Assembly: GCF_964204865.1 (NCBI RefSeq) | Contig: NC_135263.1 | Coordinates: 12,755,426-12,819,425 of the forward strand | Length of the DNA stretch: 64,000 nt | Source of the DNA: Styela clava | Taxonomy: Eukaryota; Chordata; Ascidiacea; Stolidobranchia; Styelidae | Direction of reading: 5' to 3' | Part shown: piece by piece, positions 1 to 64,000 of the stretch | Layout of the letters: every line of letters starts with the position of its first letter | Numbering within the stretch: position 1 is the stretch's first letter | Made by a program: the position numbers and the translations under genes | Notes under the pieces: generated by a model | Told to the model about the DNA's origin: nothing | Seen by the model: the letters and a program-made list of their open reading frames with translations, nothing else | Database searches by the model: none

Positions 1-800
1 TCAGTTGCAATACATAATTAAGTACACGTATCACGCAACCATGGAAACAATTTAGAAAAAAAAAAACATTGCATCTAAACATTGTGTAATCATTTGATAA
101 TTATATTCCGTTCCACCGATCACTTTGAATATACTGTAGTCAGGAGTCCGGACTAAAATGACATAAATGTTTTACATATAATCCGAACTAACATGTCCTT
201 TTTAAGTTACTTCAAAATATCGTTATATTACATTATAAAATTGTAACACTATAATACATTAAACGCTTTGTCACAGCTTTAATTCACTATTATAACAGTC
301 TGTTTGTTGTAACAGTCGAGTTATTCGCCCAATGAAGCAGATACACGAGTATAATCACTGCACTTATTGCCGACTTGTTAAAACAAAGACATCCTCGATT
401 GCCGACTTGTTAAAACAAAGACATCCTCGAAAATTTTACACGTGTGCTATGTGGTAATAAAGCTTCACGAAATTTCGATGAGAAGTCCATTTACGTTTAC
501 ATTTTGTCGTGTAGAAGTCGGGAATAGAACAGCTAATTTTTCTCGGGTGATTACGAACTTTATGCAATGTCGAACAATGTAAAGACCAATCAATACTGAG
601 ATATTTTTTTACTCGAATCAACTTGTAGAATTCTAATAGCAGCTGATAGAATTATAAAAACTTTGATTACAAACACCGATTTTTTCAATATCAATATTAA
701 AGCATGAGGACTCATTTTAGAACCCTATTTTTTTAATTCTGTTGAATATTAAGTTTTCGATTATAATTTTGAAACGTATTTCAACGTTTCATTTGACAAG
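1..800. other. Intergenic region upstream of the PDI-like gene
   Basis: AT-rich sequence with no coding exon I can support. It holds a 32-bp tandem duplication (367-430) and ends in the 5' leader of the PDI-like gene. A 61-codon frame at 436-621 on the minus strand is rich in Lys, Arg and His, has no recognisable domain and no clear splice partner, so I do not call it a gene. I see no convincing TATA box near the start codon at 801. Confidence 0.5.
367..430. repeat. Perfect 32-bp tandem duplication
   Basis: Two adjacent copies of a 32-bp unit beginning TTGCCGACTTG and ending CATCCTCGA (367-398 and 399-430). They lie about 370 bp upstream of the PDI-like start codon. The copies appear identical, so the duplication is recent or an assembly effect. 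Confidence 0.85.
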
Positions 801-3800
801 ATGTTTCGAGTTTTTGTATTGCTGCAATTGATGTTGCTGACTGCTGTGATCGCTGCCAAGGACAAACCGGTTGATCCCGTGAATCTGACTCATGTATTTG
901 AATTGAATGATGAAGAACTCAATCATACGATGCGCAATTTTGATTTCCTCGTTGTCAATTATTGTGAGTAACTTGAACTTTTATTCCGTTCTGTTTTACT
1001 ATTTCGATTTTTTTTTGTAGTAGAGTATACCGGATATATTTAAATTTAATATATACATGTATATATATATCAAATACTGTCAGTCTTTTATTGTCCATAG
1101 TTGATTTGCTACTAAGTATTAGTCTTTAAAAATATTCGATGGTTAAATTTGATGTAATTAGGATTTTACTGGTAACGTAAGAAAAGGTATATCATAAGAA
1201 GTCGAAATTTTTGCATTTAATGAAAATTGATGCACTTAATTACAATTCCATCAACATTTTATTATTATCAGAAATTGCTTAATAAAAAGACGCTTTATAA
1301 AAATAGGCATAACAAGAAAATAGCGTATTATTCTCACAGTTTTTCCTTACCAACTGTGTAAGTTTGCTTTGACAAAGTCATGTGTTCATCAATTTATATT
1401 CAATGTCATTGGTCCGAGTTACAGATTAGAATTTTGACTGCGTTTACAGAGGCATATTTAGTTACAGACTTTGCTATACATCAATATAGTACATTAGCTG
1501 TATTTCATTCTTTAATTTAAAAGAAAAACTATCATCACTCTTTTTTTTGAACACTAAAAAAATTCATTAATCTCATGTCAAGTGACATCATATTTATTTA
1601 GATACCGCAAGTTCAAAGGGAAGCATGGAATTTCAACAAACCTTCATGGAAGTTGCAAAAAAAACTTTTAAAGAAAATAAATCCATTGTGTTTGGACAAA
1701 TCGATATTAACAGATTTGAAAAGGCTCAATTTATGGAACATATTACAGAAGTACCCGAAGTAAAATTTTACAAACGTGGAAGAAGCTTTGATTTTGATGG
1801 TAAATTAGCGAATGAAACCATAAGTATTTGTGCCCTAATTAAGTCAGAGAGAAATAATGATATTTACCCAAAAAACAATAACTATTTCTATATACTAAAT
1901 TTTCTAGATTCTCTTTGCTCAAAATTTAGAAATGTTTCCATACGTGTCCTGTACAAATTGATAATCAGTGGACGTGTTACTGATTTACTAATTCCATGAA
2001 TGACATGATATAAATATGAAAATTCAGCAAAAAAACAAAAACTTTTTATATCTTATAAATCACTGTAACTTCTCATGCAGATTAATATTGATTACGTTAT
2101 ATGCTGAAACAGAAAAGTGTATATTCTTTCTACACTGAAAAAACAAATTTCAATATAACTGCGTTGTGAACAAATATACATCAGTTCCAACGACTAACCT
2201 CAAGATCTCTTAATCAAAAATTGTATAGAATTGAAAATATTGGGATTATCGATGACTTTGTTTTTACAGGACAAAAAACAGTTGAACATCTTATGACGTG
2301 GATTCGTCTAGCTATGAACTACCCAGTTGTTGTGTCATCGCAAAAAGAATTTGACGATTTAAAAGAACGAGGAACGATTATCGCAGGTTGCTTCTACGGG
2401 GTAAATATTCTGTTTTGTACGCTAATTTAAATATGCCTATCGATGCCATTGGTGAATCAATTTCTTCATTAAGTGAATTACATACAAAATATTCAGTATA
2501 ATATTCAGTATATTATCATTGGGTATCAATTTATCTAGACAAACTTTTAATTGAGACAAAAAAATATATATTTTAATATAGTATATTTGATATAGTAATC
2601 CTGCAAAAACGAAAAAAGCAAATAGATATATCACGAGTTATCACATAAAAAAAAAGTTGTATTCAATTCAAATAAATGAACACGGAAGCAAAAACAAAAT
2701 TTAAACAATTTTTGGTATTCCTGAAGTATGCGCACCAAAATGTTGTACAACCTGAACCTTACCCTGGTACACAACCTGAGTTCAGGTTGTGCGCCATCTT
2801 GGTGTGCATACTTCAAGAGGTCCCATTTTTTTAAAATCATATCCCGAACGAAGCTGGAACTGTAGAACAGCTAACTAGCTGTAACCTACCAATCTTTAAC
2901 CACTATACAACAACATTATAACAATACGAACAATAGGTCCACTTCGTCTACAAAAATGATATTTGTAAATTTTTAAATACAAAAACTAGTGTTAGTTATA
3001 AGATGAAGATACATTACAAATATATAATTTTATACTCTAATTTTTGCAGAACGCGCCAAAACCAGAATTCGATACGTTCGTGAACGTGAGCGCACAGTTT
3101 TTTCCTGCCAAATATATGCCGTTACCGAGATTTGCTCTTATCAACAAAGCAAGTGTTTCACGTGATATTGGAATTAACAAAGGAACTGTTGCAATATATA
3201 AAAAGGTGAAATTATTATATTGTTATCCATACTTGTGAGATTTTTTTAATTTCCTTGTACGATACGACATAGAAATAATATAATTTTATTTTTAGTTCGA
3301 GAACGGTGAAAAATTTATGTACACCGGATCACTTACTGATGCAAACGCCATGTTAAAATTTGTCGATGAACAATCACAGCCAATAGTGTACCCGTTTGGA
3401 CAGCATGAGGTTTGATATTTAAAGTATTTTTAAAGTGTTGTTAAAATGTGAAGTGGTTGAATAATCTAAATCTTCATTGCTGTAATATACATTCGCTTAT
3501 GGTGAATACAAAATTTCATTGGCAATAGTGCCGTCCTGGATAAGACATGTCTATGCTAATGAGATGATTTACTCAGGATGTCAGATGCCAAGCACTCGAA
3601 TTGTTCCAATTTATTTTCCGGTATAAATATTTTGATTATATGGAAGAAAAATGTCTATGTTAATCTATTTTTATCATTTATCTTTTCAGTATTCGTATCG
3701 ATTAGTCCATTCAGATGAAATTCGTTATCAGCATTTGCTATTCATGCCACGTAGTGATGCCAGATTTAAACAAGCGTTTGACAATTTCAAAGCCGCAGCA

Positions 3801-6240
3801 AAGGAATTCATGAAAAGTTCGGTAAACTATTTTTACGTATTGATTGACTGTATTTTCAGTTTACTTGAACGGATTGCAATAATAAATATAGTTTCTTCAA
3901 AAACAAAAATTCAAACTCTTCTCATTTTGACAGAATAAGATAGAAGTTCTCTTTATACACGTCGATACATCAGAAGAACACATTGACAAAGTTGTTTCGT
4001 TTTTCCACGTCGACATAAAAAAAGATATTCCTTGTAACAGGATCACAAAGCGCGACAGCTGGCATTCTCGATTTATACCGAGTAAAATGGATTTCACAAA
4101 AGAAGGATTCATTGATTTCACTCGTAATGTTATAGGCGGAACAATTAAGGTGTTATTAATATCCTTAGACATATAAAAAATAAATAAAAATGTTGTCACC
4201 TCATCAGAACTAGTGAATACAAATTATTCATTTATATTCTGAGAATTTTAAACGGTTTATGATGAGATCAATCTACCTACATTTTTATTTAATTTGGTTT
4301 GTTTCAACTGGCCATTACAAATTTTTGATAAACGCACTTTTACATTAAAAAACTGCACAAAGACACTTTGACATTAAAAAAACGATTCACCTCAAATTTC
4401 CTAACGTGAGATTGTGTATTTTTTAATATTTCAAATATTTCTCAAAATATAATTTCATTGATCAATTTTATAGAGAAATATTCGAAGTGAAATTTTACCA
4501 GGAAATTGGAATAAATTTCCGCTAAAAGTTTTGGTGGGAACGAATTATGAAGAAATTACAAAACAGAAGGGAATGATCGTCTTTGTTATGTATTGTAAGT
4601 AAGCAATATTTTTGAATTTAATTGTTTCATTGTACACTATAGTTTTAACTAAATCATTTTTTTTGTATAAGACGTGAAAGGACATAAAGAATCGGACAAA
4701 GCCATGCCGGTTATTGACGAAGTTGCACAAATGTATAAACTGAATAATACTGTAACAATTGCTTCTATGGACGTTAGTAAAAATGACGGAGAGATCGATG
4801 TTCATCATACAATCCCATGCTTTAAAATGTTCACCGCTACAAACCAGGTAAAATCCACTACAATTTAAATTATCACTACATAAAATATTATGGTATTATA
4901 GTACTTTGATGCATACCTAATTTTGCAACACGTCTACTCAGGATGGAATATTTGTAAATTTCTCTCATGTTGCACATTTTCTCACTAGATATGCTTGTAA
5001 TATTAAAATAAAACTTTGAATATTTTGCGAAATTGGTCATCGATGTACAATGTTCAGAATGATAAACAATATTGCTTGTGCTTATTTCAAATATATATAT
5101 ATTTCTTATAGGAAAAAGCTTTCAAAGGCACAAAATCTGCAGCTGCTATAAAAGAGTTCATTGATAGCAATGGAACAATACACACCGGGGTAAGAATTAT
5201 CTATTTTTACTCAATAAATAACAAAAATGGCGAACCCTTGAGGTTGCTGTTAAATAGTATAGTAATAGCATAGTATAGTTTTATCTGGTCACTGGCGGTA
5301 ATATTTAAAAATACCCTCAGTTTTGAATAAATAACTAATTTCAGGGAATAATATTTAGATTTGCAATATATATATATATTGATTAGAAATAGAAAGTGTG
5401 CTTACAAAATGATATTTTATTTCAAACATTTGAAAAACTTGAATATTTTTTTATACCAAGTACATGCCTGAAAAGGATGATATGAGCATGGATTTTGAAT
5501 TTGATGAAACCGATGTCAAAGATCCGGATGTGTTAAATTATGAATCTGAAGAAGAGAGACAGAAAATGTACGCTTTGGATGAAGAAAAAGCCGTTGCTAA
5601 TGCTATAGAAGAAATTGAAGGTTAGTTGTTTAAAATAATGTATTATTGGATAGATGTGGTTGCTATACGTCAGTTTTATGCCAATTGACAAATATGACAT
5701 TGCTAATATAGTTGACATTAAAGTTATAACTGCGTTTGCCGAAGAGCGCGTCGACTGCGCTGAAATTGCTAACATATTAAACCGGCATGATCCCGACACA
5801 ACTGTTTTAATCGCATGTTAATTGAACTATAATTAATCACACGTTTACCTTTTACAAATACTCGAAATTTGATTTCGGCAAAATTATTTTTTCTCTTTTT
5901 AGGCCACAAGGCTCACGACGATCCAAAACACATGGTAAATCCGGAACATTACAGAAGGTTGGCGAGAGGAGAGGTAGTGGATGAACGTGATATGGATCCT
6001 CATAAAGATGCTCACTACGCGACATCGGACCATGAATCTAAGAAGCACGGGCATGAAGAACAGCACATTTTTCATGAAGGTCCTGATGGAACAGCTCACC
6101 ATGAAGTACTGCAGTCACCACACAAAGATCCCATAAAAATGGAATCACCTGGCACTCATAAAGATAATCATTATTATCATCATGACGATCACCATGATGA
6201 CCATCATGATCAGCGTGATCATCACCACGATGAAACATAA
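801..6240 (+). CDS. Redox-dead protein disulfide isomerase homologue (PDILT-like) with His-rich tail
   Basis: Twelve exons: 801-963, 1602-1799, 2270-2400, 3050-3205, 3296-3409, 3690-3821, 3934-4149, 4474-4594, 4672-4847, 5112-5189, 5461-5620, 5903-6240. They join in frame into about 660 residues. After a signal peptide (about 1-19) comes the a-b-b'-a' thioredoxin-fold layout of PDI. In domain a the CGHC site is replaced by SKGS (59-62); in a' it is replaced by HKES (415-418). Other PDI landmarks stay, for example FPLKVLVGTNYEEI before a' and the cis-Pro segment TIPCFKMF. Residues about 496-548 are acidic, and 549-660 are rich in His, Asp and Lys. The protein ends HHHDET, not KDEL or HDEL. With no catalytic cysteines it cannot be an oxidoreductase; a chaperone or scaffold role in the ER or secretory pathway is the likely one. 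Vertebrate PDILT, a testis chaperone, also has an SKxS first site, so orthology or convergence is possible. Family membership is firm; exon edges are hand-called. Confidence 0.88.
2719..2817. repeat. Imperfect palindrome, MITE-like hairpin in PDI-like intron 3
   Basis: The left arm (about 2720-2758, CTGAAGTATGCGCACCAAAA...) is the imperfect reverse complement of the right arm (about 2780-2815, ...CTTGGTGTGCATACTTCAAG). A second inner repeat of ACAACCTGA type lies between them. The arms leave a short loop, so the whole is a long hairpin of about 100 bp inside an intron. It looks like a small non-autonomous inverted-repeat element. I cannot name the family. Confidence 0.7.
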
Positions 6241-6663
6241 CGTTAATGAAGGGAAATTGCTTGGGCAGTAGCTCTGAACTAATTTTGCTAATTATCACAT
6301 GGACGTTTCTAAATGCCAAATATCTCGGGTATACTTAGATTTGATAAATAACGGGAAATGATTACACGAGGATTGGAAAACATAAAAGCATAGACGACAT
6401 AGACAAATGCAAGCAATTTCAAAGAAGTCAAAACCGGAAGTTCGGAGTGCATTTGGCGCTCCATCTGCAGGCAATCAAAATTTAGCTCGACATAAACAGA
6501 TAATACATTTATTTTTACCAATGCATAGCAAGCGTTATGACCTTAAATTGAAGATATTGGATCAATAACATAAATGCTTTCGTTTGCCTTTAAAAAGTCT
6601 TTCCATTGTAACTTAGCTTAGCTTTCACATCGCTTTAGGTTTTTGGTGCTTTTAATTTAATTA

Positions 6664-6669
6664 AATAAA
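6664..6669 (+). terminator. Candidate polyadenylation signal AATAAA of the PDI-like gene
   Basis: AATAAA lies about 425 bp after the stop codon of the PDI-like gene, in a plausible 3' UTR. In so AT-rich a sequence the hexamer is common, so this is only a candidate. Confidence 0.4.
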
Positions 6670-7936
6670 AATGTTTGCAGAAGAATCGTGTTTCAATTTT
6701 GTGTAAAAAATACTTTGTAAAATTTAAAAGAGATGAATTCGTGATAAGGCAATTGGAATTAGGTAGCATGTAAAGAAATGTTCATTTTTTAATACTCCTT
6801 GCTTTCCCTTTTTTATTGTAACAATCCTGTTCTCGGTATGGCGTGAAATTATTTATTCTGAATCATATTCAAAAAAACTGGGAAAAAAACTGAAAGTTAT
6901 TATTGTTGAAAGTCTTGTTTATAGTGAAAGTTTTGTACCATTGTTCAAAGAATTTGGTTCGACTCAAACATCACAAGATGCTTTTTGGTAAGCCGCGGTC
7001 ATCCGATGGGTTATTCAAAAGTGTGGTGGTGAACCCAATAGTAAACTACAAGTGAATATTTTGCTATTCTTAACCGATCAAGAGAATCATAATCTCTTAT
7101 TTGCAATATTTCGCCTAGTAAGCACGACTATAGTGTGCCATTTATTTCAGCCATTGAAGCATTTTGGTGATTTAGTTATACATACAGAAAGTATACAATC
7201 AAAACTTCCACAGGTATTTATTAAGCAAATAATTCAAAATATTGTAACACAGATTTTTAAAAATACTTTTGTTTCTATAATTTAGCTTAAGAGTAAAAGA
7301 TAACACTTGGAAACTACAATAAAGCGGCTGGAATCTAGAATAATATAAATTACATGACACATCTTGTGAGTATCAACCGAAATTGCATCCTCATTGTCTA
7401 AATTCAGTTTCATATACACGACAAAGTCAATTAGTTTTACATTGATAATCTCTCAGTATTTAATATTATTAAAAAGCTATAATTATGTTAGAAATCTCAG
7501 TGGAAGTAAATAATAACCGTAAAAATAATATTTAATATAAAACAAATAACTTTGATACGTTATTAATGGTATCTCGTTGAAAAATTTATTAATATTAATC
7601 GCGTTGACGATGTTGGAGTTTACGTTGCTAATGGGAAAAATAAAAATTCTAACTGAACTGCTGGCATATATGAGAAATGAACCAGAATCCTGGCATGAGG
7701 CAGCAAATGCATAAATCATACGTCATTTGAAAAACGCAGTTGGTCATCCGATGTGTTAAATCGATAACTATACTCACAGGTGAACTTCAAGCCGAATGAG
7801 TAAGATTGGTCATGATTTTAAAGTGTCTTACAAATCCATTGACAGTTGGATGACCAGATAATTTTGATTCTCTTTCTAAATTTGCGTTATCACATCTTCG
7901 CTACCCTGTATTGTTAGTTATGCAATAACATCGATA
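6670..7936. other. Convergent 3' intergenic region
   Basis: This stretch separates the ends of two converging genes, the PDI-like gene (+) and the Jagged-like gene (-). I see no coding exon. The longest frames (around 7052-7285 and 7483-7719) have no family signature or supporting splice sites. It probably holds the 3' UTRs of both genes. Confidence 0.5.
7585..7590 (-). terminator. Candidate polyadenylation signal of the Jagged-like gene
   Basis: TTTATT on the plus strand reads AATAAA on the minus strand, about 350 bp past the Jagged-like stop codon. It is plausible by position only. Confidence 0.35.
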
Positions 7937-10900
7937 TCATCTCATGACGTCACTTTTGGGTGAATTTTTAACAAAAGTAGAAACCCCAGTTCTTGATACA
8001 GTGTCGTCATTAGCATCATCCTCGCGTATTCTTTGTTGTATTCTTGACGTGCTTGGTGACGTTTGAGGGTTTTCATCCGCTATAAAAACTAAAAATATCA
8101 TGTAATTAAAATGAAGTCTCCTAAATTCGTAATTTCTTAACGTTGTATGGCATTTTGAATTTATCGTGGTGACTCAAATGATCGGGATGATTCCAGTGAC
8201 AGGTTTTAAAAAACTGTCGTGTTTTGCCTCTGTCTGCAAATGCCATAATTGCTATATTTGGTTGATTCCAACCATCTTGATAATATTTTCCTCGGATTCC
8301 ATACATCACTCCTATAATTACAAGCAATGCGCAAAATTCTTGCTATCTATCAGTATTATCTATTGTAAAATAAAGTCCAAATTAGTCAGGTGTAGCCTTA
8401 TACAATAGCTTAAAAAATAAGTCAGTCAAGTATATATGTTACAAGTTATAAAAAACGATATTTTATGTCTAAGTTTTTGTACAAGAATCTATGAAACATG
8501 GATTGCAAGCAGGTCCATAAATTGAACAAACTGGAGAAAAATAAGCATTTCGGCACAAAAACGCACGGACAATTCCATACCCTCCAAATTCTTACCATTG
8601 TTATCAGCATCATTCATTAATGGATTGTCAAATGACATCAATTTAGAATCATTTGAAATCTTTCCGTTCTTTGTCCAATGTACTGAATCAATCTGCAGAG
8701 AATTTATTTGTTATGAAGGTATTACTATACGTTGAATAACATTAATGCTTAGCTTATGTTTAAAGCAAATTGGATTAATTTATTTAAATTCATTCATTTA
8801 AGTTTTTTTTTTGAAACAGCGATGTTACACATTGGAAAACTGGAACAACCTTACTACTTCACTACAAACAACAACAGCTGAAATGTATGAATATATAAAA
8901 ACAGGGATTTTAGGACACAGTGTAACATGTTATGTTATGTAACATGTGTATTATACACAGTGTAATATAACAGGCATTATATTATAGCAGGCATTGTTGA
9001 TAACGGAAATACTTTTTTTGACGGCAATACTAATACGGCTAAACGTTTCCAGAAGTACGTACTGTAATATGATCAAACTATGTTTGTCAAATATTGAAAT
9101 ATAAATTTGCATTCATATACCTCTAAATTATTGTTGTCATGATTAGAAGTAGTTGGACTTTGCGTTCTTTGAAATGATTTTCTTTTTTGTAGACAAATCA
9201 TAAACGTCATTGCTAGAACGAGTAGCACGACGGAACAGACAACTGCTACAGCAATAATTGCTGCATCTTTAGCTCTTTCGTTGAAGGGTTTTTTATTTAC
9301 TGAATCGTTTGTGTTGTTATTAGTAAGTTTGGAGGGCGAAGATCCATCTTCGATGAATTTATCATTGAAAGAGGCGTTTTGTAATGCAACAAAAAGTGGA
9401 AAAGAAACGGATTCGTTGTGATCTGTTGAAGACAAAAAAGATTTTGAAACATCTGTTGATTACGACCTTGCTTTTATCTAGTCGTTGATATTTGTAATAC
9501 ATCTGAATGGGTCAAAAGAAAAACATACCTAGGCTGTCATTGATCACGATTTTGTTGAGATAAAGGAAAAGATTCTCAGCCAGATTATATACATCGTATC
9601 CATCTCCACTGCCACTCCTTTGCTTCTATATTGTAAAAATGTATCAAATGATAATTAAAAGAATCAACCTAATGACACAAAATCACATCATCACTATACA
9701 AATTTAAATTTCGAAATTGATTGTTATGTTCGCATTCATAAAAATTGACATACCATATATACTTTAAAATACACTTAAATGGATATTTAACTCACTATGG
9801 CCGTTGCTATTTTCAGTTTAGTTGATGTCAAACTTTCTGCAATGCACTTAACAACAATTTTATCTGAGTAGCTCACAAGTGGTTCCATATTTCTGATCTC
9901 TTCACAGATTGTACTCACAGTTGAACCCTTACAAAAACACATACATTTAAAATTGAAAGGTATCCGAAACGCTACTGCAAATAAAATTACACCTTGCTAG
10001 TAATAAAATGGTAAACGTTTTTGAACAATGAATTTTTTAATAAAACTTCTGAGTTTCCAATGCTTTTCTCAGCAATAGAAAATTACCACCAGGGGAATTT
10101 TACACGTGGCATATTTTAATCCATGTAATACCCGCTACTCCTTGACTGAGTGCTTGCAAATTGGAGGAATGAATGAGGAGGTTTTATGTAATATATTCAT
10201 AAGAAATTCTCAATTAAGCAATCTTACCTGAAGAATATGCTGTCTGTCAAAGTAGAGATAGACCATAGGACATGGTTTTACATCACGGCTACTTCTCGGT
10301 GATGGTTTATCTGAAAAATAAAGTTTATGTTAAGAGTAGAATTATCATTAGGATTTTTGTTGATTAAAACTAAGTAGAATAGTCTATAGAATATAGAATA
10401 GTTTATAGAATATAGAATTTTAATTTGTCTATAACCATCAATGCTTGAATATAATCATATTTCTTACTTTTGTCGAAGCAATCAGCATTGTATTGACAAA
10501 TTAGTGGGATGTTATTACTGCAATTAGTAGAAATACATTCTTCTTTTCCACACCGTCCTTTTCCATAAACCGGATGGAAGCACTCAGTATTGTTATCAAC
10601 TGAAATGAAGCATTGAAACAGTAATTGAGAGAGAACATTTTCACCAATCTTTCCGTTCGCACGCTATTCATGGTTTCAGATGTACGGAAAGCTTAATATT
10701 TTAATAATCAGTCTTTTTGGAATAATTCATCTCTTTTAGACTGTTCAATATAATAATTTCTTCAGCTACGTTTAAAACTGCTTGTGGTTTAACCCTAACA
10801 AGTTTATCTTTTGATATCGATTTATTGCATTTTACCAACAATATTCACATAAAGTTGAGAAATAATCTTAATCTTACATTTATTGTGAAGAGCTTTGTAG

Positions 10901-13900
10901 TTGTGAATAACAGACTTGCACTCGCAGAAGACATCCTCACATGTAACGACGTTAATTCCTTTGAACGGAATAATAAAATGCACTTTTAACAACTTTTTGC
11001 AGTTACCAAATTCTTGATTTTTCCTCAGCCTTTTCAGTATTTTGAAAAGGTATAAAATTAATTGATAAATCTTCAACCAATTTCATCAAGTTTTGTGAAC
11101 ACTCTTCATGAATGATAATTTTCTGGTTATTTACAAAGTCGCAGGAAAATATTCAAAAGAAATGTACTCAATAAAACAATTACGTTTTTAAAATTTCTTC
11201 TAAAATACATTTTATCGCAATTTTATCATATATGTGACTTAACAATATTAATAACACGACGTATAGCTATTTTACTATTACATTCTTCAAATATTACAAA
11301 TTTTTATCCGAATAACTAAAAATATATTTCTTACTTTGGTCACAAAATTCGCCTTCATATCCTTCATGACATTCACATGAAAATTTGTTGACGTCATTAA
11401 CAACGCAATCGCCATAGGAACCGCAGTCTGTTCGATCAGTGAGTTCGTGACTACCATCTCCTAACTCGAACTTAACTTTGCATGCTGGAATTTCTGTATA
11501 ATACACAAAAATTAACTACAATCCATTACCAAAAATGAAAAAAAATATTGGATATTGTACATTGGTCTGCATGAGATTATGGTTGTGTTTGTAAAATTGA
11601 ACTTGCATTATTAACAATTGTTAATGAGTTATTCACATAATATCACTGTAACTTGCATGCATCCCATTTTTATTTTCACCTTGTTCACAGAATCTCCCGT
11701 AATATCTTTCATGACAAGTGCATTTGATTGTTTGTTCTTCCAACGAAACAATCTCGCAAGTTCCATTATTTTGGCAAGGAGAAGGTACATCAGCGCACAG
11801 ATCGACAACTTTCTCGCAAAACAAACCAACATAACCTGTAAACCAAAAAAAGTAGTTACATTTGATATACAGTTACAGTACACTTGTACAAACCTAGTTT
11901 ATTTTGAGTTTCAAGTATGTTTTAGGCGACGGTGACAACGCAAGATTCAAAATTATGCATAATTCGCAACTAACCTCCTATTATACTAATGTGAAAAATC
12001 ATTTCAAACAGAGTCACTAAAATAAAACAACAATGCTCTTAGTCTATACCCTATGCGGACATGAATATACAATGACTAATATAACCACCACTGTATTGGA
12101 GATTATATATATGAAAGTGCACTCGTTATTTATAAAATATGGCCAAATTTGGGTATGAATATCGGGCCTGTGGAAGCAGGCTACTAGAAGAAATTTGTAA
12201 GCTTCTAGGAAATTCCATAGCTATTTACTAAACATTAATAACAGATAGTCTATATCAATCGGGGGAAAAGGCTATGTTTTCACACGAACAACCGCAACGG
12301 GAATAACAATAACAACAATTTAGCAAGGCGTTCCATAGGTCCACTTAGTGTCCAAAAATGTAAATACAATACCTAGCCTGCATGCACACACGAATGATTC
12401 TTCAGATGGAATGCACGTTGCACCGTTGAGACATTCGTTATTGAAAGAACAAGCATCAAGTTTATGATCACAGGTTCTGAACAGAAATGATAACAACACT
12501 AAAAATTCTGAGTGTAGATAATTTCATTTGAACAAATGCTGCATGCAGCATAGAGTTGGGATAGTATCTCAATTGCAGGGAAGCGTCATCATCCCTGCCA
12601 GTGCGTTTCCGAATACAAAATTTAGGTTATCCTAATCAAGAAAACATTCAAAAAAATTGGGATAGCACAAAATGTATAATATATCACCTATTTGAAAATA
12701 CTTCATGAAAAGCACATTGGACGACATATACAGTTCAATATGGTTACATGCATTGTATATATATTGACCAACCAAATGTACGAATAACTTACTCTCCTGC
12801 GAAACCTTTAGTACATATGCATTGAAACCCTCCAATAGTGTTTATGCATTCTGCATCATTTTTACATAAACCATGTTGGGTTTCACATTCATTAACATCT
12901 TCCTCACAATTGAAACCGGTATATCCCTAAGAATATAATTTTAATTTAGTTACGAACACAGTAATACAAAAAATTTATTGTCGAGTAAAGGTGAGTAGAA
13001 AAGACAACATACTTCGTCACAGTTGCAATGGTATCCGTCTCGTATGGGCATACATTCTCCCTGGTTTTCACAAGTTATGTTGGCACAAAAGTCGACCTCG
13101 TTTTCACAATGCTTACCAGTGAAACCTAGCCTAAAAAAGATTCGCCATTTAATCAAATATTGAATATATGATAAATATTTATTGGATCACCATACCATAA
13201 TGATACTCTAACTCGACTCAAGTTTTTACTGAATAGGATTGATCTACTGTTGACCATCACAGTACAGAAATCGAATTTGAGCAAATTCAATGTCTTCGTT
13301 GCCCTAATATAACGGTTACTAAATGTGACAGAATGTAGCATTCAACTCAATGCTTCTACCGACGATAAGAGATGAACTCACCCACAAACGCACGTTACGT
13401 TATTGTTTAATACAAGACATCTTGCATCGTTCTGGCAGGGATTTTCTTCACATTTCAAATCATTTCTTTCTTCGCATGGATCACAATCAATTTCACAATT
13501 TTCTCCTTCAAATCCGGCGGGACAAACGCATCTGATAAAAGTATACAAAAAAAAACATCGAAAAATAAATTTATTGTCTCGAAAATGACACCTATATACA
13601 TTTGCACCTATGTACATTTGCACCTATGTATATTTGCACCTATGTATATTTGCACCCACGTACATTTGCACCCACGTACATTTGCACCCACGTATATTTG
13701 CACCCACGTATATTTGCACCCACGGACATTTGCACCCACGTACAAATGAACATTTTCGCGCTTGACCTACGTGGGTCGACTTTGAGATATGATATGCTTC
13801 TTGAAAGATAGAATAATGTTTTCAAATATTTTGAAGTAGACTTCATTTATGCGTCAATTTTCTGTGATTACATTCGTTTTAAAGTATTTTGTGTTGATTT

Positions 13901-16900
13901 TTGCTATACATTAATCTCGAATATGGCAGAAGATACGACGATCATTATATTCATTTATATCTGCCAGAAGCTATCATCGAAAGAGAATGGTTGTTAAGTC
14001 ATCGAAAGTGAATAGACATACATACTCACATGTATTCATTCTCCAAATTCACGCATGTAGAGTTAACTGGACACGGTAGTTCTACTGATTCGCAGGATGC
14101 TACTTTTGTCTGGCAATATTTTCCAACATATCCAACTTCACAATTACACACAACTGTTTTCTGTAAACAGTACCGCGGTTATACCATTTTGTAATATTTA
14201 GCCTTTGGCTAAAATTCTACAAAAATTTAGGTACTTTTAAACAAAAATAGTTTTTGACGGGTGTAAATTTAAACTTATAGCAGAATATAAATGTTGATTC
14301 TCTTTGAAATAAAAAGTTCAACTGTATATAAAAAGATTCAACTGTAGCCAAAAAAAGAATAAATCAACGAATTGTAAGTGAATATGTAGACAAACCAATA
14401 CGTAGAACTTCATTGAAGTTGATAACAACGATTGAAGTGTCAACGATTGTGTTCATCTAATATTTACGTCAAAATTTCACGCATTTCTTCCAACAAAATT
14501 GCTATGAAATTACATTTAAATTGATATCGTATCTTGTAAAGTATCATGTTACCACAATGTGAGCTGAGAATGTCAGTTCAAATAAAACCAAAACACCAAT
14601 TTAAATGTGATAAAATTATGTGTTGTATTTACTTTGCGAAACAAATATATTTATTCCTCCAAACTAAACCTAATGTACCCACAAAACATTTTGCTTTAAT
14701 CATTTGTCTGGTCATGAAAATTATGCAGGCATGTTGGCCTAACTTTTTATGATGAATTGATTACTATCATGTGAAAAATTCACGACAATTTTTTACTGAG
14801 AAAGCTATCAGTTGAATAAACTATTCTATTATGTGTAAAAGCAAATTATAGTTTAATTTCATCTGTTTTTCTCCTCAATTTAAAGTTTATTCCAGGTTAA
14901 AGGTAACTGACATATAAATTAAAAAAAAGCTTTATTCCGAATTCTAAGAGTGATGTAGTTGTAAAATAAATTTGATGCAAGCATTATGTATGAAGAATAA
15001 GTTTCACATCGATCATTCGACGGTGGCCTAACGAATTGAAATTCATTTAAACAAAACTTCCTCTTGCAATAAAATTGAAGTAAAAGGTACAATGTATTTT
15101 ATGTACAAACCTTTCGATGTGATAAAATGTCGTCGTAGATACAACTAAAGAAAATTACTCAATCCAGACATTTGTAACAATCAAAATATTTACTAACTTC
15201 GTGAAACTCAGATTCTTCTTCAAATATTGAGAAACATCTGCCATTACCATTACAAGTATCATCTTCACATGGATCTTGTATTTTTTCAGCACATGTCGGT
15301 CCAAAAAAACTTTCAGTGCAAGTGCATTCATATAGTCCATCAGAAAAGCTTTCACATTTTCCTCCTGAGAGGAATAAGTTTACTTTATCAATAAAATTTA
15401 ATTGGTTATTTAATTTATTTAATTTCCGTATTAAAACATAAACTAAAAGCGTGAAATAAAAGGAGTTTCGATAACTGAGTGATTTGGCGCCCATGATCCT
15501 TTTTTGAAGGATAATTTTAATTCTATGATTGTCTGGTCATGTGTGAGAAGCAGCCATTTTTGGCTGATGAATCGCGAACTTCAAATTCTGAGTTTACTTA
15601 AATATTGATTTCAGAATTATTGTGCTATAGATATTGATGATTTAAAGTATATTTTATCAATACAATATATGAGTAATGCATATCACAGTTATGTCATTGG
15701 ACTCCCATATTTAGTAACCTGTTAAAAACACGCGACCCAGTAAATTATGTTTCAATTTCGACTCGTCATTGATATGAATTATGTTTTGCTCATTTCCAGT
15801 AACTATAAAAATGCAGCGATGAGCAAGATACGATGAATAATTTTAGATTTGATTTAAACGAAAAAAGTTCTCTAGTGACTGAAAACAACAAGACAATGCT
15901 TGTTACCAACTTAATGACATGTTTAAAACAGTATATGAAAAGAAAAATCTTTATATAAGAATACGAAGTTTTACTTTTTTCCATTTTGCTGAGTAATTAC
16001 TATTACACTTGAGGTCTTACTTATTTTGTATACTTTATAAACAATTTTCAAACGGGATTTTATATTTTGGACAGAAGATAAAAAAAAATTTTCAAACAAT
16101 ATTCCAATAATGAAGCGTACTAATGCAATGTATTGAAATAATAAAATTATCTTATAATCAAGCATCAGTACGGCAAGGTAAAATATCTTACCATTCAAGC
16201 ATGGTTCACTTTGACATCCATCAATCAAAGATTCACAATTTTTCCCAGCATATCCTTCGTTACAATCACAATCATATGAATTTATTCCATCAACGCATTT
16301 TCCGCTATTAGAACATGAATTTTCCATGCAATCATCAATGTCGATTTCACACTTTTCACCTTTAGCGAGAAAAATATTAAAAACGTTAAATAATAAACAT
16401 ATAAATACCTCTTTTACTAAGAAGCTATATCATTATAAAAATATTCAATTTAAAATAGCGTTATCGACAACATTTGTTTTGCACCAAAGCAATTAGTTTT
16501 CTATTCTATATATTGAAAAGAGACAAATTGTTGGATATCCTGACATTTTCTTTAGTATATTTTTAACAAACAAGTAAACTGGTGTCAGATATGCTATGTA
16601 ATATTACTTGTTATTGCTATAGGCAACTCAGATTTCTGAAAAGTTTCTCACGAGGATTGCAAACCCACATGAATTTCGTTCTGAGATGAAATGTAAATTG
16701 TCAGTTTAGAAATTATAATTATCATTCAATCCACTTAGTGACTGCACTTCTGTGGTTTACAAATGGCTGAAACATTCTGACACGCAAAATTCTTCATCAA
16801 CCTTCCCAATTTGAGACATTTGAAAATTTGCACTGTCGAGCCGATATGACCCAAAACGTTTTCTTTTGTGTACTTATTTTTAGGTAATATAAACATAACA

Positions 16901-19900
16901 TCTTCGCCACATATGTAATGACAAATCCAGTTAATGACTCGGAATGTGTTTTTCCAATAAAAATCGTGCTTAAGGTTTTATTGAATAAAATTTTTATCAG
17001 CTAACCCGTGAACCCTGTATCGCATAAACACCGGAAACCGGAAGAATCCGACTCGCATTCTCCGTGGTAACCACAAGTTTCATCAAGGCAATGATTTACT
17101 TCATTTTCACAAAATTGACCATGAAATCCATCAGGACATTCACAAATAACGTGGTTGTCTATATCCTAAAAACATCAAACATTAGAATATTCGGCTATCA
17201 TGAAAAGAAATGCTACATAAAGAAACACAGAGATATTGAGTGCGATAGAGAGAGAGAGAGAGAGACAGAAAGGGAGAGCTTTAAAACACAAACCAAAAAA
17301 AAACGATTTGACCAAAACTGAATACTGAGGATAGTAAAAAATCAATTGAAATTTCATGTATTTCAATTTTAATTTCTCATTTCCTAAATTCTGGTAATAA
17401 ATTCTGATGGAATATATATTTAGTAATAGTAGAATATTGAATAATCATCAAAACCAAAAAATCGCTATCTCTAAGTTGCTGCTTCCGTATTATTTTAATT
17501 TGCTTTAAGAGTCTTGCTCTCTCTGCGATTATTGAAAATATAGCGATGGAAAGAAACTTTAAAGTAAAATTCGGAAATATTGGAGCGAAATAATAATAAC
17601 TTACCTGACAAGAACCGTCATTGTGACATGGCTCGAAGTAGCATAGATTATTTTCTGAATAGACACAAATAAAGTTAGATTCGTAAAACTATATTCTAAA
17701 TCGTATAAATGGGAGATTTGAATTGCAATGAAACTGTTGCTGTTTGTATACAGATATAAATAAATAAATCCATGAATAGTGAGTACCACGAAATCAACAT
17801 ATTAAATTGTGAATTTACATTAGATAAATCTACTTTTCAGATAAAAGTGTCATCTTGAAAATTTGCTACAACATTTTTAAATCAATTTTTGTCCAAGAAA
17901 TAGAAATCTTTTGTTAGAGAGTAATATGAAAATAGTAAATTTTCAGCAATATTCATAAATCTCTAGTAGAATTAAGTAAAAGAGCTACAATTATACGTAA
18001 GGTGCAAGAATATAAAGATAAACAATACCTGAACAATCTTTGCCTCTATATCCTCCATTGCATACACATTCATATTCTTCGTCATTTAATTTCGAACATG
18101 ACCGAGTTCCATTTTGGTTACATCCTGCTGTTACCATGCATTCTGCAATATAAAAATTTCATCTTCAAATAGACTTTTTGAGCTAATTATGTTTGAGCCA
18201 AAATTGCAAAATGAAGAAAAACTGTAAAAGGTAATAATTTCCTTTGCAAAATTACATGCAAATTTAAACAGGAATACTAAGAAAACGATATCAAATTCAT
18301 GTAATCTTTATCTTGGCCAGTTCAATTTTCCACAAATAAGACGCAATAATACCCGAAAATTATTTTGTGAATAGACATATTTTTGCGTGACCAAACATGA
18401 TTCGACAGTAAATTTCTGTGAATACAAAATTTCTCACCATTTTGCATGTTGAGTGTTTCCTCCTGTAAGAATACAGAAACAATATTTCAGAAAATTAATG
18501 CCAGACCATGTTTGATATACAGTTTTCAAATTTATAGTAAAAGGTATATATATATTTATATATATATTCGTAGCTAACTCAGATGTATTACCAACAACAA
18601 ATTTTATATGAAAAGACAAATTTTTATAGTAAGACGTGAAATTCAAGCAAACAAATAAATATCTTTATTCAAAGTTAGGATATTTTTTTTTCATTATAAT
18701 TCGGAATAACTTGATTTAATTCACTTCGATGTGAATAACTACTTAGAATATCTAATTAGTTTTTTTCTGTCTCATAAGTTGTATTTGACTACGTACATTC
18801 ATGCCGTATGCTGCTCTTTTTGAAATTTGTTTTTTCAATCATTTCTTAGCAAATATATAACAATATTTGTTTATTTCAGTAAATAATTTCAAAACATAAT
18901 ATTGAAACGAAAATAAAGTCTCTAATAAATGAATTTTATGAAAAAAACAATTTTAATTTAATTTTTAATTCGAAATATTGTTTTAATTAAATTCTGACAA
19001 TAATATCTGATTCGGAATAATAATAATGTAACAAAATACATGATGTAATGTGTATTTCAGTCAGTTTTTAATAAATATTTAACACAAAAATTGAAATTTC
19101 GACATTAAATATTTAATATCACTTTTTAATATAATTTTGTTCCTAATGTTTCTCTAAGTGATATTTTAATGTGACGAGCACCACGAGGCGACAAATTAAA
19201 AATCGATTTAGCTAATGGGTGGGACAGATTACTGAATCAAAATAATAAAATATTGTGTATTTGAGAGAGATTTTTTATCATTTTGTACCAAATGTACGAC
19301 TTTGACTATGTAATTTTATATATTATTTATTATTTTTATCAATTTGCGTAATCATTAGAATTTTTGATTAAATTATGATCCAAGTTAATTCATACGACTC
19401 TATTAAAATGAAAAATATGTTTTATGATTAAACAGCAAAAAATGAAATTTCAATTTACATCGTTTAAACTCTTTATTCAAGTCGTCATCAGCGCTAAAAT
19501 CAATTGTAAAATAGCACTTAAAATTTATCCGTTGAATTTTACGTTTGTATATTTAAAAAAAAAAAGTTAAATATACAATCAATAAAATTATGGATGGTCT
19601 TTATTTTTACAATAACCAAAAAACTCTTCTTACCGTCAGTTCTAATCCATGAAGCAAATAATCACGAAGTTGTTCGTCCGTACATGTTATTTTTCTACAA
19701 TCATATTCATTTTCGATCTCTTCTCTTTTGAAACGACTTTTGATAAATTCTGACGCAGTATTGCGATCAATAAAAACTGTAATGTTAATGAAATTTAATT
19801 CAAACATCCTGAAGAATTAATAGAATATGTTTATGAATGTAAGCCTTTTTGAGATTGTATAAATAAGCAAAAAAACATTAAAAAACTAGTCAGCCTTGAA

Positions 19901-22900
19901 AGTTCTGAAAAATTATCTTCAGAGCCTAATTTCAATCCATAATTGTTGAATATAAAAGCATCAAAACACCCAAATTGTACGAAATGAAATGGTCCTATCC
20001 GCCTGGAAATGATATTGATATGGAAATATAATATGGATTGAGTTGAAGTAAGTTATGTTGTAATAATTTTGCTTCTTCTTTGCTAAATTTGATACAACAT
20101 TAAAAGCATTCGATTATGTGTATTTCATATCAGCATAAAATTATAAATTGCCCGAGGTAACAATTCTAGCCATGCGGAAATTATTACTTTTCTGGATATG
20201 TACCGCAACAAACAAACGATCCAACAACTTGAACTTCGTGAAAATACTGTAAAATGGGATAAAGCATCGTCAGCCACTTTGTTTTTGTCGAAGAGTACTT
20301 AAAATGTTACAAAGCTTCGGTGAAGTAAAATTCACAATAATTATCGCCATTGAGAATCAAATATTTTAATTGTTATAGATAGAATTGTCAAACAACCAAA
20401 CAGTAAACAAATAATTATACAAATTCAGGAACATTCCTGACACACATATTTCGTTGCAATCTGGTACAAATTGCCCTTTTGCTGCCACAAGTGTGAAAAC
20501 TAGCTGCTTATTTGCATTTTTGAGATTTCAACATTTAATAGTGTTGTATTTTGCGCAAAACAAGGTCATAAGATTCGCATTATATAAAACTATTTAAAGG
20601 GGCAACATTAAGTGTTATTAAGACCATCGTTGCTAACTTATTCAAATATAAGAGTTTTTTTCAAACTTATCGTAAACACCTATACCAAAAATAGATTACA
20701 TTCTCCAAACTGACGTATAAACACTGACATAAGAACGTTTGTTAGAAACTAGTCAATTACAAACCAAATTTTGGCGACAAAGATTTTTTAACATGAATGA
20801 CTCTTACGTAATTTTAGGTGAGAGATCTGTAATTGATTAAAGTTTCTAATATTCGGCTGAAATATTTTTACTCAGTTGCATAGTGCATTTAGAAATCTGT
20901 TTCTGGAACATTCAACAAAAAACAACAATCAGTTTATAGTTATTGACGAATATTTGAACTGATCATTATTCATTGCAATAAAATTTTCTTAAGTTTCACC
21001 ATTTTCAGAGCAGTCATCTCCTATCCATCCGTGTGAACAAATAATCTCCCCTGTCTGTGGATGACAAGTCAGGCCTTGTCTTAGTTTTGACGAATCACAA
21101 TAAATTTTACATCGTGGACCATAGAATTTTTCAGCACATTCCAATGATATTTTTAGCTTCAATCCTGTAAATATAGATAATGTTATGAAGCTTAAAATCA
21201 GTTGTTATTTAGCCAGTCAAAAAAGCTAAACGAGAGTTTAAAAATAATTTTTGATGCAAATATCTGGTTATAAATTCTCAAGGTGTGGAACGAATGAACT
21301 AATGTGGGAACTTGTGGATAAAATAAATTAAAGAAGATTATGTTTTGAACTTAGTTAAAATTACCAATGACATATGACCTTGACATAATTTCTAAATTTA
21401 CTTTGCGATTTGAATTTGTCCACGCGGCCTAAAGTTAAAAATACAGTCACATTTTTACTATCGGCGTCATAGCACATGTCGCAATTGACCGCATTCCTAG
21501 CTTGTAACCAAATACAACACCAATTTTAAAAACTGACCAAACATGATCATTATTTATTCATTGATCTTTAGGCGTGGTGAGAAACAAATTGATGAAATGA
21601 TCTGATAGCAATAATTTATATTTAATAAATATTTGACAAAAAATTACCGTGATCTCGAATATGTGCTAATCTTCAGAATTAAATATTTGAAAAAAAAAGA
21701 GTGGTCAAAGAAAAATCACGGCATCGCCATATGGCATCATCTCAACTTAAGTCAAAGAACTACAAAACGAGAAATTGTTCTGCCATTTGAAATATAATTG
21801 CTCCTAGGAAATTTAGTTTCAACAAGTGAAGTCCACTAGCCTTTAATAAAGCTCTAACCAATTTGATAAAGTTTAATAATAACTCCCTTTGATTATGGTT
21901 ATACATATTAGCAAACTGCAATCAAATTGATGTGTATACCTGAGAGTGTGTCTACAATATGTGTTCTGTCTTCCCGTGGAAACATCAGCGGAAGAGGAAA
22001 GGAAAGAATATCATTAGCTCCATCCAACTTGTCGGACCCATCTTGATTTATATCTTTTTCAACTGGAAGAAGAAGAAGGTGCGTTGAAATCTAAAACAAA
22101 TAATTCACAAGTTGATACTTTTAACACATCACAGATGTTGCTTTCATGAGAGTTATCTGCAAAGTTTAAGTGTGTTTTCCATGGATGGGTAATTATTGCA
22201 GTATCGAAGTAGGGATAGAAATGACTTTAATTTTAATAAAATGATCATGTTAGGAGTACAATTTTACGCTTCATCGCCTTATAATCCAGTGTTTATTTGC
22301 TTGTTATTGCTAATTGAGCGTATCTGTAGATGATCGCACAATTTATATTATCATATAATAATTTTACCACAGCGTATTATTACAAAATATCAATGATACA
22401 TGAAATTGTGGTTAACGTTCCGCAAACAAAAATTTTTGTTTTATGCGATATTTATAATACCAACTTTAATATTGTTTGATTTGAGCTCCTTAAACAAATC
22501 AACCATTAAATTACATACAAATGAATTTGTCTATTAGTAGAGGTTGTGTTTGTAATAAATGCGAAAAAATTGATAACAATACAAAATTATAAGCAAATAG
22601 TCAGTTCAGAAAGCGACTACCGGATATATTTTGACCTGATACATTTCTCACGATTGTATCAAATGGGCGTGATCGAAAATTAATCAATTTAATCACGACA
22701 TTTTTCTGTATCGATATTAATTTTGCACTGGATTTTCAATTCTTATCAGTACGAAAATAATAAGCTATAATATGCACTTAATGAATTGCACTGTTGATAA
22801 TGAATAGAGCAATATACATGATGTAATTGTAATTATGTTAAAAATATTTCATCAAGATTAAAATGCTAGCTTTGATTAGTAATGTATTTACTCAGTTCCA

Positions 22901-25900
22901 AAAATAGACCATTGTTGTTTTATCGCTTCTAATTCTTTTCCACAATTAATGATGTCAATTTTAGAAAGCAATTAAATTCAAATACACTAATGTATTCCAC
23001 AAAGTATCTCATGTCACGATAACAATTGCTGTCTCATGTGTAAACAACTTCATGAAAGAAAAACATATTTATTGTACTTATTTGTTGTATTCAATACAAT
23101 CTTAAATGTTTTTGCGATTCATGTTCGTTAAAAAGGATTTGCAACAAAAACAGCACAATTGCTAAAGTCTTCAAATCCGGATAGGGCCAGTCGAAAAGAC
23201 AATGAGGATTCAATATTTAGTATCCCTGTTTTAAATTAGCTTAATATTGGTTGCCTATTAAATTTGTGATATTGTGTTATATGTACCATAGCGCACTTAC
23301 TATTAAAACTTTCTAGGCATCTAACCCAGAGTAGACAACCCACAATATAATACTACAAAATATATTCCAAAAATAGAACTTCAGTCGTTTGAATGTCAAG
23401 AAAGCTCATGTGTATTACGTAAAAGACGTCACGTCGAGACTATCGCAAATGTGAACAATGCGTAAGAGAAAAAGCTTCCTGTCACGGCATCTATTCATGC
23501 TGTCTGTTTAATACCTAACCTACCAATAAACTAAACTGATCTTGCAAAAATCACCGTATAATCCATAGCAGAAGCATTTATTATATACCTATCTAGCTAT
23601 ATTGTTGGTCTTACTACGTTTGTCTATTCGTGTTAAAATCCTAAACGAAACAAATCAGAACGAAATGGTGTCAAACAGGTTCAAACGTTGCACTTAAAAA
23701 ATAAGTGAACAAACGTGTACAGTGTGGGAAATTTTTTACATATATACATGTTTAAAGTTTTTTCTTGGCGTTACTCTTAAAATAGAGTCGTTAGTATTAC
23801 TTAAGCTGACAGTGAATATAAATAAAGTGCACTCAGATCGGTCGCCACCATGAACTTTTAAATTGTCACAGGTTTTCAAAATATAGCCATTTATCAAGAC
23901 TACGAAAAAGTTAAATACATATGTTGATTTTGAATATTCAAAAGGTTTCGAATGTTTTAAAATCCGAATGCGTCATAATGTAATTTACTGTGTAATTTCT
24001 GTTTTGGTCTCAAATAATGCCCAAGATTTTCATTACTATCGAAACACGAAAAACTCAAAACAAAATTATTTTCCGCGGCACCATGAATGAAAATGCCTAA
24101 TTTTTTACGTGGTAATGAAAAATATGTTTGTATTCTATATAGGTTAAATATATAATGTTGGAATAATTCGTGATGTGCCGGTCGCCAAAAGCAGTCCGCG
24201 TATGTATATTATACTGGCATACTAGGGGTCGAAACCAAAATCTGATTTACTATATTGAGTATTCTTCCTTGAAGACTCAACTACAAATATTTAATTTTTG
24301 AATAAATATATTTTTTATCGTTACTAAAAACGTCAGTCTGTATCTGGCTCTTCGTAAACAAAAAATATATTTAATACACTGTTACAATTACGTATTATAC
24401 ACTCAGATATTTTAAAAGAAAAGTCCGCCTAGGTAGACGTTTATTTATAAACTTAATTATATTAACAGTAATTATATCCACCCACCTTTGAATCATCGAT
24501 AGGTAAATGTAGAGCGGCAAACTCTTGAAAGTTCCTTGAAGATTCCTAATTTGAATGTAAAGATAATTGAAGTCATTAATTTAAATTTAAAGGTAAATGT
24601 CAATGAATATCACGATTAGGTCGATGTATTAATTATATTTTGCATTTGAACCACCCGTGATTGTTATAGAATTCACATTTCTCATAGAAAAAAGTTGTTC
24701 ATTTAAACTCACAATTAAGTGTGGCTTGTTTATACATCCATAGTCAAAACACAAACAACAATTATATGAGGTTAAAAATGTAAATTGATTTATTGATTTG
24801 AGTTATGATTAATGAAACATGATTGAAACCTCTTATGATAAGTAATTGAACGTTTCCTGTGAAAGAATCACTAATATTCAATACTAATGTTCAATGCTGA
24901 AATGGTCAATTATTCTTTCAAATTTCATAAAACGGGGAAGATCAGGATATGAATGAAATGTGCGAAAAGTATAATCACGTTAAATGATCATCTAGCAGTC
25001 ATACGGATTCTCAGTCATTTGGTCTAAGGTGTCGCGCTCGTGGTATCTTCAAGACACATTTTCGAGTACGTGCATATGACCTTGATTGGGCATATTTTGT
25101 GCGTGCTGACTTTCAGTTTATTGGGTACAGGTTGAACTTGAAATATACTCGAGACAAGTATTGTCTGAAACGTTTTCGGCATTAAATTTTCTTTACAGTT
25201 GGATTCATTGATTTAATAATTTGCATTTAAAATGATGTAAAAGTCATGATTGTGACACACGTTTTTGACAATGAGGAGCATTATCCAGACAATTTGGACT
25301 CTGTTGACCCATGCCTTACACAAATAAAATTACAAAATAAAAATAAAAATGGAGTGTTAAAAGGGAGAGAAACAAAAATGCAGGAATTGTACAACTCCAT
25401 TACAATATGGAAAATATTGAATGTTTAGTAAACTTTGCTCCCACCCCTAATCGCCACCTGTTTTGCGCACAGACTAACATGATCAGTATCGTCAAAAATA
25501 TTTTTGTTTTTCTGCAAAACTTTATTTTTTACATTATCTGAGTGTGTGACAATATTCAGTAAAAGTGGCAAAAAATTATATTACTGAGGCATTACCATTT
25601 TCGATGAACCTGAAACTCTACCCAGAATTAAGTCTTCTTTACTTTTGAGTAAGCATGAGTAAGTAACCTTGCTATGCGTAAATTGTCCCACGAAATAAAA
25701 GTAGATTCATACAATTTATGTTGTTTTTGAAAATTTGATATAAGCTTACCTTATTCCAATTCATTCGTGAATTTCCGCAACTATGTACAAATTTCTCGTG
25801 ATTATCGGTGTCTGACTTTCCAATACATATCTTAATTTTTTCCAAATTTTCGACCAGATTATTGGCTATACCGTTTTCATTGCCGACATCTTCCTCAAAA

Positions 25901-25989
25901 TAGGGATAAACTTTCACGAACCCAACAATATCTGCAGATACTAACTGAAGATATATTGAGAGAACTACGAAAATTTTTAATTCAGACAT
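7937..25989 (-). CDS. jag: Jagged/Serrate-type Notch ligand with a Gla-like insert
   Basis: Twenty-five exons, 5' to 3': 25989-25750, 22090-21940, 21164-21000, 19776-19634, 18462-18438, 18142-18029, 17654-17605, 17165-17006, 16359-16192, 15364-15198, 14160-14030, 13531-13382, 13130-13013, 12926-12793, 12476-12373, 11835-11680, 11493-11335, 10958-10878, 10599-10468, 10310-10228, 9927-9796, 9625-9529, 9422-9121, 8692-8596, 8079-7937. Joined they stay open for about 1133 residues; human JAG1 has 1218. Order: signal peptide (1-19), divergent MNNL-like region (20-130), DSL domain (138-182), propeptide/Gla-like module (186-241), 13 EGF repeats, VWC-like cysteine remnant, juxtamembrane domain, transmembrane helix (about 1007-1030) and a cytoplasmic tail of about 103 residues. 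The juxtamembrane motif YLYFDRQHILQGSTVSTICE strongly resembles the region after the VWC domain of JAG1 and JAG2, so this is Jagged rather than Delta. EGF repeat 10 starts DVNEC, the calcium-binding type. The tail holds FDNPLMND. Expected role: membrane ligand for Notch in trans or cis. The Gla-like part between DSL and EGF 1 is unknown in this family as far as I know. Splice sites are hand-called; exon 11's 3' edge may be off by one base. Confidence 0.85.
9121..9422 (-). other. Transmembrane-encoding exon of the Jagged-like gene
   Basis: Exon 23 (phase 1 in, phase 0 out) encodes an Asn/Ser-rich stalk followed by a hydrophobic run starting AAIIAVAVVCSVVLLVLAM, then the basic stop-transfer QKRK. 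It fixes the topology: EGF repeats outside, about 103 residues inside the cell. The next two exons (8692-8596 and 8079-7937) finish the tail, which ends KSDVMR with no obvious PDZ-binding motif. Confidence 0.85.
9796..10599 (-). other. Jagged-type cysteine-rich juxtamembrane exons
   Basis: Exons 19-21 (10599-10468, 10310-10228, 9927-9796) encode ECFHPVYGKGRCG, then PCPMVYLYFDRQHILQ, then GSTVSTICEEIRN. The same order of motifs (CFVHPC..G.G.C, then L.F......G.T...IC..IR.L) follows the VWC domain in vertebrate Jagged proteins. This is the best evidence that the gene is Jagged rather than a generic EGF protein. Confidence 0.85.
13589..13747. repeat. 16-bp minisatellite in a Jagged-like intron
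   Basis: About 9-10 tandem copies of a 16-bp unit, ACATTTGCACCYAYGT, shifting from CTATGT versions at the left to CCACGT versions at the right. It lies in the intron between exons 11 and 12 of the Jagged-like gene. Because 16 is not a multiple of three it opens false reading frames on both strands. Confidence 0.9.
17247..17265. repeat. (GA)n microsatellite in a Jagged-like intron
   Basis: An uninterrupted GA run of about 19 bp followed by GA-rich sequence, in the intron between exons 7 and 8 of the Jagged-like gene. Confidence 0.8.
18438..18462 (-). other. 25-bp micro-exon of the Gla-like module
   Basis: A 25-bp exon (phase 0 in, phase 1 out) flanked by a TTCTTACAG acceptor and a GTGAGA donor encodes EETLNMQN plus one base. 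Its size and phases are those of the hydrophobic-stack micro-exon between Gla and EGF exons in clotting factors VII, IX, X and protein C. The aromatic residues of that stack are absent here. The exon is needed to keep frame into EGF repeat 1. Confidence 0.75.
19634..19776 (-). other. Propeptide/Gla-like exon of the Jagged-like gene
   Basis: The exon starts in phase 1 and ends in phase 0, encoding residues 186-233. VFIDRNTASEFIKSRFKR resembles the propeptide of factor IX (VFLDHENANKILNRPKR), with the gamma-carboxylase recognition residues Phe and Ala and a furin-type R-x-K-R. After it comes DCRKITCTDEQLRDYLLHG, which keeps the C-x4-C loop and following helix of a Gla domain. The N-terminal loop is shortened and the paired Glu residues inside the Cys loop are lost. 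I read it as a degenerate Gla module. Calcium/phospholipid binding is doubtful. Confidence 0.7.
21000..21164 (-). other. DSL-domain exon of the Jagged-like gene
   Basis: Encodes a full DSL (Notch-binding) domain with six cysteines at residues 140, 149, 153, 164, 173 and 182. The spacing is C-x8-C-x3-C-x10-C-x8-C-x8-C. Family motifs seen are EKFYGPRC and GWIGDDC. The exon is phase 1 at both ends, so it could move as a cassette. Its donor (GTGAAA) is weak, but reading through meets a stop five codons later. Confidence 0.85.
22091..25749 (-). other. Large first intron of the Jagged-like gene
   Basis: At about 3.7 kb this is the longest intron of the gene, separating the signal-peptide exon from the rest. 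I see no coding exon in it; the frame at 25246-25428 (+) has no family signature. Long first introns often carry regulatory sites, but I cannot point to a specific one. Confidence 0.5.
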
Positions 25990-26030
25990 TTTAAAAATCT
26001 AAATGATCTGAAAATAATATTTTGGAATGT

Positions 26031-26040
26031 TTATATATAA
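26031..26040 (-). promoter_or_regulatory. Candidate TATA box of the Jagged-like gene
   Basis: TTATATATAA, read on the minus strand, lies about 42-51 bp upstream of the Jagged-like ATG at 25989. That would put a transcription start roughly 10-20 bp before the start codon, giving a very short leader. Such runs are common in AT-rich DNA, so support is positional only. Confidence 0.35.
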
Positions 26041-28274
26041 GGCATAATTATATAGTAAGATCAAAATAGAAAAAAAAGTAAGTTATTAAATAAATAGATC
26101 AAGATTATTAAAATTCAAATCATCATTTTGTCGTGCCTGACATGGAATATTAATTTTTTAGTTTCTCGTTCATATATCAATTCTCTGTTATTACTCTGTT
26201 ATTTAATTAATTGGCCACATCAATTAAGTTTTTAATTAGACAATTTATTTTCTATGTTTTTCGAGTACGATATCCACAATATAGTACTAACCTTAGTATG
26301 AAAGTAGAGCTAAGCTCATGGCCATGTATGATAGAGGTTTTGTTTTGTAAAATATTCGACTTATTTTTGTGAAATAGTTATTTTTAAAAATGCCAAAAAC
26401 GAAAAATTTCGGTTAGTGTTTATTCACGATTATTTACGTAGACTAAAGATAAAACTCATGTCGCAATAAGTTATTCACCACGAAAAAATCCCGAGAATAG
26501 CAATAAGAAATTTCCCGTCTCGAAGACAAGTCTGCGTGCTGTCATTTATTTGGCAGCTTCAAAAGTGTGTCTGTCTGAGTAATATGTACTTGAGGGCTAT
26601 GCGCGTCTTTTTATCCAAATACTGCCTACCTGGAGTATAATAATATAAGTATATTCGATGAGTACTAATTTTTCAATAACTCCAAAAGCATGAGTATTTT
26701 ATAAAGATACAACCATCTAATAACAGATTCTTTGTATAGTATTAAACTGAAGTAGACAAATATCGAATAGAACTCGTAATTTTTATAAAAAAAACTCGAT
26801 ATTTTTATAAAAAAAATCAATAGTTTATTTTCTTTTACTAATCAGCAAGATTTTTCTAAAAATAAAGTAGCTTTCTCATAAATATATCCATCATTTGACC
26901 TGTGATATTACTCACGACGTCCTGGAAGTAATGGTAACTAGTACGAGCAGACTCCATATGAATATCCGACATGTAAACTTTGACCCGCCAGTAATATTCG
27001 TGCAAACTAAATCTTTATAATCTATCACTGAATGTTCATTTGATAACATATCTACATATCATACTTGGCAACGTTTGGATAAGAAGATAAATGATGATTA
27101 ATAAATCCTACGAATTAATATATCAAAAAATTTATAAACAAGTGTCGTTTTTAATTTTTTGCTTATATTTTTCAAAAATAATAATCAGAGATGATAAAAA
27201 ATTTCTCCGTGATAAAATTATTCAATTTTACGCTAATTTTTAAAATTGAAAGCTCAAATAAATTTTCTCAATTAAATGATAAAATCTCGAAATTTCGCAT
27301 TTCCGTTTTTTAAGTTGTTATTCCACAAAAAGTAGTGAGGTTACAAATTGCACTTTTACTATAAAGTATAACTTTATTCTTTTCTCAACCGTTACGCTAA
27401 TTCTTGAGCTCAATGTACCGGTACGAAAATAACGGTATGTATTGCCATCTCATCGGTAATACGATAGCGTCAGATTTTGTACATGAATCTGTCTTACGTC
27501 TAGAATACTAATTTTTTAAACATTACTATTGTGATAATTTTTAAATTATCTGATTTTGAGTTCCTTATAAAACGTAACTAATTAATTGGAAAAGTTAAAA
27601 TGAGTTGGTTGCCATTTTCACTTACACTTTGGTAAACATCTTGAAAGAAGTAAAGATTAATTGAAGTCGTGCCAACCAGACTTGGAAAATACTCTAGCTT
27701 CCTCATAGTTTTGGAGTTGTCACAAAGTCTATCTAAGAATTGAAATCGATCAGAGACATGAGGCGTGATATGCTTCTAAATTTGCATAAATTTATTTAGA
27801 GACATAATATGTTGATACGTTTCATGTAAACTATTTGAGATTTGAAGACAAGAGTATAAAACAAACTTCCTTTCCTGTTTGTTCTGAATTCTTATCTGAA
27901 TGCAAAGAAAGGACATTTAAACTTTTTTCTACGACAAAGCTTTTTCCAAATCAAACTAACCTAAATGACTATACCGTTCAATACCACGAGTCTTTCAACA
28001 TAAAAGAATCGTGTCACCTTTAAACATTAGCCAGAAAAAGCATGGCTCGCTATCGTGATTGAGTAGAGAGGTGTACATTGTAAGATACTTGTAATAACTT
28101 GTTAGTGTTTGACCAAACGCTATGAGGCCAAATATATAATTCAAGTCATTACGGTTACGGAAAAACAATACGGCATTAGTTCTTCAAAGCGATAATTCGT
28201 AAATAAGCATAAAACATAAACATTCCATTGGTCTTATGAAAAAAAATGCCGTAAACCCTATTCTTCGAGGAGCG
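26041..28274. other. Intergenic, no gene seen
   Basis: AT-rich sequence between the 5' end of the Jagged-like gene and the 3' end of the unidentified minus-strand gene. The 62-codon frame at 27835-28023 has no recognisable domain or splice partner. I see nothing else. Confidence 0.4.
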
Positions 28275-31200
28275 TTAATCAAAGGATACAAACTCTTCTA
28301 TAGTATATCCTTCGTAATCAATTTCTTCTACCAGCTGAACGTTTCCGTCTGAGACTATTCTGTTTACATGCTCAGCGTAGTTTATGATAATGCGCCTATG
28401 ATTCTGTTAAAAATGACTCAAGTTTGTCTTGGCGCTATCGCTAGGATACATATTGCCCTTGGGCATTAGTGGATTTCTGCATAGCAAAGCTAAAAACTAA
28501 AATAATAATAATACGAGAGGTGAAGGGCGTACACGACACAGCCCGGATGATCTTACCTATTTCATGTCACTAATTGCCCGCTTATGACTGACTTTACGAG
28601 TGACATTTTTTAATGGCGTTGCTCTACTGGTCATAAGTTGGCCTACATGGAGTAAATTTACCAGCATTTATAGGTAATTCCAAAGTTAATTTGCCAGAAA
28701 TAACGCAATCTAACTACGGGCCGTGCTTGGAACACCTTTTGCAGAATCCTAATATATAATATGTTCCCATTTTTATACATTTATATCCTGTCTATTAGCT
28801 ACAATGCTGACCTATTATCATTACTTGCCGGTAATTCGACGATGTGCTGGATTACAGGATCGATTTGAATTATAATTTAGATGAATATGATTGAAAAGTC
28901 ATTTATTTATTCGACTATAGTTTTATAGCGGTTCAAAAAAGGGTTTTAGGATTAATTAAATCGTGTGGACTGGAGAAAACTTCCCCGTGCGTCTAAGATA
29001 GTTATTGGGATTGAATTTGTTCTCGCTACAAGAGGGTATTTTTTATGAAATTGAGCACATCAAAAATGTACTCACTCAAGAGATAATAAATTGAGTAGTT
29101 TTTTATTGTGTAGACGTAGAGCGTTGCTCATAGAAAAGAATAATGGTGTAAACATTCTATTAAATAGCTTTCACCAAATAGTGAAAACACTAAACATTAA
29201 AAAGTTACCTCGAGAATTATTCAATAACATAATTGAGCATCAAACAACTTATACATTTGTCTTTTATTGGTTTTCAGGCAGATTTCGTATTCGTAGGTAC
29301 CGTCATGGAAGTGAGTGTCGAAATATTGCATGCCCAATATTCCAGTCACTGCCATATCATTATCAATATGCAACAATCTATCGAAGACTAGTTATATTAA
29401 AGTTTAAATGAAGCATGGATTTCTTTAAAACTTATTTTGCGTATTACAGGTCATAAGATAAAGCTCGCCTCTTATGCTCGACAATATATATATATATATA
29501 AACAATGAGATATTTCCCATTTGTTAAATTGCAGCATTCCAACGAATGCAAAATTACAGAGTTTGTGGTTTCATTATTTACATATTGGCGGACATTTAAG
29601 TACAGTTTGGATACCGGTAACGTATAATTAGTTGGCGAATGACGTAACTAATTGATATGATTGGAAACGTTATACTTCTGGCGTTGAAAATGTGCACCAT
29701 ATGTACAATTGAAACTTTCTATTAAGTTTGTTGGCGTAACCGATAGAAAATGTTTAGTAAAATTACACAAAGTTAAATAGCATAACGTATTCACCTAACT
29801 GGCGACTGGATCAATACATGTTTTGAGGTTTATTCACTGTAAAAAATATCTGTAACTTGGCAATCGTGTGATCAGTAACTTTTTTCGGTCGAACAAAGTA
29901 ATGCATTTCACACTTGAGAAAATCTGTTTATTTGTCATTCAAAAAAAGTTTGCTTTAAACTACAAGAAGTTGTCAGATGTTTTAGTTGAACTTAAATCCA
30001 AGTCATATATTCCACCGTGAGATTGCCAATCTAGAGCAATCGCATGAAGACGATTATTGGGAATTGTCACAAATTTTGTTAACTTTATAATGAACTAATG
30101 ATGCTAAAAACATGACATGAACTCTCTGTGTCTGTTCACCGACGGTGCCAAAAGTGTCACATATAATATCAAGTAAATATGCCAATGGTTAATTACAGTC
30201 TGTTGTATGCACGTCAAATCGTTGGACTCCGAAAGCAAAAAAAAAATTGTAAATGGATATCCCTATATGTTTTGACTGATATTACAATAATAATAAGATG
30301 AAAATGTTCAATAGTGAAATCATGATTGTACTTGGCATGGAAGCATTATCAACGTCACAATTCTGCCTTTTGTGTATTGGTGAAAGTAGATGTGCCTATG
30401 CTCCACTTTGTTAAACACGATTTTTTATTTCATTTCTTTATACCTGTTGGTACAATTGGTGATATTGAATCTACAACCCATATTTTAGTTTATATAAAAC
30501 AGATCAAATTTTCGGCATGGACTGAAATAGGACAGACATATTGTTCCTTCCCCTTCTTTGTTATGTAAATACTATACTATTTTCTAGGTATATATGAATG
30601 TAGAAAAAATAGGTTTTTTGATGGAACATTATATAATGTAAATATTATAATGATGCTCAAAGTGTGGCCAATGTGGATGAAACACCATTATAGACGCATG
30701 GCTGCATCAGAACAGCATAACATGAGTAAATTAAAAAACCTTGACTTTGATTTTGTATTGGTATGAAGAAGTAATATAGTTGATAACATATATTTTCCTA
30801 TTTATTTCATTGTAGGCTATTTGTATTTCCTATTATGTCAAATGGGTTGCTGTGGTCGAATAGTGAACAGATTATAACTTTACTTATGTACGAGATATAT
30901 TCCCGCATATCATTCCTTCGGGTACTACCATTGTTTGTGTAACAGGTTAGGGTTAGGGCATAATTTCATTCCGATTTTCCATATATATTTATAGTTCTAT
31001 TACGAGTTCGGGGACTGTCTGTGTTAGACAAGTAAATATACCACCTACCCATAGGCTTCCGTCTCTTTACACAACTTGATGTAAAGTAGGCGAACAAAAT
31101 TAGTTACCTCCATATTGGTACACAAACTACTGGAGTGCCATCATTTTTGCCAAGTGACATTATCAGCTCTTCGTTGACGTCTTGCGTTAGTGTCTGCGGA

Positions 31201-31450
31201 GGTTCGTCCATGGAATACACAAGAATTGATCGCCATCGGTTTTTGTTTTCCAACTGTATATTCTGCCGATACTTAACTTTACATAAATCTGAGAATTTTG
31301 AAGAGTAGGTTATTTAAATCTTGACAATTAACGTTTGAAATGATCAGGGGTGATAGAATGGCGCGATAGATATCTGCTCGCGTAAAGTTGATATTTTTAG
31401 CTGTGATTGTATTTGATTGTGTACAGATATCTCTAATTGTAGCCCAATGC
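28275..31450 (-). CDS. Unidentified minus-strand gene, partial exon set
   Basis: Four coding-like pieces on the minus strand. The last exon, 28403-28275, starts after a TTTAACAG acceptor, is open only in phase 0, and runs 42 residues (including INYAEHVNRIVSDGNVQLVE and IEEFVSFD) to TAA. Exon 29377-29255 contains DNDMAVTGILGMQYFDTHF. Exon 31253-31108 contains RWRSILVYSMDEPPQTLTQ and VVCVPIWR. A piece ending at 31333 contains TRADIYRAILSPLIISN. The 31253-31108 and 29377 exons join perfectly in phase 2. The last two pieces do not match in phase (2 versus 0), so an exon between them is missing from my model or the gene is damaged. The 5' end is also unresolved; its outer bound here is approximate. 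Amino-acid quality and splice sites argue for real coding sequence, but I recognise no family. Confidence 0.5.
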
Positions 31451-31464
31451 AATCTCATTGACAT

Positions 31465-32678
31465 TCACATGAAGGCTTCAGACTGAAAAATAAAAACATG
31501 TTGCCTAAAAGGTCGAGTTAGCGAGGTCAACAAACTGCAAGAATATGTACCAAGACATTGAGATACACTACTATTTTCAGTCGATGAATGTATAAACACA
31601 ACATTATAAATCCTCGTAAACGTTCGGAACATCACGTAGGTCTTCAATTACAGTTTGCGTCATCGTCATGTACTTTCGTAAACATGATTAGCACAGTAAG
31701 TCTTCTTGTATGAAAGAATAAGTAGGCCTAACACATTCATTGAAGGTCTAGGTATCCACAACAGGTAAAATTTTATCAAAGAGACGTTGAAGTCTAGTTA
31801 AAATCTTTATATTTTGATTTGGATTGAGTTCTAAGATTTTTATTGCAAACTGTAAACTGCTTCAATGCGTTAAAAGTTTCACCAAATTGAACATGGTGGT
31901 TTTTTGTGCCTCCAGCTATTGGCGATAATATTACAGTATTACGATTTAAATGCAGGGAAGATGTAAAAAACTGTTATTATTGCTTTTTGTGCTTGATAGT
32001 TTTCGTAGGACATACAAATACTCCTTCTAGTACAGCTCAGATATCAGGTCAATGTAAGTTTTACGAATCATCTGAATGTCAAAGGGACCTATAATTGGAA
32101 GAAATGTAAACGATGTTTCTTGAAGAAAGTCAAAAGACGCAAATCAGGATTTTAGTTTGTTTATGTATTATAAAAACGAAAAATAAAAATGAAATGTTTG
32201 AAAAATTCAATATTAGTTGTTATTAATACTTTTTGATCTAAGATTCTAGAAGGCAAGTCGGACGCTCAATATATATAGCAGCATTTAAAATATTCAAATG
32301 TCTTCTCTTATCCAGTAAAAGAGAAAAGTTAATTTATTTGCCTATCGATGATAAAAATAAAGCAAAATATTTGTAGCATCTGCTAATGGAAATCAAATAT
32401 GTGATACATTTTGGTTACATTTTTAACTGTGTGAAAACCAATGTTGGTGGTTGGCTATGGGATATTGAATTTAATGGATGACAACTTTGGCAACACGGCA
32501 AAACACCACACATTATATTTTTTTCACAAGGCAATTAAAATTCAGCGAAAAAAAAATACGAACACAGAAATGAAATAGAGTTGTGAATTAAATGGAAGCA
32601 ACTGAAATATTTCCACGAGTGTTTCACGACCTCGTTACTGAGTATATTAACTGAATCGTTTACTTGTAGAAAGTGATT
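31465..32678. other. Intergenic, divergent 5' region
   Basis: This lies between the unidentified minus-strand gene and the fibrinogen-domain gene, so it may hold both promoters. A run reading MTMTQTVIEDLRDVPNVY on the minus strand near 31620-31680 looks coding-like and could be a first exon of the minus-strand gene, but no good donor follows it in frame. A TATATATAG run near 32268-32276 is far from the start at 32679. Confidence 0.35.
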
Positions 32679-35006
32679 ATGAGAGCAATTGTGTTATGTA
32701 TATTGTTTGGGTTTGTTCACGCGAATGATCATGGTACTGGGTTGACCCCTCCGTACACATGCACTACAACTGTTTGTAAGCCTGGTCAACCCTCAGTTGA
32801 CAATGGAGGAGAAGCCATGAATCAGGGAAGACCAGGAAAAAGAGGTCCATCGGGGATGAAAGGCGACAAGGGAGACCCGTGTCAATGCGATATAGCTGAT
32901 ACAAATGCAATGGCAGAGTTACGGGCGGAATGGGAAGCCATGAAAGAAAAGTTCATATTCTTGGAGGGAAGATTGAAAACACTGGAAGGTACATAGAGAA
33001 TAAAATTACCTTCAGTACTAACCTCGATTAGCTTGAGGGTCTTGGATATTGCTCACAGCATAGCCACAATAATTTATTTGGGAATAGGCTGCGCTAAACA
33101 ATAATTAATTTTGAAAAGCAATGATTGAAGCTCTCGCTATTTTAATTCCAGACCCTTTTTTATCTGAACTATACCCCGAAGGTTTATTATTTTCAGGAAT
33201 TTTGTTATCATTCATCTGCTACACCATGTCCTACCAGCACAAATAAAGTATATAACGAGTACGGACTGTTTTGTCCAAAATGTAATATCACACAGCCTAC
33301 ATTTTTGTCATAGATGCTGTAACCGATCTACCGGAAAATTGCTCGTCTTACATGGAGTTGTCACATCAATCATCTATCTACGAAGTTGTGCCAATTTATC
33401 CGCTCAAATTTATTGGTGAATTGACACCTTGGATGACAAACTGCAAGAAAGCAATGGCTGAAAAAACTGATGGATGGGTGGCAAGTTGATTTTTAAAATA
33501 GACTTTTGAAAACAGAAAAATATTGTCCTATATAACTCACGGATTACTTCAAAACATATGTATATATAAAAAAAAATGTATAATAAAAATTGAATCACTG
33601 GATTTGTTGAAAAGTCAAAAAATAAACATGAATGGTGCAATCAAAATTATCAAAAAGTTTTTGTGTAAAAATTTCAATTTTGACATTTAGTTTGAGGAAG
33701 AAGTAATATTGAATTTATACTTTCTGTTATTCAATAAATTAGTTTATATTTGTGTTTATGTTTAATTCTTACATTTATATGTATTTACATTGAGTGAAAT
33801 GAACTTTGAAAATTTAATTTCCCTTAGACTGTTCAAAGAAGAGTGGATGGGGGTACAGATTTTTATAGAAACTGGGAAAGCTATGTCAGAGAGTTCGGGG
33901 ATCGAAATGGAGAGTTTTGGATAGGTGAGATAAAAAATATTTAGTTTATTATTGTAATTTGGGCTTTTATGAAATTTTTTCTCAAAACATTATTTTTTTT
34001 TCATTTTTTAAGATATTGGGATACGTTTTGTATGTTGAATAAAAGTGATATCTAACTTTAAGATAGAAGGCCAGGACTGTACCATTTTTTTTTTCATGTT
34101 TTTTTTATTAATATATAAAACACAGTTGATCGGTACATCTACAACATTATTAACTGTTATTAAACATTATTATTATTAACATTATTAAACACAACAGGAC
34201 TGTACCTTTAAATATGCCCAATGAAAGTCCTATTCAACCTGTAAGTGGTGTTATTACATTTCAAATGAATGTCTCTGTCCATTTTTCAAGGTCTCCGTCG
34301 ACTTCATCGCATGACGTCCGACAGGAAGTGTAAACTGAGAATTGATTTTAGGGATTGGGACAAGTCAACGAAATACGCTGAATATACGTAAGTTTATATC
34401 TTAGTACAAATTATTGACTACGCAACACTCCACGATGTGTAATATTTGAACTGTTTTGCATCTTCAGTCAGGCAAAATAATTTTTTGCTTTTTTTGAGAA
34501 ATTCTTTCAAGCGTATGATGTATTATGTGGTTACAAATTCTTCAATATTGCTCTTTATAGCATAAATGCCTATCATAAATGTGTCCATAAATGTATAGAA
34601 GGTGCCAATCTGAATGGCGATTGGGATGACATATCAACTTCTACTAACGGAAATTGCGTTTGATTCAGATGATAATAAACAAACTATATCTGATTTCAGT
34701 ATATTTCAAGTCGACGATGAAGCTTCAGATTTCAGACTGACTGTGTCTGGCTATTCTGGTAATATACAGGATAGTATGGCTCATCACAACAATCGAAGAT
34801 TTTCCACATTTGACCGGGATAATGACGTTCATCCCACAATTGCATGCGCAGTGAGATATAAAGGTGCTTGGTGGCACGGTAATTGCCACGATTCGAATTT
34901 AAACGGTCAATATTTTAAAACCAAAACGAATAACGATGTAGGAGTTTGGTGGGATGGATTCTCATACTCATTACCTTACGTTGAAATGAAACTTCTCTGT
35001 ATTTGA
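32679..35006 (+). CDS. Secreted collagen-like/fibrinogen-domain lectin (ficolin-like)
   Basis: Five exons: 32679-32988, 33314-33480, 33828-33924, 34291-34387 and 34700-35006, giving about 325 residues. A signal peptide ([15 protein letters not shown]) is followed by two cysteines that could link chains, a very short collagen-like run ([18 protein letters not shown], six triplets), an Ala/Glu-rich coiled-coil stretch, and a C-terminal fibrinogen-related domain. FReD landmarks are [30 protein letters not shown], the calcium-site motif TFDRDND, and [14 protein letters not shown]. This is the ficolin layout with a reduced collagen part. Such proteins bind acetylated sugars on microbes and are often innate recognition molecules; ligand here is unknown. 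The intron after exon 2 uses either a GC donor (GTG|GCAAGT) or a weak GT three bases earlier. The true start is the ATG at 32679, not the GTG two codons before. Confidence 0.88.
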
Positions 35007-36295
35007 TTTTTTATAAAAGTCATTTTTTGCGGAGTAAATGTATTGATTACACGACATTTAAATATTGAGCTTATTCATATTTTATTTTACAAGATATATT
35101 CGCAGGAAACGAATGAGTACTTAATATACAGATAACTGCACACACGCATTCGCAAAATTCCACCGACGCCAATAAGCTCGACTATGTGGACTCTTGCAGA
35201 AATCGTCACAAAACTTTTTTATGTTCCATTAAATTTGTTAATTTGATTATGTAATTGTACCAAGTGTAAGTGTTTCATCATTCATTCAAGTTTCAGTTCA
35301 AATGATCCAGTTCAGATCTAAGGCCTGCCTAATCTTTAGTCGTAAGCAGGTGCGCACCTAGGATTTTCAAAAGGGAGGGGTTTCAAATTCAGAATTTCCG
35401 ATGCAAGGCTTCCGAAACAGTCGCCGCGATTACGTGCTACCGAATGCTTGTCTCGCGCTTGTACTGCTTATCGCACATTTAAGGGCTTGTCTTTCTTTTC
35501 GGATATAGAAAGAGCCGACTTTTTCGGCGTTTAAGAATTTTTTTGCCAGGTAAAATATTCAATTCATGAGATCGAGAATTTAAAATGTCTTTCTATAATA
35601 ATTTAATTGTGTCTAACAAAACTAGGGGTTGCGTCAACTCACGTCCGCCATGGTCGTTAGAAAAATCCCAAGATCTGCTAAAAAATCGCGGAAGGTACAA
35701 CAAAAATACCCATAAAGTATATTAGTTTAAAAATGCACATTCATCGCCTAGGTATCCCCGTGGATCGCAAAAACGTCACTGGTTTGAAGAGCCGACTTTT
35801 TCAAGGGATAAAGATCTTATTTTGCGCAAAATAATCAATCCATTCGGGCATATTCAAAATGTTTTGCTTTATTAATTTAGATGTGTTCATTTTAACATGA
35901 GGTTGCTCTGAAATATTACTGCAATCTGCGGACATAAAATGCATGCGAAAGTGCCCCGTAATACCGTGTTCTGCGATCCCGTGAACTCGACAAATCTGAG
36001 CTGTCCTTGCAGACCTGGCTTCACTCTATTTTAAACATATTACCGTTAGAAAAATCTATTCCGCAGAGTAAAATTTATTTTACTACGATAAAAAATTGAT
36101 TGAATTTACTTTTCAGCTATATATCAGGGATAATAGCTGAATTTCGGTAATTTTAGAGGTACGTTGCGCTAACAATGTACTGATTCAATTGTCTGGGTTG
36201 GCCAGACTCATTTACCGTACGTGTATGAAGTATTGCGCTGCATGAATCTGTTCCAAGGTAATTTTGGGGGTATATGCTATTAAATTCACTCAACA
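35007..36295. other. Intergenic, probably decayed repeat sequence
   Basis: Base composition shifts to a higher GC content and CpG-rich words compared with the flanks, and no coding exon is visible. Together with the hAT-like end just to the right this looks like old transposon-derived sequence. No transposase frame remains. Confidence 0.35.
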
Positions 36296-36366
36296 TCAGG
36301 CGCGATCGACAACTCGAGACGTGGCGATCGACCGGTCGATCGCGATCGACGTGTTGGCCACTCCTG
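36296..36366. mobile_element. hAT-like transposon terminus
   Basis: The stretch ends GTGTTGGCCACTCCTG; its reverse complement begins CAGGAGTGGCCAACAC, close to the CAGNGGTNGNCAA type ends of many hAT elements. Inside it are repeated GATCGCGATCGAC and CGATCGACCGGTCGATCG palindromes. I could not find the matching left end or an 8-bp target duplication, so it is an isolated or decayed end. Confidence 0.45.
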
Positions 36367-36969
36367 TTATATAGCTTGGGTTAATTTGTATAGTCTTTGT
36401 TGAGAAAGTGTACTTATACGACTTCTATTTATTCTATCATAGTGAATCTGGGAACCCTCTATTTAAAACCTAGGACCAGTACGTGCTCTGTGACATTTGT
36501 TTCTATTTTTGCTTCCACGTATTACCTTTGTGAGTTACACCCCAATCAGTCAGGCGTAAAAAGGGAACTATTTCACGACTTGCTATTTGATATGATACTT
36601 TGCGGCGACGTCTCGGTTTTTTATGTGAAGTTCTTGCCTAACAAGGCATTAGAGTTTAGATAAGATTGTACTCGAACCCAGACAGTCACTTTGGTTACTT
36701 AATTAGTTCGAGTAAGCATATTGAGCAGTAGGCTATACTACATGTTACTTTTGGAGGAGGAACGTGAGCTTTACAAGGCGACAGACACATCTATAGTCCA
36801 AATAAGTACAATCGTGTTGTGCGTATTGCGTCATAAAATAAACATATTTAGTCAGTGATTCACAGCCAATGTAATGAAAACTGATAGAAAGCAAATGAAA
36901 GTATAAGACTGTTTTGATGACAATGGACAGCACTAGTGATTTCGAATTTGCCTTCAAGCTAAGAATATA

Positions 36970-37231
36970 ACGAGAATATCGGTCGGAGACCGAAGACTTA
37001 TCGATCTTAGATCGGTAATTAGTTAATAACTCGCTAATTATACGACATAATTAACCCAAAATCGATAGGCGTCTGGTCCGAGGTAAGGTGCATGCACATG
37101 CAAAATTTGGAGCAGATTCAACCACGCGTTCGTGAGATATCGCGTTCATCTAACAGACACACACACACACACACACACAGACATACAAATACCTATCAAT
37201 ATACTTACCGATCTTAAGATCGATAAGTAAT
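36970..37231. mobile_element. Non-autonomous inverted-repeat element, copy 1
   Basis: About 262 bp. It begins CGAGAATATCGGTCGGAGACCG and reads ACTTATCGATCTTAGATCGG near the left edge. At the right edge is TTACCGATCTTAAGATCGATAAGT, whose reverse complement repeats the left motif, so the element has sub-terminal inverted repeats that are themselves quasi-palindromic. It carries a (CA)n run (about 37156-37180) near the right end. It matches copy 2 at 38904-39175 over its whole length. Confidence 0.8.
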
Positions 37232-37596
37232 GAGAACTGCAGATGGACGTGAATGATTCTGGAATGGTCATAGACACATAAAATAAACTTTCGCTTTTGT
37301 TTACGATTATTTTGAACATATAGGCAATGTTAAATCTGTACTTGGACAAGGTCGATAAGTGACAGATAACCCATCCGTGTAAAGCCCTAATTTTACTAGA
37401 ATATAAATTTTTGTCGAGTGGAAATGATATAACGGACAAGGCATGACATACAATTGCGCAAGTCAAGACTCTTAGAAAAAAGTTATGACGTAAGAGAGCT
37501 TTGACAATAGTGTAGTTGCCACGAATGTAAATGGGTGCGCAACCCAGTTGTCAATACCCCAGCAAAATACACTTAACTAATATGTTTAGATATTAG

Positions 37597-40500
37597 AATG
37601 TGAAGTACCTAATATTTTGTTGTTTTGGGGCAATTATCTTACATATTGTCTTCTCTGAAACAACGAACTGCAAGTTACGGGATTACGACAATAAACCTGT
37701 AAGTATATTTCAGACAACTCGTAGTTGATGGTTTCATCATTCTTTAAGTTGGTAACTTGAATTTAGTATACCGTTTAATTAAACAGCTAAGGCTGTGAGC
37801 CAAGATCTCCAAAATGTTGTTCCTATATATAGTATATTTAAGTGTCATTGAATTGCATTGAGCAATGTATGTGAATGAATCAAATGGTGTTTGTGTTACC
37901 TGAAACGAAGTATGCATGCTGGAAGCGACCTTTTTACTGGGAAATTCGCTCAACTAAATAGAGTTAAAAGACACTTACATTTTTTTTTTTAAATCTCTAT
38001 TAAGTTCTACGATGCTCAATATTCCACACAAAATGTGCTATTTTTTACGAATATTGCACCTTAAAGCCATGCCATGCAACACACTTCAGTCCCATATCGT
38101 CCCAAAATGATGCGGATCAACTGCCATGCTACTGGTATTTTGCGACGGTGGGATTTATTGGACACACAGTATGCCTATGGATCGTTTTGCTATTATGTTT
38201 TTGTTCTTGTTGGTATTTTCTTCTTATCTTAATGCTGATTAGAAAGTTTGAATGATCAGATAACGAAATTATTTCGCCATTGTTATGCGCTCTCTCGATA
38301 TGTACACTTTTTTCCACAAGCAAAATTGTATTGACATTCGTATTTTTCACGCTGATGCTACAATTTAAATTATTTTATTTTAACACAGGCTCTAGTTACT
38401 AGAGTCTAGTAGAAATAAAATTAGGAATCGACTAATTTTTTTAATTGAAATTGTCGAATATTAACTTTTCTTATATATGAGTATCGCAGAAATTTTTATA
38501 AAGATTCTAAAAATATGAGAAGTTTCTGTTTCGATTTATAGTGGTTCCACAAATACAGGAATGTGTTTTAATAATATATTTTGCTTTAGGGATCCGCATG
38601 CGACTGCGGTGAAAATACTGCTCAATCAATATGTTACGTATCCAGAGTAAGGTTTCAGAATGGAAGTTGTGGATCCTGTCCATCGGGAAATTATTTTGAC
38701 TATTCCATCTATGATTGTCAGGAATGTCCGAGACCGAATCATAACTGCGAGGAAAATGTATATCGAGACTGTAGGTTCGTATATATGGCTGTTTATTTGT
38801 GTTCTGCTATATTATGTTATTTACTTCTAATCAACAACATTAAATACTTACTTATTAAAATCTGAAGCGGACTTTCTGCTGTCAGAACATGTCAATAGTA
38901 AAAACGAGAATATCGGTCGAAGACCGAAGACTTATCGATCTTAGATCGGTAATTAGTTAATAACTCGCTAATTATACGACAAAAAATCTATAACCCAACC
39001 CAAAATCTATAGGCTTCTGGTCCGAGGTAAGATGCATGCACATGCAAAATTTGGAGCAGATTCAACCACGCGTTCGTGAGATATCGCGTTCATCTAACAG
39101 ACACACAGACAGACAGACATACATACAGACAAATACCTATCAATATACTTACCGATCTTAAGATCGATAAGTAATAATGTTTACTGAGCCACATGACTTC
39201 TGGAGCAAGTCTCACAGAGACCGTTACACTCATTGAAGTGCACAAATAGCCAGTTTCAAGCTTGGAATAATCGGTTGGTTTGAAGACAAAAACTAGGCGA
39301 GAAGATCCCAGGGGGACGCGAGAGGTCATAACATGTCCATTTGAAATTCCACGCAACTTTCATTCTTGTTTCTTTTTATGACGTAATATTGTGTTGTTCA
39401 TACACATGCACTATGCACAATAACCCCGTTTGTCAATGCCACAATAAACTACGTGTCACGAAATAGTATCAACATGCGTGATAAAACCCGTTAAAAATGA
39501 ATATCGTATTTCGTGCGATCTCTCATACTGGTATTCAAGTATGGTTGTTAACATTGCCTCGTTTTCGTAATTTTGAATTTTTTTGTCAGTTTTCAGTTGT
39601 GTTTTCAAAAAATGGTTGTAAATCAAATAACTCTAATTGTCAATATGTCTTTGGATGACCCTTAGTTTAGTTGCAATAATTATGAATTGATAGCACAAAC
39701 ACTGCGATCGACTAGCCTAAAATTAGCTCTCAGTACCTGTAAGCGGAACGTGGTGTAATGTTTCGAACAAAAATGATAGTTTTGAAAACGTAAGTAATTT
39801 TAAGCGCTGACTCCCAGAACATTCTCAAATAAAGCGTCTAAAATTTTGTCATTGCAAAGTGAAGGGTCGGAAAAACGTCCACATGCATAATTAATGTTCG
39901 AATATGAACTGTTTTCTTTATGCTGAAAATGTACATAAATTCATTTGCACTTCTCCATTTTGTAAACTGTATTTTCAACCTGGTGGTTGTAAGCATGTTA
40001 GAGGGTATGGGTATTGAATTTTGAAGACGTTAGGAAAGCCAAGAAGTCTGTAATCGTTGTGTATTTTCAACGCGCAGTTGATGGATTTTCGCATAGCTCA
40101 ATAGTGATGAAGTAAACAATCGATTGAGATTTTATGTGTGTTATGTTAACGTTTAAGCAGAAAATACATCAAAGCACAAAAAGCATACGTTTATTGCGTT
40201 TAGTTTTAGCTAAAATTTAGTTTGACTTCACCAGGTATCGCAAATTGTGCGCAAATAGGAAAATGCATGAAGACGATTATAAAAAGTATGGCCTTATACA
40301 TATGACAGAGAATAGCGAAGTTGTACTCCGATCCGTTTTATGTCTAAAAAAAATCAACTAGCGAAGTTGCAAAGTTTGTAAGATTTTTTAAAGGGAGACA
40401 CGGCCTAAAAAAAACCACTGTAATCTAGAGGGAACATGAATTTATTTATGTATTTATTTATTTTTGTTGAAATAATAATTACAAAGTAATTTGAATGTGA

Positions 40501-40900
40501 CTAAAGTAAAGTAAGAATTGTTTGATTAAAATTTTTAATTTTGCTTGATTAAATTTCATTCAGGCCATGTGAAAAAAACAAATTTACGACTATCACAACA
40601 AAGTCTACCACAGCATCATCATCAACACCATCTCTATCATCTACTAGTTCATACACATTCACAAAAACTTCAAGCACAAAATCGGTCGCATCAACCACCA
40701 CCTCTCCGCAAAGTAATCAAGTGAAATCTACAACTCAACAAGTTCAGACTATTGAACATTTAACAACCACATCATCTGCACCCAATTCGGACCACAATAT
40801 ACAATTAACGAATTTAGATATTTTATTTATTAGTATTGTTGTGGTAGTGGTAGTAGGAGTTTGTGTTTTTTGTTTGTGCAAATATCTATCAGCCGAATAA
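37597..40900 (+). CDS. TNF-receptor-like single-pass membrane protein, 5' end incomplete
   Basis: Three exons found: 37597-37698, 38590-38774 and 40564-40900, joining in phases 0 and 2 into 207 residues plus stop. The first starts with a hydrophobic signal-like run (KYLIFCCFGAIILHIVFS) but has no in-frame ATG; an upstream exon or unusual start is needed. Then come TNFR-type cysteine-rich repeats, with C-x-C, NGSCGSCPSGNYFDY and CQECPRPNHNC. A Ser/Thr-rich, mucin-like stalk of about 80 residues follows, then a transmembrane helix (ILFISIVVVVVVGVCVFCL) and a tail of only CKYLSAE. It has no death domain or TRAF-binding tail, so it looks like a decoy or co-receptor, unless another splice form adds a tail. 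A different frame stays open beyond the stop to 41054. Upstream start and exact family member are unknown. Confidence 0.65.
38904..39175. mobile_element. Non-autonomous inverted-repeat element, copy 2
   Basis: A second copy (about 272 bp) of the element at 36970-37231, in the same orientation, inside the last intron of the TNFR-like gene. The copies differ by a few substitutions, a small indel after CTAATTATACGAC, and the tail microsatellite (CAGA/CATA here, CA in copy 1). Both end ATCTTAAGATCGATAAGTAAT. Confidence 0.8.
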
Positions 40901-41287
40901 AGGTCAAGCGCACAAAGGAGCTCCAGGGTTCGTTGGCGTCCGGTTTCTACCAATTAAATACAGTATTCTATATCCATATAAAGACTATCTTTGGGTTTTG
41001 TGTTTAAATAGACGTGAGAATTCTGAACGACAAAAGCGATTCAACATGGCATAGCCGAAAATATATGAAATGAATTGAAATGTGTTCATACTTTATTACT
41101 GATGAAATATAAAGAATTTTTTTTATCATTTTTAAAAATTCATTACTTGCATCGTTTTTTTTTGTAAACTTACAGACAATGTGTATAATTATGTACTATT
41201 TTTGAAAATGATGTAATGGTTGTGAGATGGTACATGTGTTCAATTATGCAAATATTCATTGTTCAAATTTGAATATACATTTTTACG

Positions 41288-41293
41288 AATAAA
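41288..41293 (+). terminator. Candidate polyadenylation signal of the TNFR-like gene
   Basis: AATAAA about 390 bp after the TNFR-like stop codon. Candidate by position only. Confidence 0.35.
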
Positions 41294-42521
41294 AGGAAGA
41301 AATGATTTCTCAAGTGAAAACGATGCTTCTGAAGAGATTTAAGATATTTGCACTCAAAATTAACAGAAAACTTTTCTGATTGATGGGTCTGAAATGTTTT
41401 TATGTTCAATATATAATTACATTATTGTCATCACTGGTTAGTCAAACTCACCATATGAACGAGCACTTGAATCAAGCGGCAGTAGGCCATCTGGTAGTTA
41501 ACAAATATAATTATAGCTTGGGAATTCACATGAGAAATTTCAAGAAATGATCAATACTATTAAACTAATAAGAGTATTCAAAGCTTTGCTCTTACTACGG
41601 AGTTTCGGATAAATATTTTTGTTTGTGTTTGGCCAGGCTTGCAGGAAGGTGTGGTTGAGTGCAGTACCTTTCAACTAAGACCGCATGGTGCATACCACTG
41701 CGAACTATTGAGAAGATTAAAAAAAAAATACAGTATGGCAATATTTCAATCGAGAGGACATTTAAAAAAAAAAAAAAGGGAAATAAAGCATTTTAAACTC
41801 ATATTTATTTTCTTTATATGGCAATTTCGGCAGCCTTCTTGTTTTACATTAAATTAACCCATGCCTATGATACTTCTTGCTATTTAGTCGTTATGAATTA
41901 AAACTGAAGGAATCGTCTGCAAGTCTCCAGTCTGTAAATTTCTGATGATTTGGGATAACAATATTATAATTAAAAAATATTTGCGACGATTCAAGGCTCC
42001 TATTTTAACCGCAATGCCTTATCGTGGCTAAGGAATCGCACGTTGGATACACGCTTATAATTAGTAATAGATAACTACTGGTGTACAATCAAATGATTAA
42101 CTTTACTCATAGTCATAATTAAGTGAAATTTTCCCATTTTATGTCATCACTTTTCATATAGTAATTAATATAATTCTGTTTTTAACACAATTAAGTCCTT
42201 AACTTTAACTCCAAGGTAACACTTACCAAAGATAAAATGGGTGAATATAATTAGGACATATCCGGCTAAAAGGTACTTTATAGATGCATATCATGGCACG
42301 TGGAGAGTTGACAGGACAGTCGTATTTGATATTTAAGTGGGGCACGTGAGTCTTTGAGGTCAGGTTCAATAATTAATGTTCAACGTAGTCAGGGATGTAG
42401 TGAAAATTATGTTAGTAGATTATAGTTTAGGGCTTGTTGGTTGTTTGTTAATAATCTAGTTGTACTATAGAAATTGATTCACTTGCTTTTTATTTTATTA
42501 GTATACTAATAAAGCAACAAT
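41294..42521. other. Intergenic, no gene seen
   Basis: A-rich tracts (for example near 41720-41780) and no exon with family or splice support. The 72-codon frame at 41639-41857 runs through A-rich tracts and is not convincing. Confidence 0.4.
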
Positions 42522-44273
42522 ATGATGTCTCGCGTAATAACGAAAATATTAGTAACTGCCACTTGCATTTTGGTGGCCTGTGATGCTGAATATATGCAAA
42601 CGAATTCTCAATGCAGCGTTGGTGAGTATTACAGATTTTTATATAAGTGCCGGAATTATTCATCTTTATAGGGGTTTGGTGATGGGGTTGCAAGCACTCA
42701 ATGAAGTAAAGTATAGCGCAAGGAATTTTATAGAAATAAAAATTAATATAACATAAATTGAAAATAGAAAATTTCAGAAAACGCAAAAACTCCAAATTAG
42801 AAAATTGTTGTTCTTTTATCATGTCTTTTATACTTTTGCTCTTAGAATAGAGCATGTTATGAATGAAAAGCAGGGAATTGTTCCTATTTTACTTGTTGAA
42901 CATAGTCTATCTAATTTACTGAACACTGACGCACAAGCCTGAGATTTCAAACCAACACCGCCAACATATAGTTAGTCACAAGACGGAAAATTTATCGATC
43001 GGCAATAGATTTGAGAAATTACGACATACGTATTTATGAGAAAAATTTATCTCGTATGAAGATTGCCGCTAATGTATAGCAAGGATTGATTTTGAAGCCA
43101 TGGTTTTTAGAATTCTATTACGCCTCGCAGCTTTGTGAAGTTTCGTACTATTTTTATCAAGACCTGGCTATAAAAAAACAGATGGTAACTATTTTGTGGT
43201 TTTAGACTAAGTATCATTCTTGTTATATAATGTAATATAATATAATAGGTAATATAATTTATTTTTGTACTGTTAGTTTAGTTTTATACACCATAGTAAG
43301 AGTGAAAAAAAATTAAAAATTATCATTTTTTTCCAGATCTTGATTTTTCCACAAAACCGTGCTTTCGATTAATTGACATTGGGAAGTTTACTTGCGATTT
43401 TTTGTACAGATGTTGCTGGAACCCTATTGAAAACAAATGTATTCAAAAAGAAGGTAATAAGAATATCTAATGAGTAAATAAGAAAACAATGTCTAAAATC
43501 TTAGAGTTATTTTAGGGGACTTGCAATGCCAAAGGATATTGGTTTAAACTGTTTTAACAATTGCACATTTAGACTTCACCCATTCATCAAATCATCAGTT
43601 TAGTCGGAGAATAGGAAACAAGGTAGGAGTCGAACCGGAACTTGAGTTTAAAATGGAGGAATATCTAACAACTGAAACAACTACCAATGTAGTACCGAGT
43701 GGTCCTTTTTCGACAGAGTATAAAAAAAATGAATATGGCGTGCATAACACGAATCAAAATCAGCTAACACCCACTGTAACATACGATGCAACTACGACAA
43801 AGAAATCTTCTCATAATGAACGATCGATTAAACAAGATATCTTAGAAGGCAGCGGCGAGAGGAGTAATACTATCGAAGGTAAATCACCAATGCTTCACGA
43901 AAACGAGGACTTGGAACTACGCAGTCTAGTAATCGACGAAACTAGTATATTTTTAACTCATATTTACGAGGCTGAGTTAGTTGATGATTTTGTCGAAGAA
44001 TACGGATCTGCTATGGATAACGAAACAGGAATAACAGAAGAAAGTTTTATTAACCAAGAAACGCAGGTGACGCAGAATGAGGAGGAAATAATTGACGTCG
44101 ATTCTCTCGATGAAGTTTCACCACCAGATGCTGATAGAGAGCAAAATATGTCGAATAAAGAACGAAGACTTGCGGAGAGACAGCGACGACGGGAGCAAAG
44201 GCGGATAGAAAGGGAAGAAAGAAGGCGTAATCGCATAAAAAAGAAAGGGTTAAGTTCAACTACAAGAAAATAG
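42522..44273 (+). CDS. Secreted Cys-rich protein with acidic middle and Arg-rich C-terminus
   Basis: Three exons, 42522-42621, 43337-43453 and 43573-44273, all joined in phase 1, give about 305 residues. Two ATGs stand in tandem at the start. A signal peptide (ITKILVTATCILVACDA) leads to a small cysteine module spread over exons 1 and 2: QCSV, then KPCFRLIDIGKFTC, then RCCWNPIENKC. Its C-x10-C-x10-C-x5-CC-x7-C spacing is close to, but not the same as, a trefoil (P-type) domain. Exon 3 is low complexity: a Thr-rich start, a long acidic part (for example NEEEIIDVDSLDE), then a helical Arg/Glu-rich tail (ERRLAERQRRREQRRIEREE). I know no named family with this layout. It shares exon phases and module with the gene at 60086-62125. 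Confidence 0.7.
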
Positions 44274-44291
44274 TTTTATTACGGAATGGCA

Positions 44292-44297
44292 AATAAA
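44292..44297 (+). terminator. Candidate polyadenylation signal of the acidic Cys-rich gene
   Basis: AATAAA only 18 bp past the stop codon; a later cluster near 44803 is an alternative. Position is the only support. Confidence 0.3.
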
Positions 44298-45770
44298 CTT
44301 AAGTAGTGGTACAAGTAGAAAAGGAGTAGTAATTCGTTGAGCTCGTCTATGTATTGAAGCAAACGACTAAACAAAGGCAATGTACGTACAGATAACACTA
44401 GCAAAAACTATGTAAAATTGTAAAGTTATAGATGGCCAAAACATCTTTAACGCGAAACATAAAAACAGTATGTGTGTACTTATTCGCTGTGAAATTATTA
44501 ATGCATAATGAAATACACTGAATTGAACAATCTCCATCTGTTTTAGGTTAGTGACATGTGCAATTCAATATAAAAATGTGAGTGCGTATATTCACAGTTG
44601 TGGCGTCCTTGTTTTTATAGTTTTTAACATTATATTGTGTCGAATTTTATGGATTCGCTGCTCTATTCGTGCTAATTAATACTTGGACCCGAATAAGGAT
44701 GGCAGGAATTTCATTTTTCATGGCGGCGGTGTCTTCTTTTGAATACAAATTGCTTTTTATTTCACATATTTTAATTATTATACATTTTTTTCATTTAGAA
44801 CATCAAATAAATATTTAATAATAAATATTATTTCTGCGTACGTTATTTCCCAAAATGTCAGCCTGCAATTTTGTTCTTTGACCTTGTCTTTAAAAGGATG
44901 CGACAAATTTTATCACTATTTAACATCGCGTCTCTTTAGAAAATCCGTCTGCATCTATTGAATTATTCTAGATGACCTTAGAAAAAAACATGTAGAATTA
45001 CCAACATTTTCTTAGAAAATAAAACATGCTGAGACAAGAATTCAAGTTTGAATGGTAAACTAACATAGAATTTGAATATTCGACGTTCAATGGTATTTAA
45101 CAGCTATGGTATACTCTCACGTTTCCGCTGAAATAGAAATTCACTCATCAAAAATTGTTTCCGTGATTGATATCTGTATCGTATTTTAGGGTGAGGTTTC
45201 GGTGACATTATGATAGGATCACGCGAGACGTTTGTCACAATATTATACGTTTGGGGTTTACTTACGTTAGGGAAATGGCTATATAACGGTCTCTATTCAT
45301 ATCACATAAACAGGACATGTTTGCTATATATTGTCAAATCAAATTATTATTTTGCTTCCCTGGTCAGAGTTTTATCACATTAGTAGGTTAATTGTCTGTG
45401 AAACGAAAAGTATTTTTATTTAGTATAATGTGTTTAGATATGTTTCCTTTGCTCAAAATACAAGTTTCGCGAATGAATTGCGAAATAACCTATTTTTAAA
45501 TAAATTTCTGGAAATTTACTGTGACGTATTGAGCGATATCTCGTCGGTGCTTGATTGTTTATCAAAATATCTGAAATCTCTTTTGCCTGCTGATGTCACA
45601 ACCGCAACGACACGGACGTGATAGGTTAAATACTATTGTAGTGGTTTAGCGGAAAAGAAATTATTGGATATGGAATCAGACTACCAAATCCTGTATAAGC
45701 CATCAAAAACATGATTGTGGTTAGGAAATACTAATCACGTTTTGTATTTGGCAATATATCATACTGAAAA

Positions 45771-45860
45771 CTCACCTTGAATAGATAAAGTAACGTCCAT
45801 CTCACCGTGAATATGTAAGGTCAGGTACAACTCACCGTGAATAGGTGAAATAAAATACAC
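45771..45860. repeat. 30-bp repeat in three tandem copies
   Basis: Three units start CTCACCNTGAATA at 45771, 45801 and 45831, exactly 30 bp apart. They diverge in the second half of each unit. Confidence 0.8.
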
Positions 45861-48800
45861 CTATTTATACGTTTTTACGACATAAAAAGGATTATCAAGT
45901 CTTAGAAAATCAGCAGGACTTACTTGTGTTGACATTTCACTGGAGAGATTAGGTCTATGTTATAGTTATATTAATTTAAAACCTAAGCAGAAGTTACAAT
46001 TGCTGACACATACTATTTTTAATATTTGAATGGCACAAACATTGTCAAAGTGAAGTAGTAACTATCCTGGTCACGGAAGGTTTTTTTTCATCTGATAACG
46101 ATAGCAAGATGTTTTACACAACAAAATAACGATATGTCGTGAAATAGACTGCTGGTAATATATACGCATATTCAATTTCTAAAAAATGTCTCATTAATTA
46201 AGGTTATCATAACCTGATAATAATAACACATGACATTAATATTGGATTCGATTTTCTTATCTGGTGCAAAAAACAACAAAATTATCAATATTTATTTCTG
46301 GTGCCCATATTGAACATTTTTTGGGAATCTCATTTACCCCACACCCGTAACCCAAGATTTAATATTGCATGAAAATAGATGCTAAGAAAACTAGCGAAAT
46401 ATTTTCAGTTTTAAAGATTCGATGGAAGACTTTAGCGATATTAATTTAAATTTTGGTCGAGTGATGGTTACTTAAATATGTGGATTACCGGTACATGTTA
46501 TAAAATGCCGGCAATATCTAATCTAACATTAATTATTTCGTTGTAACACACGGGGCATTTCCCAGTTTATAGTGTAACATGATTTGTATGTCGACATGTG
46601 TGCTTAGGCAGAATATCCTTGGTCGCTCAAATACTAATGCGACGTCTAGCGGCTGTATCGTTTCTCACTACAAAACAACAGCTGTGTGTGGAATTAAGTT
46701 TAAGGTGAAAAGTACTGCACAGCATGCGTACTTTACTCATTATTAAATTAAATGATTCAATTAGAATGCCTCAACTATTGGACGTGCTGTGTATATAGTC
46801 GATGCACACAAAAAAGTGTTTTATATTGTTCAATTCTCTCACTAGCAACACTAGAGAGCAATATATTACAGTGTTTTTTCGATATCATACTCTGTGGCAC
46901 ATATCGAATGTAACTTAATTTTACTGCTAGTACTTTTTACAAACACTGGGTTGTTGTTTAAACCTAGAGTAGTAAACAAAGACAAACCATGTCATGTTTG
47001 AGGTATTTAAACTCATAAAAAATGCGCATGACACATAACATGAGATGATAAAACAGTGTGTTTATCGAAAATATGTAGTTCCCGCTTCTTCTCTATATTT
47101 GTTTCATTATTGAAATCATGTGATTCTGTGATTCTTTCAATCAACAAAAATCCTCAGAAGAAAAACAATGGTTTATTTTGTCGACTTAAAATTTATTAAA
47201 ACTGTTGATGTTTTTTTTTTGGTTAGCGATTTTTTCACTTTTTATTTTGAAACAAATTACATTCCACAGAATGACTAAATCGGAAATTTTACGCTTTGCA
47301 ATAAAAAAAAAAAAAAAACGCGAGCGGCGCAAACATTTATATTTTCAATTAGTTCTAGTTTATAGAGAAAAATATTTGGTGATTGGGAATTTCGATGACT
47401 TCGAATATGTAAGTTTGTTCGTGAGCTATCAGAACAACAACTCAGGAAGTTTTTGTAACACAATATCACGTAATTTTTATCACGTAATCTACACGTGTCT
47501 ACGCGGGCGTATTTGATCAGGGCAAAAAAGTGAACCCAGTTCGTTGGGGTTCACACAAAAAATCACAATATTTTTATTGTACACGATGAAGCACTTTCAT
47601 GACGTGCACTTCCACGCTGAAACATGAAGGTCATATATAGTTTTACAAAACTTGTGGGTTTTTTGTTTCACATTATTGCATTTTTGATGCCTTGCATTTA
47701 AGGATCTCTAATATCATGAACAAAAAAGTAAACATGACAACATTATATTATTTCAATCACTTGGTTTATAAGTTCAAAATATTATTAGCTATAATAGTTC
47801 ACCATACATCACAAAGAATTACAATAAATAAATGCTGAATCAGCATTTCTTGGTGAAGTTCTATATTTAGCCTGACCTAAGTTTCATTTCCATGTATAAG
47901 TCTTTGCTTTCATTTATGTAACGATTGATATTTTGTAATATAATAATATATCTTGGAGTTGTGTAGTACGCTTGTGTTCGCATATTCTTATAATATTACA
48001 TTATGTAATGTATTTGTTGTTTGTTGATGAACATATGCGATAAAACAAGATTCGGAGAATTTCGCTTCCGTATATAAATTTACAGTAATTAAACATACAT
48101 AGCGCTGAGTATCAAACGAAGTCAAAAGGGTAAATGAGTCACAACCACACATCTTGAGATTAAAAAAAGTACAGAGCTTGCTTTTGATTATATTATCTGA
48201 GATATAACTTTATTGCTAATTCTTGCATTCTTGTTTATTTTGGGTTTTATTATCTGAATCGGCCATCTGTGCAATCAGTCAAGTGACGCGTACTTGATAA
48301 GTTTTGAAATACCTTAGTACGTAGAATACGATTTTTTTCTATATCTCACCCCTGCAATAAAATGAAATAAATATCCTCATAAAGTCCGACTCAAGTTTGA
48401 TAACAATCATTAAAATAGCCCACAAAAATTCGATTTCTCAGTTCTATCCAGATAAGAAAAATGGCCGCTTCAAATTATAAACCGATTTATGTTGCACGAG
48501 TTGGGGAAATTTAGAAATGAAAAACAACTCTTCATTTTCCAATAATAAAACGTCAAATCAGATATATTTACCATAAAATCACGCAACTTCTAAAATGGGC
48601 ATCTCGTATACGTTGACTAGACGGGAAACTAGACAAATTTTTCCTTTTTTTCTTGAAATTGGTATCAACTTTTGTTAGAAATATTCCATACCAACGCCCC
48701 GAGTTAAATTCTAATCACGCAGCTATTAAGACAAAGTAGCCTTCTTAGTTTCAAAGAATCCAGAATCATTAACGCAACTCATCAAACTAGAGTAGCGAAT

Positions 48801-48873
48801 TTACTGTATCATCCACTCATATAACTGTTGACATATACGAATCACTCTAAATTGATCTCAGTTCATCTCAATA

Positions 48874-49643
48874 CATATAGCAATGTATGTTATTCAAAAT
48901 GGAATAGATTACCCATGGTACTTGATAGATCGATTTGAAGGTAAATTAATGTGAATCACGTGACAAGATCAAAATCGTCTGCTAATATTTAATAATAATA
49001 GATAGTGGCGTAATTAAATCAGTCTTGTGTGTAGAGTGCGAACAGTTTTCATATAAATGAATTTGTAATAAAAACAAAGTGGATACTGTTGAAGTAACAA
49101 AGTTGCCTGGAGCACTGCAGCGTTTTAAACTTGCTATCTGTACAACTGGTTTAACGAGAAAATTGTGAAAACGAGTGTTTAATAAACTGCCGTATGAAGT
49201 TTTGCATGTGTTGTATACTAAACACAAAACACATGATAACACCATTGTATATTTTGTACGCTAACCCATATAGCAATGTATGTTATTCAAAATGGAATAG
49301 CTTACCCATGGTACTTGATCGATTGATTTGAAAGTAAATTAATGTAAACCACGTGACAGAAGCAAAATTGTCTGCTAATATTTAATAATAATAGATACTG
49401 GCGTAATTAACCCAGTCTTGTGTGTAAAGTGATATCAGTTTTATATAAATGAATTTATAATAAAAAAATCGATACTATTGAAGTAACAAAGTCGCCTGGA
49501 GCACTGCAACGTTTTAAACTTGCTATCTATCCAACCGGTTTAACGAGAATATTGTGAAAACGAGTGTTTAATAAACTGCCGTACGAAGTTTTGCATGTGT
49601 TATATACTAAACACGAGACATACGATAATTTTCGCTAACCTTT
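48874..49643. repeat. Direct tandem duplication with about 393-bp units
   Basis: Copy A (48874-49266) and copy B (49267 to about 49643) share most of their length in order, starting CATATAGCAATGTATG and including GGAGCACTGCA and GTTTAATAAACTGCCGTA. They differ by scattered substitutions and short indels. Both keep a CACGTGAC E-box-like site. No exon is visible in either. Confidence 0.85.
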
Positions 49644-50060
49644 ATCTACAAAAAATGCAAATTGAAATATTCAGATATGATATGCATAAGCATCAAAATT
49701 ATCGTCAAAGATTTCCTGTGTGGCTGGGCAAGGAAACTTGACTCTCCCATTGTAAAACAATTAGACACTTCCGGAGTGGATCATTGAATATTAAAACTCA
49801 GTCCTTGTCTTCGTTGGAATCTTGGAAACGAAAACGCCTTTTTGTGCACGTAATGAACCATTGAAGAATTTTCAGTACTTCAAGACAAAAAAAAGTCGAT
49901 AAATTACTATGTCCCATATTTTTACAATCACCTTTGTTCCTAGGAAATCTCAATATTCCCTTTCCGTATGCCATTTGGTGTCTAAATGTCTGAGCATTGT
50001 TGTAGTTTATCAAATGGATTATCATGGGTCAGGAGCCTCGATGACCTGTAAACCCACACG

Positions 50061-50062
<2 letters not shown>

Positions 50063-50095
<33 letters not shown>
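50063..50095. repeat. (CT)n microsatellite
   Basis: A perfect CT run of about 33 bp, following CACACGCCC. Confidence 0.95.
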
Positions 50096-50097
<2 letters not shown>

Positions 50098-52184
50098 GAC
50101 AGTAAACGTTCTAACCAGTGACTTGTGCCAGCATTTTGAAAAAGCTATGAGGCTTAAAAACAAACCCATGATAAAAAAAAATATTTCAAAATATAAGCTA
50201 TAGGTTTATATATGCGATTACTTTAGAAACAAAGTGTACATACCGATGGTTTTGCTGGATAGTTGTTGTTGTTTTTGTAGTTGTTAGTTGGGTTATTGTT
50301 GTTGTTGGAAAAATCCCCTTTTTCTTCGCAACTGAAAGTGTAAAAGTGCTTCAAATTTTCATTACACAAAAACGGATGAAGCTGCTATTTTTTTTCCAAA
50401 TTCTTATATATTATCATATGTGATCCGACATTTTACCTAAAATTAGGCTGTTTCATTTTATATTCTATGGGAACACTTTATTCCGATATGCTTGACCTTT
50501 TTTGGCATTCTTGTTTACCGATCTTTTCAGCAAACCCGCTTCTCACTGCTCATATTGGTGTAAACAGCTTTGGTTATTCTAAACTAATTTTAGGTTTGTG
50601 TACAGCATCGTTATGGTCATGTAAATATAGTGTAATATTCTAGGTTTTGACATGTATCAATAAATAATTTAAAATTCACATAAATCCGATTTGCGTGGCG
50701 TTTATTTTTTTAATAATGATTATTTTTTTATCATGTAAAATAATACGCGTTGAAGTTAACAACAAATTGTGACTGCTTTACCGTACTGTGCTGTACATCT
50801 GAATGTATTATTGAATCAATATCATAAATTAATCTCGTTATGAATTTAAACAAATATCACTCGGTGCGTTTATAGGTTATTAGAAATGAATAAAAACTAG
50901 CCTGTGTATAACAGATGAAATTTTGAGTTTCATGTTAAAATGAAGAAAGACACGAATAATAACATAAAATACATAACAATTTTTTCCTAATATTGATGAT
51001 GATTTGATGTCGATTCGATCGTTATTTTGGGAGCGTTTATTCACCCATAAAATTCTCGTCATGCATAGTAAATTGTCTTTTAATTAAGTAGAATTTGATA
51101 GTTTATTTTTCAATCCATAAAGCAGTATACTCTGTCACACAAGATCTTAAACGTCAATTTCTTGAATGATTTGTAATTTTTGATTGCTTGATCGAAGAAA
51201 TGATGTGAAAAATAAATACTTCGAGTGAAATATTTGACAATAAATTTTCCATTATATTGTCGCATGCCAATAGACAACATTCATAAATAACGTTAATGCA
51301 AATAAAGTGAGGGAAAACAACATAATTTCTTCAAAATTGTCAAACTCAACTTGAGCCGGATAAAAAATATCGACAGCATCAAAGATATTTCTTGTTCTCA
51401 GTCTCAATTTTAAACGGTTTTAAAAGTATTTGACTGCGGTTGGTGAAGACTTTTGAACCATGTAGATGATAAGATAAGAGCAAGTGTATCAAATTTCTAA
51501 AACTAAGTTATCGTAAACACGTCTTTACTTCTTCTCACATTTCTAAATCAACTCTTTCGCTACTTTTATTACGGATACCTGAGACGGAGGAATATCTCGG
51601 TAAGAAAACAAATTTCGCGGTCATTTTTCCATACGAGTTCGTAAATTCCAACGATTGAGAGTTATTGGAATAATTGGTTTTGTCCATCTCAATTTCTGTT
51701 TTTTTTTTGTACTGATATTACATTACGTTGTAAAATATATTACTACAAAATAGTATTCTAAAAAAATCGTTTTATTTTTTAGATAAATATGTAGATTTAG
51801 CGATATCTCAAATATTCTTCATCATTTTTGTTATTATTATGTTTGTTTTTCTTTTTAGTCGTATATTTCAAAAAATCTTATCGGGTTTTCTAGTTCCTAC
51901 TTTTTACCTTCATTCAATACGTTTCTGACATATGTTTGATACATGCTTATTATTTCATGTGGTCTTAAAGGTATTTATTGTGTTTAGAGCCACGAAAATG
52001 ATATAATATACTGATAGAATACGATTGAAAAGTCTCGTGGCATATTTCCTGTGTATTTTTAGAAAATGCCGTGCCAGCATCGTATTATATTTTATCAATT
52101 ATAGTGGCGGGTGCAATTTACTAACAATTTACTGATTTTATCTTAGGGCAGCATCAAAAAAAAAATTAGCATCTGTCAATAAAT

Positions 52185-52550
52185 TTGGCTTTTGAGACTT
52201 TTTGTTATAAAACAAAACACACCATTCTATAATCTTTATTTGCAGACGAATGATATCATGCAGTATGTGCAATTTGTGTCCACTTGACAAAAAATTAGCG
52301 TACAATTTTCCCAACAAGTCCGACTAATGGCAGTAAATTTTCCACGTCAGTCAAATTTTGCATTCAAGTCGTATAATATAAAACATAGCTTTTACCAAAA
52401 GTCACCATATCTACAGTATTTATATGCTGACGCATGATATTATGCCATATGTTCCATTTGTGACCACCTGACAAAAAAATTGGCGTACAATTTACCCCAG
52501 CAAGTCTGACTAATGGCAGTAATTTTTTTCCGTCAGTATAAAAAATGTTA
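52185..52550. repeat. Diverged tandem duplication with about 184-bp units
   Basis: The segment around 52250-52350 recurs about 184 bp to the right. Shared words include TTGACAAAAAATTAGCGTACAA versus CTGACAAAAAAATTGGCGTACAA, and GACTAATGGCAGTAA in both. The copies are clearly older than the 393-bp pair. Confidence 0.7.
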
Positions 52551-53611
52551 CTACAACTTAAAAGGTATGTCAAATTAAAAATCGTAAGATAGTCTAAAAT
52601 TCTAAAGATCAAAAATCTATAGAATATATGAAAATTGATAAACGAATGTTAAAATAATATTTTTTTAATCTCTTATCTATTATTTTAGTACAATACATTT
52701 CATACCATATATGTATGCTTCAAATTATAATGGTTGTTGATTCAAGGCTTTGATTGCTCAAAAACAAGATTTAAAGATTAGTAATGTCTCAGTAATGCCA
52801 AAAACTATTTTGATATTTCCCAGACATTTATGTAAACTTACATGAGTTTGTGCATATAAATTTAATCCTTGGTAAAAGTCTTTAAATCACACCAATTCAA
52901 TAAATTGCTTGCATTATATCTTTCGATATCCCTAACTTTTTGTTCTACGAGCGCACATGTTTAAAACATTATTGTTCAAAGATTGTCAATTATCAAAATT
53001 GAAGTGTGTTAAACAAGATAAAGTTCAAAGCATATAAAGCGTCCGAGATGAAGCAGAGGTTGCAAATTCATTGCTTGAGTTTAAATATATTTTTCCGTTG
53101 CATGCAATAATTTGACATTGATTTTTGATTTTTGCCACAAACTTCTTCTTATCATTTGCTTTTTTTCTTTTTTTCTGGCTTTTTTATCTTCTTACTTTTT
53201 CGAAGCATTTCCCCATTTGAATTTTTTTTCTATTGCGTTCTCCACCCACTACCCCGTGCACTCATTTCTGTTTTCATTTATAACAATCTTGTATATCTAT
53301 ATGTTTTCATTATTAGATACGAAGTGGATTTATGGTTCGTTTTTTATTATGTTGTTGTTATTCTCAGTATTCTTGTTGTTGTTTTTGTGAATAACAAGAC
53401 GTTTTTCTGCACCAATTGATTTGCAGTGGTTAAAGATTGTCGTTGTCGCTAGAAGGTCATTACTTTGATTTGTTTCAATAATTTCTCTGGTCGTTATGAG
53501 ATTCTTTTTTCACAACGGATTTTTTTGTAATGAGGTCATCAAAATTAAAAGAAGGGAACTGCGCTGCTGCTCCGTGATCGGATTTCGTGCTCAGCAAAAG
53601 TCGGACGTTTT

Positions 53612-53863
53612 TTGATTGGGTACGGTAGACTTGCCAGTACTGTGAAAGATTTGATACCACAGTTGTTACCCGAAGCATTCAATATTTCAATTTACGCTGA
53701 GACCAAACGCAGAATCATTATCGTCACAGAACCTGGGGAAGCTAGGACAGTCGGCGTACCGGTACTGGTAAGTTACGGTACCGGTAGCTGTTCAACAGTT
53801 CCAGCTTCCAACCCCAATGTCTTCCCACTAATGAAGTCTCCGACATTTGATCGCAGCGATTAA
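53612..53863 (+). other. Coding-like open frame without support
   Basis: An 83-codon frame with higher GC content and more protein-like composition than its surroundings, for example TEPGEARTVGVPVLVSYGTG. It lies in a gene-poor stretch, has no recognised family, and contains a GTACCGGTACTGGTAAGTTACGGTACCGGT near-palindromic region in two parts. It could be an exon, a decayed element fragment, or chance. The opposite strand is also open for 67 codons just to the left. Confidence 0.2.
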
Positions 53864-56800
53864 AAAGAGTGATTGTTTATAATCGTTTTTAGATTACTCT
53901 AAGACACAGGTCTAATCTCTAACACAAATTTATCATTTCTGCCAATTCTTCCATTTTTGATGTCTACAGTATAAAAGAGTCATTATTGAATACTGTACAT
54001 CTTAAAAACCGAAGCGTGTAATGAGATATATATCTGTGTATTCATCGCCAGTCATGACGAATTTCACGTCATAGATAATACAATACATGATATTATCTTG
54101 ATTTGGGTGACTAATCTTTTTTAGTGTTCAAAGCAACTCACGTCGAAAGAAACGAATGACAAGAAGTGTAAGATAATTTGAAAACCATGTTTTACAGATT
54201 AGATCTAAAAACGGCAGTAAAGTGCTGATTTAAAATTTTGATCCTCATCATGTAGCACTAAAATAAAATGTGTAAAATGTGCTTTTAATACTTCTGAACA
54301 GTGATACAGGATCGAAAAACTAAAAACAATCGCGACATTGTTTTCAGAATATAATGAGCAGTACCTTTCAAGCGTTTAGCCAACAAAGTACTTTAAAATC
54401 TTTGAAGTTGATCCAATAGGATTACTTGTAATAACCGTAAACACAGATTGAAGCGATGTAACGAGACTAGACAAATTGTATGAAAATTTTACAGTCAATA
54501 AAACATTTTACAACCCATAATTCATACGTCAATGAATGCACCATATGTATCTGTTTCGCAGCAAATGATTTCAAAAATATAATTATTAACTCATTTTTTT
54601 AACTTTATAGAACTGTTACACTTTTTTTTAAGTTTCACTTTACAATAGGATTAAGATAAGAAAGCCAATAGCAATTACCAAACGGGATTTCGCAATTTTA
54701 CACATTAGGAAATCCGGTGATTATAGATTATAACTCACAGGTAAATAAATATCATATTATGAATACAAAGTGATATATTTAAGTATTCCTTAACATCTGT
54801 GAATAACCATAAGCCGTCTCGTCTGTCTCAACAAACAATATTGGAATTATTTCCTAAAGTATGGGCGTAGCAAGTTTCGCTAAAAATCAATTCAGATAAA
54901 TCTTCAAGTTAAAGCATATTTTAAATAGGCTAAATGGGTAATAATACGACGACGGCAAGTAACCTCAAGGCTAAGTAAAGTTGAGCGATTATCCATAATG
55001 TTAAGTTTCAATATTTTTTAAAATTATTTCATCTGCATCACGTCATAGCGTATTTTCACTTTATGAAATTAATATTGACCATAAGTTGCTGTTTACTGCC
55101 CAATCTGCATATATTTTATCCGAAATTTGGTATATTTTTTTTTGCATGTCTTTTGTTAGTGATATAAACAAAAATATACTTCCAATGTATATGTATGCGG
55201 TTATGAGTTACATCATATTGTACCGCAGTAATATTTATTTGATTGAGCTTAACTCGTCGGAAAAATCTGCTTTTTTACTTTAAGTCTAGGTAGATGAAAC
55301 CGAATCTTATAACTCAACAAACACATTGGGGAAAAACTTTCCAGACGGTGAGATCATCAGCGTTTATCGTGCCACAATTTTTCATATATCTTGAAACATT
55401 ATCTTTATCATTTCATGGTGATTTTGTAACTAAAATCGTGATTTTATTGAGTATCGTTCCTAAAATTCAATTCGACACTTAGAACCATTTTTCATCTCAA
55501 TAATATATATATATATATATGTGACATCTTGCTATTTAAAAAAAAAATCTTTTTTTATTTCTTTAATTTTTTTTAAAAATATGACCATGTTTACTGACAT
55601 AATAAACATTAATTAAAATTGCCCATTTAACATTTTCCTGATCCTTCTTCGGTGTTTTAGATGATTGACAGTCTTGATCGGTTGCTTGATATAATGACAA
55701 ATCGAGTTGGATGTTTATGATAAGGCTGAGAACAACAACAAATACTCACACTCTTATTTGTTATGATTGCACAAAGATCTTTCATATCGCAATTTCATGA
55801 CTAAGTGAAACCAATTAATTTGATTGAAAAAGTTATGACGGAATAACATGTAAGTTTATACAATTTGCAGCTTTCAATTTGAGATCGTGATATCTTATAA
55901 TTTTATTGATAATATTTGTACACTCAAAAAATTTTCATCCGGTGCAGGTCATATTGTGGTCAATATAACAAACGTCGAAACAAATATATAATTTAAATGT
56001 AGTAGCTTGTTATAACTCAGATATTTTAGACTGTACCGTGAAATGACTAATAACAATATCATAATATCTTCAAACATTGCCGAATATGAAAATTTATTTT
56101 GTACACGAACGGATGTACAATCATAAGGAGAATGGCTTGTACCTATTTATATTTTTCTTACATACCATTCATATTTTTTAGTTATCATAACTACCAGTTT
56201 TATTGGAATATTTTTGTTTAAAATCTCATACTTTAAAAATAATGTTATATTTATGTAACAGTTCTTAACATAAATATTCAAAGCATATAAATTCAACTAT
56301 TGAGAAAGTATACCGTTCCACATACATAGCTAAAGCATACAAACGTGTCGCCGTTTTGGTGACATTTTCCTATTACATATATCTAAATTAGCTATCTATT
56401 CTATCAGTATCGTTTAAAATGATTCTCATGTTTGCAATCATCTTACATAGATTTTACAAGAGAGGGAGAAAACTACAGAAACACTTTTAAATGTTTGATT
56501 AGGGCAAAAAGATGAATTTTTTGAAAGTAAGAACGTGTTCAACAACGATAACCAATATTTATTTAAATCAGTAACTTTTATCGATAAAACAGCTCAATCT
56601 ATTCAGATATTAGTACTTGTCACTAAAAAGTTATATCATATTTATAAGCTTATTTTCATGTTTCAGTGTCAAACTTTTCGATAAAACTGATGGCACATAC
56701 AAGAACAGAATCATTAAGATATTGGGTTTATTCAAATGTGGAATGGACTTCGTACTTAGTTTGTTTCATTGATCGCATCCACCTCACAGAACAAACTTCA

Positions 56801-59800
56801 ATGCAGGCATCTTTGATAAATCATTTGTGACGAACAATGCTTTTCATTCAGTGTATCATGGTAGGCTAATTATAATGCACAGAAATCTACTGTATCATGT
56901 ATAATACTCGTGCTTTGTGCTTTGTAATAAAGTTTCACCCAAATGACCAGAATATAATTTATATGTTAAATAGCATGGCTTAATAGGCCACAAAGTATTA
57001 CTTTCGCTTGTAATTATAAATTCAACCCTATAATTGTAGGTGTTTGAAATGTTTTGCCAGCGACCAATATTGCGGTTTATTTTTAGTACAATCGGTGAGA
57101 AAAATTTAAAAAATAATATACAGTAGTATAACAAGCATGTGTATTGTCTATTCAGTCAAACATGATTGCACCTAAATAGTTCTTTGATCCTAAGATTAAA
57201 AATAAATTTGATAATTTTGAAATCTTGGTGGGAAATTTTTTGAACTTACATTTTATGTATATGTACATTTTTGTATTCGACAAACGAAAATTATCTGTCG
57301 TAGGGTACAAAAGCGAAGTAAATTATACAGCTCCAGGTGATATAACAACTACCTAAATTCTTTGCCTTGAATTGTGAAGATTTTGTCGTGATAAACATGA
57401 CCAATATTAAGATGTTTTAAAGCTTATTTCTTGTTCGTATAGATCTTAAGATAATTTCTGTCTGTTTTGGGCGGATCCTCAAATTGAACGTAAATATCCG
57501 TATTGTGGTTATATTTGTTTAGGTGAGCAGTTTTCGATAGCTTGTTGAAGGGTCTTTGTTGTTGCACGTTTTCTGACGTTGCAATTTTGATTTACCTTAT
57601 TTTGGAAATATGGGTCGTCAAACCATTTAGAAAATTTTATGAAAAAAGTATATCACTATGATTGTAAAAATTTGTAATATTGTTTATAACATACATATCT
57701 TCCATTATGAATACAATTAAATCGGTGGTGTTTTAATAAAAAATATATGCATGAATTAAAATTCGGAAGATAATGAAATACAATTCGTAGGCTAAGCTTA
57801 GATGCTTTTTCAGTGTGTATACTTGACAAATTGAAAATTAAATTAATTTCAATTAAGTCATTCAAAGTTCAAACCGTAATAATAAAGAAAAATCTCCCAT
57901 ATAAAACCACTGAAACAATGCTTCAACAGTGCAAAAATTGCCTACTTTGCACTTTACAAATAAAATATGTCACGCTTCGTATTTGAGTTCATTTGAACCT
58001 TTTATTTGGTCGAATCATACCGCTTAAAGTAGATAAAGTGATTTACTTTGTAAATAAATAAAAATATAATTTTTAATACGATTACCAATGATGTGATATT
58101 TTTGATGATAGACGATTTAATAGGGATATTATTCATCACTTTAACAATGATTGGATAGGAAGGCCATACATGGACGATCATCTTAATTTACTATAATGTG
58201 TTGGCAAGATGAATAACTGTTAAATGTCTATTTTTTTGTGCATTTATGTTGTGTTTTTAAAATGATCGCTTTCGATACGTGACCTGAAACTTGTATTTTT
58301 AGATAAACCGATTACGGGTAATGTTGGACAACTCATACAGGGAATTATATCCGGCTTATATACACAAGACCCCAGAGTTTTTTTGCTGTTACTCTCAATT
58401 AATACAACGATACAATCACGGCAAGGAAATGGTTGACTTGAAAACAATCAATGACTCACCAAGATAATCAACGGTGAAAATAAGCCAAGACGGAAAATTT
58501 CATTAGGATCAAATGTTTTTAAAAGAAAAGTTTAAAATTACATACGTTTTCGGTATTTCCATATTTTGATTGATCGCGTGGAGTTATTGACACGTTACTT
58601 TAATCATGTATAAAAACAAATTGACAGATAAAAAACATTTTATTTGAATATTAGACTTCATTTATAGGATAAATATTCACAATAGTTTGAGAACAAAATC
58701 TATTGGGAGGCTACTTAGGCAAAGACAGCTATATCTAATAGGCTTTCATCAAATCGGAGAATTAGTTTTTCTCAGAAAAGCTTCTTTTATTATAAGATCA
58801 TCTGCTTAGCTAGTAGGCAATTATGACAATCATTATGGTCGGATGATTTTTCCCACATCAAGCGTGCTTGCATTCTCAAGTATAGTAGCGTTTTTGCGTG
58901 TATTCTCGAGTTCAAGTCTCGAAGTTTCGCATACTGGCTTTATTACTCTATTACTTTTCTAAAGTAAAGTTTTATTTTTCACAACTGGGTTAAAGTTTAA
59001 TGAGAAATAAATGCTTGGTAAATTGAACATTCTTGAATTGATCAAGATTTCTGTTTCAATACTTATCATTATAAAAGTATGCAGTTTAAATAAATTAACG
59101 AAAGGTGTTAAGTACCGGAAATAAAATTTTTACATATACTTACAACACAAGTACTTAATGATGTTTTAAACGTTTCTCACAAGTATTTTCCTCTGTGCCG
59201 TTTTTTATGTAAAATTCAGGAAATTGACAAGAAACGTAGAATTTTTTTTCAATTTTTGGCAATGTTTTCCAATTGTTGATTTCAAACCTATGTAGTGCAC
59301 AAATTATGAAGATATTTATATTCATTACATATTACAATCTAATATTTAAATTAATAAATTACAAGACACAAATTAGTCACTCAAATATGTTTTTCTCATC
59401 ACCACGTATGTCTTGTGATATAAATGCAGTAATTATAAGTTTTGCACACACTTCAAAAAGATGGATTCTATAAATTAACAATGATACAAATGGGTACATA
59501 AATAATTTCTAGATTTTATCTATATATATATTTGGTTTGAATTTCAGTAAAATTTGAGTCACATTTAAAATTTTGTGATAAAGTGTGTAACATTTAGCTA
59601 ACTGATATCATTAATTAAAATAATTGCTATGAACTAACTAACACATAATACCATATTTTGTACTACAAACATTGCACTAATTGTTTGACATGACAAGGTC
59701 ATTGTTGAGGTCAAACAACATATAATTGATTTCTCACCAATGAACCAACCAGGATAGCTTTGCGATCAACACAAATTAAAGACTGGCCTTTGGGCAAGCT

Positions 59801-60085
59801 TGCACTGATACAAATATGACCAAGATACTTTATGTCAATCAAAACATCTGTACGGTAGCAGAAGACTCGCTTATGTCCTTACTGATTGCCGTATACACCA
59901 GTTACTTTATTTAAATAACACTGAAACGGTGAGTTTTTTTTTTGTATAAGTAACTTTATATTGAAATGAAATAATTCACACTTATTCAAAGTATGGATCT
60001 GGTATAATAAATGAGAAGTTTTAGGAAATTGAAAACACCAACTTTCAAAATATTTTTTTTTCATTCTAAGGATGAAAGGCTCAAA

Positions 60086-62125
60086 ATGCGAAGAGAAGTA
60101 AAGCTGTGCTCGATTTTTGTTTTATGCGTTTGCATCAGAGTATGTCGTGGATTGAAGCCTTTTCAGCTGAGATACAAAATAAGTAAAGCCCATTGTTCAC
60201 CAGGTGAGAATTGGAATATTTACAAAGTTTAATTCAATTTCAATTCGATTTTTTTTACTTTAAATGTGATTATAGTTTTAAAACTCAACCACAACGCTTA
60301 TTGTGTAAATTAAAAAGATTAAAACAAAATGACTTCATTTAAAAAAATGTTCTAACATTTATACATTGTGTAGTTTTAAAAAAAATTTTCATCACGAAAA
60401 TAAATAACTAAAATATCGTTAATGTTACATTTTTTTTCAGTGCAAGGATTTGAAAATCATATTTTGCCATGTTACGATTTTCAAACAAAAAAACTGGTCG
60501 ACCCGAGTGATTGCAGTTTGAAGAAAAATAAGCATTGCTGCATGTATAATTGCCGATGCATCATCAGAGGAGGTATGATTATATTATCAGATTATATTAA
60601 AACACTATTGAAAAACCCATATATTCAAGTTTGAGCCAACTAAATGAAAAATACCAAAATTATGACAATTTTGAGACGAAGCTAATATATTTTGCAAATG
60701 CTTCAATTTATATATAGTTTGAATGTTTGTCAGTTAGCAATTTAATAATGTGTATAGTAAAAATTAACATACTAATATAAATGACACGATTATTCAAATT
60801 AGACCCGGTTTAGTAAATATCATATTAGTTTTATTATCTTATTTTTGAAGTAAAAAAGTAATAAAGATTATGATTACGTTTTTTGCGTGGTTGCACATCA
60901 GGATATCATAATCAAAGAAAATTAGAAAACGTCTATATTAACTGTTTTTGACCTTTAAGCTTATTGAGAAGTATTCTAAAATATATTTTGTTGGCAAATA
61001 TTAGTTTGGTGAACGTGATATGGTAAACGCATGTTTACTTGTACATTGGGGATTACAATAATATGTTTATACTTACTGTAAATAAACCACATTTTACCAA
61101 GTATATGATTAGTAGCATTTTCTTATAATAATATAATCAAGAAAACAAAAAAGAGATCTTCTTAAATGCATAAAATAAACTATCAGGTACCTAAATTAAA
61201 GACCTTATTGTTCTAGAATTGTTGGTATTGGATAAAAATACAGACATTAGTTAAATATTAGTTTATTTTTAATTTTTTTTTTTAATTTTTTAAAATTATA
61301 CATTTTAGTTAGCTTACTCTTTAATTTTTTTCAGCTGGAACAGTGGACATTCCAGAAGCTTATCGACTACGTAATAACAAATTGATCTCTCAGTTCAATT
61401 TAATCAAAGGTTGTGTGACTAATGTAGAATTGTCAGACAACAAAAGTAATTCCTCTGCCTTTGCTACAACATTACCAAAAAACAAACAAAGTACAACGCC
61501 AGCGAACGAAAGTACAAGGGCGTCAACGACAACAACAACGCCAACATACTTTTCATTCGAGGTAGCCTCTGTACAACCTTCAACTTTGTCAACAAAAGAA
61601 AGCAGGCGTTTGACAACAATTTCCGTTTCTACGAAAATGAAAAACAAATCAACACCACTAAAAAAACGCCCAACCCCGCGCAAAACGTTTTCTCAAATTG
61701 CATCTAAAGCCAGTTTAGGAAAAAAACCGAAAAACCAGAAAGATCCATCAAGGGTCAAAATAAGTGCAACTAAAGCATCCACGATAAAGTCTAAAATCAA
61801 ACAGCCAATGGCTCGGAAGGGCCTAAAGCGCCAAGCACATCCAAAAAGACCAAGCAATCGCAAGCCAAATCAATATAACAAACCACTGAAGTTGTCGTCA
61901 CAAACACCCAGTCATGGTAGAGGAACAAAGAAAGATTTTCAAAAAACTACACCAACTGCAGCCACCAAAATACGTAAAGTTAAGCCTACAAAGAAAACCA
62001 ATCATCCTTGTACAACAACGAGAAGGAACCAGCAAAGTTTTTCGTTTAACTTTTTCTCGCGCATGGCAAATATTCTAAACGGAATTGGATTTAACTACGA
62101 AGTAGAGCCAAATGATGATTGTTGA
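60086..62125 (+). CDS. Secreted Cys-rich protein with long basic Lys/Thr-rich tail
   Basis: Three exons, 60086-60203, 60441-60572 and 61335-62125, joined in phase 1, give about 346 residues. A signal peptide (VKLCSIFVLCVCIRVCRG) precedes a cysteine module split over exons 1 and 2: AHCSP, then ILPCYDFQ, SDCSLKKNKHCCMYNCRC. Exon 3 encodes about 263 residues of low complexity, first Thr/Ser-rich (a mucin-like O-glycosylation candidate), then strongly basic with many Lys, Arg and Pro (for example KRPTPRKTF). The last part returns to a folded-looking stretch, FFSRMANILNGIGFNYEVEP, and ends in Cys. Same exon phases and cysteine layout as the gene at 42522-44273, so the two are likely distant paralogues. 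Function unknown; a matrix-binding or antimicrobial role would fit the charge but is speculation. Confidence 0.7.
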
Positions 62126-64000
62126 TTGAGCCCAATGAAAAAGTTTTTATATTTAATGTTTTTTTTTCAAGGTGAACTTTTATCTATGCATTTTATGTTT
62201 GGATAAATACAATTTTATCTAAAGACAAACCATGTTTTTTTTTTATATACATCATTGATCAGTCAGAAAACAGTTTTGTTCAGAGACAAGTTACGGTCTT
62301 TACAGTTAATAGAAAAATGTTTCAGAAGAATTAAAAATCTTTTCTCTGAAGTTGGATTTCAATGATGTCTTAAATTTATCACTATTTAATATTATCCTTG
62401 GTCAAAAAATATGCTTGATAATCGTTTCAAAAATCTTGTATAGGTCATAATTACAATTCCTAATTTGAATACAACATTCAACAGAAAACAAAATTCTATA
62501 AATTAGACATGGGCTGATAAATATATTAAAAATAGTGTTCAAATTTTATGATTAGAAATTGACGTATTAAAGAATGTATTTCGAAGAAAATAAAAGCTGA
62601 AACGTTTCGGTCTTAAGTAGTTTTAACGAAATTCTGCTTTCAAAGGTCAAGGACACTTATCGTAAAAGTCTAGACATTTTTGAGAACATTTATATTAGAA
62701 AGATTTTCGTCACGATTGTTGTCTACTTTTAAAACTTCTATTTATTTTATACACATAGGTACAAAGTGTTGTGACGTCATACGTTTGATATTTTTAAAAA
62801 CGCCACATGTAATTTATTTATAAAGTGCTGTTTTCTAATTTAAAAACATTATGACGCATTTATGATAAGATTACCACAATTAAGATGAATTCAAGTCGAA
62901 GAGCAAAATCTTACATTATTTGTATTTGTTTTACACATTAATAAACGTCACTATGACGTCGTTAAATTGCAATTGAAACAGTGAGATTATTTTTTAGATT
63001 ATTTTTATTATAGAAATAAACTAAATGGTTATATTTCAAATACCCAGCAATGATGAACAGAATAAAAAATAAAATAAAGGGAACATGAAGTGCTCAACTT
63101 AAAAGTATATATATTATGCAATCGTCCATTATATAAATACATTTTTTACTTGTATGTCTTTGGCTAAATAATCTCTGGCACATATATGCAATAATTGCTA
63201 TTGCGAAACCAAAGAGCAATGGTCAAATAATTGGACACGAAGTAACTTACCATACCTAGTCTACAGGCCTTAACTGGTATCGAAAAACTTCCGACTTTCG
63301 TGTATCACGAGTTCACAAAATCAAAATTAAAGATAGCCGTCATACTTGACGGAATAAAAACCGTATTCCCATGTATAAAAATTGAACAGCGAAAATTTTG
63401 GGTAAAATATCAAATGTCATATGATTAATAGAAAAGTTAGGAACAAATAAAAGTAATAGCACAACAATAATATTTAACCACTGAAAATGTCATAGCATCT
63501 GGTCCAGTAGTTATAAAAACAATTTAGAAGCAAAATACTGAAAAGGAAATTAAGATAGGAAAAATAAGCTGATATAAAACTCTTTGCAAGATATTAAATG
63601 AAATTTATAAAGTTAAAACATATATACATATTTATTTATCAATCACCGTATTTTTCTTTGAACATCAAAATAAACGTTTTTTGCACTAACATGAATAGTT
63701 ACAAATGATACATTTTTCAATATCAAATTCAATCAAGAGGCAAAGAATTAAAAATATTCTCGATTTGAGATCATCACATTCATAACTATGATATCACATT
63801 TCTTACAATTAATTTGCGTATGTTTATTGTTTGGAAAAAAAAACTGTGAAATAAGAAATTATGTAATACAATGGTATTCTATTTTCACGTCAAACCTTTT
63901 CCTGTTCTATTTTTAAACGAGATATAACGTACTGCTCTAGGCAGAAAAGACAAACTAGAGCGATCATAGTTTCAAGATTTATTTTAATCGAATAGAATTA
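62126..64000. other. 3' flank, no further gene seen
   Basis: A 3' UTR for the basic Cys-rich gene probably lies here, with an AATAAA at 62589-62594 as one candidate signal and ATAAATACA near 62202 as a weaker one. After that I see only AT-rich sequence without supportable exons. Confidence 0.4.

Follow-up and report, generated by a model that had tools for sequence, protein, structure and literature searches.

The window analysed here, a whole stretch of 64,000 nucleotides to which all positions without a contig prefix refer, carries on its minus strand what is probably a third, fast-evolving DSL gene of the Jagged type, in which the two exons for EGF1 and EGF2 (61 + 131 bp) have been replaced by a propeptide/Gla exon pair (143 + 25 bp) of the kind found in vitamin-K-dependent proteins. 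The exon anatomy, the ranking of the splice sites, the statistics of the propeptide and the replacement in the slot behind the DSL exon are observations, from which I infer the common descent of the pair. Notch ligands keep a rigid front end, C2-DSL-EGF1-EGF2-EGF3, and the replacement, if true, would be clean evidence that exon shuffling, by the swap of a symmetric pair, has reached a core family of signalling proteins; it would also place a carboxylase-docking sequence and a furin site in a Notch ligand. A search by titles and abstracts in the open-access literature, which is a limited test, returned no description of a Notch ligand with a propeptide/Gla pair, and to my knowledge the propeptide/Gla exons described so far are N-terminal, in proteins that are secreted or membrane-bound.

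The gene model (25989-7937) was built by hand and comprises 25 exons, which encode 1133 amino acids in a closed frame with GT-AG introns and compatible phases; the exon boundaries were picked by hand, and the donor of exon 10 and the acceptor of exon 21 were set such that the frame closes. The predicted protein runs from a signal peptide through an N-terminal domain, the DSL domain, the exon pair and an EGF array to a Jagged-like juxtamembrane part, a transmembrane stretch and a short tail (Table 1). In the whole protein, 12 EGF stretches are found by Pfam EGF and 11 by the cysteine pattern. The juxtamembrane part matches the JAG1 juxtamembrane family PF23575 below the cut-off of 27 bits (15.9 bits, E 0.014), with 90 of 110 positions covered, and a PDB search returned no relative of it. 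Intron 11 holds a 16-bp tandem unit (13597-13744, 9.2 copies, 93% matches). Two Cys-rich open frames on the plus strand of the window (38590-38862 and 43306-43467) resemble TNFR-like and trefoil-like exons by eye, with no Pfam match at E<=1.

Table 1. Features of the predicted Jagged-type gene, with positions in the window.
Feature	Position	Strand	Basis
Exon 1: initiation codon, signal peptide, first part of N-terminal domain	25750..25989	-	Gene model; hydrophobic core 2.86
Exon 2: remainder of N-terminal domain, in the place of C2/MNNL but not recognisable as such	21940..22090	-	Gene model
Exon 3: DSL domain, 165 bp, phase 1-1, AG/GT ends	21000..21164	-	Pfam DSL
Exon 4: probably propeptide/Gla-derived, 143 bp, phase 1-0, AG/GT ends	19634..19776	-	Gene model; propeptide and exon-frame statistics
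Propeptide-like stretch VFIDRNTASEFIKSRFKR in exon 4	19724..19776	-	Rank 2/132,893 open 18-mers
RFKR, furin-type cleavage motif ending the propeptide-like stretch	19724..19735	-	Sequence; motif rule
Degenerate Gla-like remainder of exon 4; C-x4-C Cys codons 19699-19697 and 19684-19682	19634..19723	-	Weak statistics
Exon 5: 25 bp, phase 0-1, AG/GT ends	18438..18462	-	Best of 24 splice candidates
Exon 6: EGF domain, 114 bp, phase 1-1, AG/GT ends	18029..18142	-	Aligns best with the Jagged EGF3 of this genome
Exons 7-17: EGF array	11335..17654	-	Gene model; Cys pattern; Pfam EGF
Exons 18-22: Cys-rich region, putative Jagged-type juxtamembrane domain	9529..10958	-	Sub-threshold match to PF23575
Putative transmembrane stretch in exon 23 (exon 9422-9121)	9190..9264	-	Hydrophobic run seen by eye in translation
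Exons 24-25: short cytoplasmic tail, stop	7937..8692	-	Gene model

The DSL domain of a Notch ligand is present in exon 3 (Pfam DSL, 34.2-36.7 bits, cut-off 24.2), and against the PDB this exon matches Jagged-2 (E 9e-4). For the C2/MNNL domain, exons 1 and 2 gave no Pfam match and no significant score with a targeted MNNL HMM (2762 of 5000 shuffles scored as high), and because this test failed, the N-terminal domain is left unnamed. DSL matches occur at three places in the genome, on C6, on C4 and in the window; by the sequences of EGF2 and EGF3, the C6 gene is the canonical Jagged and the C4 gene the Delta of this genome. Downstream of the Delta exons (C4:8645700-8662100), the same short open reading frames recur at steps of about 2-2.5 kb in a large tandem repeat. 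The receptor-binding loop of the DSL domain is marked by the motif FGH, which is present in the C6 and C4 genes (GFFGHFTC and DMFGHYTC, respectively) and missing from the window gene (KLRQGLTC), whose product may contact Notch in another way or fail to bind it. C2 and DSL are the Notch-contacting parts of Notch ligands according to the available text of PMC5538765, and with no recognisable C2 domain and no FGH in its DSL loop the window gene would more likely encode a modulator than a standard ligand.

Between the DSL exon and the next EGF exon, the sequence-only reading had placed two exons of 143 and 25 bp with phases 1-0 and 0-1, and in coordinates, lengths and phases they are as it described them; the 143-bp exon (exon 4) also encodes the propeptide-like start, VFIDRNTASEFIKSRFKR, followed by a C-x4-C segment. 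Exon 5 has the highest summed splice score of the 24 phase-0-to-1 candidates between exons 4 and 6, by matrices trained on other exons with exon 5 excluded, and it is the sole 25-mer among them. A tandem acceptor is possible 3 bp downstream (18459-18462), which would give a 22-bp form with unchanged phase. Exons 4 and 5 could be a cassette that is mostly skipped, or a dying relic, the main protein joining the DSL domain directly to an EGF exon. As phase 1 is common to the end of the DSL exon and the beginning of the EGF exon, skipping would keep the frame, and the acceptor of exon 4 is average (3.8 bits; donor 6.9 bits). I consider predominant skipping rather unlikely, because both exons are open and their splice-site scores lie in the range covered by the rest of the gene, and because, of the 293 AG-143-GT pairs in the window, just 18 give an open frame in the phase of exon 4. 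A genome search for a second copy of exon 4 returned none at E<=10, the sole match being the exon itself, and a search for flanking repeats that a mobile insertion might have left gave only short matches of 70-88%. AlphaFold modelled exon 4 alone with helices at residues 5-15, 18-24 and 34-45, but with a confidence too low for the model to be relied on (pLDDT 59.3).

In the genome of 376.6 Mb, which is apparently that of an invertebrate, Pfam Gla detects two genes with an intact Gla domain, one on C5 (54.7 bits, C5:5282732-5282821) and one on C8 (67.1 bits, C8:21137310-21137426); the window is not among the matches. The C8 gene has a 176-bp Gla exon with phase 1-0, a 25-bp 0-1 exon encoding NQFWKKYL, EGFs and a laminin-G exon (24.8 bits), and with these parts it probably resembles Gas6/protein S; the 25-bp exon was one of two 25-mers in 2.5 kb that passed the pattern, and was picked for its FW. 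The C5 gene, which has one kinase exon below the cut-off (18.4 bits) and in which the catalytic motifs HRDLAARN and ADFG are seen by eye, probably resembles a Gla receptor kinase. No clear 25-bp exon was found in the C5 gene, which counts against the proposed origin of the pair; the window and the C8 gene share the order of a 1-0 exon and then a 25-bp exon with phase 0-1. A locus of the carboxylase family (PF05090) lies on C14. The genome also contains a GH6 match of 35.4 bits; GH6 and a Gla receptor kinase are both marks of tunicates, and together they suggest that the host is probably a tunicate, whereas a COX1 search of the genome gave no match. Downstream of the Gas6/protein-S-like gene (C8:21153176-21158000) an open frame of >1600 residues looks by eye like a retroelement polyprotein. 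The gene for factor IX, F9, has the layout of a propeptide/Gla exon, a 25-bp exon and an EGF exon, and this layout was tested in the C8 gene of the same genome. In the available text of PMC6599346, the F9 propeptide and Gla domain fall in exons 2 and 3, and a 25-bp exon is not mentioned.

Scored with a PSSM from eight vertebrate propeptides (three of them seen in retrieved data), the propeptide-like stretch of exon 4 reaches 15.01 bits and is the second of 132,893 open 18-mers in 204 kb, with the true propeptide of the C5 gene ranking first (16.9), an unrelated 18-mer third (13.98) and the true propeptide of the C8 gene fourth (13.88). Extrapolation of the tail gives p ~1e-5 per 18-mer. When the PSSM was enlarged by the C5 and C8 propeptides, none of 200,000 shuffles reached the score of the window stretch, and the only one of 6721 AG-anchored 18-mers to do so was the stretch itself; among all open 18-mers 3 of 132,893 are at this score, the window stretch and presumably the two paralogues on which the matrix had been trained. 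In a scan of 2824 exon-like frames (open AG..GT, phase 1-0, 101-220 bp), exon 4 has the top propeptide score, and among the 22 frames that also have a C-x4-C 13-18 residues before their end, exon 4 comes first and the true C8 Gla exon second. The stretch ends with a basic cleavage site, RFKR, which reads as a furin-type site by the motif rule. In its sequence, this half of the exon is convincing as propeptide-like, and it is statistically clear.

A Gla module had also been claimed, and a profile search proposed as its check. Pfam Gla (PF00594) is silent at E<=10 for the 56-aa module, a 94-aa stretch and the whole protein. A whole-module HMM gave no significant score (reached by 1021 of 20,000 shuffles, ~5%), the C-x4-C helix is weak when taken alone (2684 of 100,000 Cys-fixed shuffles as high; fourth of 220 C-x4-C 16-mers), and a PDB search with the Gla-EGF stretch returned only Notch and mussel EGFs (4 matches, E 0.99-8.7). 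In an alignment of six sequences A, R, four E (EE, E, E) and both C are invariant, and exon 4 is 35% identical to the C8 Gla exon. The hallmark of the Gla family is the motif Glu-x3-Glu-x-Cys, with about ten Glu at Gla positions. Exon 4 is without this motif, having D and I at its Glu positions, and most of the Gla-position Glu are gone; from the cleavage site to the first Cys there are 8 residues, compared with 17 in factor IX and 16 in the C8 gene, so that about 8 have been lost; and the aromatic pair (FW/FY) of the 25-bp exon is missing in exon 5. The distance from the second Cys to the exon end is 16 residues, as in the C5 gene and close to the 15 of the C8 gene. With the spacing, motif Glu and aromatic pair lost, exons 4 and 5 would be Gla-derived and yet no Gla domain by the tests of the family itself. 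What stands of the claim is the pair layout, the propeptide-like start and the place of the pair in a single open gene whose phases agree and which has DSL, EGF and Jagged-like parts; what falls is the Gla domain itself, with Pfam silent and key residues lost. The pair gives the picture of a propeptide with a relic behind it rather than of a functional Gla domain able to bind membranes; its vitamin-K-dependent ancestry is likely and a working Gla module unlikely.

Alternatively, the pair may not be Gla-derived, and a lineage-specific filler exon and a microexon may have come to resemble it by chance or convergence, for instance through a new basic cleavage site. Such a coincidence seems improbable, as the register of the propeptide begins exactly at the exon boundary, exon 4 outranks a true Gla exon in the joint scan, the 25-bp exon is independent evidence, and the spacing from the helix to the exon end agrees with the genuine Gla exons; it would, however, account for the silence of Pfam Gla and for the shuffles that equal the module (~5%) and the helix (~3%), unrelated 18-mers have scores of 13.98 and 13.5 bits (exon 4: 15.0), and the finding was selected from a large scan.

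In the Jagged and Delta genes of this genome, exons of 61 and 131 bp lie between the DSL exon and EGF3 and encode EGF1-EGF2, an arrangement of Notch ligands that is well conserved according to the available text of PMC2725086. In the window gene no EGF1- or EGF2-like Cys pattern was found in 20999-18143; as a control, which covers the EGF2 pattern only, that pattern was recovered in both the C6 and the C4 gene. A derivation of exons 4 and 5 from the 61- and 131-bp exons was rejected, because the lengths and the phases differ (1-2, 2-1 versus 1-0, 0-1). Both pairs are symmetric 1-1 units, and a swap is therefore possible without a change of frame. Among 23 EGFs, exon 6 aligns best with EGF3 of the C6 Jagged (score 72, next 63, C8 EGF1 45), a score equalled by 5 of 20,000 Cys-fixed shuffles; the EGF1s of Gla proteins score 45-57. 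The Cys2-Cys3 spacing of exon 6, 7 residues, is found elsewhere in C8 EGF1 alone (1 of 10 EGFs outside the gene, 0 of 10 others within it), and as a sequence feature favours a Gla-protein EGF1. Exon 6 as the EGF1 of a Gas6/protein S was rejected as the main reading, since the scores favour Jagged EGF3. The fusion of a Gla-EGF gene to a DSL gene, which the sequence-only reading had offered as an alternative, is less likely than the shuffling of the pair alone, because exon 6 fits Jagged EGF3 best and the pair occupies the exact slot of EGF1-EGF2.

The fit of exon 6, the Jagged-like far end of the protein and the open phase-1 donor of the DSL exon also make it very unlikely that the Gla exon starts a separate Gla + EGF gene with its own promoter and signal-peptide exon, exons 1-3 belonging to another transcript. 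Normal Gla proteins begin in such a manner, and the 7-residue spacing common to exon 6 and the EGF adjoining the C8 Gla exon would suit this possibility. However, the signal-peptide exon that would open a distinct Gla gene was sought in intron 3, where only three weak frames run from an ATG to a phase-1 donor; the best reaches a hydrophobicity of 1.93 versus 2.86 in exon 1, and the donors (GTACAT, GTACTC and GTGGCT) are non-consensus.

In the preferred reading, exon shuffling would have put a degenerate propeptide/Gla pair in the place of EGF1-EGF2, the Gla part would have decayed to a short linker of disulphide and helix, and the propeptide with its RFKR would be the best-kept part. Transcription, cleavage and function are predictions of this reading. 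Most probably, a furin-type proprotein convertase would cut after RFKR in the secretory pathway and so part the head, made of the N-terminal and DSL domains, from the EGF stalk in the membrane; no disulphide is expected between the two halves, because the two Cys of the pair would form their own C-x4-C loop and the six of the DSL domain would pair among themselves. After the cut, the head would be shed or stay attached non-covalently and the stalk would lack DSL, which would make a modulator and not a pulling ligand. As the pair is symmetric, its skipping would give an uncut DSL-EGF ligand, and the window gene makes it testable whether cutting the head off switches a ligand. By analogy with matrix Gla protein, whose carboxylase-docking sequence is internal according to the available text of PMC9146348, internal docking of the carboxylase by the window propeptide is possible. 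There is only a slim chance that the product is a vitamin-K-dependent, convertase-gated Notch ligand, in which the propeptide would dock the carboxylase, EEIENE would be carboxylated, and the cut at RFKR would release or expose the DSL head, so that Notch signalling would be linked to vitamin K, calcium and furin.

With the Jagged/Serrate Notch ligands, the window gene shares the signal peptide, the DSL domain, the EGF array, the Jagged-like juxtamembrane part and the transmembrane stretch; it differs in having no recognisable C2/MNNL domain, no EGF1-EGF2 exons (61 + 131 bp) and no FGH, and in the probably Gla-derived pair that fills their slot. The pair of the vitamin-K-dependent proteins (factor IX, factor X, prothrombin, Gas6/protein S) is matched in a 1-0 exon with the propeptide first and the C-x4-C helix last, in the 25-bp 0-1 exon and the phase-1 EGF exon that follow, and in the furin-type site, whereas the window pair is internal instead of N-terminal, shortened in its mature part, mostly devoid of the Gla-position Glu, without FW/FY and Pfam-silent. 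The two Gla genes of the same genome have intact Gla domains, which come with a kinase in one case and with EGF and laminin-G domains in the other; their propeptide/Gla ancestry is proposed to be common with that of the window pair, and the exon phases of the C8 gene are identical. Matrix Gla protein has an unrelated architecture, real Gla residues and a docking sequence that is kept in the mature protein, but it resembles the window gene in that the docking sequence is internal rather than N-terminal.
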